A DNA stretch of 64,000 bases, taken from NCBI RefSeq assembly GCF_037996825.1, contig NZ_JBBNAC010000001.1, positions 3,720,001 through 3,784,000 on the forward strand, written 5' to 3'. Position 1 is the first letter of the stretch; each line of letters begins with the position of its first letter. The translations under genes were made by a program, and so were the position numbers. Positions 1 to 64,000 of this stretch are shown piece after piece. The notes beneath the pieces are model-generated. The model worked only from the letters and a program-made list of their open reading frames with translations. It was not told the DNA's origin and ran no database searches. The DNA is from Bdellovibrio sp. BCCA (GTDB lineage Bacteria > Bdellovibrionota > Bdellovibrionia > Bdellovibrionales > Bdellovibrionaceae).

Positions 1-317
1 ACGTCGCTGCTCGCAATGCTTTTTCAAAAGTGCTGAACAAAAATCCTGATGATTGTATTTCTAGCACATACTTCGGTCGCACGTTTTTTGAGACTGAAGA
101 TTATTCTAGAGCGGCAGAAACTTTGGATCGCGCAATCGGTTTCTGCCAAAAGAATTTGTACGATGAACCTCACTACTACAGTGCCTTGGCTTACTACCGT
201 CTTGGCGAAAAATCGAAATCGGTGGCTCGCTTTGAAGAGTTGATTAAGTACTATCCGGATGGGAAGTACCGTGAGAAAGCCAAAGGAATGCTCAGCTTGA
301 TTCGAAAGGGACATTGA
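1..317 (+). CDS. TPR-repeat protein, C-terminal fragment (5' end outside window)
   Basis: The reading frame is open to the first base, so the gene starts upstream; about 104 codons are visible. The residues fit tetratricopeptide helices: an ARNAFSKVL segment, then YFGRTFFETEDYSRAAETLDRA, then a last helix pair with YRLGEKSKSVARFEELIKYYP. This suggests a scaffold or envelope assembly protein, but no specific function can be given. The TGA stop overlaps the ATG of the next gene by one base, so the two are probably translationally coupled. A GTG at 30 could be mistaken for a start, but TPR-like sequence continues upstream of it. Confidence 0.8.
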   Translation, partial: VAARNAFSKVLNKNPDDCISSTYFGRTFFETEDYSRAAETLDRAIGFCQKNLYDEPHYYSALAYYRLGEKSKSVARFEELIKYYPDGKYREKAKGMLSLIRKGH

Positions 318-1462
318 TGAAAAAGACTGGTGAAATTTTAAAGAAAGCCCGCGAGGAAAAAGGCCTTTCTCTTCATGAAATTGGTCTTTCTTTAAAAATT
401 AACAGCAAGGTTTTAAAAGCCATCGAAGAGGGCGACGATGCTCATCTTCCGGCGAAGACTTTTTTACGTGGCTTTGTACAAAGTTACGCAAACTTCCTTC
501 ATCTTGATTCCGAAAAAGTTCTTGAGGTCTTTTATGAAGAGATGGGTTCGACTCGTCCGAAGCCTTACATCCGTCCTCACGATGGTGAAAAAGCGGAAGT
601 AAAAGAAGAAGCTGCGACAACGACAGCAACGTCGGCTCAGGCCTCCACATCCACTGCAACACCTGCTGCGAAAACAGAAACTTCTGAAGCCACTGTGACT
701 CCGATTCGCAAAGCGACTCCTCCGCCAAGTTCTTCTGATGGAATGCAGTCTTTGCGTGAAAATAAATCGAGCAAAACGATTATCATTGCGGTGATTGGTG
801 TGGTCCTTGTTGGTCTGATCCTTTTCACTAAGAAAATGATCGATAAGTATTCAAAAGAAGCTGAAGTGCCAAGTGGCGAGGTGGCGCAAACAATTGAAGG
901 TGCTACTCCAGTTACTGAGGAAACTCCAACTCTGGTTGAAAATGAATCCGCAGACAAAAAAGAAACAACAAGCCCTCTTGGCAATTTGACAACGGCTCCA
1001 ACACCTTCGGCTCCGGCTTCATTGCCTTCGCCAACACCTACTCCGGTAAAACCAATGACGGCAGCCACTCCAGTTGCGACTCCAACTCCGTCGCCGACTC
1101 CGGTGACCAAACCAAGTCCAACCCCAACACCTGTGGCAAGTCCTTCACCTTCTCCAACGCCTTCAGCAACACCTGTTGCAAGTCCATCGCCAACACCAAC
1201 ACCGAAGCCAACTCCAAAAGAGGAAAGCAATAAACCTGTTGAGTTGATTGTGGAAGCTTTGGATACAGTGGAGATTGAATACGCTTCTCCAACTGGTAAA
1301 CCGCAAAAAATCAAACTTTCGGCGGAACAAGTTCATACTTTCAAAAGTAAGAGTGGTTTAAAAATTAATTTCTCTAACGGTGGTGCCGTAAACTTGATCC
1401 TGAATGGAAAAGAAGTCGGCATTCCGGGAGACCTTGGTAAACCTATCAAGTTGAGCTACTAA
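317..1462 (+). CDS. RodZ-like membrane protein (HTH_25 + TM + DUF4115)
   Basis: Protein of 381 residues with the RodZ layout. Residues about 4-65 form a Cro/CI-type helix-turn-helix (starting KTGEILKKAREEKGLSL), there is one membrane helix at about 154-170 (IIIAVIGVVLVGLILF), and a C-terminal DUF4115-like beta domain lies from about 310. In the RodZ family the HTH domain binds MreB and the protein helps set cell shape; that role here is inference. Between membrane and C-terminal domain is a long Thr/Pro/Ser-rich spacer built of PTPTP/SPSPTP units (about residues 235-305), presumably spanning periplasm. The ATG at 317 is chosen over an in-frame TTG at 314 because it directly overlaps the upstream stop. 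Confidence 0.85.
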   Translation: MKKTGEILKKAREEKGLSLHEIGLSLKINSKVLKAIEEGDDAHLPAKTFLRGFVQSYANFLHLDSEKVLEVFYEEMGSTRPKPYIRPHDGEKAEVKEEAATTTATSAQASTSTATPAAKTETSEATVTPIRKATPPPSSSDGMQSLRENKSSKTIIIAVIGVVLVGLILFTKKMIDKYSKEAEVPSGEVAQTIEGATPVTEETPTLVENESADKKETTSPLGNLTTAPTPSAPASLPSPTPTPVKPMTAATPVATPTPSPTPVTKPSPTPTPVASPSPSPTPSATPVASPSPTPTPKPTPKEESNKPVELIVEALDTVEIEYASPTGKPQKIKLSAEQVHTFKSKSGLKINFSNGGAVNLILNGKEVGIPGDLGKPIKLSY

Positions 1463-1464
1463 GC

Positions 1465-2781
1465 TTGAAAGATTTCCGTCGCATTTGGGGCTTAAGCCTT
1501 TTCGTTAAACTGATCCTTGCGGCACTCATTCCTTTGAGTGCCGATGAAGCTTATTACTGGGTGTGGGCGCAGCGCCTGCAACTAAGTTACTTCGATCATC
1601 CACCAATGGTGGCGTGGTTGTTTTCCATCGGACATTTCCTTGAGCCCTTTGCAAATGCTGTTCGCTGGCCGGCTGTGATTTTAGGTCATGGCATGTTGGC
1701 CGTCTGGTACTTGATTCTGAAAGACCGCGTGGATTTTGCGAAAATCAGAACGTGGACTTACCTGGTTTTATTTTCTCCCCTTCTTGGTTTTGGCTCTTTG
1801 ATCGTGACACCTGATTTGCCTGTGATGTTCTTTTGGTCACTGGCGATTCTTTTCGCTTTGAAAGCTTTGGAAGAAAAATCTTTGCTCGCGTATTTGGGTT
1901 TGGGCGCAGCTCTTGGTTTAGGATTTTGCTCGAAATATCATATTGTTCTTTTTGTTCCCTGCCTGCTTGTGTTTCTTTTTGTCGAAAAAAAATGGAAAGA
2001 CGTCAAGTGGAGTGGTGTTCTTCTCACAATCATCACAGGACTTCTTTTTTCTGCGCCTGTGATTGTGTGGAATGCGCAAAATGGTTTTGCTTCTTTTGAG
2101 TTTCAGCTAAAGCACGGTTTGGAGAAAACCTCTTACAATCCTGAGTGGACGATTTCATATGTTTTAGGACAAATCCTGATTCTTTTTCCTTTGGTGTTTT
2201 GGGCCGCTATTCGCGCCAAAGTTCCTAAGAACATGCGCTGGCTGTATTATTTCGGTTGGGGACCACTGCTATTTTTCCTTTACACTTCGTTTAGGGCATT
2301 AGTGGAAGCGAATTGGCCGATCATTGCTTATCCGGCTGTGCTTGGTTTGGCTCTTTTTTATTCTCGAACACAGAAATGGCTTAAATACTATGTTGGATTC
2401 TGGGGACTAATTTTTGTTATCGTGATCGCAACACTTTTCACACCCGCACTTCGCAACCTCAGTGAAAAAGTTCAAGAGCCCTATGTACTTCAAGAAATCA
2501 GCTCTATTGCTCACGAATACAAGCCCCTCTATGCGAGCTCTTATCAAATGGCGTCATCCATTTGGTATTTCAGCAAAGTTCCGACGTTCAAGCTTCAAGG
2601 AATCAGTCGCTATGACTTCTTTGACACACTTCCTGAAGCCATGCCCAATGGAAAACAGTTTTATTTGGTGAAGCGCGAGAGAAATGGTTTACCAAAGTGG
2701 ATTTCCGAACAACAATGGCAAATGAAAGAGATCAAAAAGATCTCTCCGGATTTTGTATTGTTGGAATTCACTCGACCATGA
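1465..2781 (+). CDS. ArnT/PMT-family membrane glycosyltransferase
   Basis: Protein of 438 residues with a TTG start two bases after the upstream stop. The N-terminal signature SADEAYYWVWAQ, followed by DHPPMVAW, is typical of the dolichyl-phosphate-mannose/undecaprenyl-phosphate sugar transferases (PMT, ArnT, GT39/GT83-like), where the acidic pair in the first periplasmic loop is catalytic. Many hydrophobic helices follow (about 10). These enzymes move a sugar from a polyprenyl-phosphate carrier to a lipid or protein on the outer face of the inner membrane. The acceptor cannot be told from sequence. It overlaps the next gene by ATGA. Confidence 0.8.
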   Translation: MKDFRRIWGLSLFVKLILAALIPLSADEAYYWVWAQRLQLSYFDHPPMVAWLFSIGHFLEPFANAVRWPAVILGHGMLAVWYLILKDRVDFAKIRTWTYLVLFSPLLGFGSLIVTPDLPVMFFWSLAILFALKALEEKSLLAYLGLGAALGLGFCSKYHIVLFVPCLLVFLFVEKKWKDVKWSGVLLTIITGLLFSAPVIVWNAQNGFASFEFQLKHGLEKTSYNPEWTISYVLGQILILFPLVFWAAIRAKVPKNMRWLYYFGWGPLLFFLYTSFRALVEANWPIIAYPAVLGLALFYSRTQKWLKYYVGFWGLIFVIVIATLFTPALRNLSEKVQEPYVLQEISSIAHEYKPLYASSYQMASSIWYFSKVPTFKLQGISRYDFFDTLPEAMPNGKQFYLVKRERNGLPKWISEQQWQMKEIKKISPDFVLLEFTRP

Positions 2782-3986
2782 AAGCAATTGGAGTCATCTC
2801 ATTTCTGCTCGTCACTTATTTCTTGTACGGATTTTACATAAATCAGTACGAGGTTTCAGTCATTCCTCAGCAGATCACACGCGAGCATTCAAGACTTCTG
2901 AATGATTATAAAGGTGTGATGAATGTCCACACCGATTTAAGTAGCGGTTCAGCGACTTCAAGCTTCGTTATCACTTCTGCAAAATTGGCGAACTTGGATT
3001 TTTTGATGTTCACGGATTTGAACATCTTTAATATGCCAACAACATTTGAGTCCTATCACGGAAATCTTTTGGTCTTTTCCGCGGGAAAGTACAGCTATCT
3101 TGATTCAAGATTGATTTATTATTCGCTCAATCAAGAAAGCATCGGAAATAATCTTGGCGATGCACAAGTTAAACTCGCCGATCTTCTTTCGCAGAAAACA
3201 GGTGCAAGCAAAGACACTCTGACAATTCTCACTCATCCCTACAAAGCCGGTTATTCTTGGAACGGTGAGATTCCTTCGGGCCTTGATGGTTTTGAACTTC
3301 TCAATATGAAGAGTCTTGTGAATCGCGCGTGGGAAGAGTCGAAGATTTCAACGATCTGGAGTCTTGCGATTTATCCGTTTAATCCGCGTCTTTCTTTTAT
3401 TCGTCTTTACACAGAACCAACTGACGAGATTGCACTTCTGGATAAACTGAGCCAACACCGTCGTATTGTTGTGTATGCGGGAACAGAAGCCTCTGCGCGT
3501 GTGATCCCTCTTGCGAATTATTTTATTCGTTTTCCAAGCTACAAAAGATCTTTTGAATTTATGAGCAATCATATTTTGCTCAAATCAGAACTTACTGGAA
3601 GTTTTAACAGTGACCGTGTGAAAGTTTTTAATGCGCTCAAAAACGGAAACTTCTATATGGCACTCGATATGCTGGGTGATCCAAAAGGTTTTACGGCGAC
3701 GCTTGAGGAAGAAAACAAGTCGCACCTGATGGGCTCTGCCGTGAAGCTTTCTAAGAACATGTCTTTGAAAGTAAGCCTGCCTTCAAAGCCCAAAGATTTT
3801 TTTGAGATCATCATCTTTAAGAACGGTGAGATTGTCGCAAGAATCAATGACCCTGAAACTGTTTTTCCAATCACACAGCCGGGAACTTATCGAGTGCAAG
3901 TGCGTGTAAGCCCGATGCTTCCTTTGCCTGACGCTAAAAAATGGATCACATGGATTTACACGAATCCTTTTTATGTCACTCCATAG
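2778..3986 (+). CDS. membrane-anchored PHP-domain-like protein
   Basis: Protein of 402 residues starting at an ATG that overlaps the stop of the glycosyltransferase gene (ATGA); the frame stays open upstream to 2697 but that part only mirrors the previous gene. Residues 1-20 are an uncleaved signal anchor (MKAIGVISFLLVTYFLYGFY). The body starts with GVMNVHTDLSSGSA, then LANLDFLMFTDLN and later LTHPYKAGYSW. This resembles the metal-binding order of PHP phosphoesterases (usually HxHTxxSDG, then TDH, then H), but several usual His residues are replaced, so catalysis is doubtful. The location would be periplasmic. Its link to the glycosyltransferase suggests an envelope polysaccharide or lipid role (inference). 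Confidence 0.6.
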   Translation: MKAIGVISFLLVTYFLYGFYINQYEVSVIPQQITREHSRLLNDYKGVMNVHTDLSSGSATSSFVITSAKLANLDFLMFTDLNIFNMPTTFESYHGNLLVFSAGKYSYLDSRLIYYSLNQESIGNNLGDAQVKLADLLSQKTGASKDTLTILTHPYKAGYSWNGEIPSGLDGFELLNMKSLVNRAWEESKISTIWSLAIYPFNPRLSFIRLYTEPTDEIALLDKLSQHRRIVVYAGTEASARVIPLANYFIRFPSYKRSFEFMSNHILLKSELTGSFNSDRVKVFNALKNGNFYMALDMLGDPKGFTATLEEENKSHLMGSAVKLSKNMSLKVSLPSKPKDFFEIIIFKNGEIVARINDPETVFPITQPGTYRVQVRVSPMLPLPDAKKWITWIYTNPFYVTP

Positions 3987-4293
3987 GGTCTTTTTTAATT
4001 TCTACGCTTAAGCCTTCGACTGGCTGATTTTGGCAAGCCAGACGTTCGTGCGCTTTAAAGCCACGGTCTTGGGCCATCTCTTCTTCGATTTCGGTTCTCG
4101 GCCCTAGTTTTTCTAGTCCTTCGACGACGTGAACAAGGCAAGTTCCACAAGTCCCATTCCCGCCACAGGTATGGTTGATCTCAATTCCCTCTCGCAAAGC
4201 CACATCCAGAATGCTATGGTCTTTTTGACTCACTACGACATGGGGGTGCTCTGGTAAAAAGTTGATATATTTTCCAGACTTAGTCGCATTCAC
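3976..4293 (-). CDS. 2Fe-2S ferredoxin
   Basis: Protein of 105 residues with the plant/adrenodoxin-type cluster pattern CGGNGTCGTC and a fourth cysteine in LACQ further on. It would carry one [2Fe-2S] cluster and act as a soluble electron carrier. The start is taken as GTG at 4293 because AAGGAG lies nine bases upstream (4303-4308). A longer frame opens at a GTG at 4335 but has no properly spaced ribosome site. The 3' end overlaps the convergent PHP-like gene by 11 bases. It is divergent from the exonuclease gene. No partner oxidoreductase is adjacent. Confidence 0.85.
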   Translation of the reverse strand: MNATKSGKYINFLPEHPHVVVSQKDHSILDVALREGIEINHTCGGNGTCGTCLVHVVEGLEKLGPRTEIEEEMAQDRGFKAHERLACQNQPVEGLSVEIKKDPME

Positions 4294-4362
4294 GCTAGGG
4301 AACTCCTTCAAAAGGGCACTCTTTAGTTGAAACACCCCTTTCCATTTTGTATCAATATTTTC

Positions 4363-4983
4363 ATGAGATTCATAGCTTTTGACTTAGAGACCACTGGTAC
4401 TGTTCCCGGAGTAGATCAAATCGTTGAAATTGGAGCCGTGCGCTTCATCGACGGTCAACCTGAAGCGATCTTCGCCACACTCGTAGATCCCCAACGTCCG
4501 ATTCCACCAGGCGCTTCTGCGGTCAATGGTATCTCTGATGAAATGGTGAAGGGTAAGCCGCTTATTGAAAGCCTTCTTCCTTCATTGGCAGAGTTCTGCG
4601 GTGACGACGTTCTTGTCGCTCACAACGCTCCATTCGATGCGCAATTCCTAACTGCTGATATCAAAAAGTATGAAACAAGCGCACCAAAAGGTTTGATCCT
4701 CGATACTCTTCCGATCGCAAGAAAAGTATTCCCGGGTCTTCCAAACTACAAATTGGGAACTCTTGTTCAGCATTTGAAAATTCCAACTACGGATTTCCAC
4801 AGAGCCGAAGAAGATGCTTCTTACTGCGGTCACTTGTTCTTCCAAATGATGAAAAGAATTTCCATCGGAGGCCAACCTCCGCAAGTAGCAAACCTTGTCG
4901 CTTTGACTGGAAAACCAGAACTTCGTTTCCCACAAATCGTCAGACAACCAAAACAAATGGACCTTTTCGGAAGCCTTGTTTAG
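4363..4983 (+). CDS. DEDDh 3'-5' exonuclease (DnaQ-like)
   Basis: Protein of 206 residues starting at ATG 4363 (MRFIAFDLETTG). Exo I has D and E in FDLETTG, Exo II is HNAPFDAQFL and Exo III is HRAEEDASYCGHLF, so all DEDDh metal ligands are present. The length and the lack of other domains fit a stand-alone epsilon-like exonuclease that could act in proofreading or in RNA/DNA end trimming. The frame is open upstream to 4327 but the residues there look unlike the family. Followed closely by an intrinsic terminator. Confidence 0.85.
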   Translation: MRFIAFDLETTGTVPGVDQIVEIGAVRFIDGQPEAIFATLVDPQRPIPPGASAVNGISDEMVKGKPLIESLLPSLAEFCGDDVLVAHNAPFDAQFLTADIKKYETSAPKGLILDTLPIARKVFPGLPNYKLGTLVQHLKIPTTDFHRAEEDASYCGHLFFQMMKRISIGGQPPQVANLVALTGKPELRFPQIVRQPKQMDLFGSLV

Positions 4984-4998
4984 TTTTCAGAAAAATAA

Positions 4999-5031
4999 AA
5001 AGCCTGCGCGATTTTCGGCAGGCTTTATTTT
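4999..5031 (+). terminator. intrinsic terminator after the exonuclease gene
   Basis: Inverted repeat AAAGCCTGC (4999-5007) / GCAGGCTTT (5018-5026), with a ten-base loop, followed by ATTTTAG. It lies 16 bases after the exonuclease stop. An A-rich stretch precedes it on the left, so it may also stop leftward transcripts coming from the small-peptide repeat. Confidence 0.85.
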
Positions 5032-5038
5032 AGATTGA

Positions 5039-5098
5039 GTGGCACTAAGACCGCCTCGTCCTTGATGATTTCCCGAGTTTTAAGCTCAGCTCACCCAC
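5039..5098 (-). ncRNA. conserved RNA-like domain downstream of small peptide, copy 1
   Basis: This stretch matches copy 2 at 34992-35054. On the minus strand it opens with GTGGGTGAG and closes with GTGCCAC, so GTGG/CCAC can form an outer stem. Inside is a hairpin CTGAG-CTTAAAA-CTCGG and a second small hairpin GGT-CTTAGT-GCC, separated by ATCATCAAGGACGA. Two C-G pairs of copy 2 are U-G here, which keeps pairing on this strand but breaks it on the other. Two short indels relative to copy 2 argue against a conserved reading frame. I do not recognise the RNA family. Confidence 0.5.
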
Positions 5099-5152
5099 TA
5101 GCGATACTTGTCCGTTTTTGCGTCTTAAGTCCTATGGGGTTATATGGATTCT

Positions 5153-5251
5153 CTAACTACATGAACTGATTAGTAAAAACAAAATCAGTATAAGTAGTTT
5201 AAGAAATTCCTTAAACTGCCGAAAAGAGCTATGTGTTTTTAGCCTTTTCAT
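5153..5251 (-). CDS. 32-residue hydrophobic lipobox peptide, copy 1
   Basis: Short reading frame: basic N-terminus (MKRLKTHSSFRQFK), hydrophobic core FLKLLILILFLL, then ISSCS and TAG. Copy 2 at 34842 has the same length, the same FLKLL start of the core, the same LISSCS end and the same CAAAGGAGA-rich ribosome site, while the N-terminal third differs, as expected for a selected peptide. ISSC fits a lipobox ([LVI][ASTVI][GAS]C); if processed, the mature product would be only Cys-Ser on a lipid anchor. Alternatives are a membrane-acting type I toxin or a leader peptide. Function unknown. Confidence 0.65.
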   Translation of the reverse strand: MKRLKTHSSFRQFKEFLKLLILILFLLISSCS

Positions 5252-5252
5252 A

Positions 5253-5279
5253 AGAGTCTCCTTTGCAGAGGAAAACTCT
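5253..5279 (-). promoter_or_regulatory. hairpin burying the Shine-Dalgarno of the small peptide, copy 1
   Basis: On the minus strand AGAGT (5279-5275) pairs with ACTCT (5257-5253), and TCCT pairs with AGGA of the AAAGGAG ribosome site, with an intervening small internal loop. In copy 2 the same structure is formed by different bases (AGAATTC/GAATTCT), so pairing is conserved while sequence changes. This points to translational control of the peptide. Confidence 0.6.
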
Positions 5280-5288
5280 CATCCATAA

Positions 5289-5318
5289 GAAAGCGGTCCT
5301 AGGGCCGCTTTCTTTATT
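5289..5318. terminator. terminator-like hairpin, possibly bidirectional
   Basis: GAAAGCGG (5289-5296) pairs with CCGCTTTC (5305-5312) and the stem extends inward; TTTATTT follows on the plus strand and CTTATGG on the minus strand. It can end leftward nadE transcripts. The better T-tract is on the plus strand, so it could also end an RNA antisense to the small peptide. It is conserved in copy 2. Confidence 0.65.
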
Positions 5319-5407
5319 TGCAATGATCATCGCAAAATCAGATCTTAATAGTTCCTAATAGGTTGATAATCTTATTTGAACTTCGGACGCTGATGGCAAT
5401 CGACTAT

Positions 5408-7027
5408 TTATTCCTTCGCTTTGTGCGCAATCGGATAACGTCGTCCTCGTCCAAAAGAATGCTTCGACACTTTCAAAATCGGTGGAGCTTGCCAACGCTT
5501 AAACTCTGTTCGCATAAGCACAGGCAGTAACCATTTGTCGGTTTCTGTTTTTGCAACGCCAGAGTCTTCCACCAAATGCTGAACGGCTTTATCTAACTTC
5601 ACATACGGTGGAAGTGTGTCTTCGTCTTTTTGATCCGGACGAAGTTCTGCTGAAGGTGCACGGTCAATGATCTCTTGCGGAATCACTTCACCTTGTTGAT
5701 TGTAGTATTTTGCTAAAGCATAAACTTGTTCTTTAGTGAGATCTCCAAGCGGAGCTAAGCCTCCGCACATATCTCCGTACAACGTCGAATAGCCTGCGGC
5801 ATATTCGCTCTTATTACTTGTTGTAAGAAGCAGGCTGTTTTCTTTGTTGGAATAAGCCATGAGCGTGATTCCACGAAGACGTGCTTGCAGATTTTCGTGA
5901 ACAATTCCGAATCCTGAAAGGTCAATGCCTTTTTCAAGAGCCGTCACCACGTTTTCATACATGGATTTCATCTCAACAACCTTGAAATCAACACCAAGGT
6001 TTTTTGCCAAGTCTTTCGCTAACGTCAAACTTTGTGGAGCATTGTAAGGTCCCGGAAGCCCCAAGGTCACAACTTGTGAAGGCCCTAAGGCATCAACCGC
6101 CAACGCCGCGACCACAGCGGAATCAATGCCTCCGCTAAGACCTAAATGAATTTTCTGAAGGCCCGTTTTTTTACAGAAGTCACGAATACCTAAAACAAGT
6201 GCACGGCGAAGCTCTTCCACCGTTTCGAGTTTTGCCGTTTTATTCCAAACTTCAAGAGTATCGAGATCGATCACATTGATGTCTTCTTCAAACTGTTGGC
6301 AGTTTAAAATTTTCTTTCCTTTTTTATCGACAACAAAACTTCCGCCATCAAAGATGATCTCGTCTTGAGCGCCCACAATATTCACATACATCATCGGTGC
6401 CTTGAAATATGCTGCGGTTTTTCCAACGACATATTCGCGTTGCTTCATCTTTCCGACGAAGTAAGGAGAAGCACTGAGATTGATAACCATATCAATCTTT
6501 TGTCTCTTTACTTTCGCCAGCGGGTTTTCGCTGTAAGGAGAGTGCCCTTTAGCATCCGGCCAAGCCCAGATGTCTTCGCAGATCGTCAGGAAAAACTTTT
6601 TCCCTTTCCACGAGAAATAATTTTTAGAGAAATCACCGGGCTCAATGAAGCGGGCTTCATCAAACACGTCACCCGTCGGCAAAAGCTGTTTGTGGAAGAA
6701 ACGAGGTTTTTGTCCCTTAGCTACAAAGACAGCGCTGTTGTAATAAGGTCGACCCATTTTTTTAGGGTTCTTTGTGATAAGACCAAAAATAACGCCGATG
6801 TCTTTCGGAATTTTTTTAATCAACGCTTTGAGTTCCGCCTCTTGTTTCGCAACAAGTTTCGAACGCTCCAAAAGATCAAAAGGATGATAACCAAAAAGTG
6901 CGCACTCAGGGAAAACAACAAGCTCGCACTTGCGTTGTTGCGCTAGATGGATGAACTCTAGAATTTTTTCTTTATTAAATTCAAAATCAGCTAAGGTCGG
7001 ATTGATTTGTGCTAAGGCGATTCTCAT
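5408..7027 (-). CDS. nadE: glutamine-dependent NAD+ synthetase
   Basis: Protein of 539 residues with two domains. The N-terminal nitrilase-type glutaminase domain shows the Glu-Lys-Cys triad: E41 in FPECALFGYHP, K113 in FHKQLLPTGD and C150 in LTICEDIWAW. The C-terminal ATP-PPi synthetase domain has the P-loop SGGIDS at about 298-303. The enzyme makes NAD+ from deamido-NAD+, ATP and glutamine-derived ammonia. The start ATG overlaps the stop of the upstream DUF2203 gene by four bases. Length is normal for the two-domain form. NadD, the preceding pathway step, is encoded at 13704-14735. Confidence 0.95.
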   Translation of the reverse strand: MRIALAQINPTLADFEFNKEKILEFIHLAQQRKCELVVFPECALFGYHPFDLLERSKLVAKQEAELKALIKKIPKDIGVIFGLITKNPKKMGRPYYNSAVFVAKGQKPRFFHKQLLPTGDVFDEARFIEPGDFSKNYFSWKGKKFFLTICEDIWAWPDAKGHSPYSENPLAKVKRQKIDMVINLSASPYFVGKMKQREYVVGKTAAYFKAPMMYVNIVGAQDEIIFDGGSFVVDKKGKKILNCQQFEEDINVIDLDTLEVWNKTAKLETVEELRRALVLGIRDFCKKTGLQKIHLGLSGGIDSAVVAALAVDALGPSQVVTLGLPGPYNAPQSLTLAKDLAKNLGVDFKVVEMKSMYENVVTALEKGIDLSGFGIVHENLQARLRGITLMAYSNKENSLLLTTSNKSEYAAGYSTLYGDMCGGLAPLGDLTKEQVYALAKYYNQQGEVIPQEIIDRAPSAELRPDQKDEDTLPPYVKLDKAVQHLVEDSGVAKTETDKWLLPVLMRTEFKRWQAPPILKVSKHSFGRGRRYPIAHKAKE

Positions 7028-7389
7028 TCAACCAATATACGCCCAGAAAAGCCGTCTTGGTAGCCATGCCAGTGATTAATTTCCGTTTCTGGAAACTTCC
7101 AGCAATAATATCCTTCGGCATTATCAAAGTCGGCCATCCAAAGGCCCTTAGGCTCGGCCCCCAACTTTTGGACCTTCACTTGCCAACGATCAATAATGAC
7201 GTTGATTTGCTCTTCGATAATAGCCACGGATGGATGAGACTTGTCCGAGAAAGCCTCGATTCTGTTCAAGTGAACTTTGACTTCGCGGCTGGACTCTTCC
7301 GTCATGCGATAGATGATGGGCAAAAGAAGACGTGCTTCCTGCAACGTAAATGTTTTCTTGCGATTGATTTCAACCACATTCTCTAGCAC
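7024..7389 (-). CDS. DUF2203 family protein
   Basis: Protein of 121 residues starting with GTG. It shows the DUF2203 pattern: an N-terminal FTLQEARLLLPIIYRMTEES helix, a long helical middle, and the end GLWMADFDNAEGYYCWKFPE followed by INHWHGYQDGFSGR. The family has no established function. It is coupled to nadE through a four-base overlap. G-rich sequence (GGGGGATGG) upstream serves as the ribosome site, though its spacing is loose. An in-frame GTG five codons later is another possible start. Confidence 0.75.
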   Translation of the reverse strand: MLENVVEINRKKTFTLQEARLLLPIIYRMTEESSREVKVHLNRIEAFSDKSHPSVAIIEEQINVIIDRWQVKVQKLGAEPKGLWMADFDNAEGYYCWKFPETEINHWHGYQDGFSGRILVE

Positions 7390-7512
7390 GAACCATCCCC
7401 CATCAATGTCGATGAGGCTGTATCCATTAAAGGCGGGCGTGTTTCAAGAAATTAAATCGATAACAGACAACTTAAGAATTTCTATGAAGAATTTCTAAAC
7501 GCAATGCACAGA

Positions 7513-8385
7513 TTATTTCTCGCCACTTTTGGACATTTGTAGCGCTTGACCACCAATGAAAATCACAAGCGCGATCACGATCCCGGCGATAAATAAATAA
7601 CGTATAAAATTTCCAATGGTCAGAGGCGGTGCATCTTCTATCTCGATCTTTTTTTCAGGGGGTTTGACTGCAATTTTTTTAGGAGGATTCGCTAAGCCCT
7701 CTCCCGCAGACATAATGTGGGACGTTCCTTCGGCTTTTTTCTCTAACTTCTTTCTTTCAGCTTCGGTGAGTCCGGTAATGGCCACAGCTCGACGCTTTTG
7801 CATTTGTACGACACGATTTCCGCCATTGTTACTGCGAAAGAAACTCCCGCCGCCACCGTTCTCCAGCGCGATTTCTACAACTTTGCCGCCACCAGCGCTA
7901 TCGCTGGTTTCCATTCCGCGAGAAGCACGACGTCGGCTCGCTATGTAACGACCTCCTCCACGCGACGCCGAGCCCGCATAACTGCTGGAGGAGCCGCCAC
8001 TGGAAGAGCTGTCAGAACTGGAATTGCCGCCATTTTTTGAAGAATCTTTACCGTCGCCTGACGAACCTTTTCCGCCGTTGTTAATGGGAGGACGTCCTGC
8101 GGTCATCGAACCTTTTTGGAATTTCTTTTCACACTCAGAATCTTCATCAACAGTGGAGGGAGTTTCAGAACCAAATGAAGGCAGCTCTCCGTATTCAAGA
8201 AGACAACCCACGTATTTTCCCATGTAATTATTTACGAATTCCCCGAACGGCTTAAAGATTTGATTCATCAAAGCAAGAATCAAAGAGACCGTAATAACCA
8301 GCATCAGGATGTACTCTATAAGAGCCTGTCCCTGATTATTCTCTAGTCTAGCTGTAAATTGAGATTTCTTCACTCGCGAGAGCAT
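7513..8385 (-). CDS. Flp-pilin-like membrane protein with low-complexity middle
   Basis: Protein of 290 residues. Residues about 18-45 (GQALIEYILMLVITVSLILAL) match the hydrophobic start of Flp/TadE-type pilins, including the G-x-A-x-x-E processing-site layout. A Ser/Gly-rich segment, with little other composition, covers about residues 100-180, and a second membrane helix (LFIAGIVIALVIFIGGQAL) sits near the C-terminus. True Flp pilins are under 80 residues, so this is a pilin-like head on a longer protein; role unknown. No tad genes are adjacent. Its start is only 19 bases from the divergent TPR gene and lacks a clear ribosome site. Confidence 0.6.
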   Translation of the reverse strand: MLSRVKKSQFTARLENNQGQALIEYILMLVITVSLILALMNQIFKPFGEFVNNYMGKYVGCLLEYGELPSFGSETPSTVDEDSECEKKFQKGSMTAGRPPINNGGKGSSGDGKDSSKNGGNSSSDSSSSGGSSSSYAGSASRGGGRYIASRRRASRGMETSDSAGGGKVVEIALENGGGGSFFRSNNGGNRVVQMQKRRAVAITGLTEAERKKLEKKAEGTSHIMSAGEGLANPPKKIAVKPPEKKIEIEDAPPLTIGNFIRYLFIAGIVIALVIFIGGQALQMSKSGEK

Positions 8386-8404
8386 TTAGGTCATAATACA
8401 ACAC

Positions 8405-9628
8405 ATGATGAATGGACTGAATTTCAATCGTTCCTTATTTATTCTGTTCTTGTCTTTTGTCTCATTATTGGTCGTTGGGACGGCTTCTGCCCAGACTTCG
8501 GGACAGGGTAAGGATGAGTTCTCTCTCTTTGAAGAAGATCTTAAAGACCTTCCTAAAAAAGACACAAAACCGGCAGCTAAAAAAACTCAAACTCCTGCTG
8601 CAACACCAGCTGCGTCCGCGGAACCCGTGGCAGCTCCGGTCGTTAGCCACGCAGAAACAGCGAACGAAAAAATTGAGCGTCTCAAAAAAGAAATTCGCAG
8701 CAGCCCTAAGAATGTCGGTCTTATTGGAGAGCTTGCCGAAGAACTTTACAAAAAAGAGGAGTACGAAAAGGTCACTCTGCTTTTGTGGAAGCACGTGGAT
8801 AAAATTGATCGCAAAGGTTTAGTGCTTCTCGCGAAAGCTCACGAAAAACGCAAAGAGCCGAATGAAATGATTCGCGCGTTGAATGTGCTTATCGGTAAAG
8901 ATGAAAAAGATTACGAAGCCTACAGCTTAATGGGTAACGCCTACGTTCTTGCCAGAAAAACCAAGGACGCGATGGAGTCTTATAAAAAGGCCGTTGAGCT
9001 TAACAACAAATACGAACCTGCTTATGACGGTTTGATCGCTCTTTACGAAGATCGCGAACCACCTAACTTGTACGAACTCCGGATTCTTTATCAAGACATG
9101 ATCGATAGCATCGGACCACGCCCGATTTACTTGCGCAAACTGTGCGAGATCAACACTTTGGACGGCACTTATGAACCTGCAATACAGATGTGTAAAGACG
9201 CCATTCAGAAAGATCCTAAAAACGCCGACCCTTACGTTTATTTGGGCGTTTGCTACAAAGGCATGGGTGAAGACGAAAAGGCTTTAAAAGCTCTTAAAAA
9301 GGCGTCTATCGACTTCCCGAAATCGGAGCTTGCGCAATACCACTACGGGAAGGTTCTTGAGGAGCAAAAGAGCTATGTCGACGCAATGAAGGTGTATAAA
9401 GCCGGCACAGAAGCCGATCCAAAAGCGGCGCGCTCATGGTTGGGCCTTGCGACTTCTTCCTTTGAAATTAGAAAGTATGAATTGTCATTGCTCGCTTTTA
9501 AAAACGCGTGCAAGTTCGACAAAAAAAATGCGGTGGCCTTTAGAAGAGCCACCACAGTCTTAAGAAACGCTAAAAATTCTCAATGGATCGGCAAGTTCGA
9601 ACACGAATCCGAAACTTGCACTTTCTAG
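8405..9628 (+). CDS. secreted TPR-repeat protein
   Basis: Protein of 407 residues. The first 30 residues form a signal peptide (hydrophobic LFILFLSFVSLLVVG, then TASAQ). After an Ala/Pro/Lys-rich linker the rest is made of tetratricopeptide repeats, for example YSLMGNAYVLARKTKDAMES, DPYVYLGVCYKGMGEDEKAL and RSWLGLATSSFEIRKYELS. It is likely a periplasmic or outer-membrane-associated scaffold. The stop shares CTAG with the stop of convergent rimO. The ATG at 8408 is an equally possible start. A CATAAT box lies 13 bases upstream, so the message may be leaderless or nearly so. Confidence 0.8.
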   Translation: MMNGLNFNRSLFILFLSFVSLLVVGTASAQTSGQGKDEFSLFEEDLKDLPKKDTKPAAKKTQTPAATPAASAEPVAAPVVSHAETANEKIERLKKEIRSSPKNVGLIGELAEELYKKEEYEKVTLLLWKHVDKIDRKGLVLLAKAHEKRKEPNEMIRALNVLIGKDEKDYEAYSLMGNAYVLARKTKDAMESYKKAVELNNKYEPAYDGLIALYEDREPPNLYELRILYQDMIDSIGPRPIYLRKLCEINTLDGTYEPAIQMCKDAIQKDPKNADPYVYLGVCYKGMGEDEKALKALKKASIDFPKSELAQYHYGKVLEEQKSYVDAMKVYKAGTEADPKAARSWLGLATSSFEIRKYELSLLAFKNACKFDKKNAVAFRRATTVLRNAKNSQWIGKFEHESETCTF

Positions 9629-10998
9629 TTCTCGACAACGATTTCGCCGACAAGATCGTATTCCAAGCTGTCTGTGACGTGGACTTTCACCATGTCACCG
9701 ACTTGCGCTTGGCCATCGTTGATTAAAACAACGCCGTCGATGTCGGGAGCTTGTCCCCAGAAACGTCCTTGCAATAACAAATCTGTTTCTTCGCTGAAAC
9801 CTTCGACGATCACTTCGATAGTTTTACCTACGAAATCGCGGTGTTTTTCACGAGAAATATTTTGCTGAACTTCCATCAAGGCATCGTGGCGGTATTGTTT
9901 TGTTTCTTCATCAACCTGATTTTCCATGCGGCCGCCTGGAGTGTTCTCTTCAGGAGAATACTTAAAGCAACCGACACGGTCGAACTGTTGATCTGCCACG
10001 AACTGAAGAAGTTCTTCAAACTGCTCTTGAGTTTCACCAGGGAAACCAACGATGAATTGTGTGCGAATCACAGCCTCAGGGATGTATTCGCGAATGTTCA
10101 TCAAAGCGGTTTCAATTTCATCGCGAGTCATCTTGCGGTTCATGCTCTTAAGAACAGCATCGTTGATGTGTTGCAAAGGCATATCGAAATACTTCACGAT
10201 TTTTTTGCTGTTCTTGATAACTTGAACCATCTCCGGAGTAATTCCATCTGGATACAAGTACATCAAACGAATCCATTGAAGGCCTTCAACTTGATCCAAG
10301 GCTTTCAACAACTCAACCGGACTTTCTTTGCGAGTTGGATCTTTACGGCGAATATCCCAACCGTAGTCAGTAAAGTCGTGAGAAATAATGATCAACTCTT
10401 TCACCCCACCAGCCACAAGAAGACGAGCTTCCGCCACGATCGCGTCGATAGAACGAGATTGCAGGTTTCCACGGATCAAAGGAATCGCGCAGAATGCACA
10501 ACGCTTCATGCAACCTTCAGAGATTTTCAAATAAGCACGGTGGCCTGGTTGAGAGTTTACGCGTGGAGTTTCTTCTTCTTGCAAGTATGTCGGCAAATTG
10601 AAGAATGTTTTCTTCTTGTCGCCAGCATCTGAGTTTTTCAAGATCTTCGCGATGTTTTGGAATTCACCTGAACCCACGAAAAGATCTGCCTCTGGCAAAC
10701 CTTCCACTAGTTCATCTTTGTAGCGTTGAGTAAGGCAGCCTGCTACGACGACTTTTTTGATTTTGCCTTCTTGTTTAAGGTCACTCATGTCCAAGATACG
10801 TTGGATGGATTCTTTTTTAGAGTCTTCAATAAAGCCGCAAGTGTTGACGATGACAGTGTCCGCTTCCGCCGCTTCACCAACAACTTGATAGCCGTCTTTC
10901 ATCAAAGTACCGGCCATGATCTCACTGTCGACTAAGTTTTTAGGACAACCAAGAGAGATAAAATGAACTTTGTTGTTTTGGTTTGTCTCTTGTTTCAT
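9625..10998 (-). CDS. rimO: ribosomal protein S12 methylthiotransferase RimO
   Basis: Protein of 457 residues. The N-terminal UPF0004 domain has C18, C54 and C88 for one [4Fe-4S] cluster; the radical SAM motif CMKRCAFC (C163, C167, C170) binds the second; a TRAM domain closes the protein. The start HFISLGCPKNLVDSE is diagnostic of RimO rather than MiaB. It adds a methylthio group to the conserved aspartate of S12. It is the last gene of comF-lolA-rimO, overlapping lolA by ATGA and sharing its last bases with the convergent TPR gene. Confidence 0.95.
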   Translation of the reverse strand: MKQETNQNNKVHFISLGCPKNLVDSEIMAGTLMKDGYQVVGEAAEADTVIVNTCGFIEDSKKESIQRILDMSDLKQEGKIKKVVVAGCLTQRYKDELVEGLPEADLFVGSGEFQNIAKILKNSDAGDKKKTFFNLPTYLQEEETPRVNSQPGHRAYLKISEGCMKRCAFCAIPLIRGNLQSRSIDAIVAEARLLVAGGVKELIIISHDFTDYGWDIRRKDPTRKESPVELLKALDQVEGLQWIRLMYLYPDGITPEMVQVIKNSKKIVKYFDMPLQHINDAVLKSMNRKMTRDEIETALMNIREYIPEAVIRTQFIVGFPGETQEQFEELLQFVADQQFDRVGCFKYSPEENTPGGRMENQVDEETKQYRHDALMEVQQNISREKHRDFVGKTIEVIVEGFSEETDLLLQGRFWGQAPDIDGVVLINDGQAQVGDMVKVHVTDSLEYDLVGEIVVEN

Positions 10999-11645
10999 AG
11001 ATCAGTCACCTGTGCGCCTTTGGGAGGTTGGTATTTAAATAAATTCTTTTTTTCTTTTTTCTGAAACTTCACATCGGAAAAACTCATTGTTGTGAGATTG
11101 CCGATATCGTCTTTGTACGAGATCTCTTTCATAGTGCTGTCTTTAGAATCAATCGTGATTTGCAAAGACTTCACTGTGAGATCATCGTAAAGCGGAGTCA
11201 CGTCCATCTTTACGAGGTCGCCCGCTTTTTCTTCTTTCACGATCTTAAAGTTTTTCTCAAGATCCGCGCCCAACAAAGAAGAGATCAAAATCTGTGAGCG
11301 ATTTTTCTTATCAACTTTTCCTTTAGCGACTTGAACAGGGCCACCAAATTCTTTCGGTGGGGTTTGTTCACTCCAAATCGTTGTTCCATCAAAAACCAAA
11401 AGTGTTTTTTCCGGAGTCGTGTTTTCCCAGCGGAATTTTCCGTTCGCAAGATAGATTTTGCCGTCATATTTTGTTTCTTTGCCAAGAAGTTCTGACTTCA
11501 CCGTCTTAACCACAGACATTTCCACAAGTTTGGAAGCTCGATATTTTTTTGTTACTTTTTGAAGTGTTCCGTTTCCAGCAACAGCTGCCATAAGGCCCAC
11601 TGAAAACGACAATACGAAAAACAAGACACTGATTTTTTTAAACAT
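10995..11645 (-). CDS. LolA-like outer membrane lipoprotein carrier
   Basis: Protein of 216 residues starting at ATG 11645 (MFKKISVLFFVLSF), which gives a clean signal peptide; the frame opens further upstream, but that part overlaps comF. The mature part has the LolA pattern: KYDGKIYLANGKFRWE, LLVFDGTTIWSE, a SSLLGADLEKNF segment and a KNLFKYQPPKGAQV end. LolA ferries lipoproteins across the periplasm from LolCDE to the outer membrane. It is coupled to rimO by ATGA and starts seven bases after comF. Identity is by fold pattern, so LolA-like is safer than lolA. Confidence 0.75.
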   Translation of the reverse strand: MFKKISVLFFVLSFSVGLMAAVAGNGTLQKVTKKYRASKLVEMSVVKTVKSELLGKETKYDGKIYLANGKFRWENTTPEKTLLVFDGTTIWSEQTPPKEFGGPVQVAKGKVDKKNRSQILISSLLGADLEKNFKIVKEEKAGDLVKMDVTPLYDDLTVKSLQITIDSKDSTMKEISYKDDIGNLTTMSFSDVKFQKKEKKNLFKYQPPKGAQVTDL

Positions 11646-11652
11646 TTGGGTT

Positions 11653-12318
11653 TTATAGCAGATCCTTGGACGCTCCGCAAGAGAGGCCCCTTTGGGCCAG
11701 CACCCAAACTTCAAAGTGAGGAGGACTCCCAAGTGCGAGGTGTGCCGCTCTCGCTGTAGCCCCCGTAGTTAGGACGTCATCTGCAAAAATCCAGAGTGTT
11801 TCCGTCGAGAAGTCCACACTAGATGAAGTTTTTACATGGGCCTCCATCTCCACCAAGGCCCTCTCTCCCCGGCCGGCTCCCCGCTGGGAACCTGAAGAGA
11901 CCTTTTCAAGACAAGGCAAAAATCCGGCGCCCAAGGAGTCGGCCAAAGCCTTTCCCCAAAGATAGGCATGATCGACCTGATTTGTTTTCCTTGCCGGAGC
12001 AGGAACCACACAAACGCGTCGATGGTGTAATGAATGGGAAAGTTTTCTTGTGAACTGTTGAGCGTAGTGCTCCCAAGCGCGTGGACGTCCGGAACCTTTC
12101 AGCGCGAGCACCAATCCTGAAAGTAAATCACTCTGACCAGGATACCAGTAGTAGTGCGACCTCACCGTGAGTGGCGGAGCTTGCCGCGGTTCATGTTGCT
12201 CCAGATATTTCAGTCGGTCTTCACACGGTTTGCAGAGCAGACTTTCCGAGATCATGAAAGATCCGCAATTCAGACAGCACGAACAGTGGTTTTGCATTAA
12301 ACGTAACAAGGATTTCAT
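11653..12318 (-). CDS. comF: ComF family phosphoribosyltransferase-like protein
   Basis: Protein of 221 residues. The N-terminal zinc ribbon has CSCCLNCGS and CKPC. The C-terminal half is a type I phosphoribosyltransferase fold with IFADDVLTTGAT as the PRPP-binding loop. ComF proteins are needed for natural transformation in several bacteria, where they link single-stranded DNA uptake to recombination; this gene's role in uptake is inference. The ribosome site TGAGG lies eight bases before the start. First gene of the comF-lolA-rimO operon, divergent from the protein-glutaminase-like gene. Confidence 0.85.
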   Translation of the reverse strand: MKSLLRLMQNHCSCCLNCGSFMISESLLCKPCEDRLKYLEQHEPRQAPPLTVRSHYYWYPGQSDLLSGLVLALKGSGRPRAWEHYAQQFTRKLSHSLHHRRVCVVPAPARKTNQVDHAYLWGKALADSLGAGFLPCLEKVSSGSQRGAGRGERALVEMEAHVKTSSSVDFSTETLWIFADDVLTTGATARAAHLALGSPPHFEVWVLAQRGLSCGASKDLL

Positions 12319-12340
12319 GATAATGCCTCACTGCAAAATC

Positions 12341-12369
12341 TTTGACAGTCATTTGTTACGGGCCTAGAA
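12341..12369 (+). promoter_or_regulatory. sigma-70-type promoter of the protein-glutaminase-like gene
   Basis: TTGACA (12341-12346) and TAGAAC (12364-12369) are separated by 17 bases, and the predicted transcript start at about 12376 leaves a short leader with an AGAGGGG ribosome site before ATG 12389. A perfect -35 box with ideal spacing makes this one of the clearest promoters in the window. Confidence 0.65.
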
Positions 12370-12388
12370 CGAACTTATAGAGGGGTCT

Positions 12389-13198
12389 ATGAAATTCTTG
12401 TTCGCACTTTTGCTGTCACTAGGTTTGTCTTCTTCGGTTTTTGCTAAAGGTCTTTCTTCTCACCGCCACGCGAATGAGACTTATGAAACTGCCCGCAACA
12501 GACATTTTTTTGGTAAAACATTTGATGTTCCATTTCAAATGCAAGACATGTCCGCCGATGCGGCCACTCGTTTTGTTTCTGCTGAAAGAGCAAAAAAACC
12601 GCTTAAGAATTTAGACATCAAAGAAATCCCTGACGTTGGTTCTTACGCGGATATGGAAAATCAATTTTTCTATGTTCGCGACACTCGTTTCTTAACCACT
12701 CAAGACAAAAACTTCCCGCGCCGTTTGACTTGGATGTATCCGGATGACGGTTGCTACGCTCGCGCTGAAGTCGCGAAGTTTGAATTAGAAAATCACAACT
12801 TCCCGGCTCCAAAAAAAGTTTTCGTCTTCGGAAATCTTTCTGCGCTTTCAGACAATTCACCAACAGGCTCTGTTCAATGGTGGTACCACGTCGCTGTTTC
12901 TTACCGCGTAGGTGCTGACGTTTACATTTTCGATCCGGCACTTGAACCACAACGTCCTTTGAAATTGGCAGAGTGGAATAAACTTGTAGGCGGAGACAAC
13001 GCTTACGTTCAATATTCTATTTGCGATCACGAAACTTATGATCCATCAGGCGACTGCTATCATCCAACTCCACAAAGCAAGAACGACGCTTATTATGAGC
13101 AAAAATCTTTCTTGCAATACGAGTGGGACCGCATTGTTGAACTTAAGCGCAACCCAGAAGAAGAGTTGGGTAACAACCCACCTTGGTTGAACAAATAG
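12389..13198 (+). CDS. secreted protein-glutaminase-like protein
   Basis: Protein of 269 residues with signal peptide 1-19 (MKFLFALLLSLGLSSSVFA). The core has DDGCYARA with C122, WWYHVAVSYRVGADVYIFDPAL with H167 and D182: the Cys-His-Asp order and spacing of bacterial protein-glutaminases (for example the Chryseobacterium enzyme), which deamidate glutamine side chains in proteins. Reaction and target here are inferred. In a predator it could soften or inactivate prey proteins. Preceded by its own promoter and followed by a strong terminator, so it is a single-gene unit. Confidence 0.75.
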   Translation: MKFLFALLLSLGLSSSVFAKGLSSHRHANETYETARNRHFFGKTFDVPFQMQDMSADAATRFVSAERAKKPLKNLDIKEIPDVGSYADMENQFFYVRDTRFLTTQDKNFPRRLTWMYPDDGCYARAEVAKFELENHNFPAPKKVFVFGNLSALSDNSPTGSVQWWYHVAVSYRVGADVYIFDPALEPQRPLKLAEWNKLVGGDNAYVQYSICDHETYDPSGDCYHPTPQSKNDAYYEQKSFLQYEWDRIVELKRNPEEELGNNPPWLNK

Positions 13199-13207
13199 TT
13201 ACTTCTT

Positions 13208-13232
13208 AAAAAGCGGCCACAAGCCGCTTTTT
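13208..13232. terminator. bidirectional intrinsic terminator
   Basis: Perfect ten-base arms AAAAAGCGGC (13208-13217) and GCCGCTTTTT (13223-13232) with loop CACAA. It serves the glutaminase-like gene on the plus strand and rlmH on the minus strand; the rlmH stop codon (13231-13233) lies inside the right arm. Confidence 0.9.
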
Positions 13233-13701
13233 AAATATTGTGGTAGGGAATTTTCTTAATAATGGTGAACGCGCGATAGATCTGCTCAAGACTCATCGCC
13301 TGAGCCATCAGATGATTCATCACCATCGGCGATAGAGCCACTTTTAAGTCTGCTCTTTTACGAACGTCTTCATTCACTCCAAAGGCACCACCAATAATGA
13401 ATACCGCCCGCTTCTTGGAGCTTCCTAAAATGTTCTCAATTTTTTTGGAAAACTGAATCGAATCGAGAACGGAACCGCGTTCATCGAAAAGCACGACGTA
13501 ATCATCACTATTGATATTTTTTAAAATGAGTTCGGATTCTTCGTTGCGTTTGAAGTCCGCGTCTTCGCGCGCTGACCTTTTTGCTTTTAAAGACTGAATA
13601 TCGAAAGGAATAAAGAAGGAGATTTTCTTTTTGTACAACTCGCTCACCTCATCGGCCCACGCCTCTTTTGCAGTGGCGAGGTTGTACAAAACGAATTTCA
13701 T
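13231..13701 (-). CDS. rlmH: 23S rRNA pseudouridine-1915 N3-methyltransferase RlmH
   Basis: Protein of 156 residues, the usual size. It has the SPOUT knot motifs VLFDERG, FIIGGAFGVNEDVRKRAD and the family-defining end EQIYRAFTIIKKIPYHN. It methylates pseudouridine 1915 in helix 69 of 23S rRNA using S-adenosylmethionine. It follows the nadD-rsfS gene by two bases, as in many bacteria where rsfS and rlmH are neighbours, tying it to ribosome maturation. Confidence 0.95.
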   Translation of the reverse strand: MKFVLYNLATAKEAWADEVSELYKKKISFFIPFDIQSLKAKRSAREDADFKRNEESELILKNINSDDYVVLFDERGSVLDSIQFSKKIENILGSSKKRAVFIIGGAFGVNEDVRKRADLKVALSPMVMNHLMAQAMSLEQIYRAFTIIKKIPYHNI

Positions 13702-13703
13702 AA

Positions 13704-14735
13704 TTAGTGAGCCTCAGGCTTTCCCACGTAAGGATCTTTAAGGCCTAGGTCTTTACCTTCTCTCCACAAGTTCTCAAGGCTGTATTCTTGACGAACGAAA
13801 TCGTAGAAGATGTGAATGATCAAAGAACCGTAATCCACAAGAACCCAGCGGCCTTCGTCGATACCTTCCACACTCTGTGGATGCACGTTGTATTCTTCTT
13901 TCACCGCAAGCACGATGTTTTCCGCCATCGCAGCCGCATGACGAGTTGAAGTACCCGACGCAATCAAAGTGAATTCACTTGGAGCTGCGATACCTCGCAA
14001 ATCAAAACCACGAACGTTGATACCTTTTTTAGAGAACAAAACGTCGCCGCAGAATTCAGTGAATTTTGTAAAGTCACCGATACGATCGCCCAAGTTTCTA
14101 TAGAGCTTGTGTTCTTTAATGTAAGACTCAACAGCGAGTGGCAAGTACTTCTCAACAGGTTTTCCTGTGCGAAGCCATTTACGAAGTTCAGTCGCAGAAA
14201 TTTCTACGTCACGTAAAGTGATGAACTGAATATTTCTGCCAGTTGAAAGCTCGATAAAGTTGAAATCAAAGTCAGAAACGAGGGTCTTCAAATAACCCGG
14301 CATTTCTTCAAGTGACTCTGGAGTTTCATAACCAGGACGAGTTGTAACGATCAAATTCGCTTCAGTTAGAATCTTTTGATAGTCTTTCCACTGAGCCAAC
14401 TCTTCAAATTTGTCAGCTCCTACAATCAAGTACAAATCAGAAGCTTCGTAGGTTTTACGAAGATTCATAACCGTATCGATTGTGTAGCTCATGCCACCGC
14501 GTTTGATTTCTTGATCATCAACGAAGTAAGTCTCGCCGTATTGTTCAAAAGCCAAACGAGTCAACTCCAGACGCTGTTCCGGTGTTGGACCTTCGACAGG
14601 AGTTTTCAGCGGATTTTGTGCTGCTGGGATAACGTGAACTTTACCAAGGCCCACTTTTTTCGCCACTGTCTGAATGGCGTTGATGTGACCCATGTGCGGA
14701 GGATTAAAACTTCCACCAAAAATACCTATTTTCAT
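13704..14735 (-). CDS. nadD-rsfS: fused nicotinate-nucleotide adenylyltransferase / ribosome silencing factor
   Basis: Protein of 343 residues with two normally separate proteins in one frame. Residues 1 to about 210 are NadD: GIFGGSFNPPHMGH with H14 and H17 of the nucleotidyltransferase HxGH motif, and the C-terminal ISATELRKWLRTGK. From about 215 to 325 is RsfS (Iojap): DIRGIAAPSEFTLIASGTST-type core and GRWVLVDYGSLIIHIF. NadD makes deamido-NAD+, the substrate of NadE (5408-7027). RsfS blocks ribosomal subunit joining through L14. The two genes are often adjacent, so fusion is an easy step. Overlaps obg by four bases. Confidence 0.9.
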   Translation of the reverse strand: MKIGIFGGSFNPPHMGHINAIQTVAKKVGLGKVHVIPAAQNPLKTPVEGPTPEQRLELTRLAFEQYGETYFVDDQEIKRGGMSYTIDTVMNLRKTYEASDLYLIVGADKFEELAQWKDYQKILTEANLIVTTRPGYETPESLEEMPGYLKTLVSDFDFNFIELSTGRNIQFITLRDVEISATELRKWLRTGKPVEKYLPLAVESYIKEHKLYRNLGDRIGDFTKFTEFCGDVLFSKKGINVRGFDLRGIAAPSEFTLIASGTSTRHAAAMAENIVLAVKEEYNVHPQSVEGIDEGRWVLVDYGSLIIHIFYDFVRQEYSLENLWREGKDLGLKDPYVGKPEAH

Positions 14736-15763
14736 TCTGATTCCTCTTCTAAAATCTCGTGAGCAAGCTCTTGCACAAGTTCTTTGATGTTTTTACCTGT
14801 GACGGCAGAAATCGCAAAAGGTTCAGTTCCTGTGATTTCTTTGAATTTGTTTTTAAGCTTGATCAGTTGAGTTTCACCCAAGGTGTCGATTTTATTGAGC
14901 ACAACAAACTGAGGACGCGTGGCAAGAGGGAAGAAACCCTCTTTGTCCTGATTGTTTTTATCGTACATCTCAAGTTCATAATTAATATCTTGAAAATCTT
15001 GAATCGGATCACGGCCTGACAATCCTGAAGCATCCACTAAGTGAATGAAAAAGCGCGTGCGCTCAACGTGCTTCAAGAATTGAATACCAAGACCCACACC
15101 CTCATGCGCGCCTTTCACAAGACCCGGAATATCGGCAACAACAAATGACGAGTAATCGCCAGCTTTAACGACTCCCAAATTTGGAGTTAGTGTCGTGAAT
15201 GGATAATCTGCGATTTTTGGTTTCGCAGCAGAGATACGAGAAATCAACGTGGACTTTCCAGCATTCGGAAATCCAACGATTCCTACGTCAGCGATCAATT
15301 TGAGTTCTAACTTAACTTCGATCTCTTCGCCTTCTTCGCCCGGTTGAGCATAATCAGGAGCTTGGTTCACGCTGGTTTTGAAAAATTCATTTCCTTTTCC
15401 ACCGCGACCACCTTTAAGCAAAACGTATTCGTTAATGTCCGTCATATCGACGATGATTTCACCTTCAAGTGTACGGAAGATGGTTCCTTGAGGAACGATC
15501 AAAACAAAATCTTCTCCGTCATGACCCGCTTTTTGGCGGCCCATGCCCATTTGTCCACTTTGAGCGGCGTATCTTTTATTCTGACGAATATCTACGAGAG
15601 AGTTGATATGACGAGATGTACGAATGATAACATCACCGCCCTTGCCTCCGTCGCCCCCATCGGGACCTCCACGAGGCATCATAGATTCTCGGCGATAACT
15701 TACGCAGCCAGGACCGCCGCGACCAGACGCTAATGTGATTTTAACTTCATCGATGAATTTCAT
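14732..15763 (-). CDS. obgE: Obg family GTPase
   Basis: Protein of 343 residues. The glycine-rich N-terminal Obg fold has RGGPGCVSYRRESMMPRGG and DGGDGGKGGDV; the GTPase domain has G1 GFPNAGKST, switch II DIPGLVKGAHEGVGLG, and G4 NKID. The C-terminal OCT domain is absent, as is usual in many groups. Obg proteins assist 50S assembly and respond to ppGpp. It leads the obg-nadD/rsfS-rlmH transcript, starting just after the terminator that follows rpmA. Confidence 0.95.
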   Translation of the reverse strand: MKFIDEVKITLASGRGGPGCVSYRRESMMPRGGPDGGDGGKGGDVIIRTSRHINSLVDIRQNKRYAAQSGQMGMGRQKAGHDGEDFVLIVPQGTIFRTLEGEIIVDMTDINEYVLLKGGRGGKGNEFFKTSVNQAPDYAQPGEEGEEIEVKLELKLIADVGIVGFPNAGKSTLISRISAAKPKIADYPFTTLTPNLGVVKAGDYSSFVVADIPGLVKGAHEGVGLGIQFLKHVERTRFFIHLVDASGLSGRDPIQDFQDINYELEMYDKNNQDKEGFFPLATRPQFVVLNKIDTLGETQLIKLKNKFKEITGTEPFAISAVTGKNIKELVQELAHEILEEESE

Positions 15764-15784
15764 TTACAGCACCGTATACAACAA

Positions 15785-15812
15785 AAAAGGAGCCTTGGAT
15801 GGCTCCTTTTTA
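15785..15812. terminator. intrinsic terminator after rpmA
   Basis: AAAAGGAGCC (15785-15794) pairs with GGCTCCTTTT (15801-15810) around a TTGGAT loop. T-runs lie on both sides, so it can act in both directions; its natural client is the leftward rplU-rpmA transcript. Confidence 0.85.
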
Positions 15813-15867
15813 TGTATTGAAAAAATCTCTTGGTGCTTATCAGGAAGAGCTAATCTACGAACGCAGA

Positions 15868-16128
15868 TTAAACAGCTTTAGGATAAACACTAACTTTGAA
15901 ACGCTCTTTAGAGAAACGTTCAAATTTAACAAGACCTTCGATAACAGAGTAGATCGTGTAGTCACGACCCATTTTAACATTGTTGCCCAAGTGGAATTTT
16001 GTTCCACGTTGACGAACGATGATTGTTCCTGGAAGAACTTTTTCGCCACCAAATCTTTTTACGCCAAGTCGTTTACTCTGTGAATCACGACCGTTCTTTG
16101 TACTACCACCGGCCTTCTTACTTGCCAT
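15868..16128 (-). CDS. rpmA: 50S ribosomal protein L27
   Basis: Protein of 86 residues: [20 protein letters not shown], then [11 protein letters not shown] and [21 protein letters not shown]. This matches L27, whose N-terminus reaches the peptidyl transferase centre. There is no cleavable N-terminal extension of the Firmicutes type. It follows rplU, the standard rplU-rpmA pair, and is followed by a terminator and then obg. Confidence 0.98.
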
Positions 16129-16158
16129 GATGAACCTCTCTTAAGAAATTTTTAAAAA

Positions 16159-16725
16159 TTAAGCTTTTTTAGAAGTTTTCTTTGCTGCTTTTTTCTTCGC
16201 GCCAGCTTTAGTCGCTTTTTTAGCAGTCTTTTTAACTGCCTTCTTAGCAACTTTCTTCTTCGCTACTTTTTTAGCGGCTTTTTTAACAACTTCTGCAGTG
16301 CCTTTGTTCTCAGCGCGCTCTTTGCGAGCTGCTACGCGAGCTTGTGCTTTTTCAGCACGTACTGCTGCTACGTCTACTACATTTGCAGATTCGTCTGTCT
16401 TAGCAACTTTTCCATCTGGAGAAGTGATTGCTTTAACAAAAAGCTCTGTGAACTCTTGTTTGTGAGTTGCGAACTTTCTGTAACCTTGACGACGTTTCTT
16501 TTTGAAAACGATTTCTTTTTTTGTTTTAGCTTGCTTAGTAACAACAACAGTTACTTTCGCGCCTTTTACAAGAGGTTGACCAACATGAGTGGACTCACCA
16601 CCAACCATCAAGATTTCGTTGATATCAAACTCTGCACCAAGCTTTTGCTCAAGCTTATCTACTTGAACTACATCACCAGCTTGAACTTTATATTGCTTAC
16701 CGCCTGTACGAATAATCGCGTACAT
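16159..16725 (-). CDS. rplU: 50S ribosomal protein L21 with long Lys/Ala-rich tail
   Basis: Protein of 188 residues. Residues 1 to about 103 are a normal L21 (MYAIIRTGGKQYKVQAGD, then KKKRRQGYRKFATHKQEFTE). The remaining 85 residues are an extension: a charged helix (AAVRAEKAQARVAARKERAE), then a histone-H1-like run of KKAAKK, AKKKVAKKAV and KKAAKKTSKKA units. The tail would be disordered, strongly basic and probably RNA-binding. A GGAGG ribosome site precedes the start. A TTGACA box is present on the minus strand at 16783-16788, with no convincing -10. Confidence 0.93.
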   Translation of the reverse strand: MYAIIRTGGKQYKVQAGDVVQVDKLEQKLGAEFDINEILMVGGESTHVGQPLVKGAKVTVVVTKQAKTKKEIVFKKKRRQGYRKFATHKQEFTELFVKAITSPDGKVAKTDESANVVDVAAVRAEKAQARVAARKERAENKGTAEVVKKAAKKVAKKKVAKKAVKKTAKKATKAGAKKKAAKKTSKKA

Positions 16726-16932
16726 GAGAACCTCCAGCTACCCGAATTAAGAAGATGGTAAATGCCACCTCGCACTAGGTTTTGTCAACCTAATACATGC
16801 TATTTTTTTCAGCTTTTTCAGGGAGAAAAAGAGGTTAAACGGAAGACCCCCTAAAAGCAAACAAATTTGCTAAATTTTAGGAAGGTCCAGTGTTTAGATA
16901 AAAGCCTTACTTTTCAGCACCTTAGCTTAAAA

Positions 16933-18411
16933 TCACGGCTTCAAAAGTTCGCGTTTCCAGGCATCACCAAGCTGAAAGTTCTTATTATTGACGACCGCTT
17001 CAATCAGCTTTCTATGGTCTTCATATGCTTTTTGCACGCCCGGTTTGTCGCGGTTCTTGGCGGCGATGACACGCAGCTCGTCTCTTTCCCGACGAAGGGT
17101 TTCAAAAATCACCTCAGCTTTTTCATTGGAACGCAACGAGGCCTTACTCTTAATATAGTAATCGGCCGCTTGCTCGTATCTTTCAGCGCGGGCGTTGAGT
17201 TCTGCTCCCACCAAATAGTCACGCTCGGACTTCGGAGCTTTGGTGTCTTTCATAAAGACATCATAAGAGTCCGCTGAGTTGCGGTAGCGAGCTGTTGCAT
17301 CTTTCACATTACCCGCCACACGCAGTTTATCGGCTTCAAGACGAGCTTCATTGGCAAAGTTGCGCGCTTTTTGTGTGTCACTATAAAGACCGGCGACCCC
17401 TTGGCGCATAAGAGTGCTGCGTTCGGCATCCGAAAACCCTGCGGCTTTTAAGATATCTGCTTTTTGTTTTAGATCCGTTGCTGAATAAGTTCCGTAACCA
17501 CGTCCTGTCTCTGCGCCGACTTCGTGGGCTTTGATCAAGGCTTGGCGTTGTTGTTCAGAAAGACTTCGACCTAATAATTTTTCAGCCTCTGCCACACGCT
17601 GTGGATTTGAAAGCTTCGCCATACGCCCAAGATCCACGGCGACTTCTGTAGTTTTTGTAGCGACACTAGTTTCTTTTGCAACCATACCTGCCGCTTTTAA
17701 TAATTTTCCAAGCTTTGGTGCTTTTGCAAGAAGACCCGCCGCTCCCGCGGGATTTACGACAGAGAAGACTCCATAACAAATCATTTCGGCCTGAGTTTTT
17801 GTATCAAAGCACGCAAGCTTCACACCTTGTTTTTTAAGATAATCTTTTCCTTTTTCAAGAAGGCTTTTAGAAACTTCCAACGCTTTATCGAGATCGTTCT
17901 TCGTCAGATCGCCCTTCATATACATATAGGCATAAGCCATCGGAGCTAAAATTGGATTCGAGAGCATCATGTTACGAGGCGCATTCTGAAGAGACGTCTT
18001 TAGTGCATTGTTGCGACATTCAACATTCGTCCAACATGCTTTAATCGCTTCAGCGCCTTTTCCAGCAAGCTCAGGAACAGAAGCAATAGCTTCCCAAAAT
18101 TCTTTACCGACATCCACAGCGCCGGAAAAACACCCGCGCAGTTGATCGAGCGGAGAGGAAATTGCGCCATCACACAACGCTTTTGGATCACAAGAGCGAA
18201 TGTGTTTTGCAGCGTCTGCATCCGCTTTCGCCAGATCCTCACAGCCCACGGCTTTTTGCTCCCACTTGCACGCCTCTGAAGCAAGCTGTAAAGGTTGAGG
18301 AACCTTGTCGCATTTTCCAAGAAGTTGCGAGCATGCCATTGGCAAACTCTGCGACCAGGACAGCATTGGAAGAAAAAAACTAATAATAAGGATGAGCAAA
18401 CTATTCCGCAT
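16933..18411 (-). CDS. secreted protein of unknown function
   Basis: Protein of 492 residues with a signal peptide (MRNSLLILIISFFLPMLSWS). The N-terminal 230 residues contain about a dozen cysteines (for example CSQLLGKC, CDPKALC, CWTNVEC, CFDTKTQAEMIC), which suggests disulphide pairs in the periplasm or outside. A hydrophobic stretch (YGVFSVVNPAGAAGLLAKAP) follows, then the segment RVAEAEKLLGRSLSEQQRQA with LIKAHEVG, a pattern I associate with large secreted proteins of these predators. The end is helical and TPR-like (RAERYEQAADYYIKSKAS). I cannot name a family. Its 3' neighbour on the same strand is rplU, 207 bases on. Confidence 0.6.
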   Translation of the reverse strand: MRNSLLILIISFFLPMLSWSQSLPMACSQLLGKCDKVPQPLQLASEACKWEQKAVGCEDLAKADADAAKHIRSCDPKALCDGAISSPLDQLRGCFSGAVDVGKEFWEAIASVPELAGKGAEAIKACWTNVECRNNALKTSLQNAPRNMMLSNPILAPMAYAYMYMKGDLTKNDLDKALEVSKSLLEKGKDYLKKQGVKLACFDTKTQAEMICYGVFSVVNPAGAAGLLAKAPKLGKLLKAAGMVAKETSVATKTTEVAVDLGRMAKLSNPQRVAEAEKLLGRSLSEQQRQALIKAHEVGAETGRGYGTYSATDLKQKADILKAAGFSDAERSTLMRQGVAGLYSDTQKARNFANEARLEADKLRVAGNVKDATARYRNSADSYDVFMKDTKAPKSERDYLVGAELNARAERYEQAADYYIKSKASLRSNEKAEVIFETLRRERDELRVIAAKNRDKPGVQKAYEDHRKLIEAVVNNKNFQLGDAWKRELLKP

Positions 18412-18540
18412 AATTTCTAATCGGAAACTGATTTGCCATTCTAAAGAGTTGATATTTTTAAATTCAAGATGCGGCCCGGAAATAGGTCTAGAAAAACCTC
18501 TTTTTCCGGGGACTATTTTAAAGAATCCGTTCGATGAATT

Positions 18541-20058
18541 TTAAACAAAGAAAATCTCGTATTGTTCCAAATGGTAGTTTGGTTCAATTTTGAAGGCGAC
18601 AGAGCGGCCGAGTTTTTTCTCGATACCTTCTAAGCTTTCGCCTTCAACTTCATAAATCCAATCGACGACTTCACTGTGGCAGTGAATAACGACGTTGGTT
18701 TTTTTATTGATCAGCATATCAGCATCACGCTCAAGCTCACGGAAGATTTCATTTGCTACAGTGGATTTGCGTTTGATGTAGCCTTTTCCGTCGCAGTACG
18801 AGCACGGCTCGCACAGTGTTTTAATCAAGCTTGGACGAATGCGTTTACGAGTCATCTCAACCAGACCTAACTGCGACATTGAAACGATGTTCGTACGTGC
18901 GCGATCCCGTTGCAGTTCCTCTGCTAAAGTTTCTAAAACTTTTTCGCGGTGAGATTCTTTTTCCATATCGATGAAATCGATGATGATAATTCCACCGCAG
19001 TTTCTAATCCGAAGCTGATGCGCGATCTCGCGAACCGCTTCCAGATTGGTTTTTAAGATTGTGTCTTCTAAATCTTTTTTGCCGACGAACTTACCTGTGT
19101 TGACGTCAATGACCACCAAAGCTTCCGCTTCGTCGATCACGATATAACCACCGGATTTCAACCAAATTTTTCTTTCCATCGAGCGGGAAATTTCAATGTC
19201 GATGTCGTACAAATCAAACAATGGTTTTTGCTCTTCATAAAGCACGATGTTTTGTTTGTACTTCGGCATGAATTGCGAAACGAATTTCACAACTTTTTTG
19301 TGAATCTCAACGTTATCCACCCACACGCTTGTGACGTCCTCACTCATAAGATCACGCAAAGCGCGAAGTTCGACGTCTAATTCCGTGTGCACGTTGCCCG
19401 GTGTTTTTTTCTTTTCATAGTTTTTGAAGATCTCTTTGCTGAGGCGATCAAGATACTCAATATCGGCCTTCAACATTTCTTCAGAGGCGCCCTCCCCTGC
19501 GGTACGCACAATCACACCACCGGAAGGATTGATTTTTTGAACAAGCTGGCGGAGACGTTCTCTTTCACCTTCATCTTCAATACGGCGAGAAATTCCCAAG
19601 TGACGAACTGTTGGAAGAAAGACCACGAAACGACCTGGCAAAGACAAGTGTGTTGTGAGTCGGGCTCCTTTTGTGCCGAGAGGATCTTTAGCAACCTGAA
19701 CTAAAATGGACTGACCTTCTTTAAGAAGATCTTGAATAGGTGTCTTGTTGTGATGCGTAGGAATTTTATCGTCATCACCCTCATCCAAGGGTTCCTCACG
19801 ATCCACATCGGAAAGAAAATTATCATCGACGTCTTCGCGAATATCGCCAACATAAAGGAATGCGGCCTTTTCTAGACCAATGTCTACAAAGGCTGCTTGC
19901 ATTCCGGGTAAAACACGAATGACAGTGCCGCGATGAATAGACCCGACCAAAGTCGGAGACGTTTTACGTTCAATTTTTAGATCTGAAAGAATCCCAGTAT
20001 CCACATAAGCAACACGAGTCTCTTGAGGGCGAACGTTGATGAGAATTTCTGCAGACAC
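18541..20058 (-). CDS. rng: ribonuclease G/E family endonuclease
   Basis: Protein of 505 residues, close to RNase G length. An S1 domain near the N-terminus (GSIHRGTVIRVLPGMQAAF) is followed by the RNase H-like core with the Mg-binding aspartates in VVIDVNTGKFVGKKDLEDT and IIIIDFIDM, and a CEPCSYCDGKG zinc-link region that holds the tetramer together. It lacks the long C-terminal degradosome scaffold of RNase E. It would process rRNA and mRNA 5' ends. A TCCTCCTGA-type antisense of the ribosome site (AGGAGGATC) lies directly upstream of the start. Confidence 0.92.
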   Translation of the reverse strand: MSAEILINVRPQETRVAYVDTGILSDLKIERKTSPTLVGSIHRGTVIRVLPGMQAAFVDIGLEKAAFLYVGDIREDVDDNFLSDVDREEPLDEGDDDKIPTHHNKTPIQDLLKEGQSILVQVAKDPLGTKGARLTTHLSLPGRFVVFLPTVRHLGISRRIEDEGERERLRQLVQKINPSGGVIVRTAGEGASEEMLKADIEYLDRLSKEIFKNYEKKKTPGNVHTELDVELRALRDLMSEDVTSVWVDNVEIHKKVVKFVSQFMPKYKQNIVLYEEQKPLFDLYDIDIEISRSMERKIWLKSGGYIVIDEAEALVVIDVNTGKFVGKKDLEDTILKTNLEAVREIAHQLRIRNCGGIIIIDFIDMEKESHREKVLETLAEELQRDRARTNIVSMSQLGLVEMTRKRIRPSLIKTLCEPCSYCDGKGYIKRKSTVANEIFRELERDADMLINKKTNVVIHCHSEVVDWIYEVEGESLEGIEKKLGRSVAFKIEPNYHLEQYEIFFV

Positions 20059-20200
20059 AAGATCCTCCTGAAAACACTAAGGAACACACACTACATCTAC
20101 TTCATTAGTCCAGAAACAAGACCGATAGCAAATATTATTTAATATTGAAGCATATCTGACCGAAAAGATCATGGAAATAGAGCCTTTACGGAGAGTAACG

Positions 20201-21304
20201 ATGGCAACAATTGATGAACTGTTTAAACTCATGGTGGAACAAGGAGCTTCCGACTTGCATATTACAAGCGGCGCGCCTCCGTATCTTCGCCTTCATGGAA
20301 ACATGGTTCCATTGAACTATCGCGAACTCACAAATCAAGACGTACAAGGTCTGCTCTTCGAAATTCTTTCTGAAAAGCAAAAGAAAGCCTTCGTTGAAAA
20401 ATGGGAATTGGATTTCGCTTACACTTTGTCAGGCATAGGTCGTTTTCGTTGCAATATCTTTATGCAAAGAAAAGGGCTTGGCGCCGTTATGCGTATCATC
20501 CCAGAAAAAATTAAAACAGCGCAAGAGTTGGGCGTGCCACCTTCTGTAATGGATTTGATCGACTGTGATCGCGGTTTGATCCTTGTAACGGGTCCAACGG
20601 GTTCCGGTAAATCAACGACCTTGGCTGCGATGATCCATCAAATCAACATGACTCGTGAAGCGCATATCATCACGGTTGAAGATCCAATCGAGTTCGTTCA
20701 TCCGAACTTAAAAGCTTTGGTGAACCAACGTGAAGTCGGAAGTCATACGAAGAGTTTCGCAAATGCTTTGAAAGCGGCGTTACGTGAAGACCCGGATATC
20801 TTGCTCGTGGGTGAGTTGCGTGACTTAGAAACTATTTCTTTGGCACTGACTGCGGCGGAAACAGGTCACATCGTGTTTGGTACTCTTCATACGAACAGTG
20901 CTGCAAAAACCATTGACCGTATCATTGACGTTTTCCCGGCGGGACAACAACAACAAATCCGTACGATGCTGGCGGAAAGCTTGCGCGGTGTTGTTGCGCA
21001 AACACTTTTCTCTCGCGCGGATGGACAAGGTCGTGTGGCCGCTTACGAAATTATGAGAAATACCAAAGCCATCTCGAACTTGATTCGTGAAGGTAAAGTC
21101 CACCAAATTCCTTCGGCGATGCAAACAGGCTCCAGCCAAGGTATGGTGCTCTTCGAAAAATACATCGAAGACTTGGTTCGCAAAGGGAAAGTTTCTGCCG
21201 CCGATGCAAAAACATTCCTGGGCCAGGCCGGCGGTGGAGATACAACCGTTCAAGGCGGAACTCTTGCTGGAAGTTCAGCAGGTCCAAGAACGAAAGTGGG
21301 ATAG
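20201..21304 (+). CDS. pilT: type IV pilus retraction ATPase PilT
   Basis: Protein of 367 residues starting at ATG 20201, seven bases after GGAG; an in-frame ATG at 20171 has no such site. Motifs: Walker A GPTGSGKST (131-139), Asp box in ITVEDPIE, Walker B PDILLVGELRD, His box GTLHTNSA, and the PilT-specific C-terminal AISNLIREGK (usually AIRNLIRE). It is the hexameric motor that depolymerises type IV pili for twitching. In Bdellovibrio, pili are needed for prey entry; two pilT genes are known in B. bacteriovorus. No other pil genes are close. Confidence 0.93.
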   Translation: MATIDELFKLMVEQGASDLHITSGAPPYLRLHGNMVPLNYRELTNQDVQGLLFEILSEKQKKAFVEKWELDFAYTLSGIGRFRCNIFMQRKGLGAVMRIIPEKIKTAQELGVPPSVMDLIDCDRGLILVTGPTGSGKSTTLAAMIHQINMTREAHIITVEDPIEFVHPNLKALVNQREVGSHTKSFANALKAALREDPDILLVGELRDLETISLALTAAETGHIVFGTLHTNSAAKTIDRIIDVFPAGQQQQIRTMLAESLRGVVAQTLFSRADGQGRVAAYEIMRNTKAISNLIREGKVHQIPSAMQTGSSQGMVLFEKYIEDLVRKGKVSAADAKTFLGQAGGGDTTVQGGTLAGSSAGPRTKVG

Positions 21305-21308
21305 AAAT

Positions 21309-21680
21309 TTAAAAGCTGTATGTAAGTTGAATCAATGGAGGGGCTTTGGCATAGGATGCTGAGGCCCTTCGACTTTTTAGCTCTTGATCAAATTGTGAGT
21401 ATTCGTAAGTCGGTGGCGCAGGCTGCGAAGAGTCATAAAGCACGTATCCAACTCCCCCGACGAATCCTAACAAGGCCCCTAATGTGATATTGTTTGTATG
21501 TTCTTGGGGCTCTCCATAGAAGGAAAGCGTGCTCAGGCCTAGGATTGCGCCGCCCAAGCTTGCAAAAAGCACCGTCGCGACATTGCGCTTAACGGTTCTG
21601 TTGGTCTGTGAAAAAGAGGCTTGAGAAGTGAAAATAGTGAGTGCCGCTAGTAAAACTGAGGTCCACTTCTGTGGGGTCAT
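21309..21680 (-). CDS. small exported hydrophobic protein, unknown
   Basis: Protein of 123 residues starting at ATG 21680, which has GGAGG five bases upstream; an in-frame ATG at 21695 does not. Signal-like segment at 4-25 (WTSVLLAALTIFTSQASFS), then two glycine-rich hydrophobic stretches (VATVLFASLGGAILGLSTL and ITLGALLGFVGGVGYVLYD), typical of small outer-membrane or glycine-zipper proteins. The C-terminus is Ala/Ser/Pro-rich. It is convergent with pilT and divergent from deoC. No function can be assigned. Confidence 0.6.
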   Translation of the reverse strand: MTPQKWTSVLLAALTIFTSQASFSQTNRTVKRNVATVLFASLGGAILGLSTLSFYGEPQEHTNNITLGALLGFVGGVGYVLYDSSQPAPPTYEYSQFDQELKSRRASASYAKAPPLIQLTYSF

Positions 21681-21739
21681 GATTGCCTCCTGCAATGAAC
21701 TAAGATAACTTTTCTTATTTAAACACCCCGAGGTGCCCT

Positions 21740-22402
21740 GTGCAACTAAGTCGTTATATTGATCACACTCTTTTGAAGCCGGAAGCGCAATTAGCGCAAA
21801 TTGAAAAACTCTGTGCGGAAGCTAAAACGAACAATTTTTTTAGTGTCTGCGTGAATACGTCTTACGTTTCAACGTGTGCACAACTTCTTAAGGGTTCTTC
21901 TGTGAAGGTCTGCTGTGTTGTGGGTTTTCCTTTGGGCGCGATGGATACAGTCAGCAAAGCTTTTGAAACCGAAACAGCGATCAAGAACGGTGCTGATGAA
22001 ATCGATATGGTGATTCAAGTCGGCGCTTTGAAAGATCGTCGTTTGGATTACGTTCGCGACGATATCAAAGCTGTTGTGAAAGCGGCTCAAGGTCGCACCG
22101 TGAAAGTGATCATTGAAACTTCTTTATTAAATCAAGAAGACAAAACTCTGGCTTGCAAAGCGGCTCTTGAAGCTGGGGCGCATTTCGTAAAAACATCCAC
22201 AGGTTTTGGCGGCGGCGGAGCCACTATCGAAGATGTCAAATTAATGAAGTCCGTTGTCGGCGACAAAATGGAAGTGAAAGCTTCCGGCGGAGTTAAAGAT
22301 GCCGCGCAAGCGCGCGCGATGATTGAAGCCGGTGCCACTCGCCTTGGCACAAGCTCAGGTGTCACGATTGTTCAAGGTGGCACTGTTCAAGGAGGTTACT
22401 AA
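21740..22402 (+). CDS. deoC: deoxyribose-phosphate aldolase
   Basis: Protein of 220 residues starting with GTG and a GAGGTG ribosome site. Characteristic segments are [10 protein letters not shown], the Schiff-base lysine in FVKTSTGFG and the second lysine in [11 protein letters not shown]. It splits 2-deoxyribose 5-phosphate into glyceraldehyde 3-phosphate and acetaldehyde. It heads a deoC-deoA-punA operon whose genes overlap by one base each, for breakdown of nucleosides, fitting an organism that digests prey DNA. Confidence 0.95.
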
Positions 22403-23721
22403 TGGCTTTTCTTCCAGCAGAAATTATTAAAGCAAAACGCAATGGCGGATCTCTGAACTATGACGAGATCAATGAATTTATTTTGGGTTATGCTCGCGGG
22501 CAAATTCCTGACTATCAGATGTCAGCTCTTTTGATGGCGATTTATTTCCGTGGAATGACGACGGAAGAAACTTTGTCTTTAACAAAAGCAATGCTTCACT
22601 CAGGTGAAGTCGTGGATTTTTCTTCTGTGGCGGGATTTAAAGTTGATAAACACTCCACAGGCGGCGTTGGTGATAAAACAAGTTTGATCTTGGGTCCTAT
22701 CGTGGCCGCTGCCGGAGTTCCTGTGCCGATGATTTCAGGTCGTGGCCTTGGTCACACGGGTGGAACTTTGGATAAGCTTGAATCCATTCCTGGATTTAAC
22801 ACGCAAAAATCTTTGACGGAGTTTGTGGATCTTGTTCGCAAACATTTGATTTGTTTTATCGGGCAAACAAAAGAGATCTGCCCTGCTGATAAAAAAATCT
22901 ATGCACTTCGTGATGTGACAGCGACTGTTGAAAGTTTGCCGTTGATTTGTGCTTCGATCATGTCAAAAAAATTAGCAGAAGGTGTTGATGGACTTGTGCT
23001 TGATGTGAAGTACGGCTCAGGGGCGTTCATGAAAACTCCTGCGATGGCAGAAGAGTTGGCTTTGAACTTAATGGCGATTGCTCGCGGTTACGGTAAAAAA
23101 GTCACTTCGCTTTTAACGAACATGGATCAACCTTTGGGTCGTTTTGCCGGAAACTCTTTGGAAGTTGAAGAGTGTGTCGCCATCATGAAGAACGAAAAAT
23201 TCATGGGACCTGGCGGTTATGATCTTTACGAAGACACGCGCGAACTCAGTCTGCGACTTTCTGCTCACATGTTGTTGTTAGCGGGCGTTGGTAAAAATGA
23301 AGAAGAGTCTTACAAAGTTGCAAGTGAGATGCTCACTTCCGGAAAAGCGATGGCGAAGTTTGAAGAGCTTTGCTCCATCCACGGCGGAAATTTAAAAGCG
23401 CTCCCTAAACCAAAATATAACGTGAATATAACCACGGATAAACCTGGTTACGTGCATGCTTTCCATACAGAAAGTATTGGCGTTGCTGGCATTATCATCA
23501 AAGCGGGACGCGCTCAGACAACGGATATTATTGCTCCCACGGCGGGCATTGAATTCCATGTGAAAGTGGGTGATGAAGTGAAAGCGGGAGACACCGTCTT
23601 CACACTGCACGGCGATGATAAAGACTTGTTGATGTCAGCAGTTCCACTCTTGAAATCAGCAATCACTATTTCCTTGCCAAAAATTGCAAAGCCTAGTTTG
23701 ATACTCAAGACATTGAGCTAA
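22402..23721 (+). CDS. deoA: pyrimidine-nucleoside (thymidine) phosphorylase
   Basis: Protein of 439 residues. The phosphate-binding signature KVDKHSTGGVGDKTSL and SGRGLGHTGGTLDKLESIPG are diagnostic for the thymidine/pyrimidine nucleoside phosphorylase family. It splits (deoxy)pyrimidine nucleosides with phosphate. Whether it prefers thymidine or also takes uridine cannot be told. The GGAGG ribosome site lies inside the end of deoC, and start and stop codons overlap by one base (TAATG). Confidence 0.94.
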   Translation: MAFLPAEIIKAKRNGGSLNYDEINEFILGYARGQIPDYQMSALLMAIYFRGMTTEETLSLTKAMLHSGEVVDFSSVAGFKVDKHSTGGVGDKTSLILGPIVAAAGVPVPMISGRGLGHTGGTLDKLESIPGFNTQKSLTEFVDLVRKHLICFIGQTKEICPADKKIYALRDVTATVESLPLICASIMSKKLAEGVDGLVLDVKYGSGAFMKTPAMAEELALNLMAIARGYGKKVTSLLTNMDQPLGRFAGNSLEVEECVAIMKNEKFMGPGGYDLYEDTRELSLRLSAHMLLLAGVGKNEEESYKVASEMLTSGKAMAKFEELCSIHGGNLKALPKPKYNVNITTDKPGYVHAFHTESIGVAGIIIKAGRAQTTDIIAPTAGIEFHVKVGDEVKAGDTVFTLHGDDKDLLMSAVPLLKSAITISLPKIAKPSLILKTLS

Positions 23722-24575
23722 TGCTCGATTTGTCCGCACGAGAAAAAAAGGAACGTATTTTGGTACTCAATAAGCTTCAAGAAACTGTCAGCTATATCCG
23801 CACAAAGACATCGGCAAAGCCGAAGATTGGTGTTGTATTGGGCTCGGGACTTGGCGCTTTTGTTAAAGACGTTGAGGTGGAGTGCACACTCCCCTACAAA
23901 GAAATTCCGCATTTTTCTCCACCAACAGTGGAAGGCCATTCTGGAAATTTGATTTTCGGAAAAGTCGGCAACCAATCCATTGTGATTCTTCAAGGTCGCA
24001 ATCACTACTACGAAGGTCACAGCATGGAATCTGTCGTGTTCCCAACAAGAACACTGGCGATGTTGGGCATTGAGACTTTGATTTTGACTAACTCTGCGGG
24101 CGGCTTCGGTGAAAACATGCAAGCCGGAGATTTTATGATCATCGAAGATCATATTAATCTTATGGGCACGAATCCTTTGATGGGACCGAACATCAAAGAA
24201 CTCGGTCCTCGCTTTCCTGATATGACGGAAGCTTACGACAAGCGTTTGATCGAAGTGATGGAAGAGTTGCTTTTGAAACAAGGCACTCGCTATCACAAAG
24301 GCGTTTACTGTGGCGTGAGTGGTCCTACTTATGAAACTCCTGCGGAAGTTCGTTATTTGAAACTCATTGGCGGTAAAGCTGTCGGCATGAGTACAGTGCC
24401 AGAAACCATTGCTGCCAATCATCTGGGCCTTCGTGTAGCGGCTTTAAGCTGCATTACAAATTTGGCGGCAGGTGTTTCTTCTCAAAAACTTTCGCACGAT
24501 GAGGTTACAGAAACTGCTAAAAGAGTGGAATCTCAATTCATCTCTTTCTTAAAAGAATTCATTGGCCAAATTTAG
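23721..24575 (+). CDS. punA: purine nucleoside phosphorylase (trimeric type)
   Basis: Protein of 284 residues. Motifs: VVLGSGLGAFV, GRNHYYEGH, LTNSAGGF, GPTYETPAEVR and VGMSTVPETIAANH, which are the phosphate-, purine- and ribose-contacting segments of the low-molecular-mass PNP class. It releases hypoxanthine or guanine and (deoxy)ribose 1-phosphate. It is coupled to deoA by a one-base overlap (TAATG), with no separate promoter visible. Last gene of the salvage operon. Confidence 0.94.
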   Translation: MLDLSAREKKERILVLNKLQETVSYIRTKTSAKPKIGVVLGSGLGAFVKDVEVECTLPYKEIPHFSPPTVEGHSGNLIFGKVGNQSIVILQGRNHYYEGHSMESVVFPTRTLAMLGIETLILTNSAGGFGENMQAGDFMIIEDHINLMGTNPLMGPNIKELGPRFPDMTEAYDKRLIEVMEELLLKQGTRYHKGVYCGVSGPTYETPAEVRYLKLIGGKAVGMSTVPETIAANHLGLRVAALSCITNLAAGVSSQKLSHDEVTETAKRVESQFISFLKEFIGQI

Positions 24576-24684
24576 TCCTTGGCCTCGTCTTTCAAAAATT
24601 TCTGAAAATCCTTCAGATCCAATATAGTGGAATCTTAAGAGTATTTTAGGTCTAGTTTCGTCCTTCTAGCCTCAAAATAAGACA

Positions 24685-24767
24685 TATAATGACCGAAGAG
24701 CTAACCGGTTGGGCCGTTTCGCGGAGTCCTATTGATGGGACCTGTAAGGCCCGCATAGGGAGTGAAC
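24685..24767 (+). promoter_or_regulatory. promoter -10 box and structured 5' leader of the subtilase gene
   Basis: A consensus TATAAT lies at 24685-24690, without a good -35 box. The predicted leader of about 70 bases can fold: GGGCC (24711-24715) with GGCCC (24748-24752), enclosing GTCCTA/TGGGAC (24727-24742, loop TTGA), and a self-complementary AACCGGTT before it. The ribosome site AGGGAG (24757-24762) lies just after the outer stem. I do not recognise a riboswitch class. Confidence 0.45.
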
Positions 24768-26000
24768 ATGGATGTTCAGAATATTCTCTCGGCGGTTGCT
24801 TGCGTCTTAGTTTTATCATCTTGTGGCAACAAAAAGTCGAGCAGTTCGGTGTTTCCGGAGAATGGAGCCCTGGATTCAAGCGCTTGCATGGGTCAAGCGA
24901 TTCAAAATAAATTCATCGTGCAGTGGGAAGATGGAAAATTCACTGTGGAGTCTGCCAAAGACGCTGATGAATTTACGAAAAAGTTTATCGAGCCTAATTT
25001 AGAAAACATTCGTTACGTTGAATACGATCGTCGTCTGCAAGTTGAAAAAACAGATGAGGTTCGCACAACAGGTTTCGTCGACAGTTGGGGGCAGGACAAA
25101 GTTTCTGTTCGCAATGTGTGGGCACAAGGTATTTACGGACAGAACGTGAAAGTCGCAGTGGTTGATGCTTACGTCGATTACACTCATCCACAAATTGCTC
25201 CGCGAATTGCGATCAATACTGGTGAAATTCCTAACAATGGAAAAGACGACGATGGCAATGGTGTCGTTGATGACTACTATGGAGCGAGCTTCGTCTCCGT
25301 TCCAAGTAACAACCAAACTCCAAGTTCACACGGGACTCACGTTGCTGGAATTATCGCAGCAGATTCTCGTTATGGATCTGTCGAGGGTATGGCTCCGCAG
25401 GCACAAATTATTCCTGCGCAGTTTATCGCCAATGATGGTGGTGGTTCCTTAGGCGATGCGGTTCTTGCGCTTCAATACTCTGCAAGTCGCGGCGCTAAAA
25501 TCATCAATGCAAGCTGGGGTGGCGCACCTTGTGTGGCTTCACTTCGCAACACATTCCAAGAATTGCAAAGCAAAGGAATCTTAGTTGTTGTTGCTGCGGG
25601 AAATGATGGACGAGATATCGATGTGTATCCTGAATTCCCTGCTTCATTTAATCTTTCAAATCAAATCACGGTGGCAGCTTCTTCTGTGAGTGACTTCATG
25701 ACTTCATGGTCAAACAGCGGATTTAACTTTGTTCATCTTGCGGCTCCAGGCGAAAGAATTTTGAGTACCGTGCCTGGCAACACGACGGCTTATATGGATG
25801 GAACAAGCATGGCCGCTCCATTTGTTACAGGTGCAGCAGCCCTTCTTTGGAGTGCCCGTCCTAATGCGACAGCTGTGCAAATTAAGCAGGCGATTTTGCA
25901 GTCCGTCGACGTGTCCGCAGGACACGAATTTAAAGTAAATACTCGAGGACGCCTCAACGTCGATAGAGCTCTTCAGGTCTTGAAGCAGTTAGTTCCATAA
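24768..26000 (+). CDS. subtilisin-family serine protease lipoprotein
   Basis: Protein of 410 residues starting at ATG 24768, five bases after AGGGAG. Signal peptide ending in the lipobox LSSC (C19) predicts a membrane-anchored lipoprotein. An I9-like propeptide segment (FIVQWEDGKF) comes first, then the S8 catalytic triad: D133 in VVDAYVDYTHP, H188 in SSHGTHVAG, S347 in DGTSMAAP, with oxyanion N279 in AAGNDGRD. The insert NNGKDDDGNGVVDDYYG looks like a calcium-binding loop. Ala replaces the usual Ser/Thr after the catalytic Asp. It probably degrades prey or envelope proteins (inference). Confidence 0.9.
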   Translation: MDVQNILSAVACVLVLSSCGNKKSSSSVFPENGALDSSACMGQAIQNKFIVQWEDGKFTVESAKDADEFTKKFIEPNLENIRYVEYDRRLQVEKTDEVRTTGFVDSWGQDKVSVRNVWAQGIYGQNVKVAVVDAYVDYTHPQIAPRIAINTGEIPNNGKDDDGNGVVDDYYGASFVSVPSNNQTPSSHGTHVAGIIAADSRYGSVEGMAPQAQIIPAQFIANDGGGSLGDAVLALQYSASRGAKIINASWGGAPCVASLRNTFQELQSKGILVVVAAGNDGRDIDVYPEFPASFNLSNQITVAASSVSDFMTSWSNSGFNFVHLAAPGERILSTVPGNTTAYMDGTSMAAPFVTGAAALLWSARPNATAVQIKQAILQSVDVSAGHEFKVNTRGRLNVDRALQVLKQLVP

Positions 26001-26024
26001 ATTCAATAAGATAGATCAATTATT

Positions 26025-26060
26025 GCAGAGCATAATATCTATGCTCTGCGTCTCTCATTT
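26025..26060 (+). terminator. hairpin after the subtilase gene, likely terminator
   Basis: Perfect ten-base arms GCAGAGCATA (26025-26034) and TATGCTCTGC (26040-26049) with loop ATATC, 25 bases after the stop. The following GTCTCTCATTTTAG is only moderately T-rich, so termination efficiency is uncertain. Confidence 0.55.
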
Positions 26061-26137
26061 TAGATGATTCCTTACATCCTCGTGATAGATTGGTCCCTTG
26101 TTTTTTATAGGGGTCTATCCCTCAAAAAAGGAATCAT

Positions 26138-27706
26138 ATGAGCACAGAAATTTCATCTGGCATTCAGGCTCGTCTTAACGATCTTGAAAAAAGAAATGAA
26201 GCCGCTATGGCTGGCGGGGGCGCAGCCCGTATTGCAAAACACAAACAAGGCGGACGCTTAACAGCTCGCGAACGCGTTGATGTCCTGCTTGATCCAGGCA
26301 GCTTTGTGGAAATGGATCGTTTTGTCACTCACCGTTGCACAAACTTCGGAATGGATAAAACAGTTGTTCCTGGTGACGGTGTTATCACTGGTTACGGTCG
26401 TATCAACGGCAAACTTGTCTATGTCTCTTCACAAGATTTCACTGTTATCGGTGGATCTATGTCGCGCACACAAGCTAACAAAATCTGCAAGGTCATGGAT
26501 TTGTCGATGAAGAACGGGGCTCCGTTTATTTCTATCAACGATTCCGGTGGCGCGCGCATTCAAGAAGGTATTGAATCTCTTGGCGGTTACGCTGACATCT
26601 TCACTCGCAACACGATGGCTTCAGGTTTGGTTCCACAAATCACTGCAATCATGGGCCCATGCGCAGGTGGCGCGGTTTACTCTCCGTCAATCACTGACTT
26701 TGTTTTCATGGTTAAGAACACAAGCTACATGTTTGTGACAGGCCCTGATGTTATTAAGACAGTGACTCATGAAGAAGTAACAAAAGAAGAATTGGGTGGA
26801 GCAACAACTCACTCTGCAAAATCCGGCGTGGCTCACTTCGCTGCTGAAGATGACAAGCACTGCTTGCTTTTAATTCGTGAGTTGATGAACTTCCTTCCTT
26901 CTAACAACTTGGACGATGCTCCGGTTCTTCCGACTAACGATCGCCCAGATCGCGTGACAGAAGCGTTGAATACATTGATCCCTGAAAATCCTAAGAAACC
27001 TTACGACATGCTTTCTGTGATCACAGAGTGCGTGGATGAAGGTTATTTCTTGGAAGTTCACAAACACTTTGCACAAAACGTGATTGTTGGTTTCGCACGC
27101 TTTAACGGTCGCCCTGTGGGTATCGTGGCAAACCAACCGCAAGTTTTGGCAGGTTGCCTGAACATCGAAGCTTCTCGTAAAGCAGCACGCTTTATCCGCT
27201 TCTGTGATGCTTTCAATATTCCTATCGTTTCCTTCGTCGACGTTCCTGGTTTCTTGCCTGGTAAAGATCAAGAGTGGAACGGAATTATCACGCACGGTGC
27301 GAAGTTGTTGTATGCGTACGCTGAAGCAACAGTTCCTAAAATCACAGTGATCACTCGTAAAGCTTACGGTGGTGCTTACATCGTGATGGGTTCTAAACTT
27401 CTGCGCTCTGATGTGAACTTGGCCTACCCTTCTGCGGAAATCGCAGTGATGGGTGCTGAAGGTGCTGTGAGCATCATCAGCCGTGAAGAGATCAATAAAG
27501 CAAAAGACCCAGCAGCAGAAAAAGCTCGTTTGACGGCAGAGTACGAAGCGAAATTCAGCAATCCTTACGTTTCTGCTGAGCTTGGCTACACAGATGAAGT
27601 GATTGATCCTGCGATGACTCGCAAACGCATCATTGATTCTTTGGAAATGCTTAAACATAAACGCGATATCACTCCAGCGAAGAAACACGGAAACATTCCT
27701 CTTTAG
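26138..27706 (+). CDS. acyl-CoA carboxylase, carboxyltransferase (beta) subunit
   Basis: Protein of 522 residues of the PccB/MmdA type, with both crotonase-like halves: [52 protein letters not shown] in the first, and [39 protein letters not shown] in the second. It transfers carboxyl from biotin to an acyl-CoA, probably propionyl-CoA, though methylcrotonyl- or acetyl-CoA cannot be excluded. It forms an operon with separate biotin carboxylase and biotin-carrier genes. An AAGGA ribosome site precedes the ATG. Confidence 0.88.
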
Positions 27707-27738
27707 GAAGTGTCTCTGAACTGGAATAAGGAAAGATT

Positions 27739-29241
27739 ATGGCATTATTTAAAAAAATCCTGATCGCAAACCGTGGAGAAATCGCCATTCGTGTCACTCG
27801 CGCTTGCCGTGAGTTGGGTATCGCGTCTGTGGCGGTTTTCTCTGATGCGGATCGCGACAGTCTTCACGTCTTTTTGGCGGATGAGGCTTATCATATTGGG
27901 CCTTCTCCTTCTAAAGAGAGCTATTTGAATTATAAAAAGATCATCGAAGTTGCTAAGCAAGCGGGTGTGGACGCCGTTCACCCTGGTTATGGTTTTCTTT
28001 CTGAGAACACGACATTTGCAAAAGCTCTTGAAGAAGCTGGCATCACATTCATCGGCCCTACGGTTTCAAACATTGAATCCATGGGTGACAAACTTTCTGC
28101 AAAAGCTTTGATGAAAAAAGCTGGCGTTCCAACGGTTCCTGGCTCTGACGGTGGCGTTGATACGGTTGAGCAAGCTCTTGCGATTGCAGAGAAAATTGGT
28201 CTTCCAGTTATCATCAAGGCCTCTGCCGGTGGTGGTGGTAAAGGGATGCGTGTGGTTCGTAAGATGGAAGAGCTTGAAAGTGCATTCCGCGCTTGCCGCT
28301 CTGAAGGTCAGAACTATTTCGCAGATCCGACTGTTTACATCGAAAAATTCGTCAACGATCCAAAACACATTGAGATCCAAGTGTTCGGCGATAAACACGG
28401 CAACCATGTTCACTTGTTTGAACGTGAGTGCTCTGTACAACGTCGTCACCAAAAGATCATCGAAGAATGTCCGTCCCCTTCTGTGCCTCACGAAGTTCGT
28501 TTGCGCATGGGTGAAGCGGCAGTTCGCGCGGCAAAACAAATCAATTATGTTGGCGCGGGAACAATTGAATTTATTTTCGATAATGCGACTAAGGAATTCT
28601 ATTTCATGGAGATGAACACTCGTCTTCAAGTAGAACATCCAATCACTGAGATCGTAACTGGTTACGACTTGGTGAAAGAGCAAATTTACGTGGCTGCTGG
28701 CAAACCTTTGTCTTTCAAACAAGAAGACATCAAACAAAAAGGTCACGCTATCGAAGCTCGTATCTGTGCCGAAGATCCTGTGACATATAAACCGCATCCT
28801 GGTGTGATTCGCGCTTGCCGTCATCCACAAGGACCTTTCATGCGTGTGGACTCTTACGCATATCCTGGTTACGAAGTGCCTATCTATTACGATCCAATGA
28901 TCGCAAAGCTTATCACATGGGGTGAAACTCGTGAGGAAGCGATTGATAGAATGCAACGTGCATTGTCTGAGTTCGTATTGACGGGAATTAAAACCAATAT
29001 CGTTCTTCATAAAACGATTTTGGATCATCCAAAATTCCGCGATGGTTCTTACACAACTCAATTTATTGAGAAAAACTTTGAGGTTATCGAACCTCAGCTC
29101 TTTAAAGAAGTTGAAGATCCTGTATTCCTCATTGCTGCCGCTATTACGGCTTACAATGATCGTAAATCCAAAGACGTTCGCCAGCTCAATCTGACTTCCA
29201 ATTGGAAGCGTGTGGGCCGCAAACTTCAGTTAAGGACGTAA
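27739..29241 (+). CDS. biotin carboxylase subunit
   Basis: Protein of 500 residues: FKKILIANRGEIAIRVTRAC, GYGFLSEN, the ATP-grasp glycine loop IIKASAGGGGKGMR, biotin/bicarbonate segment ERECSVQRRHQK and MNTRLQVEHPITE. It carboxylates biotin on the carrier protein with ATP and bicarbonate. It has only the biotin carboxylase domain, without the fused carrier domain seen in PccA proteins; the carrier is the next gene, two bases on. The C-terminus is about 50 residues longer than AccC, which may help subunit contact. Confidence 0.92.
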   Translation: MALFKKILIANRGEIAIRVTRACRELGIASVAVFSDADRDSLHVFLADEAYHIGPSPSKESYLNYKKIIEVAKQAGVDAVHPGYGFLSENTTFAKALEEAGITFIGPTVSNIESMGDKLSAKALMKKAGVPTVPGSDGGVDTVEQALAIAEKIGLPVIIKASAGGGGKGMRVVRKMEELESAFRACRSEGQNYFADPTVYIEKFVNDPKHIEIQVFGDKHGNHVHLFERECSVQRRHQKIIEECPSPSVPHEVRLRMGEAAVRAAKQINYVGAGTIEFIFDNATKEFYFMEMNTRLQVEHPITEIVTGYDLVKEQIYVAAGKPLSFKQEDIKQKGHAIEARICAEDPVTYKPHPGVIRACRHPQGPFMRVDSYAYPGYEVPIYYDPMIAKLITWGETREEAIDRMQRALSEFVLTGIKTNIVLHKTILDHPKFRDGSYTTQFIEKNFEVIEPQLFKEVEDPVFLIAAAITAYNDRKSKDVRQLNLTSNWKRVGRKLQLRT

Positions 29242-29243
29242 CC

Positions 29244-29771
29244 ATGTACTTTGAAGCAGAACTCAAAGGTAAAAAATTTAAAGTCGATGTGACCGAGCAG
29301 AAAAGCGCTTGGAAAGTTTCTTTGCAAGAAGAAGGCAAAGACTGGATTCACTACGACATTTCTAAAAACGATTACAAACAAGCCGAGCAGTACATCAGTT
29401 TCTTGTTCGAAGGAAAATCTTATCTGGTCGACGTGATCGGGCAAGATACAGAGTACACGGTTTTCACTCGTAACTCTTTCCGCGCGATCAAAGTATTCAA
29501 TGATGAAATGCTTTTGCATGAATCTTTGAAAAAAGGGGGCGGCTTCGGTGGAGATCAAGAATTGAAATCAGGTATGCCTGGTAAGATTATTGAGATCTTC
29601 GCCAAAGAAGGCGAAATCGTGAAAGCTAATAAGCCATTGCTTATTATGGAAGCGATGAAAATGGAAAATGAAATGCGCGCTTCTCGCGATGTAAAAATCA
29701 AAGAGATCAAAGTGAAACAGGGTGATTCTGTCGAGTCAGGCGCTGTTTTGATTAAATTTGAAGAGCCGTAA
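29244..29771 (+). CDS. biotin carboxyl carrier subunit
   Basis: Protein of 175 residues starting at ATG 29244 after AAGGAC. The C-terminal biotinyl domain has EAMKME with K139 as the lysine that takes biotin, flanked by GMPGKIIEIFAKEGEIVKANKPLLI. The first 100 residues form a separate beta-rich domain that resembles the BT linker joining the biotin carboxylase and carrier parts in PccA. It thus appears as if a PccA-type chain had been split into two genes. A strong terminator follows. Confidence 0.9.
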   Translation: MYFEAELKGKKFKVDVTEQKSAWKVSLQEEGKDWIHYDISKNDYKQAEQYISFLFEGKSYLVDVIGQDTEYTVFTRNSFRAIKVFNDEMLLHESLKKGGGFGGDQELKSGMPGKIIEIFAKEGEIVKANKPLLIMEAMKMENEMRASRDVKIKEIKVKQGDSVESGAVLIKFEEP

Positions 29772-29795
29772 GATTTTTTTGTTCACGGAAAAACA

Positions 29796-29828
29796 AAAGG
29801 CCAAGGTTTAACCCTTGGCCTTTTTTAT
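29796..29828 (+). terminator. intrinsic terminator of the acyl-CoA carboxylase operon
   Basis: AAAAGGCCAAGG (29796-29807) pairs with CCTTGGCCTTTT (29814-29825), followed by TTATTTG. It is 24 bases after the carrier gene and the A-run on the left allows use by the leftward gene 29848-30801 as well. Confidence 0.93.
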
Positions 29829-29847
29829 TTGTTTTTAGATTTTCAAA

Positions 29848-30801
29848 TTATTTTGCACCTTGCTGGGTGGATGCTTTCACTGGCTTACTCGACTTCGGCG
29901 CTGAAGATGATTCTGGGGAATTCCCCATCATTCCACCACCACTCACCATCATGCCCATCATACCTCCGGAAGCCATAAGCCCACCCGGCATTCCCCAGGG
30001 TCCCATGCCGTTCATATCGGCCATTGCACAAGATTGAATGAACATACCGACATCAAGATTGGCCATCGGATCTGCGTGCTTTTTTCCTGGCCAATCTAGA
30101 ATCGCGAAAGATTTGTTATCTTTTTTAAGCTCTTTGTTTCTTTGTTCAAAAGTCATTTGTGCAGAGCTGATAAGACCCACACATTGACTTGCATTTTGAG
30201 AGCCCATGCGTTTCACGATGGGAGCGAGCTTATCGCAGAACTCTTTATCGTACATAACTTTGCCTTCAACTTTGGCTTTTTCGTCCGCCATTTGATAGCT
30301 CAACGTCTGATTGATTTCACAATCAGACCCATTGTGTGCGAATGTCGTCTCCATGGATTTTGTATACGGGAAATTTCCTTTGAATCCGTTTTTTTCCCAT
30401 TGCTTGCGCATTTTAATTTGCCCCGGGATATCCATATCTTTATTCACAGAAACAATCTTGCCGTTTTCACGTTTGATTGTGACTGTCTTTTGGACCGTTT
30501 CGTATTCAAATGGCTGGCCTGGTTTCCAAACAGCACCCATTTTAACTTGACGTGTTTTATACGTGATCGTTTCAACGCCGTTTTTATTTTCACGAGAGAC
30601 GATGTTCTCAGGTCTCGCGATTTGAGTTGTACCATTCGGATCAAAGGAAATAGCGGCTCCGTCAGGATCTACGCCCATTCCTCCGAAATCCATCACTGCA
30701 GCGTTTGCAGCGAGTGTACATTTATCTGCCATTCCTGGATAAGGCATGGCCGCATAAGCTGAGCTTGTCATAAGGATAAGGCTAATGACCGCTTTAATCA
30801 T
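29848..30801 (-). CDS. secreted protein with Met/Gly-rich tail, unknown
   Basis: Protein of 317 residues with a signal peptide (MIKAVISLILMTSSAYAAMP). The middle is soluble and mixed, with four cysteines (NGSDCEINQTL, YDKEFCDKL, NASQCVGL and QSCAMAD). The C-terminal 65 residues consist mostly of Met, Gly, Ser and Pro (MASGGMMGMMVSGGGMMG), a composition seen in some metal-binding or low-complexity tails. No domain recognised. AT-rich upstream DNA (30802-30977) carries no clear promoter. It is a single gene between two terminators. Confidence 0.55.
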   Translation of the reverse strand: MIKAVISLILMTSSAYAAMPYPGMADKCTLAANAAVMDFGGMGVDPDGAAISFDPNGTTQIARPENIVSRENKNGVETITYKTRQVKMGAVWKPGQPFEYETVQKTVTIKRENGKIVSVNKDMDIPGQIKMRKQWEKNGFKGNFPYTKSMETTFAHNGSDCEINQTLSYQMADEKAKVEGKVMYDKEFCDKLAPIVKRMGSQNASQCVGLISSAQMTFEQRNKELKKDNKSFAILDWPGKKHADPMANLDVGMFIQSCAMADMNGMGPWGMPGGLMASGGMMGMMVSGGGMMGNSPESSSAPKSSKPVKASTQQGAK

Positions 30802-30981
30802 TTTCGCTCCATTTTATTTTGAAGTTTTGGAAATCTGAACAAGACTAGCCTATTGTATTTTGCCCTCTAACAGAACAGCTTAAAAAATGTGTAATTTAAA
30901 ACTAGACCTCTTAGGATGTCTAAATTTTCAAAAAACCATTTTTATTTGGAAAGACATTTATTCTTTGTGCCGTTTCGAGCA

Positions 30982-31010
30982 AAAAACGGCTCTTGGCGAG
31001 CCGTTTTTAT
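30982..31010. terminator. intrinsic terminator
   Basis: AAAAACGGCTC (30982-30992) pairs with GAGCCGTTTTT (30998-31008) around TTGGC. It lies 13 bases past the end of the leftward gene at 31021-31713 and is its terminator; T-runs on both sides allow either direction. Confidence 0.88.
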
Positions 31011-31020
31011 TGAAGCCTAT

Positions 31021-31713
31021 TTACGGAAATTTCAATTGGGAACAACGTTTTTGCAAGAATGCTGACAAAGCTTTGTCATCAAATTTAAAGATCACATCAC
31101 CGTCGCTTGTATATTTAAAAAGCTCGTAATTTTTCACCGTGCAAGATTTTCCTGCGGCATCTTTAATTAAAGAGCTGCCGTTAGAGTTACTTGTTGGCGA
31201 ATTGCCAACTCGAAAACCACTATCGACCAAAAGACCTTGGAAGTTTGAAACTTCAACTCCGCCACGATTGTTTGGCTCTATGTAGTCTGCCACTTTAACA
31301 TTGGCACGCGTGACGCTTTTGAGGCGGGCTTTCTTTGTATCGAAAACAAACTTGTCACCTGTGACGTGTGTGACTTCCAGCTCACGAGCATTGTCATCCC
31401 ACTTGTAAGAGTAAGCCTCACTCGCTCGAGGGAACATAAAGAATTCACGAGCCGCCGTTGTTTTTGATTCATCACCAGGGCCGAAGGAATTAAAGACCAT
31501 AAATAGGCCATCATTTCCCAGCATGTAGTCTCGATAAGTCAGATCAACATATCCATCCAATGGATGAATTGAGAAGAAACAAGATTCTGTACTGCTTGAC
31601 CAAATTTGTTGGATTTGTGTGCCGTCACGACGTTCAACAATGTCCGGACATTTCGCTGAATCAACAGCACGAGCCACTCCGGTCATCATCAATAGACCAA
31701 TAAGAAAAGACAT
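31021..31713 (-). CDS. secreted protein of unknown function
   Basis: Protein of 230 residues with a short signal peptide (MSFLIGLLMMTGVARA) and an AAGGAGGGG ribosome site five bases before the ATG. Four cysteines could form two disulphides (KCPDIVE, ESCFFSI, KSCTVKN and RCSQLKFP). The body looks beta-rich, with YRDYMLGNDGLFMVFNSFG and REFFMFPRASEAYSYKWDD segments. No known family recognised. It ends at a strong terminator and follows tatC by 71 bases on the same strand. Confidence 0.55.
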   Translation of the reverse strand: MSFLIGLLMMTGVARAVDSAKCPDIVERRDGTQIQQIWSSSTESCFFSIHPLDGYVDLTYRDYMLGNDGLFMVFNSFGPGDESKTTAAREFFMFPRASEAYSYKWDDNARELEVTHVTGDKFVFDTKKARLKSVTRANVKVADYIEPNNRGGVEVSNFQGLLVDSGFRVGNSPTSNSNGSSLIKDAAGKSCTVKNYELFKYTSDGDVIFKFDDKALSAFLQKRCSQLKFP

Positions 31714-31784
31714 GAACCCCTCCTTGAGTCAAATCTCTGCTTATAAGCTTGGCAGCACTCAGGATGTTCGGTCAACAGTGTTAT

Positions 31785-32546
31785 TTATTCGCGCTCATTA
31801 ACGCGAAGACTTTCTTCGCGTTTCTTTTCAAAGATACCGACGATGAAAACACCGGCCTCAAAAAGCAAAAGCATTGGAACCAACATCATCACCATGCTAA
31901 GGAGGTCTGGTGGTGTGATCACCGCTGCAATCACGGCAATTGTCATTACCGCGTAACGACGGTTCTTTTTTAAGAATCCCTGACTGACGATTCCAAGCAT
32001 TCCTAAGACAACAATCACTAGCGGAAGTTCAAAGGCCACACCAAACATCAGACACATTTGTGTGAAGAAGCCCATGTACTGATCAATGGAGATCATCGGC
32101 TTATCGATGTCCCCACCAAACGTCATCAAGAATTGGAAGGCCATCGGCAAAGCAACGTAGTAGGAAAACACCGCGCCCAAAAGAAAAAGCACAGTTCCTG
32201 AAATGATGAAGCTCATTGTGTATTTACGCTCTTTTGCATAAAGACCTGGAGCAATAAATTTCCAAATTTGATAAAGCCAGAAAGGGCAAGAAAGTAAAAT
32301 CCCGCACACAAACGCAAGTTTAAGATGCGCGATGAATTTATCCAGAGGTCCTGTGTAGATCAAACCTCCACCAGGAAGATACGGCGCGATGGGTGCTCTG
32401 ACGAAGTTAAAAATCTTTTCGCTAAATCCATAGCAAACACCTGTCGCCAAAACCAAAATGTAAATGCAATTGATCAAACGCTTACGAAGTTCAGCAAGAT
32501 GTTCATACAAAGACTGAGCTTTTGAATCGAGTTCTTCACTTCTCAT
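31785..32546 (-). CDS. tatC: Tat translocase subunit TatC
   Basis: Protein of 253 residues with six membrane helices and the TatC signatures LYEHLAELRKRLINCIYILV at the N-terminus (receptor site for twin-arginine signals) and FGVAFELPLVIVVLGMLGIV later on. It is the twin-arginine substrate receptor in the inner membrane. The start overlaps the end of tatB by four bases. The C-terminus is charged (EKKREESLRVNERE). Confidence 0.95.
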   Translation of the reverse strand: MRSEELDSKAQSLYEHLAELRKRLINCIYILVLATGVCYGFSEKIFNFVRAPIAPYLPGGGLIYTGPLDKFIAHLKLAFVCGILLSCPFWLYQIWKFIAPGLYAKERKYTMSFIISGTVLFLLGAVFSYYVALPMAFQFLMTFGGDIDKPMISIDQYMGFFTQMCLMFGVAFELPLVIVVLGMLGIVSQGFLKKNRRYAVMTIAVIAAVITPPDLLSMVMMLVPMLLLFEAGVFIVGIFEKKREESLRVNERE

Positions 32547-32848
32547 GATGGTTTGTGCTCTTCTTTTTTATCGGCGGCGGCTTCCGTCAGTTCCATCTGC
32601 TGAGGTTCTGGTTGCGAGGCTTTTTCTTCCGGATGAGGAATATGATTTTTTTCCGGTGGAGAATTAAAATCAATACGATCGATGCGAGCTTGTTGTTTCA
32701 ACTCTTCGCCAAGAACGTTCGTGCTTCTTTTTAGTTCATTGATAAAACGACCAAGAGTTCGAGCCAATTCAGGAAGCTCTTTAGGCCCAATCACGATCAG
32801 GGCTAAAATACCAAGGAAAATAATTTCTGACATGCCTAAGCCGAACAT
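32543..32848 (-). CDS. tatB: Tat translocase subunit TatB (or TatA)
   Basis: Protein of 101 residues: one N-terminal membrane helix (EIIFLGILALIVIGPKELPE), an amphipathic helix and a charged, disordered tail. The GPKELPEL turn and the longer tail favour TatB, but TatA/TatB cannot be separated firmly by sequence alone. Being directly fused by a four-base overlap to tatC supports the Tat assignment. There is no second TatA-like gene in this cluster. Confidence 0.85.
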   Translation of the reverse strand: MFGLGMSEIIFLGILALIVIGPKELPELARTLGRFINELKRSTNVLGEELKQQARIDRIDFNSPPEKNHIPHPEEKASQPEPQQMELTEAAADKKEEHKPS

Positions 32849-32866
32849 GGCGTCAGCATAGAGGAA

Positions 32867-33502
32867 TCAGCCCTGCTTGCCAAGCTTTACTTGGTCTTGC
32901 GGCAGAGTTAAAACACCCATCTCCACCAACTTTTCCCGAGCCAATTCTGATCCGGTTCTCATATAGCGGTCGTAGAGACGAAGAATGCTCTCATCGCTTT
33001 TAATAAACGAGTGATGGCTGATATAAGTCAAAACGTCCACGAAGTCCAAAAACTGACGGGAGAACGTGTTATAAACTTTGACCATAGTGTCTTCACGCGT
33101 GCAATGGGCCAAAGAGGCATAGGCTGCTCCGCCGATCTCCGCATAATAATCAATGTCGACAATTTTTCGCGACAAGGAGTCACCGAAAAAGCCGCTAATG
33201 TAAAGCGTACGATCCCCGAGCTTGCGCAGAAGTTCGGTGCGAATAGCGGGCTCTGCGTTTTGAGCGGTTAAATACATCTCCGCAAGTGTTGTGGGATTTT
33301 TTTGTCCACTTTCATTAGCGTACTCGCTCTCAAAAAGATTGCGCGCATCCAAATAGTGTTGAAGAAGATTGACGAGATAATTTTCCACCAAAGGATAAGT
33401 TTGAATTTTCCTTTGGGAGAGTCCTTTTTGAACGAGCTCTTGAAAGAAACCTTCGGGACTTACAAAAAGCTCTACTGATCCGTTCGACGCCTTTTCCCTC
33501 AT
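32867..33502 (-). CDS. conserved-looking protein upstream of tatBC, unknown
   Basis: Protein of 211 residues, all helical by appearance, with no signal peptide or membrane helix: GFFQELVQKGLSQRKIQTYP, YLVNLLQHYLDARNLFE, YYAEIGGAAYASLAHC and FSRQFLDFVDVLTYISHHSF. I do not recognise a family. It precedes tatB by 18 bases on the same strand, so it is probably cotranscribed; cytoplasmic. No good ribosome site before the ATG. Confidence 0.6.
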   Translation of the reverse strand: MREKASNGSVELFVSPEGFFQELVQKGLSQRKIQTYPLVENYLVNLLQHYLDARNLFESEYANESGQKNPTTLAEMYLTAQNAEPAIRTELLRKLGDRTLYISGFFGDSLSRKIVDIDYYAEIGGAAYASLAHCTREDTMVKVYNTFSRQFLDFVDVLTYISHHSFIKSDESILRLYDRYMRTGSELAREKLVEMGVLTLPQDQVKLGKQG

Positions 33503-33563
33503 ACTTTAAGTTTAACAAAACTGAGACGTTTTTCGGTTAATGTTTTTTAGTTCCTGGGCCTAA

Positions 33564-33586
33564 GTCTCACAATGAGACGCTTTTTT
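33564..33586 (+). terminator. small hairpin with T-run in a divergent intergenic region
   Basis: GTCTCA-CAA-TGAGAC followed by GCTTTTTT. It looks like a weak intrinsic terminator, but it lies between two divergent genes, upstream of the plus-strand zincin gene, so an attenuator or operator is also possible. A second TGAGACG-T-run occurs at 33522-33533. Confidence 0.4.
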
Positions 33587-33633
33587 GAGGTATGCCTTTT
33601 GAATCAGTATTTTAGCATTAAGGAGAGCTTCAA

Positions 33634-34695
33634 ATGAAGGCTTCGCGATTGGCTATTGTTTTGTCATGCTTTGGCGTTTTTTGCGCTTCTTCTGCTTTTG
33701 CTCAAAGCCGATGCGAATCTTTATTCTCTTCTGAGTATGCCCTGAAGGGACGAGTTGAAGTGGAAAGTACGGCTCTTCAAGGTCCCAAGGCTGAAGATTT
33801 TGCGAAAACCCTCGTTGAGATTGAATCTTTACTTTCTCCTCTGGAAATTCCGTCGCAGTCAAAAGTACGAGTAGGAACAGCGTTTAGAGCTTCCAGTTTT
33901 AACGCCGAAAATTTTGAAATTTACGTGGGACTGCGACCCGATTCAATGGGGAAAGTACACCCTAAAATTAATCAAACAACACTGGCACATGAATACGGTC
34001 ATGCGATCTTTGAACATAATTTATTGAAAGATTTGGAAAGCTACAAAGGCATCAAAGAAGATGCTCTCACTCTTGAAAAACGTCTTCAGGAAAAAGTCGA
34101 AGAGGCAAAGCAGCTTGCTTACCGCTCACAAGTGACTTTTCACAATAAAGAGAAGAAAGCGGAGTTAGAAAATCTTGCTATAGATAAAGCTTATGAAGCC
34201 AAGGCTATGTCTGAGAAGCTTCATAGTATGCGTCGCTATTGGCTGATCCGCAGTGCTCATCATGAACTCTTTGCTGACACAATTGCCTTGGTAATGACTC
34301 GCGATCCAAAAGCCGTGAGTGATCTTCTTACCTCTCGCGAGAAAGATGCGAAGGTGAAAGAACACTCTTCTAACGATATCAACATGCGTGATTTTTCAGA
34401 CGGAAGACATCATTTGAATGAACAGCGGTGGGAAAAAGAGCATGGTTTGTTCTCAGGATTTTTAGGTGACGTTTATTATGCTTTCTTACCCGCACGTTGG
34501 GAACTTTGGAAAATCACAAAGAATAAAATTAAGAGCGACAATTATAGAAAAGCTCTGCCTTACAAAGTTTTTTCAATCTTAGAAAGAAATCTTTCCGAAT
34601 CTTTTGGAAAAGATCCACAAACTCTTGGCAATGGATTCAAGGATTTGCGGAAGATGAATCAGCAAATCATCGAAGACTTCCGTCGCGAGCTTTAA
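33634..34695 (+). CDS. secreted zincin-type metallopeptidase (putative)
   Basis: Protein of 353 residues with signal peptide (MKASRLAIVLSCFGVFCASS, AFAQ). TLAHEYGHAIFEHN contains HExxH (H119, E120, H123) and HHELFAD at about 209-215 supplies a plausible third zinc ligand E211, the gluzincin arrangement. Between them is a coiled-coil-like stretch (EDALTLEKRLQEKVEEAKQ). The protein would act in the periplasm or outside. Substrate unknown. AAGGAGAG precedes the ATG. Followed by the second copy of the small-peptide repeat. Confidence 0.7.
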   Translation: MKASRLAIVLSCFGVFCASSAFAQSRCESLFSSEYALKGRVEVESTALQGPKAEDFAKTLVEIESLLSPLEIPSQSKVRVGTAFRASSFNAENFEIYVGLRPDSMGKVHPKINQTTLAHEYGHAIFEHNLLKDLESYKGIKEDALTLEKRLQEKVEEAKQLAYRSQVTFHNKEKKAELENLAIDKAYEAKAMSEKLHSMRRYWLIRSAHHELFADTIALVMTRDPKAVSDLLTSREKDAKVKEHSSNDINMRDFSDGRHHLNEQRWEKEHGLFSGFLGDVYYAFLPARWELWKITKNKIKSDNYRKALPYKVFSILERNLSESFGKDPQTLGNGFKDLRKMNQQIIEDFRREL

Positions 34696-34780
34696 AAAAA
34701 TATCCGGAACTCAGACAGATAAGTTTCACTTCTTCGCTCTCATTGGTTTTCAACAGAATCTCAAATTTGCAGAAATAAAG

Positions 34781-34803
34781 AAGCGGCCTCAAAGACCGCT
34801 TTC
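34781..34803. terminator. terminator-like hairpin before the small peptide, copy 2
   Basis: AAGCGG (34781-34786) pairs with CCGCTT (34796-34801). The T-rich side (CTTTATTT) is on the minus strand, while TCTAAG follows on the plus strand. It could end the zincin transcript or, better by T-run, an RNA antisense to the small peptide. Conserved with 5289-5318. Confidence 0.5.
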
Positions 34804-34811
34804 TAAGGACT

Positions 34812-34840
34812 AGAATTCCCCTTAGCCAAAGGAGAATTCT
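34812..34840 (+). promoter_or_regulatory. hairpin burying the Shine-Dalgarno of the small peptide, copy 2
   Basis: AGAATTC (34812-34818) pairs with GAATTCT (34834-34840), then after one mismatch CCTT (34820-34823) pairs with AAGG (34829-34832). The ribosome site AAGGAG (34829-34834) is entirely inside the stem. Copy 1 keeps the pairing with other bases. Confidence 0.65.
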
Positions 34841-34841
34841 T

Positions 34842-34940
34842 ATGAAAAGATACCTCACCAGTATCCTTTTCGTCAGTTTTTGGAATTTCCTAAAGCTGCT
34901 TTTGCTGATTTTATTTTTATTAATCAGTTCATGTAGTTAG
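34842..34940 (+). CDS. 32-residue hydrophobic lipobox peptide, copy 2
   Basis: Short reading frame with start MKRYLTSILFVSFWNF, core LKLLLLILFLL and end ISSCS before TAG. It has the same length as copy 1 (5153-5251), the same FLKLL and LISSCS residues and the same ribosome site. An uncharged, Leu/Ile-rich core preceded by basic residues and ending in ISSC resembles a lipoprotein signal peptide with only Cys-Ser left after processing. It also resembles the size and hydrophobicity of Ibs/Ldr-type toxins. No function can be assigned from sequence. Confidence 0.65.
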   Translation: MKRYLTSILFVSFWNFLKLLLLILFLLISSCS

Positions 34941-34991
34941 GAGCAACCTTAACTTCAGGCTTAAGGCACATAATTCGATAAGTTCTGGTTT

Positions 34992-35054
34992 GTGGGCGAG
35001 CCGAGCTTAAAACTCGGGGATAATCATCATGGACGAAGCGGGCTTTGAGGCCAC
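34992..35054 (+). ncRNA. conserved RNA-like domain downstream of small peptide, copy 2
   Basis: Outer stem GTGG (34992-34995) with CCAC (35051-35054); inner hairpin CCGAG-CTTAAAA-CTCGG; second hairpin GGC-TTTGAG-GCC (35041-35052, competing in its last bases with the outer stem). The linker AATCATCATGGACGA is nearly the same in both copies. It could be the 3' part of the peptide mRNA, a separate small RNA, or an RNA made from the other strand. Not matched to a known family. Confidence 0.5.
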
Positions 35055-35111
35055 CAATGAAAAAACTCCACGAGTCTGGACAGTGAGCGTTCTTGAACAT
35101 AGTATTCGTTC

Positions 35112-35690
35112 ATGACTATTGAAAGCCTACTTCCTTTTATTAAAGAAATTGATCGTCTTAAAAAAATCGAAAGACAAGCGCTCATTCACAATGGTGGTCG
35201 TCGTGAAAATTCGGCGGAACATTCATGGCATTTAGCGATGACGGTTCTTGTTTTAGAAAAAACATCTCCGGAAAAAATTGATATCGCAAAAGCCGTGAAG
35301 ATGGCGCTTCTTCATGACATCGTCGAAATTGATGCTGGCGATACAATGGTATATGGAGATCTTTCCAATAAAAAAGACAGCGAAGCCGCGGCTCTAGAAA
35401 GAATCATGGGTCTTTTGCCTGAGACCATTGCGAACGAATTTAAATCTCTGTGGAATGAATTTGAAGAAGGCGTTTCACCGGAAGCGAAGTTTGTTTCCGC
35501 GATCGATCGCTTTATGCCGATTTTTTCCAATTATCTGAACGAAGGTTACTCATGGAAAAACCACAAAGTCACTGTGGATAAAGTTGTGGCTAAATGTCAG
35601 CCGCCAATCTCAGAAGGATTGCCAAAACTTTGGAAAGTGACCGAACGCATGTTGGAAGAATCCGTTGCGGCCGGCCACCTTGCTCGTTAA
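35112..35690 (+). CDS. HD-domain phosphohydrolase (YfbR/HDDC2-like)
   Basis: Protein of 192 residues. Metal ligands of the HD superfamily are present: H in ENSAEHSWHLAM, HD in ALLHDIVEIDAGDT and a later D in AIDRFMP. The order and size match HD_3 proteins such as YfbR-type 5'-deoxynucleotidases, which remove phosphate from deoxynucleoside monophosphates; substrate here is inferred. It ends directly next to the stop of the convergent M16 peptidase gene, with no spacer. Confidence 0.82.
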   Translation: MTIESLLPFIKEIDRLKKIERQALIHNGGRRENSAEHSWHLAMTVLVLEKTSPEKIDIAKAVKMALLHDIVEIDAGDTMVYGDLSNKKDSEAAALERIMGLLPETIANEFKSLWNEFEEGVSPEAKFVSAIDRFMPIFSNYLNEGYSWKNHKVTVDKVVAKCQPPISEGLPKLWKVTERMLEESVAAGHLAR

Positions 35691-38291
35691 TTATTTCACG
35701 TCTGTAGGGCCCACGAGACTGATCACTGTGGGCTGCGAGAAGATTTTCTGTGCTAATTTCTGAATATCTTCCGGCGTAATTGCAAAATATTTTTCGGCAA
35801 CATCCAGGCTCTCACGATAATCAAGTCCATAGATATCATCGAAAAGAATCGCGTTACAGATCGTGCTCTTTCTTTGCAGCTCGATATCGTGGCGTCCAAT
35901 TAAGTATCTTTGCGCACGGGTCAGTTCTTCTTCAGAAATCTTTGTGTCTGCTAGTTTTTGAAACTCCGCTTTAAGCATCGAAATCGCTTTTTCCGCTTTC
36001 TCAGGAGAACATCCGATGTATCCACCAAAATATCCACACTCAATGCCTTCCATATGCATTGGAGAAACAGAATAAGCTAAAGAGTTTTTATCACGAAGTT
36101 CTAAGAACAGTCGCCCGCCCTGCCCACTTAAAATCGACTGAATAATTTCAAGAGTAAAACGATCCGAGTCTTTCAACGTCAAACCGCGATAACCAACAAT
36201 GATATGACTTTGTTCTTTTTTTAGCTCATGGAAAAGTTTTTTATTTTCCGTCAAAGGGGCCGCTTGGAAGCTGTTAGAGATTTTCTCTCCGCGTGGAAGT
36301 TCTTTCGTGATCTCTTCTAGAGCCTTCACCCACTTGTTCTTATTCACATCACCCACTACACAGAACGTAAGGTTTTTCGCCTGTACGACTTTCTTGTAGT
36401 AATCATGCAGTTCTTTTGAAGTGATCGCAGATATAGACTCTTCACTTCCCACAAGATCACGGGAATAAGGATGTCCTTTAAAAATTTCTTTCATGAAGTT
36501 TAAAACACAGATCTGCGCCGGGTTATCATTGCGCGATTTGATTTGATTTTTAATCACGACTTTTTCGCGCTCTAAAATCGCTTCGGGAAACTGTGGAGCC
36601 AAAAGAGAATCCGCATAGATTTCAAGCATGCGATCTTCAAACGGAGAAAGGTAATCCATAGAAAGACCCACGGAGTTTCTTCCGCCAAAGGCACCAAGAC
36701 CCGCCGCCATTTCATCCACTTTGAGATTGATGTCATCTTCTGTAAAGTTCTTAGATCCTGAAAGCCAATTACGAGAAAATAGTTCTGTTAATCCATTCTG
36801 ATTTTCTTTTTCAACGCGAACGCCGCCCATAAAAGCAGCCTTCATCGCCACATACGGCGTGTCTTTTTGATCGCGAATTAAAAGTGTCGCGCCTGAAGAC
36901 AGAACGATTTTTTCTGTTTCCGGAATGTGCTTCACGGCTTCTGTATTGATGTTGAATTTTTTCGCCGTAAATTTTTCTTTTTCTTTAGAAATTTTCGCTG
37001 CCGATAAAGCTTTCTTAAGATCTTTGGCATAATTCTTAAGAATTTTTTCCGCTTCTTTTTTCTCCATGTTCGTCATTAAAGAAATGCCGAACGTGTCTGC
37101 TTTAAAATATTTCTTTGCAACTTTTTGGATATCCTCAGGTTTCAGAGCATAAACCTGCTTCATGTACTTTTTGTAGTAGTCATGATCGCCGTAATAAAAC
37201 TCATTGCTCCCGGCTTTTCTCGCAATATTATCCACAGTTTCTACAGAATAAACTTCATGACTTGCAAAATTCGTAATCGCCTTTTGCATTTCTGCTGCCG
37301 TTGGCGGAGTTTCAATAAGGCGCGTAAGTTCAGGTGTGATCTTCGCAAGCGCTTGCGCCAGATTTTCTTTTTCAAGATTAAATGACACCGCAAAGAGCCC
37401 ATCTTCTTGCATGGAATAACTAAAAGAACCTACGGAATTAGTAAGGGGCTCTTTAATACGCAGGCTTTGCATCAAACGAGACGAATCCCCTTGTCCCAAA
37501 ATAGCTGACATCACTTCAAGAGCTGCAATGTCCTTGTTTTTGACGTTAGGAATTCTCCACGTCAGATAACCTGTCGTCTGTTCAAACTTAGTTTCTTCCA
37601 CCTTGATTCGGATATTTTTTTGCGCCGGTTCTTTAGTGCGAGAGATTTTTTTAAGTTTGAACGGCTCAAAGGCGCCAAACATCTGCTCCACTTTTTTCTT
37701 CATTTCCTTAGATTCAAAATCGCCAGCTACAACTAGGAACATATTCGAAGGCACATAGCGAGATTGGTAGTACTCACGAATTTTTTTGTAAGAGACTTTA
37801 CGCACGACTTTGTCATAACCAATGACAGGAATTCCATACGGACTTTTCTTAAAAACATTTGTAAACAACAGCTGCGAGGCGCGGCGACCCGGGCTGTCTT
37901 GCCCCCGCTTGATTTCTTCAATGACGACTTCGCGCTCATTGTCTATTTCTTGAGGGTCAAACGTTGGAAAGCCCATCATTTCACTAATCACGTCTAAAGC
38001 GACATCCGAGAATTGTTTTGAAATCGTGACGTAAAAAACAGTTTGGTCAAAAGAGGTGTAAGCATTGAGCTCCCCGCCAGAACCCTCGACAGTGGCAGCA
38101 ATTTCTCCGACGCCGTATTTGCGAGTGCCTTTAAAGACCAAGTGCTCGATAAAGTGAGAAATCCCCTCTTCGTTCTTTTTTTCATCCGCGGAGCCTGTTT
38201 TCACCCACATTTGAACTGAGACCACTGGAGACTTGTGGCTTTCTAAGAAAAGGACTTTCAGACCGTTTTTTAGTTGAAATTTTTTAGACAT
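35691..38291 (-). CDS. M16-family zinc metallopeptidase, double-length
   Basis: Protein of 866 residues made of two M16 units. The first has the inverted zinc motif HFIEH (H46, E49, H50) and a downstream Glu in NEREVVIEEI, so it is probably catalytic. The second unit (about 440-866) lacks HxxEH but keeps the fold, with GLTELFSRNWLSGS at the equivalent site and a glycine-rich YFGGYIGCSPEKAEKA; it is the non-catalytic half that closes the chamber. No signal peptide is apparent, so it is probably cytoplasmic or exported by another way. The first GGGAG ribosome site lies 11 bases upstream. Starts 16 bases from divergent hemW. Confidence 0.9.
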   Translation of the reverse strand: MSKKFQLKNGLKVLFLESHKSPVVSVQMWVKTGSADEKKNEEGISHFIEHLVFKGTRKYGVGEIAATVEGSGGELNAYTSFDQTVFYVTISKQFSDVALDVISEMMGFPTFDPQEIDNEREVVIEEIKRGQDSPGRRASQLLFTNVFKKSPYGIPVIGYDKVVRKVSYKKIREYYQSRYVPSNMFLVVAGDFESKEMKKKVEQMFGAFEPFKLKKISRTKEPAQKNIRIKVEETKFEQTTGYLTWRIPNVKNKDIAALEVMSAILGQGDSSRLMQSLRIKEPLTNSVGSFSYSMQEDGLFAVSFNLEKENLAQALAKITPELTRLIETPPTAAEMQKAITNFASHEVYSVETVDNIARKAGSNEFYYGDHDYYKKYMKQVYALKPEDIQKVAKKYFKADTFGISLMTNMEKKEAEKILKNYAKDLKKALSAAKISKEKEKFTAKKFNINTEAVKHIPETEKIVLSSGATLLIRDQKDTPYVAMKAAFMGGVRVEKENQNGLTELFSRNWLSGSKNFTEDDINLKVDEMAAGLGAFGGRNSVGLSMDYLSPFEDRMLEIYADSLLAPQFPEAILEREKVVIKNQIKSRNDNPAQICVLNFMKEIFKGHPYSRDLVGSEESISAITSKELHDYYKKVVQAKNLTFCVVGDVNKNKWVKALEEITKELPRGEKISNSFQAAPLTENKKLFHELKKEQSHIIVGYRGLTLKDSDRFTLEIIQSILSGQGGRLFLELRDKNSLAYSVSPMHMEGIECGYFGGYIGCSPEKAEKAISMLKAEFQKLADTKISEEELTRAQRYLIGRHDIELQRKSTICNAILFDDIYGLDYRESLDVAEKYFAITPEDIQKLAQKIFSQPTVISLVGPTDVK

Positions 38292-38307
38292 ACTCTAGAT
38301 AACTCCC

Positions 38308-39480
38308 ATGGCATTTGGCGTCTACGTTCATATCCCTTATTGCATTCAGCGTTGCACGTATTGTGACTTCGCGACCTACGAGCAAAGCAAAATTTTGCCG
38401 CCGGATCAGTACGTCGAATTGCTGTTTAAAGAAATTCGCCAAAAGCATCAGTATTACAAACCGCAAAGTCTTGATACGATCTACTTTGGCGGCGGAACAC
38501 CGAGCTTGATCCCTGCTCCTCTCATTGTAGCTATTATCAAAGAGCTGGGTAGCTATGGGTACACAACTAGACCCGACACTGAAATCACCATTGAAATCAA
38601 TCCAGCGACGATCAATGAAGAAAAATTGAAAATCTATTTGGACCACGGAGTAAATCGTTTTTCTGTAGGTGCTCAAACTTTCGATGATCGTTTGTTAAAA
38701 ATGGTGAACCGCGAACACAACGCAAAGCAGACACTAGAGACCCTGGACCTTTTGCGGGCTCACAATTTGAACTTCAGCTTTGATATTCTTTTTGCTCTTC
38801 CATCACAGACCGTTGAGGGACTCAAGAACGACGTGAAGATTGCAATCGAACAAGGGGCAAAACACATCAGTCCTTATTGCCTCACTGTCCCAGATGGACA
38901 TCCACTTTCAAAAGGCCGCCCCATTGATGATGAACAAGTGGAGATGTTTGACATTATCGCCGATGAACTGACGGCAAAAGGTTTCAAGCAATACGAAATT
39001 TCCAACTTCGCAATTCCTGGATATGAATCGCGACACAATTTGTTGTACTGGGTGGATGAACCTTATTGGGGATTGGGACTCAGTGCCCATTCTTATACAA
39101 AAGAATCCGCTTGGGGTACGCGCTATTGGAATATCAATTCCATTGGAGAATATCAAAAACAAATCCTGGCGTTTGAAGGACAAAAGTTCACTTCGCCGGC
39201 TTTACATTTACCGCCTGCACAATATGAAGCTCTTGAAATGCATCAAGCTCTTACGGACTTTTGTCATACTTCAATGCGTTTAATGCGCGGACTCAATGTT
39301 GAGCAATTGGCGCAAAAGTTTCCGGCTCACGTTAGCGAAAAAGTTCAAAGCCTTCTGAAAGGCCTTAAACAAAAAGCATGGGTTCAACATGACAACGGGC
39401 ATTGGTCGCTCACGCGCGACGGCCTTGTTTTAAGCAATAAAGTTTTCCAAGAATTGACGTTTTTAGAGGGCGAAATCTAA
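38308..39480 (+). CDS. hemW: HemW-like radical SAM protein
   Basis: Protein of 390 residues: FGVYVHIPYCIQRCTYCDF has the CxxxCxxC cluster motif, then TIYFGGGTPSL, GAQTFDDRLLKMVNREHN and SRHNLLYW with GLGLSAHSY. These features separate HemW (heme chaperone) from true coproporphyrinogen dehydrogenase HemN. No clear Shine-Dalgarno lies in the 16 bases to the divergent M16 gene, so the message may be leaderless or start far inside the M16 gene. Confidence 0.88.
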   Translation: MAFGVYVHIPYCIQRCTYCDFATYEQSKILPPDQYVELLFKEIRQKHQYYKPQSLDTIYFGGGTPSLIPAPLIVAIIKELGSYGYTTRPDTEITIEINPATINEEKLKIYLDHGVNRFSVGAQTFDDRLLKMVNREHNAKQTLETLDLLRAHNLNFSFDILFALPSQTVEGLKNDVKIAIEQGAKHISPYCLTVPDGHPLSKGRPIDDEQVEMFDIIADELTAKGFKQYEISNFAIPGYESRHNLLYWVDEPYWGLGLSAHSYTKESAWGTRYWNINSIGEYQKQILAFEGQKFTSPALHLPPAQYEALEMHQALTDFCHTSMRLMRGLNVEQLAQKFPAHVSEKVQSLLKGLKQKAWVQHDNGHWSLTRDGLVLSNKVFQELTFLEGEI

Positions 39481-39555
39481 ACGGTTTTTATGGCCTAGCC
39501 CGCATTGACAATCCCTAATCAATACACAATCTTAAGTATTGCGAAAGGAAGTGTC

Positions 39556-40065
39556 ATGTCTGAAGAAAACAACTCTCAAAACTCCAATCCTCCATCTGGT
39601 GAAGGCGCTTCAGAAATTCAAAAGCTTCAAGAACAAGCTGAGAAATTCAAAAACGATTTTCTTTACCTTCGTGCGGAGTTTGAAAACTATAAACGTAACG
39701 CCATCAAAGAGCGCGCTGAGCTCATAAAATATGGAGGCGAACGTTTTATCCGCGAGCTTTTAGAGGTTGTTGATAATTTTGAACGTGCTCTTTCCACGAA
39801 CGTGAGTCCTGAGAACTTCTCAACTTTCAAACAAGGCGTTGAGATGACTGCACAAGAATTGAAATCTCTTTTGCAGCGCAATTCTGTTCAGGAAGTTCCT
39901 TCTCAAGGTGCGCCGTTTGATCCTGCCGTGCACGAAGCTTTAGGTGCTGAACCTACAAACGAAGTGCCTCCGGGACACATCGCACGCGTATTTAAAAAGC
40001 CTTATAAACTTCACGACAAGGTTATTCGCACAGGACAAGTGATTGTCGCGAAGAAACCAGAGTAA
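39556..40065 (+). CDS. grpE: nucleotide exchange factor GrpE
   Basis: Protein of 169 residues starting at ATG 39556 after AAAGGAAG. The N-terminal coiled coil (EIQKLQEQAEKFKNDFLYLR, then AEFENYKRNAIKERAEL) and the C-terminal beta wing (GAPFDPAVHEALGAEP, GQVIVAKK) match GrpE. It releases ADP from DnaK. Upstream, TTGACA (39505-39510) may be a -35 box with no good -10, and CAATAC/GTATTG (39520-39541) can form a hairpin. No CIRCE element is seen. dnaJ follows; dnaK is absent from this cluster. Confidence 0.93.
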   Translation: MSEENNSQNSNPPSGEGASEIQKLQEQAEKFKNDFLYLRAEFENYKRNAIKERAELIKYGGERFIRELLEVVDNFERALSTNVSPENFSTFKQGVEMTAQELKSLLQRNSVQEVPSQGAPFDPAVHEALGAEPTNEVPPGHIARVFKKPYKLHDKVIRTGQVIVAKKPE

Positions 40066-40076
40066 GAGGGTGTTGA

Positions 40077-41084
40077 TTGTCTAAAAAAGACTTCTACTCC
40101 ATTTTGGGTGTCTCACGAACTGCGACGGCAGAGGAGATCAAGAAAGCTTATCGCAAGCTTGCGATGCAGTTTCACCCGGATAAAAATCCCGGCGATAAAA
40201 AGGCCGAAGAAAAATTCAAAGAGATCAGTGAAGCCTACGACACATTAAGCGACACAAAAAAACGCGAAATGTACGATCAATTCGGACACGCCGGAGCCCA
40301 ACAAGGTTTCGGTGGTGCCGGGGGTCCTTTTGGCGGGGCAGGTGGCTTTGGCGGTTTCGGCAGAACACACGGTGCGGGAAGTAACGGTGGAGATCCCTTC
40401 CAGGATATCTTCGGTGATGTCTTTGGCGAAATTTTTGGAAATGCACGCGGGCCCGGTGGCGCTGCGGGCGCTCGCGCTCGACGTCAACAAGCAAAAGGCA
40501 CGGACCTTCGCTACACATTAAATATTTCATTTGAAGAATCCGCTCTGGGAACTGAGAAAATCATCAGCTTTGTTCGTCAAAAAGGCGGCAAAGAAGAATC
40601 TGCAAAACTTTCTGTGAATGTTCCTGCAGGCGTGAAAGAAGGCCAGCGTCTAAAACTTTCCGGCGAAGGAGATTCCGCAGCCGGTGGCGGTGCTGCTGGT
40701 GATCTTTATGTGATCATCAACATTCAGGAACATCCTCTTTTTAAACGACACGAAAATGATGTGACTCTGGATCTGCCGATCACATACACGGATGCGATCT
40801 TAGGAACAAACATAGAAGTTCCAACTCTCACAGGGAAAGCGATGATTCGCATTCCTCCGGGAACTCACTCGGGACAAACCTTCCGACTCAAAGGAAAAGG
40901 TTTTCCAAAGCTTGGTGGATTTGGTTCCGGCGACATGCTTGTGCGCGTTCTTGTAGATACGCCTCATAATCTTTCAGCAAGGCAAAAAGAACTTGTCGAA
41001 GAACTTGCGAAGTCTACTGAAACCACTCCCCTTGTGAAAGCTTTCCAAGAAAAAGTCTCTCATCTTATGAGGAATAGAAAATGA
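40077..41084 (+). CDS. DnaJ-type co-chaperone lacking the zinc finger (class B)
   Basis: Protein of 335 residues starting with TTG, six bases after AAGAGGG. J domain ([20 protein letters not shown] with HPD at FHPDKNPG), a Gly/Phe region ([16 protein letters not shown]), then the two substrate-binding beta domains ([19 protein letters not shown]-like, [20 protein letters not shown]). The four CxxCxGxG zinc repeats of class A DnaJ are missing. This makes it CbpA/class B-like, though it occupies the grpE-linked position. Its stop overlaps the next gene by four bases. Confidence 0.9.
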
Positions 41085-42751
41085 CATCTCGATTTGCGCT
41101 TTTGCTGACAGCTTGCCTTTTGGCTTCTTGCACGACGGTAGCTACAAAAAAACGTCCTCCGTACAGGCCTCCAACCGCAGCAGCTGCAAAAAAACCAAAA
41201 GCGATGAGCGGCATGACAACCGGAAAAACGCCAGAGCAAATTCAAAGTGAAACTTTGACGTTACCTGAAGCGCCAAAAACAGAAGATGCGTTGGAATATC
41301 TTAAGGGCTTGGTCGCACAGTCTGTTCAAGCTCCTAACAAGCAAGACCAGGAAACTTATCGTCTTCATGCGATCGACATCGTCGAAAATAAGCTGAATGA
41401 AGATCAGCTTGATGACGTCGCAAAAAGTTCTGACTTCGGTTATTTGCGCGCGCACGCGATGTATCGCCTTGGTGAAATGGCTTTGGATCATAAGGATATT
41501 TCCACAGCGAAAAAATACTTCTCTGGCGTAACTGACTATATGCCAGGAAGTGATTTGGCTGTTCGTTCGCAAGATATTTTGCAACAGCTTGAAGCTTCTA
41601 AAAACGTACAAGCGCAAACAGTAGGTGTTGTTCTGCCTTTAAGTGGCAAGAACGCTCCTGTGGGACAACGTGCTTTGCGTGGTCTTGAGATGGGCTTAGG
41701 ACTTCATATTCCAGGCTCAAGCTTCAAGCTTGCCGTGATGGACAGCGAAGGAAATCCAGACTCTGCTCGTCGCGGTGTTGAACGTCTTGTTAAAGAAGAC
41801 AATGTGATTGCGATCGTGGGAAGTTTGCTAAGTAAAACTGCTCCTGCTGTCGCTGCAAAATCGGACGAGCTTGGTGTTCCCACTGTTGCTCTTTCTCAAA
41901 GATCAGGTCTTACAGAAATTGGTCCAACAGTTTTCAGAAATTCACTAACAAGCGGCATGCAAGTGCGCGCCTTGGTTCGCACGGCGATGGAAGACATGGG
42001 AATGAAGAAGTTCGCCATTCTTTATCCCAATGATCCGTATGGAATCGAGTTCACAAATATTTTCTGGGATGAAGTTCTAGCGCGCGGCGGACAAATTACT
42101 GCCGTGCAAACGTATTCAACGAAAGAAACGGATTTCCGTCTTGTCATTCAAAGACTTGTCGGAACTTATTTCGGCGAAGCACGCCAAGACGAGTTCTCTG
42201 TGCGTCTTAAAGAGCTGCAACACAGTGATAAAAAAAGATCTGTGCGCCAATCAAATCTTGAAACGGTTCTACCGCCCATCACAGATTTCGATGCGATTTT
42301 TATTCCTGATAGCGTGAAAGCGATGGGACAAATTTCTGCGATGCTTTCTTATAACGATGTCCGCAACGTGAAACTCTTGGGCACAAACTTGTGGAATACA
42401 AAAGATGTTGCCCGTCGCGCAGGAAACTTCGCGAACAATTTGCTCTTCGTTGATAGCATTTCTCCGACAGCGCAAAACAGATCTCGCTTCATGAGCGAGT
42501 ACAAGTCTTTGTATAACGAGGAACCTTCTCTTATTGAAATTCAAGCCTATGATGCAGGTTTAATCTTGCGCCAGTTGATCGCTTCAGGCGCGAGCTCTCG
42601 TGAAGAATTGACTCAAAAACTGACGTCCCTCAGCCGCTTCCCTGGAGCCCTGGGAACCCTTTCTATGAATGCTGAGCGCGAAATTGAACGTCCCGTCACC
42701 CCGCTAACTGTTGAAAAGGGCGAGGTTATTCCCGCTAAGCTTGTAAAATAG
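41081..42751 (+). CDS. LpoA-like lipoprotein with periplasmic-binding-protein domain
   Basis: Protein of 556 residues with a lipoprotein signal peptide ending LLASC. After an Ala/Pro/Lys linker comes a helical TPR-like part ([19 protein letters not shown]), then a type I periplasmic-binding fold ([54 protein letters not shown]). This domain order resembles LpoA, the outer-membrane activator of a penicillin-binding protein. That role is inferred. It is coupled to the dnaJ-like gene by a four-base overlap. Confidence 0.75.
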
Positions 42752-42782
42752 CTCCCATAAGTATTTTTTATGACGATTTTTT

Positions 42783-42856
42783 AACCCCCGACTTTGGGTG
42801 TCCTGTCTAAGGAACACCAGCGACGATGAGAGTCGCAAAATCTAAAGAAGGGGGTT
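42783..42856 (+). promoter_or_regulatory. structured leader of the first DksA-like gene
   Basis: AACCCCC (42783-42789) is perfectly complementary to GGGGGTT (42850-42856), which contains the ribosome-binding sequence of the ATG at 42860. Between them are two hairpins: GGTGT-CCT with AGG-A-ACACC (42797-42818) and GCGAC with GTCGC (42820-42836). The result is a three-way junction that would hide the ribosome site when closed. Confidence 0.55.
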
Positions 42857-42859
42857 GTT

Positions 42860-43231
42860 ATGACAAGTCGTATCTCTGAAAACTTAGTGATGGAGTGCAG
42901 AAAGAAACTTCTAATTGCAAAACAGGATGTTTTGAATCGCTTCAGAACAGCCCAACGCGAACTTGTGCATGTGGAAAAAGGTGGCGACGAAGCGGATCAA
43001 TCCGTCGCACACATTGCTGAACATTCATTCTTGGTTTCCCAAGAGCGCATGAGAAATCAACTTGTAGAAATCGAAATGGCTTTAGCGCGCATCGAGCAAG
43101 GCACTTTCGGAATCTGTGAAGAGACGGAAGAGATGATTGAGGCTGATAGATTGTTAGCAATTCCTTGGACACGCCTCAGTATCGAAGGTGCAGAGCTTCG
43201 AGAAGCGGTCGGTCGTAAGTTTGCACGCTAA
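42860..43231 (+). CDS. DksA/TraR-family protein without zinc finger
   Basis: Protein of 123 residues. The helical hairpin (NLVMECRKKLLIAKQDVLNR, LVEIEMALARIEQGTFGICE) and C-terminal pattern (ADRLLAIPWTRL) follow DksA, but of the usual four zinc cysteines only one remains in GICEET; the others are Thr, Leu and Glu-type replacements. DksA binds the RNA polymerase secondary channel and acts with ppGpp; zinc-free paralogues such as Pseudomonas DksA2 exist. The tip region has GDEADQSVAH, keeping Asp residues. Followed 91 bases later by a zinc-finger paralogue. Confidence 0.85.
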   Translation: MTSRISENLVMECRKKLLIAKQDVLNRFRTAQRELVHVEKGGDEADQSVAHIAEHSFLVSQERMRNQLVEIEMALARIEQGTFGICEETEEMIEADRLLAIPWTRLSIEGAELREAVGRKFAR

Positions 43232-43322
43232 ATAATCACGCGCCGCTTTTTTAGTGACAGTTTTTCATTCCCCCGTAATAAGAGATCCAATTTCGGCCAG
43301 GATCATCATATCGGGGGGTGAG

Positions 43323-43694
43323 ATGAACGTAACCGAACTCAGTGAAACAGAGTTGAAAAACTTGAAAGAATCTTTGCTCTTCCAAAAGAGTTCGATTCTG
43401 AACAAGACACATGAATTCAAAGCGGAGCAATCCAGCATCACATCTGTCGCAGATGAAGCTGAGGTTGCATCTCTAGATATCTCTAACAACATTTCCATTC
43501 ATCTTCATGAAAGAGATCGCACAGCGCTTTATGCGATCGAAAGAGCTCTTTCAAAAATAGCTGAGGGGACTTACGGCCAGTGCGAAGCATGCGGTGAAAT
43601 TATCAGCGCACGCAGACTTCAGGCTCGTCCTTTTACGGCCCTTTGTATTGATTGCATGGAAGAACAAGAGAGCCATTCTAATCTTTTCCAATAA
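43323..43694 (+). CDS. DksA/TraR-family protein with intact zinc finger
   Basis: Protein of 123 residues starting at ATG 43323, preceded by GGGGGGTGAG. The four zinc cysteines are present: CEACG and CIDC, separated by EIISARRLQARPFTAL. The coiled-coil tip contains SVADEAEVASLD with acidic residues near the site used to act on RNA polymerase. It is shorter than E. coli DksA (151) and closer to the TraR/YocK size. It pairs with the zinc-free paralogue upstream; both lie just ahead of lon. Confidence 0.88.
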   Translation: MNVTELSETELKNLKESLLFQKSSILNKTHEFKAEQSSITSVADEAEVASLDISNNISIHLHERDRTALYAIERALSKIAEGTYGQCEACGEIISARRLQARPFTALCIDCMEEQESHSNLFQ

Positions 43695-43723
43695 TGCTCA
43701 GTAAATCTCATTGGATGAGGTCT

Positions 43724-43750
43724 ACTGACATGGATGTCAGTCCAATTTTT
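43724..43750 (+). terminator. inverted repeat with T-run before lon
   Basis: ACTGACA (43724-43730) pairs with TGTCAGT (43735-43741) around TGGA, then CCAATTTTTT. It lies 30 bases after the second DksA-like gene and is probably its terminator. The palindrome ACTGACAT-GG-ATGTCAGT could also be an operator for lon. Confidence 0.6.
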
Positions 43751-43835
43751 TAAATTTGATTTAAGCTCCCACTGTCTCACGCCGAGAAGACTCATACGAG
43801 AAAACAAATATTCCCGCATTACGCGGAGGAGCGGT

Positions 43836-46241
43836 ATGAGTTTTGACGATAAAGTTCTAGAAATCCCACAGTCATTGCCAATGTTACCTGTGAGAGACAT
43901 CGTAGTATTTCCCTACATGATTATTCCATTGTTCGTAGGGCGCGATGCTTCGATCCGCTCAGTTGAAGAAGCACTCGCAAAGAATCGCCTGATCTTCTTG
44001 GCTTCACAAAAAGATATCACGGAAGAAAATCCATCTCCTGACAACATCTACACAGTGGGAACTGTGGCGATGATCATGAGAATGAGAAAACTTTCCGACG
44101 GCCGTGTAAAAATCCTTATCCAAGGTGTTGCAAAAGGCCGCGTGAAAAATTTCACGAAGACAGCTCCTTCTTTTGAAGTTGCCGTTGAAAAAATCGAAGA
44201 CATCCCAACACAAAAAACTGTTGTTGAGAATGAAGCTTTGATCAGAACAGCAAAAGAGCACATCGAGCGCATCATCGCTCTAGGTCGCCCTCTTTCTCCA
44301 GACATCTTGTTGGTGTTGGATGATGTTTCTGATCCAGGTCGTATCGCTGACTTGATCGCTTCTAACTTGGGTATCAAAGTTCAAGACGCACAAAAAGTTC
44401 TTGAGACTTCAGATGCAACAGAAAGACTTCGTCTAGTTAACGAAATCTTGGCTGCTGAACTTGAAGTGATGCAAGCTCAACAAAAAAATCGCGCTGGCGG
44501 CAAAGAAGATATGTCGAAGTCACAACGCGAATACTTCTTGCGCGAGCAAATGAAAGCTATAAAGAATGAACTCGGTGAAGGTGATTCTAAATCTGAAGAG
44601 ATGGATGAACTTCGCGAGAAACTAGTGAACGCCGGCATGCCACCAAATGTAGAAGCCGAAGCGTTGAAACAGCTTGGACGTTTGGAGCGTATGCATCCAG
44701 ATGCTTCTGAAGCAACAATGGTTCGCACATACCTTGATTGGATGGCGGATCTTCCTTGGAGCAAAAAATCTGAAGATCATATTGATCTTAAACGCGCCAA
44801 AGAAATTTTGGACGAAGATCACTACGAACTTGAAAAAGCAAAAGACCGTATCATGGAGTTCTTGGCTGTACGTAAACTTAAGCCAAATCTTAAAGGTCCA
44901 ATCCTTTGCTTCGGTGGTCCCCCAGGTGTAGGTAAAACTTCTTTGGGTAAATCTATCGCTCGCGCGATGGGCCGTGAATACTTCCGTATCGCTTTGGGCG
45001 GCGTGAAGGATGAAGCGGAAATCCGTGGTCACCGCCGTACTTATGTGGGCGCAATGCCAGGTAAAATTATCCAAGCTCTTCGCCAAGCGAAAACAAACAA
45101 TCCAGTTATCGTTCTCGATGAGGTTGATAAATTGGGTTCTGATTTCCGCGGTGACCCTTCAGCAGCAATGCTTGAGGTTTTGGATCCGGAACAAAATTCA
45201 ACTTTCCGTGACAACTACTTGAACGTCGACTTCGACCTTTCAAATGTGTTGTTCATCGCAACTGCCAACGTGTTGGAAAATATTCCACCAGCATTGCGCG
45301 ACCGTATGGAAATTTTGAATATTCCTGGTTACACAGAAAACGATAAACTTTTGATCACGAAAAAACATTTGATCAGAAGACAAATTGAAGCCAACGGTAT
45401 CACTGAAGAAAACATCAAGTTTACTGATGAAGGTATCAAGTACTTGATCGCAGGCTACACTCGTGAAGCAGGTCTTCGTAACCTTGAGCGCGAAGTGGGT
45501 TCAGTTTGCCGTAAAGTGGCGAAAATGGTTGTGATGGGCGAAGCAAACTTTGTTGAAGTAACTCCAACAACAGTTCCTGAATTGCTCGGTCCTCCAAGAT
45601 TCCAACGCGATGACAAGATCGCTGACTCTCAAGTCGGTGTTGTTCAAGGTCTTGCGTGGACACAAGCTGGTGGTGAAGTTCTCACTATCGAAGCTTTGAA
45701 AATGAAAGGTAAAGGACATCTTGCACTCACAGGTCAACTTGGCGATGTGATGAAAGAGTCCGCTCACGCTGCGATGTCTTACGCTCGTGCGCACCAAGAA
45801 GAACTTGGAATCCCTGAGGACTTCTTTGATAAGTATGATGTTCACGTTCACTTGCCTGCGGGTGCAATCCCTAAGGATGGTCCTTCTGCTGGTATCACAC
45901 TTACGACCGCTCTTGTAAGTTTGATGACTGGAACTCCTGTTCGTCACGATATCGCGATGACAGGTGAAGTGACTCTCCAAGGTCGCGTGCTTCCTGTCGG
46001 TGGTATTCGTGAGAAGTGTTTAGCGGCTTTGAACTTAGGAATTACAAACATCATCATCCCATTGGCTTGCCAAAAGGATCTTGCTGACATCCCTAAGATC
46101 TTCAAAGACAAAATCAACTTCATCCTGGCTGAAAATCTTGATGAAGTCTTCGCGGTGGCATTCGATAAGAGTGCAAAAGGCCAAGACAAAAAGCCTGCTG
46201 CGAAAAAAGATCCGAAAAAATCAAAGAGCTTGGCTGCTTAA
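43836..46241 (+). CDS. lon: ATP-dependent protease Lon
   Basis: Protein of 801 residues starting at ATG 43836 after GGAGGAG; the frame is open upstream but is not Lon-like. N-terminal LAN domain (LPMLPVRDIVVFPYMIIPLF), AAA+ module with Walker A GGPPGVGKTSLGK and Walker B VIVLDEVDKLG, and the protease domain with the catalytic Ser in KDGPSAGITL and the Lys in GGIREKCLAAL. A short Lys/Ala tail (KKPAAKKDPKKSKSLAA) is added. It degrades misfolded and regulatory proteins. Ends at a strong terminator. Confidence 0.97.
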   Translation: MSFDDKVLEIPQSLPMLPVRDIVVFPYMIIPLFVGRDASIRSVEEALAKNRLIFLASQKDITEENPSPDNIYTVGTVAMIMRMRKLSDGRVKILIQGVAKGRVKNFTKTAPSFEVAVEKIEDIPTQKTVVENEALIRTAKEHIERIIALGRPLSPDILLVLDDVSDPGRIADLIASNLGIKVQDAQKVLETSDATERLRLVNEILAAELEVMQAQQKNRAGGKEDMSKSQREYFLREQMKAIKNELGEGDSKSEEMDELREKLVNAGMPPNVEAEALKQLGRLERMHPDASEATMVRTYLDWMADLPWSKKSEDHIDLKRAKEILDEDHYELEKAKDRIMEFLAVRKLKPNLKGPILCFGGPPGVGKTSLGKSIARAMGREYFRIALGGVKDEAEIRGHRRTYVGAMPGKIIQALRQAKTNNPVIVLDEVDKLGSDFRGDPSAAMLEVLDPEQNSTFRDNYLNVDFDLSNVLFIATANVLENIPPALRDRMEILNIPGYTENDKLLITKKHLIRRQIEANGITEENIKFTDEGIKYLIAGYTREAGLRNLEREVGSVCRKVAKMVVMGEANFVEVTPTTVPELLGPPRFQRDDKIADSQVGVVQGLAWTQAGGEVLTIEALKMKGKGHLALTGQLGDVMKESAHAAMSYARAHQEELGIPEDFFDKYDVHVHLPAGAIPKDGPSAGITLTTALVSLMTGTPVRHDIAMTGEVTLQGRVLPVGGIREKCLAALNLGITNIIIPLACQKDLADIPKIFKDKINFILAENLDEVFAVAFDKSAKGQDKKPAAKKDPKKSKSLAA

Positions 46242-46281
46242 TCTGTAGCCCAAGCCCATCGCCCCTCCCAAAACGATGAAA

Positions 46282-46320
46282 GAAAAAGGACTAGAGAAAT
46301 CTGGTCCTTTTTCTTTTTCA
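46282..46320 (+). terminator. intrinsic terminator of lon
   Basis: GAAAAAGGAC (46282-46291) pairs with GTCCTTTTTC (46304-46313) and TTTTTCA follows. It lies 41 bases after the lon stop. Confidence 0.88.
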
Positions 46321-46430
46321 AAAGCATCTGTACTTTCGTCATATAACATTCCACATAGACCTATTTAGAAAAATTAATTGTTAGTTACTGTGATTAGCTG
46401 GCCTTACTTTGACCAAATCTTGAAGAGTAC

Positions 46431-46452
46431 GATCAATGCCGAGGTGTTGATC
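46431..46452 (+). promoter_or_regulatory. hairpin presenting the ribosome site of the HD-GYP-like gene
   Basis: GATCAA (46431-46436) pairs with TTGATC (46447-46452); the loop holds TGCCGAGGTG with the GAGG ribosome site, directly before ATG 46454. Placing the site in a loop would leave it exposed when folded. Confidence 0.4.
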
Positions 46453-46453
46453 T

Positions 46454-47833
46454 ATGCGAGTTTTAGATTTAGCCATTGTGTCTCCTCAGGAAAAGTTTCG
46501 TCGGCGTGCCGAAAACAGCGCCCGCGTTTTTGATTTCGAGTTTCAATCTTTTGAAAGTGATGATGATTTTTTTACGAAGTCAGAGACATATAAAGCTATC
46601 ACTTGTGTGTTGCTAGATTGCAGTCATCTGACGAAACCCAACGAAATCGCAGGTCTTGTGCAAGTTGCAAGGCAAGGTGCGCCTGACAGTTATATTTTGG
46701 CGATCGCAAGTTCAAAACTTCAGGCGGAGGATGCGCGAGTTATAAAAACATCCGGCGCTTCGCTGGTGATGATGGAAAATGAGTATGTCTCTTCAAGCAA
46801 GCTGGAATTTATTTTAAGCCAAGTGATCAGATCCGCCTACATTCCGATTAAAACTGTGGATCTGATTGAAGGAACCGAACCCCCGTTTCCGTTATATTAT
46901 TTGATGCCAATCAATAAAAAGTTTTTGAAAGTCGGAAAACCAGGAAACACCATTCGCCGCGATTTTTTGGAAAAGTATAAAGAGATTGGCGAACTCTATT
47001 TGCGGCGCACAGATTTAGATGCATGGGTTGAATACACAAATAGTTTTAGTGCCGAAGACAATGACAGTCTGATTCGGAAATGTCGCCTTAAGTTTTTACA
47101 ACTCAACCAGTCTTTTTTAAATCTTATACTTCTGGTGACGGATCAAAGTTCGGGTGCTTCTTTCGCGCAAGGAAAAGATCTTTACGATATTTGCCAAAAA
47201 TTCGCCGGCGATCTTTTAGAGTCTCTGGTTCACATAGGAGATCCTTGGATCGTGATTAGCAATTCTGCCATTGGTGATTTCGGTTCTGTCGAGAGGGCTC
47301 CCGCAATTGCAGCGTACGCAGGTCTTTTAAGTTCAGAATCAAAAACCGGAGATGCCAAAGAAATCATGATTGGAGCTTTGCTTTCTGACGTTGGGTATTT
47401 AGATCTAAGCCCTTCAACGACCCAAAAGATTCGAAATAATCATTATGCGGACATGAATGCCGAAGAGCGAATGGAGTATCAGAAGCATCCTATCTATAGT
47501 TTAAACCAATGCCTTTCGCGAAAACTTCCTCTAACAGAAAGTATTAAAGATATTATTCTGCAAAGTCATGAGCGCGTGGATCAAAAAGGTTTTCCTAATA
47601 AACCTCGCTCAGATAAATTAACGGAAGCGGCGATGCTTGTTCGTCTTTGTTGGGATTTGGATACGCGAACACAAGTGCGCATGGGTGAAGCTCGCCCCAA
47701 CATTGAAACCGTGAAAGCTCAACTTGCTCAGACGATCACCAACGAAACTGGCAATTATTCGGTTGGTTTTTTAATGAAAATGTCGAGATTCTTGAAGCCG
47801 AAGGTTCGTAACGATGATGTTATCGTTGTATAA
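46454..47833 (+). CDS. degenerate HD-GYP domain protein
   Basis: Protein of 459 residues. The first 120 residues look like a receiver-type fold without the phospho-acceptor pattern (VLDLAIVSPQEKFRRRAENS, TCVLLDCSHLTKPNE). The C-terminal 200 residues follow an HD-GYP domain, but the key motifs are changed: the HD pair is SD in GALLSDVGYLDL, HHE is SHE in QSHERVDQKG, and GYP is GFP. Loss of the metal ligands makes cyclic-di-GMP hydrolysis unlikely; it may bind the nucleotide or partners only. It is a single-gene unit between terminators. Confidence 0.75.
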   Translation: MRVLDLAIVSPQEKFRRRAENSARVFDFEFQSFESDDDFFTKSETYKAITCVLLDCSHLTKPNEIAGLVQVARQGAPDSYILAIASSKLQAEDARVIKTSGASLVMMENEYVSSSKLEFILSQVIRSAYIPIKTVDLIEGTEPPFPLYYLMPINKKFLKVGKPGNTIRRDFLEKYKEIGELYLRRTDLDAWVEYTNSFSAEDNDSLIRKCRLKFLQLNQSFLNLILLVTDQSSGASFAQGKDLYDICQKFAGDLLESLVHIGDPWIVISNSAIGDFGSVERAPAIAAYAGLLSSESKTGDAKEIMIGALLSDVGYLDLSPSTTQKIRNNHYADMNAEERMEYQKHPIYSLNQCLSRKLPLTESIKDIILQSHERVDQKGFPNKPRSDKLTEAAMLVRLCWDLDTRTQVRMGEARPNIETVKAQLAQTITNETGNYSVGFLMKMSRFLKPKVRNDDVIVV

Positions 47834-47836
47834 AAA

Positions 47837-47862
47837 AGGGAGCTTATCGCTCCCTGTTCCTT
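47837..47862. terminator. intrinsic terminator, shared by convergent genes
   Basis: AGGGAGC (47837-47843) pairs with GCTCCCT (47849-47855) around TTATC; an A-run precedes it and GTTCCTTTATT follows. It serves the HD-GYP-like gene and, on the other strand, the L,D-transpeptidase gene ending at 47862. Confidence 0.75.
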
Positions 47863-48482
47863 TATTCGTGAACCGTGATCCATACGTTGTAGATGCCCTG
47901 CTGTCTTACAAGGCGATTAAAGTAATAAGCATTATCAGGATGAACACGGATGCATCCATGAGAAGCGCGTGAGCCTAGTTTTTTCCAGTTGCTCTCTGCC
48001 GTTCCGTGAATGGCAAATCCACCGCTGATGAAAACTGCGTAAGGCATGTTACCCAAACCTTTGTAGTCTCCACCTGGATATTTTGTTGAAGAATATTTAT
48101 CGTAAATACGGCCGTTTGGATTTGTATCAAAGTCAGGAGTTCCGTGACCTGGAGCACCTGTTGAAACTTTCCATGTCGCTGAATGTACACCATTCAAGTG
48201 AAGATAAAGTTCTTGTCTTGATCTAGAGACTTGCACCCACACTGGGCACGCCGCGCGGAAACAGCCTTTCCCGAATGGTTGCAAAAGGTTTTCAATGAAC
48301 GGAGAAGATCCCGTTTCCTCTTGATAGATTTTGTCCAAGTTTTCCAAAGTCTGTTCGATGTTTGGATCAAAAGGATTAAGTTCATCCATCACGTTGTCGG
48401 ATGTCTCAACTGTTTGAGTTTGTGCGTGAGCTGAAAACGCTGTGGCCAAAACGAGGAAAAGCGCTGCTGCAAATGATTTCAT
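47862..48482 (-). CDS. L,D-transpeptidase (YkuD domain)
   Basis: Protein of 206 residues with signal peptide (MKSFAAALFLVLATAFSAHA). The YkuD active-site motif is complete: H159 in GGFAIHGTAE and SRASHGCIRV with H175 and C177. Such enzymes make 3-3 crosslinks or attach amino acids or proteins to peptidoglycan. Bdellovibrio is known to use many of them on the prey wall; which wall this one acts on is open. Two extra cysteines (GKGCFRAACP) may form a disulphide. Single gene. Confidence 0.92.
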   Translation of the reverse strand: MKSFAAALFLVLATAFSAHAQTQTVETSDNVMDELNPFDPNIEQTLENLDKIYQEETGSSPFIENLLQPFGKGCFRAACPVWVQVSRSRQELYLHLNGVHSATWKVSTGAPGHGTPDFDTNPNGRIYDKYSSTKYPGGDYKGLGNMPYAVFISGGFAIHGTAESNWKKLGSRASHGCIRVHPDNAYYFNRLVRQQGIYNVWITVHE

Positions 48483-48564
48483 GACTGAACCCCCTTCATG
48501 TCAGGGGTCAAATATCGGTTGCATTAACTTTTGGCAATGAAGATATCGTAAGAAACGCGCTGCT

Positions 48565-49053
48565 CTACTGTTTGAAGCCTTTAAGACGTTCGTTCTCGGA
48601 TTCAAGAACACGGACCAATGTTTTTAGGTCCGTGACTTCATCCTTCAATTGGAAGATTTGCTCTTCTTTTTCCTGAAGGATTTGTGTGTAGGCTTTTTTG
48701 AGTTCGTTCAGAAGTTTGTTGGCGGCAGTCAAAATGGGCTCATCCTTATTTGCCTTCATGGCTTTGTCTAGGTCCTGAGCCTTCATTTCGTCTTTTGAAG
48801 ATGCTGACATAGTGTCGTTACCTTTCATCATTCCATGATGAGCACCCACCAAGGCGCTTTCGCTTTCTTGGGAGGGGCGATGTACTCGTTGATGGGTACC
48901 CATCGGTTCGTCCATGATGAAGTACTTGCCGTCTTCAAATCGGAACTTAATGTCGTCAGCTTTGATTCTACGGCGGAGTGTACTCACACTAATTTTGTAC
49001 TTAGTGGAATAGTCCGTTAGCGGTAACCAAGAACCAACTTGCTCTACGTTCAT
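48565..49053 (-). CDS. helix-turn-helix plus coiled-coil protein
   Basis: Protein of 162 residues. The N-terminal 45 residues form a MerR/excisionase-like HTH (WLPLTDYSTKYKISVSTLRR, then RIKADDIKFRFEDGKYFIMD). A His/Met/Ser-rich linker follows, then a long coiled coil (LLNELKKAYTQILQEKEEQI, FQLKDEVTDLKTLVRVLESE). This is the layout of a dimeric or higher-order DNA-binding regulator or nucleoid protein; target unknown. An AGAGGA ribosome site follows a hairpin in the leader (49064-49082). It is divergent from the patatin gene. Confidence 0.65.
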   Translation of the reverse strand: MNVEQVGSWLPLTDYSTKYKISVSTLRRRIKADDIKFRFEDGKYFIMDEPMGTHQRVHRPSQESESALVGAHHGMMKGNDTMSASSKDEMKAQDLDKAMKANKDEPILTAANKLLNELKKAYTQILQEKEEQIFQLKDEVTDLKTLVRVLESENERLKGFKQ

Positions 49054-49063
49054 TAAATCCTCT

Positions 49064-49082
49064 ACTCCGGCAACGCCGGAGT
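49064..49082 (-). promoter_or_regulatory. leader hairpin of the HTH/coiled-coil gene
   Basis: Perfect eight-base arms ACTCCGGC/GCCGGAGT around a three-base loop, immediately before the AGAGGA ribosome site on the minus strand. No T-run follows, so it is not a terminator; an operator for the HTH protein itself or a leader stem are both possible. Confidence 0.45.
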
Positions 49083-49269
49083 GCTAAACATTCAGTCTTT
49101 TCGGGAAGGTGGTCAGCCCTACTCAGCCTGCGTATCCAACATTATCACACGACTTCGGTCTGTCAAAGTTTGTGTGAGTAGTTATTCAAATTCAAGGAAA
49201 TTCAGGACCTTGATCTGGTTAATCATGTGTCAAATGCTGCCTATTCACTGGACCTTGGTCTGACTACGC

Positions 49270-49298
49270 AACCCTAAGTCATGGATTTTCTTAGGGTT
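49270..49298. other. inverted repeat upstream of the patatin gene
   Basis: Perfect nine-base arms AACCCTAAG (49270-49278) and CTTAGGGTT (49290-49298) with an 11-base spacer. It lies 50 bases before the patatin start codon. No T-run follows, so an operator is more likely than a terminator. The near-identical stretches GGACCTTGATCTG and GGACCTTGGTCTG occur nearby, about 46 bases apart, in 49200-49262. Confidence 0.45.
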
Positions 49299-49350
49299 GA
49301 AAGAATTCTTTGCTCCTTTGCGATGAAAGTCCGATACTAGAGGTATCAAT

Positions 49351-50550
49351 ATGCGGATTCGTGATAAGAAAAAAGTGGCCCTAGTATTGAGCGGTGGCGG
49401 CATTAAAGCTGCGGCTTTTCACATTGGGGTTTGCTTAGCTTTACAAGAAAAAGGATTTAAGTTTGCTGGCGGAACCAAAGAGATGGTGCGTCAGAACTTT
49501 AAGGACGATGATCCTTTTACGATCCGTTTGTACGTAGGTTCCAGTGCCGGAGCTTTCGTCGCATCGATTCTTGCTGCCGGCTACTCCGTTGAGTCTTTGA
49601 TCAACGCTTTTCAAATCGGTTCAGGAACCACACCTACTTTTGATAAATCGGATCTCCGCTATTTAAAGCCGATATCTTATCGCGATATTTTCAACCTCAA
49701 TTCAAGTGGTCTTTTGAAGTTCATTCCTCGCACTTTGATGGAAAAAGCTTTGGTCACCGGAGGTCTTGAATCGCTTTTGAAAAACGGTTTGAAGCTCAAC
49801 GGTCTTTTCTCAACCAAGGGAATTGAAAGTTATCTACGTAAAGAGGTCCTGCTTGATAACGACTTTGCTCGTTTGGGTGTGGGACTTTTTATTATCGGCA
49901 CACAGTTGAATCATACCCGCAAGGCCATCTTCGGGAATTTTCCAGAGTCTTATAAAAACGAAAGCACGAAGTACATCAACTATGCGACCATCAGCGACGC
50001 AGTTGCTTGTTCAACTTCTTTGCCGCCAGTTTTTGCGCCTTACGGAATCACTCGCCCTGATGGAAAAGAGATTTTCTATTATGACGGAGAAATCCGCGAC
50101 ACTCTTTCAACTCACGTCGCGGCCGACTATGGAGCTGATTTAGTTATTTCTTCTTACTCGATTCAGCCTTACCACTACACCAAAGAGATGGGTTCGCTGC
50201 ATGACTACGGAATTCCGCTCATCGCCAACCAAGCTCTTTACCAAGTGGTTCAGCAAAAGATCACTCGTCATATTCAGTACAAAAACGACATTCGCGGCAT
50301 CTACAATGCGGTGGATGGTTACTTCAAACAGATGAACTTGCCTCCAGAGCATCGTGATAAACTGCTTGAAATCATTCGCAATCGCGTAAACTACCGTCCA
50401 GAAGTAGATTACATTTACATCTCTCCACGCCCTCAAAATTACGAAATGTTCTTCGTAGATCACTTCAGCTTAAATCCCGAAATCCTAGCGCGCATCGTAC
50501 GTATCGGATTCAAATCCGGCATCAACGCCCTCCGCCAGTTCGACATCTAA
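49351..50550 (+). CDS. patatin-like phospholipase
   Basis: Protein of 399 residues. The oxyanion loop is LSGGGIKAAAFHIG, the nucleophile is S65 in YVGSSAGAF and the second catalytic residue is D245 in YYDGEIRD. This Ser-Asp dyad defines the patatin phospholipase A family. There is no signal peptide, so it would be cytoplasmic or secreted through another route; a role on prey or self lipids is inference. Ribosome site AGAGG precedes the ATG. Single gene, with 44 bases to the convergent transglutaminase-type gene. Confidence 0.9.
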   Translation: MRIRDKKKVALVLSGGGIKAAAFHIGVCLALQEKGFKFAGGTKEMVRQNFKDDDPFTIRLYVGSSAGAFVASILAAGYSVESLINAFQIGSGTTPTFDKSDLRYLKPISYRDIFNLNSSGLLKFIPRTLMEKALVTGGLESLLKNGLKLNGLFSTKGIESYLRKEVLLDNDFARLGVGLFIIGTQLNHTRKAIFGNFPESYKNESTKYINYATISDAVACSTSLPPVFAPYGITRPDGKEIFYYDGEIRDTLSTHVAADYGADLVISSYSIQPYHYTKEMGSLHDYGIPLIANQALYQVVQQKITRHIQYKNDIRGIYNAVDGYFKQMNLPPEHRDKLLEIIRNRVNYRPEVDYIYISPRPQNYEMFFVDHFSLNPEILARIVRIGFKSGINALRQFDI

Positions 50551-50594
50551 AAGGTGCCTGCTTCTTTTTTGGGTCTACGCTGCGTTATTATTTT

Positions 50595-52520
50595 TTAGCG
50601 ATGGTTGGCTCGCCAAAACTGCAATAATTTTTTCGCGTCTTCTTCCGGGCTCATTCGCGCATAAATTTTTTGGTCATAGAAATGAGCTATGCGGCTGAGT
50701 ATATCTTTGTCTTGAGGAAACTCTTTTTTCAGGCGCTCAAGGAAACTTAAAGGTGGCTCAGAAAGCTCTCGCGGAAAATTCTGATTCTGGGCCCATGCTT
50801 CCACTGCATGCATTAGAACTTGTTCTTCCGTTAATAAACCTTTCTGCTTAAAAAGACTGCGGAAAATAAAAACAAAGAGAACAAGAACGATGGAAAGAGC
50901 GAACGACAGACCTGCTTTATATTCCGTAAAACTTTTCCAAAGACTTTGTTGAGAAGATTTATCGAAGTCGATGAGGAAGTAAGTCCATCGGTAGTTCAAG
51001 TCTTCAACCCAAAAGCTTACTTCGTCCCACAAAAGAAATTGTTCTTTCGCCGGAGGACGCCAATCAATGGATCTTGCGAAAGCTCTTTGATCTTCTTCCG
51101 AAAGGCCGAAGAACTCTTCAGCTCCGATAATGATTCTTAATGGTGCCACCCACATTGTTGGATCTATTCGGTTCCAGGTTTTATTTGTATAAACCTCAAC
51201 CCACGCATGAGCGTCTTTTTGGGCAATCTTCCAAAAATCCCCGAGCGGATTGTATCTGCCGCCTTGATAGCCCACGACAACTCGTGAAGGAATACCTAGG
51301 GATCTTGCTAAAGTTGCATAAGCTCCCGCGAAGTGTTCGCAGAATCCTCGTTTTCTTTCAAAAAGGAATTTTTCTAAGTCATTGGGTCCGTAAATTCCAG
51401 GGCTTAACGTGTAAACGAATCCACTCTCTGCGAAAAGTTTTTGAATTTCTTTAAGACGATCTTCTTCGCTTAGGTTTTTCTTTTTTATATTTTCAACCCA
51501 TTCGGATACGCGGCCTTGCACCGGAGGTGCTTTAAGAAATTCTTCATCTGGAAATTCTTTATTTATTCCAGCCTCCGCCCAAATTGCGCGATAGACCGAT
51601 GGCTTTGAAATCGGACGTGAAGCTCTAAAGATAGATTGATGAAGAGGCAGAACTGTATTGGATTCAAGTTGGACATTTTTCGTTCCATCCAAAACAAACA
51701 AGAACGTCTGCGATGTAGGCTCCATCGCAACTTCATATGTGTATTCCTTTTCAGTTTTTCTTTCTTCATGTGTTTGAAGAATAGGTCTTCCGGGTCTCCA
51801 GCTTAATCCGCGAGAAGATGTTAAAACAGATCCCCGCCAATAAAGATCCGACGATTTCTTTAGCGGCAAATCCGAAATCTTTGCCCTAAATGCAACGGCG
51901 GGATTTGCGGCAAGCTCTGCAACTCTGCCTGGATTGATTTCATCTGTGAATCCAATTTCTCCATAAGGAGATCCTCCGCGCGACATGGCCCATGGTAAAA
52001 CAAAACGCGGAAAGACGAAGAAGAGGATCACTGCTAAAGGAATAGAGAGTACAAATATTTTTAACAGCGCCTTTGACCTTGCTGGAAGTCCCGAAGGTAA
52101 AAGTGAATACCACAGTCCTCCGAAGGCGAGCGCTGAGGGAAAAATCCAATAGATATCAAGAGTGAAAAGAGATTTTACCGAGATTAAAACGAATCCCAAA
52201 AGAACCACGAATTTGTGATCTCTTTCAGTTTCATAATCCATAATCCTTAATGCTGAAAGCGCCAGTAAGAATGTATAAGACGGTTCTTGTCCAATGAGTG
52301 TGCGGAACTGAATCAATGTTTGTACAAGAAGTAAAATACTCAGTGCGCCTGTGACTTTTCTTGAAAGTGGCTTCCAATTTAAATTCTCTACGCCCCACTT
52401 CCAAAAGAGCATGACAAAACTAAATATCGCAATCCATGTTGAGACCTCAAGAGCCACCATCGCCATCGCTGTGACAAAAGATGCTGCCAGGGCTTTTTGC
52501 GAATAGAATTTTCTTATCAC
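50595..52520 (-). CDS. TgpA-like membrane transglutaminase (DUF3488 + transglutaminase core)
   Basis: Protein of 641 residues. Several N-terminal membrane helices (residues about 10-190), a periplasmic transglutaminase-like domain and a final membrane helix (LSFALSIVLVLFVFIFRSLF). The papain-like triad is visible: Cys in KRGFCEHFAGAYATLARSLG, His in QKDAHAWVEVY and Asp in NRIDPTMW. It may be a peptidase or amidase rather than a crosslinker. Last gene of moxR-DUF58-tgpA, overlapping DUF58 by four bases; the trio is a widely shared envelope cluster of unclear function. Confidence 0.88.
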   Translation of the reverse strand: MIRKFYSQKALAASFVTAMAMVALEVSTWIAIFSFVMLFWKWGVENLNWKPLSRKVTGALSILLLVQTLIQFRTLIGQEPSYTFLLALSALRIMDYETERDHKFVVLLGFVLISVKSLFTLDIYWIFPSALAFGGLWYSLLPSGLPARSKALLKIFVLSIPLAVILFFVFPRFVLPWAMSRGGSPYGEIGFTDEINPGRVAELAANPAVAFRAKISDLPLKKSSDLYWRGSVLTSSRGLSWRPGRPILQTHEERKTEKEYTYEVAMEPTSQTFLFVLDGTKNVQLESNTVLPLHQSIFRASRPISKPSVYRAIWAEAGINKEFPDEEFLKAPPVQGRVSEWVENIKKKNLSEEDRLKEIQKLFAESGFVYTLSPGIYGPNDLEKFLFERKRGFCEHFAGAYATLARSLGIPSRVVVGYQGGRYNPLGDFWKIAQKDAHAWVEVYTNKTWNRIDPTMWVAPLRIIIGAEEFFGLSEEDQRAFARSIDWRPPAKEQFLLWDEVSFWVEDLNYRWTYFLIDFDKSSQQSLWKSFTEYKAGLSFALSIVLVLFVFIFRSLFKQKGLLTEEQVLMHAVEAWAQNQNFPRELSEPPLSFLERLKKEFPQDKDILSRIAHFYDQKIYARMSPEEDAKKLLQFWRANHR

Positions 52521-53329
52521 GACACATCTCCGGAATTTAAAATCGCCAGAGACTCAAGACATGTTTTCCAGTGTGAAGGTCCACGCTCAAGAGGTGTCTT
52601 AATATTATTTAGATCCAAAGAGTAGGCATGTCCTCGTTTTTCAGCTTCATCTATCCAAAGACAAAGTTGCGAGATGCGCGATTCAAAATCTGTAAGGTGC
52701 GAAGTCTGTTCCCACGAAAATCTCAATGAAGGCTTTTCCATCTCTTCAAAGTTTTTTACCAACAGTTCCTGTCGTCTTGCGCTCGCCCGCCAATCAATGC
52801 GCATCGTGGAGTCTGAGCTTTGATATTCCCGGTGATCGCGAAACAAACCTGAATTTTTGAGATCTTCGGAACCGTAAGATTTTTGCGGAAACTGAGGATC
52901 CCCTTTTTTTGCAGGGTAAACCAAAGAGGCAGGGTTTAGTGAAGAAAGCTCCGCTCGCTCTTCTGTTTTCTCAAAGAAGACAACAAGATTCCAAGCTGGT
53001 GCCGTGAAATGGTTCTTTAAATGGACGACTAGCGCGCTTCTTTCTTCTGCAAATAGATTTTCTCCGTAAATGTTTTCTATTTCAACTCCATCCACATTTT
53101 TATTCGTAATAAGTACGCTGGTAAGAGCGACAGAAATTAGAAAGAAGACAAAGATGTAAATAAGATTATTCGCGTAACCGACGGCTAAAAAGAATAATAC
53201 CAGCGCCATGGCTCCGAAAGCGAAACCAAAAGCACTTGGAACAATATAAGTTCTCGTTCTTTTCCTAGACAGGAACTGGCGTACTTTTTTGTAAAGCCCC
53301 TGCCCATTCACGGCCTCGCTTGATGCCAT
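52517..53329 (-). CDS. DUF58 family protein
   Basis: Protein of 270 residues with two membrane helices near the N-terminus (about 30-75) and the DUF58 signature DHREYQSSDSTMRIDWRASA followed by RRQELLVKNFEE. This vWA-like family is paired with MoxR ATPases. The start at ATG 53329 has an excellent GGGAGGAAATC ribosome site and implies a 65-base overlap with moxR, so translation is coupled. The C-terminal third of many family members is shorter here. Confidence 0.88.
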   Translation of the reverse strand: MASSEAVNGQGLYKKVRQFLSRKRTRTYIVPSAFGFAFGAMALVLFFLAVGYANNLIYIFVFFLISVALTSVLITNKNVDGVEIENIYGENLFAEERSALVVHLKNHFTAPAWNLVVFFEKTEERAELSSLNPASLVYPAKKGDPQFPQKSYGSEDLKNSGLFRDHREYQSSDSTMRIDWRASARRQELLVKNFEEMEKPSLRFSWEQTSHLTDFESRISQLCLWIDEAEKRGHAYSLDLNNIKTPLERGPSHWKTCLESLAILNSGDVS

Positions 53330-54185
53330 GATTTCCTCCCAGACGGTGACCTAATACAGGAACTAAAATTTGTTGAACATCTTCAGGGCGCACATAGTTG
53401 CGACCCTCCATGAAGGCCCAAGCTTTGGCCGCTTTTACCAGAGCCATTCCCGCACGAGTAGAAAGAGGTGTCCCTTCGAATCCTGCGCGACGAGATTTCT
53501 CTAAAAGGTCCGCGATATAGTTCGCAACAGTTTGTGAAACTTGGACTTTTTGAACTTGCAAAAGAGCTTCTGAAATTTCATTCTCAGAAAAAAGTGCTTT
53601 CACGTTTTGCAAAAGATGACGTGGATCTTCACCTTGCAAAATACGCACTTCGGTTTCTTTTGAAGCGTGATGCAATTCCAAACTCATTAGAAAACGATCA
53701 AGCTGACTTTCAGGTAATGGAAAAGTTCCCATCTGCTGATGCGGATTCTGTGTCGCAATCACATAGAAAGGACGAGGTAGCGCCCACGTATTTCCATCGA
53801 CAGATACTTCGCCTTCTTCCATTGCTTGAAGCAAAGCACTCTGCGTGCGAGGACTCGCGCGATTTAATTCATCGGCCATAACAAGTTGTGAAAACAGTGG
53901 TCCCTCATGAAAAACAAATTTATGTTCTTGCGGATGAAACACTTGTCCGCCGATGACATCAGCCGGAAGAAGATCAATCGTGAATTGAATACGACGAGTT
54001 TTAAGACCTAAAAGTTTTCCAAGAACTTGCACCAAAGTGGTCTTCCCCACTCCCGGCAAATCTTCAATCAAAAGATTTCCACCAGCGAGCAGACAAGTGA
54101 TCGCTAAACGGATTTCCACATTCTTATCCAGAACAACTTTCGACGCTTCAGAGATGAGTTCGTGAAACTTTTGATTCATGCTCAC
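53265..54185 (-). CDS. MoxR-family AAA+ ATPase
   Basis: Protein of 306 residues. Walker A is LPGVGKTTL, Walker B VMADELNRASPRTQSALL, sensor 1 is VIATQNPHQQMGTFPLPESQ and the C-terminal helical lid ends GTPLSTRAGMALVKAAKAWA. MoxR proteins act as chaperone-like ATPases for vWA-domain partners; the partner is probably the DUF58 protein whose gene overlaps. First gene of the operon, 140 bases downstream of nuoN and its terminator. Confidence 0.92.
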   Translation of the reverse strand: MSMNQKFHELISEASKVVLDKNVEIRLAITCLLAGGNLLIEDLPGVGKTTLVQVLGKLLGLKTRRIQFTIDLLPADVIGGQVFHPQEHKFVFHEGPLFSQLVMADELNRASPRTQSALLQAMEEGEVSVDGNTWALPRPFYVIATQNPHQQMGTFPLPESQLDRFLMSLELHHASKETEVRILQGEDPRHLLQNVKALFSENEISEALLQVQKVQVSQTVANYIADLLEKSRRAGFEGTPLSTRAGMALVKAAKAWAFMEGRNYVRPEDVQQILVPVLGHRLGGNHGIKRGREWAGALQKSTPVPV

Positions 54186-54270
54186 TAAGAATAATGTCTC
54201 ACGAGTTTACGAACCAGTTATAATCTCTCAGGCCCGATGAAAGCCCAGCATGTGTCGCTCATTAGAATAA

Positions 54271-54298
54271 AAAAGCCCTGGGAAATCCCAAGGCTTTT
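54271..54298 (-). terminator. intrinsic terminator of the nuo operon
   Basis: On the minus strand AAAAGCC (54298-54292) pairs with GGCTTTT (54277-54271), with the stem extended by TGGG/CCCA inside, followed by TTTATTCTAATG. It lies 27 bases after the nuoN stop. Confidence 0.88.
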
Positions 54299-54325
54299 GT
54301 TTTTTTGTGACTAAGAATTTAAATC

Positions 54326-55786
54326 TTAGAACAAACTTTTCTCTACCGCTGCAAAGATAGGGCCTGATACAAATCCCATCGCAACAATCGCTAGAGCCAT
54401 CACAACTGCAGTGACAGTTGTAGCATTCAAAGAGTGGCCAGCGACTTCTGCGTTGCCCTCTTTCATGTACATCACAACGATCGGTCTTAGGTAGTAGTAA
54501 ACGCCGATCACAGAGCTCACCATACCCCATACAGCGAGCCACAAAAGACCTTCGCCGACAGCGGCGTTGAACAAGTAGAATTTACCGAAGAATCCCAATG
54601 TTGGTGGGATACCCGCAAGTGACAACAAGAACACTGTTAGGCACAACGCCAACATCGGTCTTTGTTTCGCGAAGCCCGCAAGATCATCGATATTCACGAT
54701 GTGGTTTTCAGATCTTTCAAGCATGCTCGCAATTGCAAACGCCCCCAAAGTCATCAAAGCGTAGCTCAACAAATAGAAGATCACGCCAGAAGCACCAAAA
54801 GCACCGTTATCGCTCACGCCCGCAGTGATGATACCGATTAAAAGGTATCCAGAGTGCGCTACAGAAGAATAAGCAATCATACGTTTAAAGTTATTTTGAA
54901 TGATCGCTGCGGTATTACCCACGATCATTGTGATCACGGCCAACCATTGCAAGATATCAAACAAGTGATCAGAACCCGTCAAAGACTTCGTTGCAATCAC
55001 GCGCAAGAAAGCTGCAAAAGAAACTGTCTTAACCGCTGTCGCCATGAAAGCAGAGTGCGGAGTAGGAGCTCCTTGGTAAACGTCTGGAGTCCATGCATGG
55101 AATGGAGCGATTGAAACCTTAAAGCAGAAGCCCAAGATCACAAACGTGATACCGAACAAGAACAAACGAGACGTTTGCACAAGTTCCGCTGCGTTTTCCA
55201 TGAAGCCAAGGATGTTTGTTCCACCCGTAGATCCAAAAATGAAAGCCACACCGTACAAGAAGACAGCCGAAGCAAAAGATCCAAGAACGAAGTATTTCAA
55301 CGCCGCTTCTTTAGAAAGTTTTTCTTCGTGGCTCATTGCGATCATCAAGTACAATGCCAAAGACATCAACTCAAGACCAATGAATACCATCAAAAGATCC
55401 ACTGCTGAAACAAGGATCAACATCCCAATCGCAGAGCTGAGAGCCAAGAACACCAGTTCAGAAAACTGCTTTCCTGTCGTTGATGGATTTTCATACATCA
55501 TGATCATCGCAGCACCAGCAGCACCAAGAGCAATCACGCCCATCCACTGAGTCACACCGTCAAAGATCAATCCGCCGTTGAAAGCCGTTTTACCTGCGCC
55601 ACCAAAGACGACAAGCAAACCAATTGCAACCACGATACCGATCAAACCTTGAGACAAAGTGATCACAGGATGTTGTTCACGATTTCCGCGCAAAACTTTC
55701 GCTGTGATGGGAATGATACTCGCCAAAAATAACGCAATCATTGGCGAAATCAGAAGAATGTCACTAAGACCAATAGCTGTATTCAT
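54326..55786 (-). CDS. nuoN: NADH-quinone oxidoreductase subunit N
   Basis: Protein of 486 residues, about 14 membrane helices. Proton-pump features of the Mrp-antiporter-like family: KVSIAPFHAWTPDVYQGAPT, KRMIAYSSVAHSGYLLIG, and the conserved Lys in LSKEAALKYFVLGSFASAVF. It is one of three antiporter-like pumps in complex I. Start and stop with nuoM overlap by one base (TAATG) after a GGAGG site. Last gene of the operon. Confidence 0.95.
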   Translation of the reverse strand: MNTAIGLSDILLISPMIALFLASIIPITAKVLRGNREQHPVITLSQGLIGIVVAIGLLVVFGGAGKTAFNGGLIFDGVTQWMGVIALGAAGAAMIMMYENPSTTGKQFSELVFLALSSAIGMLILVSAVDLLMVFIGLELMSLALYLMIAMSHEEKLSKEAALKYFVLGSFASAVFLYGVAFIFGSTGGTNILGFMENAAELVQTSRLFLFGITFVILGFCFKVSIAPFHAWTPDVYQGAPTPHSAFMATAVKTVSFAAFLRVIATKSLTGSDHLFDILQWLAVITMIVGNTAAIIQNNFKRMIAYSSVAHSGYLLIGIITAGVSDNGAFGASGVIFYLLSYALMTLGAFAIASMLERSENHIVNIDDLAGFAKQRPMLALCLTVFLLSLAGIPPTLGFFGKFYLFNAAVGEGLLWLAVWGMVSSVIGVYYYLRPIVVMYMKEGNAEVAGHSLNATTVTAVVMALAIVAMGFVSGPIFAAVEKSLF

Positions 55787-57339
55787 TAGTTACCTCCTTG
55801 CGCTTGCTGAGTCGAGGCATCGCCAGGCTGAACAATTGTCAGGTTGTAGTTACTTCTGTTGTTCACCAAGTAATCAATACTAGCCTTGGAGTAATTCAAG
55901 AAGTGGTTCGGGAATAGACCCATCCAGAACACCATAATAACCATCGGAACAAGAACCGCGATTTCACGCGCATTCAAATCATGAAGCGGATGATGCTCGT
56001 CTTTCACAAGCTCCCCTTTTTCACCGAAGAACACACGTTTAAACATCCACAACATGTAAACTGCACCAAGAACCACACCCGTTACCGCGAAGTACGCGAA
56101 TACTGGCTGAGCTTGGTAAGTTCCAAGAAGGATGAAGAACTCCCCTACAAATCCGTTCGTCAATGGAACCGCGATAGAAGAAAGAGTCACGATAAAGAAG
56201 AAGATCGTGAACAGTGGCAACACACTTGCCAAACCACCGTACTTCGCAATTTCACGAGAGTGTGTTCTTTCGTAAATCATACCGATTAAGATGAACAGAG
56301 CGCCCGTTGAAATACCGTGGTTCAACATTTGGTACAAACCACCTGACATACCGTAAGCGTTGAAAGCAAAAAGACCCAACAAGATGTAACCCATGTGCGA
56401 TACAGAAGAGTACGCCACAAGTTTTTTCACATCCGGTTGAACCATCGCAACCAAAGCGCCGTAGATGATACCCACAACACCGATCAGCATAAACAACCAC
56501 GCCCAGTATTCAGAAGCCTCTGGGAACAAAGGAAGAACCCAGCGCATGAAACCGTAAGTACCCATCTTCAACATCACACCAGCCAGAATCACAGAGCCTG
56601 GAGTTGGTGCTTCAACGTGGGCATCAGGCAACCAAGTGTGAAGTGGGAATACCGGAACTTTCACAGAGAATGCCAAAGCAAACGCAAAGAACAACAAAGT
56701 TTGAAGGCTGAAGAATGTTCCGCCAACAAATGGAATCTTCAATTGATAGAAGTCCAAAAGACTTGCGCTCATGTGACCAGTCGCTTCTTGAGTGAGGTAC
56801 ATCATGTAGATGATCGCAACGAGCATCAACACGGAACCTGCCATCGTATAGATGAAGAACTTAACTGTCGCATAAAGTCTGCGAGCTCCACCCCAAATAC
56901 CGACCATGAAGTACATCGGTACAAGAGAAAGTTCCCAGAAGACGTAGAAGAAGATCGCATCCATCGCCAGGAAAGTTCCAAGCATCGCTGTTTGCAAAAT
57001 GAACAAAGCAACGTGGAAACCTTTTACGCGCTCAGTGATCGCCGTCCAACTCGCCAAGATAATGATCGGAGTTAAGAACGTTGTCAGAAGAACCAGCCAC
57101 AAAGAAATCCCGTCAATACCCATGAAGTATTGAATGCCGAATCTCTCGATCCACATGAACTTCTCAACCATTTGAAGTCCTGCAGAACTTGGATTGAATC
57201 TTTGCAGAAGCACTAAGCTCACAAGGAATTCGATCACAGAAAGACCTAAAGCCAAGTGACGAATCGTATTGGATTTAGGCCATACTGCTACGATCAGAGC
57301 GAACAAAAGAGGTAGAAAAACAATGCTACTCAGGATCAT
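55786..57339 (-). CDS. nuoM: NADH-quinone oxidoreductase subunit M
   Basis: Protein of 517 residues. Typical segments are FWELSLVPMYFMVGIWGG with the key Glu, KVPVFPLHTWLPDAHVEAPT, and KKLVAYSSVSHMGYILLG. It is the middle antiporter-like proton pump of complex I. GAGGT precedes the ATG. It lies three bases after nuoL and overlaps nuoN by one base, so the pump genes are tightly linked. Confidence 0.96.
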   Translation of the reverse strand: MILSSIVFLPLLFALIVAVWPKSNTIRHLALGLSVIEFLVSLVLLQRFNPSSAGLQMVEKFMWIERFGIQYFMGIDGISLWLVLLTTFLTPIIILASWTAITERVKGFHVALFILQTAMLGTFLAMDAIFFYVFWELSLVPMYFMVGIWGGARRLYATVKFFIYTMAGSVLMLVAIIYMMYLTQEATGHMSASLLDFYQLKIPFVGGTFFSLQTLLFFAFALAFSVKVPVFPLHTWLPDAHVEAPTPGSVILAGVMLKMGTYGFMRWVLPLFPEASEYWAWLFMLIGVVGIIYGALVAMVQPDVKKLVAYSSVSHMGYILLGLFAFNAYGMSGGLYQMLNHGISTGALFILIGMIYERTHSREIAKYGGLASVLPLFTIFFFIVTLSSIAVPLTNGFVGEFFILLGTYQAQPVFAYFAVTGVVLGAVYMLWMFKRVFFGEKGELVKDEHHPLHDLNAREIAVLVPMVIMVFWMGLFPNHFLNYSKASIDYLVNNRSNYNLTIVQPGDASTQQAQGGN

Positions 57340-57342
57340 ACA

Positions 57343-59274
57343 TTACCTCATGATCACAAATGAAAGAGCGACAACAACACCGATGCCGATGTACATCGCG
57401 TACTGTTGCATATTGCCGGTTTGGATAGAACGAACCATTGAACCCATGCCACGCGCAAGGTCTCCGGCCCAATAAGTCATCTTGTCGATGAAGTTCACAT
57501 CAATATAGTACCAAGTGTTTTTACTGATGTTCACAAGCGGATTGATAATGAAACCAAAGTACGCTTCATCAACGAAGTATTTGTTATACACAAGGTTGTA
57601 AACAGGCTTGATGCTCGCTGCGATTTTCTTCGGAGTTTCCGGAGATTTCACATAGAACTGATAAGCCACGATCGCAGAGATCAAAGCCAATCCAACTGAC
57701 ACGCCCATCAAAGTCCATTCAGTCGTGTGCTCAATCGGCTGCCATCCAGGGATCGGAGAAATAAGTGGGTGCAACCAGTGCTCCCACACGTTTGGAATAT
57801 GTCCCAAACCTTCACCGATCACGTGCGGAATACCAATCCACCCACCGATCACAGAAAGAACCGCAAGAACGATCAAAGGAATCGTCATCAACGCCGGAGA
57901 TTCATGAGGATGAACTTCTTTCGGAACGCGGCTTTTACCCCAGAAAGTCAAAGCCATCAAACGAGTCATATAGAACGCCGTCAAAGTCGCACCCAAAGCA
58001 CCCGCAGCCCACAACACTGGAGAACCCATTGGTGAGTTGAAGGCGTAAGCCAAGATTTCATCCTTAGAGAAGAAACCCGCAAATGGAGGCATACCGATGA
58101 TCGCGAGCCAACCAAGAAGGAACGTGATGTGCGTAATCGGCATATACTTTTTAAGTCCGCCCATCTTACGAATATCTTGTTCTTCGTGCATTGCATGGAT
58201 CACAGAACCAGATCCCAAGAACATCAACGCTTTAAAGAAAGCGTGAGTCATCAAGTGGAACATCGCTGCTCCGAAAGCACCAACTCCGCAAGCAAGGAAC
58301 ATGTAACCAAGTTGTGACACTGTAGAGTAAGCCAAAACTTTTTTGATGTCCCATTGGGTCATACCGATTGTCGCCGCAAAAACCGCTGTCGCCGCGCCAA
58401 TAACGGCAATCACCATCATTGTGTTAGGAGCCATGATAAACAACGGATTCAGACGGACGATCATGTAAACACCGGCAGTCACCATCGTTGCCGCATGGAT
58501 CAACGCGGAAACTGGTGTTGGACCGGCCATCGCGTCTGGAAGCCAAACGTACAATGGAATCTGTGCAGATTTACCAGTGGCACCGATGAACAAGAACAAT
58601 GTTCCCAAAGTCACCGCACCCAACCAAGAAGACTCAGCCACTGTTGGTGCTAAAGCATTCAACTCGTGGAAGTTCAAAGTTCCGAATGTGATGAAAAGAA
58701 CAAACATACCAAGAAGGAAAGCCGCATCCCCGATACGATTCGTGATGAAGGCTTTCATACCTGCTGCTGCTTTTTCTTTGTCTGTAAACCAGAAACCGAT
58801 CAACAAGTAAGAGCAAAGACCAACGCCTTCCCAACCCACAAACATCACAAGCAAGCTGTCACCAAGAACAAGCAACAACATGTTGAAGATGAAAAGATTC
58901 AGGTAAGCGAAGTATTTCGCGGCACCTTTATCGTGGTGCATGTAACCGATTGAGAACAAGTGGATCAAAGTACCCACACCTGTCACAACCAAGATCATGA
59001 TCGCGCTGATTTGATCGATCACAAATCCCGCGTTGATTTTAAACTTATCAACCGCCATCCATTCAAAGAAGCTCACGGCAATTCTGCGAGTCTCTTCAGG
59101 CATCGCGACAAGATCCAACACCAACAAAATTGAGCTGATGAAAGAGATTGCGATAGCGACTGTAGCAATCACACCTGCCACGTTGGCAGAATGTTTTTTA
59201 TAACGAGTTCCGTTGATAAGGAAACCTACAAACGGAGCGAGGATCAAAAGGGCCATTAAAAGAGAGTGAGTCAC
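57343..59274 (-). CDS. nuoL: NADH-quinone oxidoreductase subunit L
   Basis: Protein of 643 residues starting with GTG. Characteristic segments are FVGWEGVGLCSYLLIGFWF with the pump Glu, KSAQIPLYVWLPDAMAGPTP and KKVLAYSTVSQLGYMFLACG. The long C-terminal lateral helix region (about 560-640) is present, ending in the membrane anchor YAMYIGIGVVVALSFVIMR. It is the distal proton pump of complex I. It starts 10 bases after nuoK. Confidence 0.96.
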   Translation of the reverse strand: MTHSLLMALLILAPFVGFLINGTRYKKHSANVAGVIATVAIAISFISSILLVLDLVAMPEETRRIAVSFFEWMAVDKFKINAGFVIDQISAIMILVVTGVGTLIHLFSIGYMHHDKGAAKYFAYLNLFIFNMLLLVLGDSLLVMFVGWEGVGLCSYLLIGFWFTDKEKAAAGMKAFITNRIGDAAFLLGMFVLFITFGTLNFHELNALAPTVAESSWLGAVTLGTLFLFIGATGKSAQIPLYVWLPDAMAGPTPVSALIHAATMVTAGVYMIVRLNPLFIMAPNTMMVIAVIGAATAVFAATIGMTQWDIKKVLAYSTVSQLGYMFLACGVGAFGAAMFHLMTHAFFKALMFLGSGSVIHAMHEEQDIRKMGGLKKYMPITHITFLLGWLAIIGMPPFAGFFSKDEILAYAFNSPMGSPVLWAAGALGATLTAFYMTRLMALTFWGKSRVPKEVHPHESPALMTIPLIVLAVLSVIGGWIGIPHVIGEGLGHIPNVWEHWLHPLISPIPGWQPIEHTTEWTLMGVSVGLALISAIVAYQFYVKSPETPKKIAASIKPVYNLVYNKYFVDEAYFGFIINPLVNISKNTWYYIDVNFIDKMTYWAGDLARGMGSMVRSIQTGNMQQYAMYIGIGVVVALSFVIMR

Positions 59275-59284
59275 GGCTGTTCCC

Positions 59285-59608
59285 TTATCCTTTCAAGTGC
59301 TCAAAGAAGCGGATGTTAACTTCGTTGAATCGTTTAAAGATCGACACCGCCAAAGCCAAACCTACTGCCGCTTCCGCCGCAGCGATTGTCATGACGAAAA
59401 ACACCATGATGTGTCCATCTAAAAGACCCAAGAATTTGCTGAATGCTACGAACGTTAAGTTCACAGAGTTCAACATCAATTCAATCGACATCAAAAGAAC
59501 GATCACGTTACGGCGAAGAAGAACTCCGGCCATTCCCGTGACGAACAAAAGAGCTGCCAAAACCAAATAGTGAGTCAGACCAATGTTGTTGATGATCTCA
59601 GTGTTCAT
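59285..59608 (-). CDS. nuoK: NADH-quinone oxidoreductase subunit K
   Basis: Protein of 107 residues starting at ATG 59608, five bases after AAGGTGG. An upstream extension of the frame to 59638 belongs to nuoJ. Three membrane helices carry the conserved Glu residues in LLMSIELMLNSVNLTFV and FFVMTIAAAEAAVGLALAVS. It forms part of the fourth proton channel with NuoJ. It overlaps nuoJ by 11 bases. Confidence 0.95.
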   Translation of the reverse strand: MNTEIINNIGLTHYLVLAALLFVTGMAGVLLRRNVIVLLMSIELMLNSVNLTFVAFSKFLGLLDGHIMVFFVMTIAAAEAAVGLALAVSIFKRFNEVNIRFFEHLKG

Positions 59609-60134
59609 GTGTTCCACCTTTACTGCGCGCAAGGGCAACAGCTCCGACAGCGATTACAAGAAGCAAAACGCCCAAAGCTTCAAATCCGAAGATATATTTT
59701 GTGAACAAGATATGGCCCAACTGTTTCGTCGCTTCCATTCCTGTTCCCGTTGTCACTGGATTGTCCGTCGTTTTTTCAGTCAAAAGACCGACTGACATCG
59801 CAATCGCACCAACAACAAGTCCCGCAAGAAGTCCGACAGAGGCAATTTTCACAGCTCCTGTGAACTTACCGCGCGTAAACGCTTGAAGATCTTTCTTTAA
59901 GTCAAAGAGCATGATCACCATAACGAAGAGGACCATGACCGCTCCGGCGTAAACAATCAACTGAACACCGGCGATAAAGTAAGCGTTTAAAGTTACAAAC
60001 AAAGCCGACACACCCACCATCGTCATTGCCAAGCAAAGAGCCGAGTAGATCGGGTTCGACATAAGGATCACACTCAGGCCGCTGACCAGAGTGACGATCG
60101 CTAGAAACCAAAATAGAAAAGCATCTGCTGTCAC
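59598..60134 (-). CDS. nuoJ: NADH-quinone oxidoreductase subunit J
   Basis: Protein of 178 residues starting with GTG after GAGGAG. Five membrane helices with the conserved LCLAMTMVGVSALFVTLNAY and AGVQLIVYAGAVMVLFVMVIM, including the Tyr and pi-bulge region of helix 3. The helix 4 area has a short insertion (VGLLTEKTTDNPVTTGTG), which is usual. It lies between nuoH and nuoK. Confidence 0.93.
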   Translation of the reverse strand: MTADAFLFWFLAIVTLVSGLSVILMSNPIYSALCLAMTMVGVSALFVTLNAYFIAGVQLIVYAGAVMVLFVMVIMLFDLKKDLQAFTRGKFTGAVKIASVGLLAGLVVGAIAMSVGLLTEKTTDNPVTTGTGMEATKQLGHILFTKYIFGFEALGVLLLVIAVGAVALARSKGGTHEH

Positions 60135-60144
60135 GTTAAACTCC

Positions 60145-61302
60145 TCACAAAGATGCGATGTAGATGATAAGCGCTGTTAAAATAGTGTTTCCCAACGCCC
60201 ATGGAAGAAGTGTCTTCCAACCAAAATCCATCAGCTGATCGTAACGGAAACGTGGAAGAGTCCAACGAACCCAGATGAACACCCAAAGGAAGAATGCAAA
60301 CTTGATGTTAAACACCAAGAAGTGAATCAGAGCGACCAAAGCACTTGCCCATGAAGGCGAAGAAGTCACAGATGCTGCCCACTCTTGAACTTGCGCTACA
60401 GAAACATAAGGAATGCTGTAACCACCAAAGAAGAACAAAGCCATCAAGCCCGATGCAATCATCATGTGACCGTATTCACCGATGAAGAACATGTTGAACT
60501 TAAAGCCGCCGTACTCTGTGTGGAAACCGGCAACAAGCTCAGACTCACCCTCTGCCAAGTCGAATGGCAAACGGTTGGATTCTGCGAATGTCGTTGTAAA
60601 GAACAACAAAGCTGCAAGAGGTTGATAGAAGATACCCCAGTTCGGGATGTACGGAGAAGAAACCGTGTAACCCATGAACGAAAAAGTCAAAGGACCTTGT
60701 TGAGCTATCGTCATCGCTGTCAAATCAAACGTTCCGTAAAGCATGATCACGCCAACGATTGAAAGACCCAGCGCCAACTCGTAAGAGATCGTTTGCGCTG
60801 AAGCGCGAAGAGCACCCATCAAAGAATACTTATTTCCTGATCCCCAACCCGCCATCAACAATGTGTAAGCAGCCAAAGAAGAAACACCCAAGATGAAAAC
60901 GATACCAACACCGATATCGTAACCTTGAACTAGGAAAGAGTATGGACCCCAAGTCGTGCCGAACATTTCAAACGTGCCCACTTGAATTGGTGTCGACATT
61001 GGAATTGCAGAGAAAGCCACCGCACCTGGAATCAACGCAAACACCGGAGCTGCGTAGTACAACAATGGTTTTGCTGTATCAGGAACGAAGTTTTCTTTCG
61101 TCAAGAATTTCACCGCATCGGCCAAAAGCTGCATTAAACCCAAAGGTCCAACGCGGTTTGGTCCCAAACGATTTTGGATGAAGGCAGATCCACGACGCTC
61201 AAGCCATACAAGAATAGGAACTGCTTGAACCATCATCAAAAAGATGATGACAAGTTTTAAACCGTTAACGGTTATCTCGAAAATATCTTTACCCATGCCC
61301 AT
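60145..61302 (-). CDS. nuoH: NADH-quinone oxidoreductase subunit H
   Basis: Protein of 385 residues. WLERRGSAFIQNRLGPNRVG near the N-terminus and ESNRLPFDLAEGESELVAGF are the defining quinone-site segments with the Glu-rich loop. It connects the membrane and hydrophilic arms and helps form the quinone chamber. Here nuoI, normally next to nuoH, is missing and nuoJ follows directly. An ATG two codons inside (61296) is an equally possible start. Confidence 0.95.
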   Translation of the reverse strand: MGMGKDIFEITVNGLKLVIIFLMMVQAVPILVWLERRGSAFIQNRLGPNRVGPLGLMQLLADAVKFLTKENFVPDTAKPLLYYAAPVFALIPGAVAFSAIPMSTPIQVGTFEMFGTTWGPYSFLVQGYDIGVGIVFILGVSSLAAYTLLMAGWGSGNKYSLMGALRASAQTISYELALGLSIVGVIMLYGTFDLTAMTIAQQGPLTFSFMGYTVSSPYIPNWGIFYQPLAALLFFTTTFAESNRLPFDLAEGESELVAGFHTEYGGFKFNMFFIGEYGHMMIASGLMALFFFGGYSIPYVSVAQVQEWAASVTSSPSWASALVALIHFLVFNIKFAFFLWVFIWVRWTLPRFRYDQLMDFGWKTLLPWALGNTILTALIIYIASL

Positions 61303-61306
61303 TGAT

Positions 61307-61675
61307 CTAGTCCCATTCCAATGCTTTTGATTTTACTTCCCAGAAAAGTCCGAAGATGAAGACCGCGATGAAAACCATCATCGAGATAAACACAAACGCA
61401 CCCGCACCCGTGGAGATAAATTCGCGGAAAGAAATTGCCCACGGATACATGAAGATGATCTCAATATCGAAAAGAATGAAAAGAATGGCAGTGAGGTAAT
61501 ACTTCACTGATACTTTTGTATCTTTCTTATCAAGAGCAGGAATACCGCACTCGTACGGTTCGTATTTGATGGGATGATAGATGGCTTTGCCGCCAGTTTT
61601 GCTTGCAACCCACAGTAAAAAAGCTCCAAAAAGAGCAATGAAAATGACGATGAATATGACTCCACCGAGTGGCAC
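61307..61675 (-). CDS. nuoA: NADH-quinone oxidoreductase subunit A
   Basis: Protein of 122 residues. Starts best at GTG 61675, with GGAGG five bases upstream; a TTG at 61687 overlaps that site and is less likely. Three membrane helices with the conserved loop KYEPYECGIPALDKKDTKVS holding the quinone-near Cys, and LFDIEIIFMYPWA. It heads a nuoA-H-J-K-L-M-N operon, with nuoB, C, D, E, F, G and I absent. It is divergent from mfd across about 75 bases. Confidence 0.93.
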   Translation of the reverse strand: MPLGGVIFIVIFIALFGAFLLWVASKTGGKAIYHPIKYEPYECGIPALDKKDTKVSVKYYLTAILFILFDIEIIFMYPWAISFREFISTGAGAFVFISMMVFIAVFIFGLFWEVKSKALEWD

Positions 61676-61750
61676 TAGACCCTCCAAAGTTGTCGTTATT
61701 ATTTGGATTTCAATTAGTTATATATGCGTCGTCACTGAAATCCAAGAAAT

Positions 61751-64000
61751 ATGAATGGAAACAAGGCGATAAGCGTGGCAAGATCATTCCACTTCATGAA
61801 AGCGGAAATGACTCACACAAGGCTTGAAACCATCCTGGAAAGAGCCTTTGAAACAACTCGCGGAAAGATTCAAGTGACCGGAGCTTCTTCTCCGCTCGCG
61901 CTTGCTTACTTTTTGTCGCAGACTTACTCTAAAAAAATCAACAGCTTGCCGCACTTAGTTATTGTTGGAAGTCTGCAAGATGCGAACAAACTTCAGCAGT
62001 TGATTGAGTTCTTCGACCCATCTCGTCAAGCACATATTCTGCCTCCTTTTGATGTTTCTCCTTACTCGGGTCTTTATCCAAACTCGAGAGTTGCTTCGGA
62101 TCGAATTCAATTTCTCGCGAAAGCTCAGTCGGCCAAAGCCGGAGAAATCTTCATATCTCCTTCTGACGCGCTGATGCAGAAAACCTTGCCGATGAAAATC
62201 CTGAAGGATTATTCGCGAACATTGAAGCCCGCTGACGAACTTCCAGAAGACATCGCGGAGTTTTTAAATTCTCTTGGTTATGTGTCAGCTCCGATGGTGG
62301 AGGATAAAGGTCAGTACGCCTTGCGCGGAGGAATCGTCGATATTTTTCCGCCGACGGAAGATCAGCCGGTGCGTCTGGATTTGTTCGGTGATCAGATTGA
62401 ATCCATTCGTTACTTTAGTATTTCAGATCAACGAAGCACGGATGAGTTGACCTCATTTGTATTAACTCCTGCGCGCGAGATTCTTTTCCGCGATGAAAAT
62501 CACGAAAGACTTTTACAGCGAGTTCGTGAAACTTTAGAAGGTCGCCCTGTTGATAAAGCGGACGCTGAAGAGATGCTTCGTTCTTTGGTTTTAAAAAATT
62601 CATTTCCTGGAATTGAATTTTTGCTTCCGTATTTTTACGGCGAGCTTTCAAGTCCTGCTGATCATTTTTCGGGAGCCGTGAATTTATGGTTCCTAGATCC
62701 GGTTGAAATTTCCCGGTGCGCGGATGAAACGTGGGCTGAGTTTAAAGCAGATCTTGCGACAAGCGAAACTCACGTTATTCGCCCTGATTTAGATTTACTC
62801 TATTCGCCATTTGAGAAGCTTTCTTTTCCACAAAACTCTCGCCAAATTTATTTTTCGTCTTTGGAATATCTGGAAGAGGAAAGTTCTGAAAATGCACAAG
62901 TTGAGTACCGCACATTCCTCACTCAGGATTTTACGAATTTAAGCCTTACAAATCCTGTGGGTTCTGAATTGTGGTTGCAGGCTGCAACGAACAAACTTCA
63001 CAAGTGGAAAGACGACGGCTACAGAATTTTTATCGGAACTAAAAATCAATCACACATTGAAAGATTGAAACTTGTTTTCGATAAACTGGGGTTGAAAGTC
63101 GCGCGCCCTGCGGAAGATGAATACCGTTGGGATTCTTGGCTGATGGAGCAAGATGGCGATCCGCATTTAGTTCACGTCATTCCTCATTATCTTTCTGAAA
63201 GCCTTCGTCTGGATGAAGAGAAAGTTATTTTTCTTCGCGACGAAGACTTCTATGGAAAAAAACAGCGCTCGCGTGAATCTTCAGGTGCTCAAGACTTTCA
63301 AAAACAAGCAAAGCGATTAGCCTTCGGTGACTTAAAACCTGGGGATCTCGTTGCTCACGTCAAACATGGCGTGGGTCAGTACGAGGGACTTAAGATCATG
63401 AACATCGGTGGTGTTGAGTCTGAATACATTCAGGTTGGCTATAAAGATAAAGATAAACTTTATCTACCCGTTTATCGCGTGGGACAGCTTCAAAAATTTT
63501 CGGGAGCTGCCACCACAACTATTCTTGATAAACTTGGCGGCACGGCTTGGGAAAAAACCAAAGCTAAAGTCAAAGCCCACGTTCGTGATATCGCGGCCGA
63601 TCTTCTGGCGCTTTATGCAAAGCGCGCCGAGATGCACAGACCCCCGTTTGTTTTTAAAGAAGAAGAGATTCAACTTTTTGAAAACAGTTTCCCTTACGAA
63701 GAAACTGAAGATCAAATGCGCGCGATCAATGATATTTTGTCGGATCTTAAATCGACAAAACCTATGGATCGTTTGGTTTGTGGTGACGTGGGTTTCGGAA
63801 AAACTGAGGTGGCGATGCGTGCAGCGTTCTTTGCCGTTCAGGCAAAAAAACAAGTCGCCCTTCTTGCTCCGACAACCGTTTTAACTTTCCAGCACTTTGA
63901 AACTTTGAAAAAACGTTTTGAAGGTTGGCCTGTTGATATTCGTGTCTTAAACCGTTTTGTCACTCCGTCTGAAGTGAAAAAGACTCTGCAAGATCTTAAA
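61751..64000 (+). CDS. mfd: transcription-repair coupling factor Mfd (3' end outside window)
   Basis: About 750 codons, open to the last base. The UvrB-like first part has LPPFDVSPYSGLYPNSRVAS and GQYALRGGIVDIFPPTEDQP; the RNA-polymerase-interacting domain has FGDLKPGDLVAHVKHGVGQY; the first RecG-like motor domain starts with Walker A GDVGFGKTEVAMRAAF and LLAPTTVLTFQHFETLK. Mfd removes stalled RNA polymerase and recruits UvrA. The start is uncertain: ATG 61751, GTG 61775 (AAGG eight bases upstream), ATG 61796 and ATG 61808 are all in frame. Divergent from nuoA. Confidence 0.93.
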   Translation, partial: MNGNKAISVARSFHFMKAEMTHTRLETILERAFETTRGKIQVTGASSPLALAYFLSQTYSKKINSLPHLVIVGSLQDANKLQQLIEFFDPSRQAHILPPFDVSPYSGLYPNSRVASDRIQFLAKAQSAKAGEIFISPSDALMQKTLPMKILKDYSRTLKPADELPEDIAEFLNSLGYVSAPMVEDKGQYALRGGIVDIFPPTEDQPVRLDLFGDQIESIRYFSISDQRSTDELTSFVLTPAREILFRDENHERLLQRVRETLEGRPVDKADAEEMLRSLVLKNSFPGIEFLLPYFYGELSSPADHFSGAVNLWFLDPVEISRCADETWAEFKADLATSETHVIRPDLDLLYSPFEKLSFPQNSRQIYFSSLEYLEEESSENAQVEYRTFLTQDFTNLSLTNPVGSELWLQAATNKLHKWKDDGYRIFIGTKNQSHIERLKLVFDKLGLKVARPAEDEYRWDSWLMEQDGDPHLVHVIPHYLSESLRLDEEKVIFLRDEDFYGKKQRSRESSGAQDFQKQAKRLAFGDLKPGDLVAHVKHGVGQYEGLKIMNIGGVESEYIQVGYKDKDKLYLPVYRVGQLQKFSGAATTTILDKLGGTAWEKTKAKVKAHVRDIAADLLALYAKRAEMHRPPFVFKEEEIQLFENSFPYEETEDQMRAINDILSDLKSTKPMDRLVCGDVGFGKTEVAMRAAFFAVQAKKQVALLAPTTVLTFQHFETLKKRFEGWPVDIRVLNRFVTPSEVKKTLQDLK

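Follow-up and report, generated by a model that had tools for sequence, protein, structure and literature searches.

What might a gene be for if its product, read from the sequence, is almost nothing beyond a lipoprotein signal? This question is raised by a small open reading frame of Bdellovibrio sp. BCCA that lies in the window analysed here, that is, the whole stretch of 64,000 nucleotides from positions 3,720,001 to 3,784,000 of contig NZ_JBBNAC010000001.1. The frame has 32 codons and its product, MKRYLTSILFVSFWNFLKLLLLILFLLISSCS, ends in LLISSCS before the stop, with Cys31 encoded at 34932-34934 (TGT), Ser32 at 34935-34937 and the TAG stop at 34938-34940, and a Shine-Dalgarno sequence, AGGAG (34830-34834), stands ahead of the ATG. 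A preliminary description had reported that both copies in the window end in a hydrophobic run, ISSC, Ser and a stop codon, which was confirmed at 34842-34940 and 5153-5251, and a third copy was added from the same chromosome. The copies and their coding parts are as follows:

34842 to 34940, plus strand: copy 1, open reading frame for a hydrophobic peptide of 32 amino acids, stop included, one of 12 intact members of a group here called clade A
34923 to 34937, plus strand: lipobox of copy 1 (I28-S29-S30-C31) with the final Ser32, the Cys being invariant in 12 of 12 members
5156 to 5251 (5153 to 5251 with the stop), minus strand: copy 2, the second in the window, open reading frame for the 32-residue peptide MKRLKTHSSFRQFKEFLKLLILILFLLISSCS
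5028 to 5319, minus strand: entire structured element of copy 2, its DNA 77% identical to copy 1 over about 290 bp
G000:C1:516966-517061, same chromosome outside the window: copy 3, open reading frame for MKSKPSQEAFRQFKKFLKLLVLILFLLVSSCS, within a whole element at C1:516905-517173

Screening the 738 small open reading frames of the window (20 to 60 amino acids) for a lipoprotein rule in the manner of PROSITE PS51257 (K or R in the n-region, a hydrophobic run and a lipobox Cys at position 15-35), with two residues at most after the Cys, returned copies 1 and 2 only. The same rule was satisfied by 2 of 801 small frames in the reversed window, and the lipoprotein motif alone is thus weak evidence. 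The strong evidence that the terminal Cys is a real feature is its conservation among relatives. Searching related genomes at the DNA level and by profile, where E-values for peptides of 32 residues are fragile at the weak end, recovered the 12 intact clade A members in seven genomes and two genera: three in the window genome, one each in G001, G008 and G019, and two each in G014, G015 and G035, the last belonging to a different genus of the same family. The terminal Cys is present in all 12 of these sequences, which are kin and not independent samples, and they end in [ILV][ST]SC[SG] or LSCCS, the lipobox context being [ILV][ST]S-C in ten and LSC-C in two. Exactly one residue follows the conserved Cys in every member, or two when counted from the alternative Cys of L074 and L075, whose SCCS ends offer two candidates. 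The comparison of C-terminal residues across more copies that the preliminary description had proposed thus sustains its view that conservation of the Cys argues for its use, since the residue is kept across seven genomes in a lipobox context and at a position and spacing like those of lipoproteins.

The Cys is written TGT in three clade A members and TGC in nine, the Ser preceding it is TCA, TCG, TCC or AGC, and Ser or Thr ahead of the Cys is kept despite switches of codon family (AGY/ACN and TCN/AGC). Over the last 16 codons of clade A, pS was 0.73 and pN/pS was 0.31, which indicates amino-acid constraint, and over codons 2-13 pN/pS was 1.14, the N-terminal codons being free of such constraint. 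Selection on the Cys at the protein level is regarded as likely.

The remainder of the peptide is arranged as a lipoprotein signal would be. The Cys stands at residue 30-33, and the hydrophobic stretch between the last charged residue and the lipobox is about 10-12 residues long, much as in longer lipoprotein-like proteins of the genus. The lipobox was found in 12 of 12 clade A members, while the full lipoprotein rule, including K or R in the first seven residues, held in 11 of 12 (L009 has neither among them). These longer proteins carry similar lipoprotein signal peptides (MKIGLLILFFLITGCS, MAILKLFTLMAFLIISACS) and were matched by the clade A profile, and the window genome encodes two Lgt-like and two LspA-like homologues (G000:C1:1028695, 3287700, 3142053 and 3280460; L134-L137). 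No clade A peptide has the mature domain that follows the Cys in bacterial lipoproteins, and the Pfam lipid-attachment profile matched one of 11 clade A members, below its cut-off. From these sequence features, lipidation of the Cys by Lgt would be an even bet, and a cut by signal peptidase II is a plausible step to which we would give a little less than even odds.

The main rival at the protein level also starts from a type I toxin-like membrane peptide, but its terminal Cys would never be lipidated and, lying in the periplasm, would form a disulfide-linked dimer. HokB provides the precedent of a functional periplasmic Cys, as its Cys46 forms a DsbA-dependent dimer required for depolarisation (PMC8309996); moreover, an N-in topology would place the clade A Cys in the periplasm, and the paired Cys residues of the two SCCS members are in line with this possibility. 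However, a dimerising Cys needs neither the [ILV][ST]S context nor a hydrophobic run as short as 10-12 residues, and both are kept here, which makes the disulfide an unlikely explanation of the conserved tail.

The open reading frame is embedded in a predicted structured mRNA of about 270 nt, whose folds comprise a 5' hairpin, a hairpin sequestering the Shine-Dalgarno sequence, a start-codon hairpin, another towards the 3' end of the frame, a 3'-UTR loop and a long 5'-3' pairing. In copy 1 these parts are located as follows, with the result of exchanging arms between members where applicable:

34781 to 34801, plus strand: 5' hairpin AAGCGGCCUCAAAGACCGCUU, which doubles as the 5' arm of the long-distance pairing and resembles an intrinsic terminator when read on the minus strand
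34812 to 34840, plus strand: hairpin sequestering the Shine-Dalgarno sequence (arm swap, 0 of 5000)
34842 to 34873, plus strand: start-codon hairpin within codons 1-11 (arm swap, 0 of 5000)
34894 to 34938, plus strand: hairpin in the 3' portion of the frame, with the Cys-Ser codons in its outer stem (inner arms, arm swap, 0 of 5000)
35001 to 35017, plus strand: 3'-UTR stem-loop with the U-turn-like 7-nt loop CUUAAAA, which reads CUNNNAA in most relatives
35034 to 35053, plus strand: 3' arm of the long-distance 5'-3' pairing, its partner at about 34783-34801 (arm swap, 0 of 5000)

The hairpins and the pairing of the 5' end with the 3' end, complementary over about 20 pairs, were predicted in nearly all members. 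Native arms paired better than arms exchanged between members in the Shine-Dalgarno hairpin (-15.1 versus -10.5 kcal/mol), in the start-codon hairpin (-9.9 versus -5.9 kcal/mol), which draws on the variable N-terminal codons, and in the 5'-3' pairing (-35.1 versus -25.5 kcal/mol), with 0 of 5000 permutations in each case and again inside each clade; the inner arms of the 3' hairpin of the frame gave -6.9 against -3.8 in clade A (0 of 5000). Since the arm swap keeps arm composition constant and does not preserve relatedness, this covariation is strong evidence and not formal proof. Loops of the U-turn type, which that of the 3' UTR resembles, serve the pairing of antisense RNAs. The stem-loop at 35001-35017 (GGGACUUAAAAUCCC in sister clades) also closely resembles the anticodon arm of tRNA-Leu, a likeness that is probably a convergence on the U-turn loop. 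Two family members (L005 and L043) are without the portion of the 3' UTR that bears this stem, and one relative in G003 (L007, 1501-1564) consists of the 3'-UTR part of the element only, being either a relic or a stand-alone RNA.

The same RNA architecture is found around other peptides. Several sister clades, with peptides resembling MNNQHCSYRPILKLIKQILLIILVLIKIIKELF in clade B, MRKTTYLRIRRVLKITKAVLIIILLILTMVAKFKSL in another set and MTNLLSRQDKIRRFLKVAKVFLGLVLLALKILKLLFELLE, in tandem, in a third, share it with clade A and end in charged helices without the Cys. When 141 genomes of the order Bdellovibrionales were scanned with a sister-clade profile, 34 gave matches at E <=0.001, six of the matches being in the window genome; several dozen of these peptides were read by eye, the weaker matches only in part, and none of those read has a terminal Cys. 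In most of them an Arg comes directly after an aromatic or aliphatic residue close to position 10, and many of their leaders have TGCAAA ahead of the first hairpin. Both end sequences differ from those of clade A and their complementarity is kept, as in L045 (GCUUUCGCAAGGUC with GACCUUGCGAAAGC) and L047 (GCUUUCGCAGAGUC with GACUCUGCGAGAGC), the exception being B_L046, in which the 5'-3' duplex is weaker. Common descent of the clades is supported by a hybrid (L061), in which a peptide of the clade B type is joined to a clade A-like 3' UTR, and by the presence of both clades in G035. The window genome itself has about six sister-clade genes (G000:C1:12666, 247933, 272015, 433123, 672580 and 2575732; L113-L117 and L078), the one at 433123 with an altered end. 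On some contigs sister-clade genes are repeated about 0.7-3 kb apart (L080, G017:C10:126600-131700; L121, G004:C24:700-3600; L132, G056:C3:194200-197700), a spacing that recalls tandem arrays of type I toxins.

These comparisons bear on the view that the Cys-Ser codons are conserved for the sake of the RNA stem in the 3' hairpin of the frame, the Cys being incidental in a plain membrane toxin. The codons are indeed predicted to pair (UGU-AGU or UGC-AGU) in the outer stem of most clade A copies, next to inner arms that covary, and part of their conservation could come from this modelled stem. Yet the outer stem is unpredicted in L044, L074 and L075 and rebuilt differently in L009 and L041, and the Cys is kept in all five, so that the RNA alone fails to explain it; besides, the sister clades share the 5' hairpins and the pairing of the two ends and have no Cys. 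We consider an incidental Cys quite improbable. The preliminary description had held that further homologues lacking the Cys would speak against its proposal, and such homologues exist in the sister clades of this toxin-like superfamily, whereas none was seen within clade A. It had also set a membrane toxin against a Cys in use, an opposition that does not hold, as the evidence points to both a toxin-like RNA family and a conserved lipobox Cys.

Considering the locus as a whole, a small hydrophobic peptide is combined with a concealed ribosome-binding site, successive hairpins and pairing of the mRNA ends of the kind known from aapA3 and hok, and its copies are multiple and in part decayed, so that a type I toxin-like gene is its likely identity. 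The peptide is shorter than 60 amino acids with its own start and ribosome-binding site, and in silico the mRNA folds would block the initiation of translation through the covarying hairpins at the Shine-Dalgarno sequence and AUG and through the 5'-3' pairing. The sole hint of an antisense RNA is a terminator-like site formed on the minus strand by the 5' hairpin and an A tract; no antisense promoter was recognised at the locus and the antisense RNA was not located. Copies are multiple and differ between close species, and some are decayed (L007, L040, L042 and L082), which would suit a toxin that the cell can do without. A non-autonomous mobile element or structured repeat with inverted-repeat ends, of which the frame would be a by-product, could also have complementary ends, occur more than once per genome, decay and lie at differing sites, but purifying selection acts on the C-terminal codons and every intact member retains the ribosome-binding site and ATG, flanked by covarying hairpins, leaving this account with little probability.

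The closest likeness among known systems is aapA/isoA of Helicobacter and relatives, which also encodes a short hydrophobic peptide at several chromosomal loci, with the Shine-Dalgarno sequence hidden by an upstream complementary sequence and by structure inside the frame, and with 5'-3' long-distance pairing (PMC6733600); in aapA3, metastable hairpins hide the Shine-Dalgarno sequence before the 5'-3' interaction forms (PMC6733600). Unlike aapA/isoA, the family described here has a different peptide, a lipobox tail in clade A and no Rfam or Pfam match, and its predicted fold leaves the Shine-Dalgarno sequence in a local hairpin instead of the 5'-3' pairing. The hok/sok system shares a 5' hairpin able to refold with the 3' end (PMC6733600), whereas the present peptide is shorter, lacks sequence similarity to Hok and comes with no demonstrated sok-like RNA. 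Toxins of the TisB type resemble the K/E-rich amphipathic helix ends of the sister clades (ILKLIKQILLIILVLIKIIKELF), unlike clade A, which has no charged tail and ends in a lipobox.

The element is covered by no tRNA, by no Rfam family at gathering threshold and by no family of Pfam, NCBIfam or PADLOC at cut-off, and homology to aapA or hok was not detected, with no match above the cut-off in Rfam, Pfam or NCBIfam. The weak matches that did appear were set aside: those to Rfam were far below gathering scores, those to LPAM_1 and LptM (Pfam, NCBIfam) were below cut-off and reflect the lipobox only, and a match between a sister peptide and PADLOC NsnC, over 20 residues at E 0.0098, was taken as chance. 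No relatives were found in the viral contigs, the GTDB genome contigs (searched with the peptide pattern) or the plasmids; searching with a DNA pattern for the 3' loop of the sister clades matched one viral contig (L084), but the matched site seems to belong to a tRNA-Leu gene next to an integrase and is no relative. The sequence of APsRNA7 of B. bacteriovorus HD100 (PMC3627812), inspected in G006 at the corresponding coordinates, is no family member, and a DNA-level synteny search for the downstream gene gave no match in other species.

Taken together, the best explanation of the locus, to which we assign a probability of about 0.55, is a type I toxin-like peptide whose tail in clade A would have been turned into a minimal substrate of Lgt and signal peptidase II. 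By analogy with hok and aapA, the full-length mRNA would be translationally silent, 3' trimming would free translation and an antisense RNA would repress the mRNA. The product would be a small peptide inserting in the inner membrane, its clade A tail presenting a putatively complete lipoprotein signal made up of a charged n-region, a hydrophobic run of 10-12 residues, a lipobox and the Cys. Lgt would add a diacylglyceryl group to Cys31 and anchor the tail, and signal peptidase II may then free the 30-residue signal peptide and a lipidated Cys-Ser or Cys-Gly. Either the lipidated precursor or a stable freed signal peptide might act on the membrane, the latter in the manner of the pCloDF13 bacteriocin release protein, whose stable signal peptide works as a separate entity according to titles cited in PMC5727409. 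Colicin lysis and bacteriocin release proteins are likewise small lipoproteins, and the functional signal peptide of the pCloDF13 protein is a further point in common, but the mature part of clade A would be two or three residues. It is tentatively proposed, as a doubtful extension, that the toxin works through the lipoprotein pathway, either because a lipidated substrate consisting only of a signal peptide occupies or blocks signal peptidase II or because the stable freed signal peptide harms the cell, lipoprotein maturation being the target or the activator. For comparison, the mature lipopeptide of colicin lysis and bacteriocin release proteins is about 28 residues long, and their genes lie in bacteriocin operons.

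The preliminary description had also likened the freed signal peptide to enterococcal sex pheromones, active peptides from lipoprotein signal peptides, and the cut would indeed free a hydrophobic peptide of 30 residues. Nothing in the analysis supports a secreted signal of this kind, whether the freed peptide or the lipidated dipeptide, and we hold it to be highly improbable: enterococcal pheromones are cut from lipoproteins having a mature domain, whereas here there is neither such a domain nor a known conjugative partner, and the silencing structure of the mRNA favours a toxin. As for the readings themselves, a freed signal peptide, a lipopeptide and an incidental Cys within a toxin are not mutually exclusive.

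Overall, these genes apparently form a previously unnamed family of tiny membrane-peptide genes across the Bdellovibrionales; no toxin is mentioned in a transcriptome paper on Bdellovibrio (PMC3627812), and searching the literature for Bdellovibrio together with type I toxin-antitoxin systems returned no report of such a family. If the proposed reading is true, it would add a large and apparently undescribed type I toxin-like family in bacterial predators, and clade A would provide a naturally occurring test of the minimum of mature protein that the lipoprotein pathway requires. Moreover, a toxin activated by Lgt or signal peptidase II, or jamming either of them, would link RNA-silenced toxins with a pathway targeted by antibiotics.
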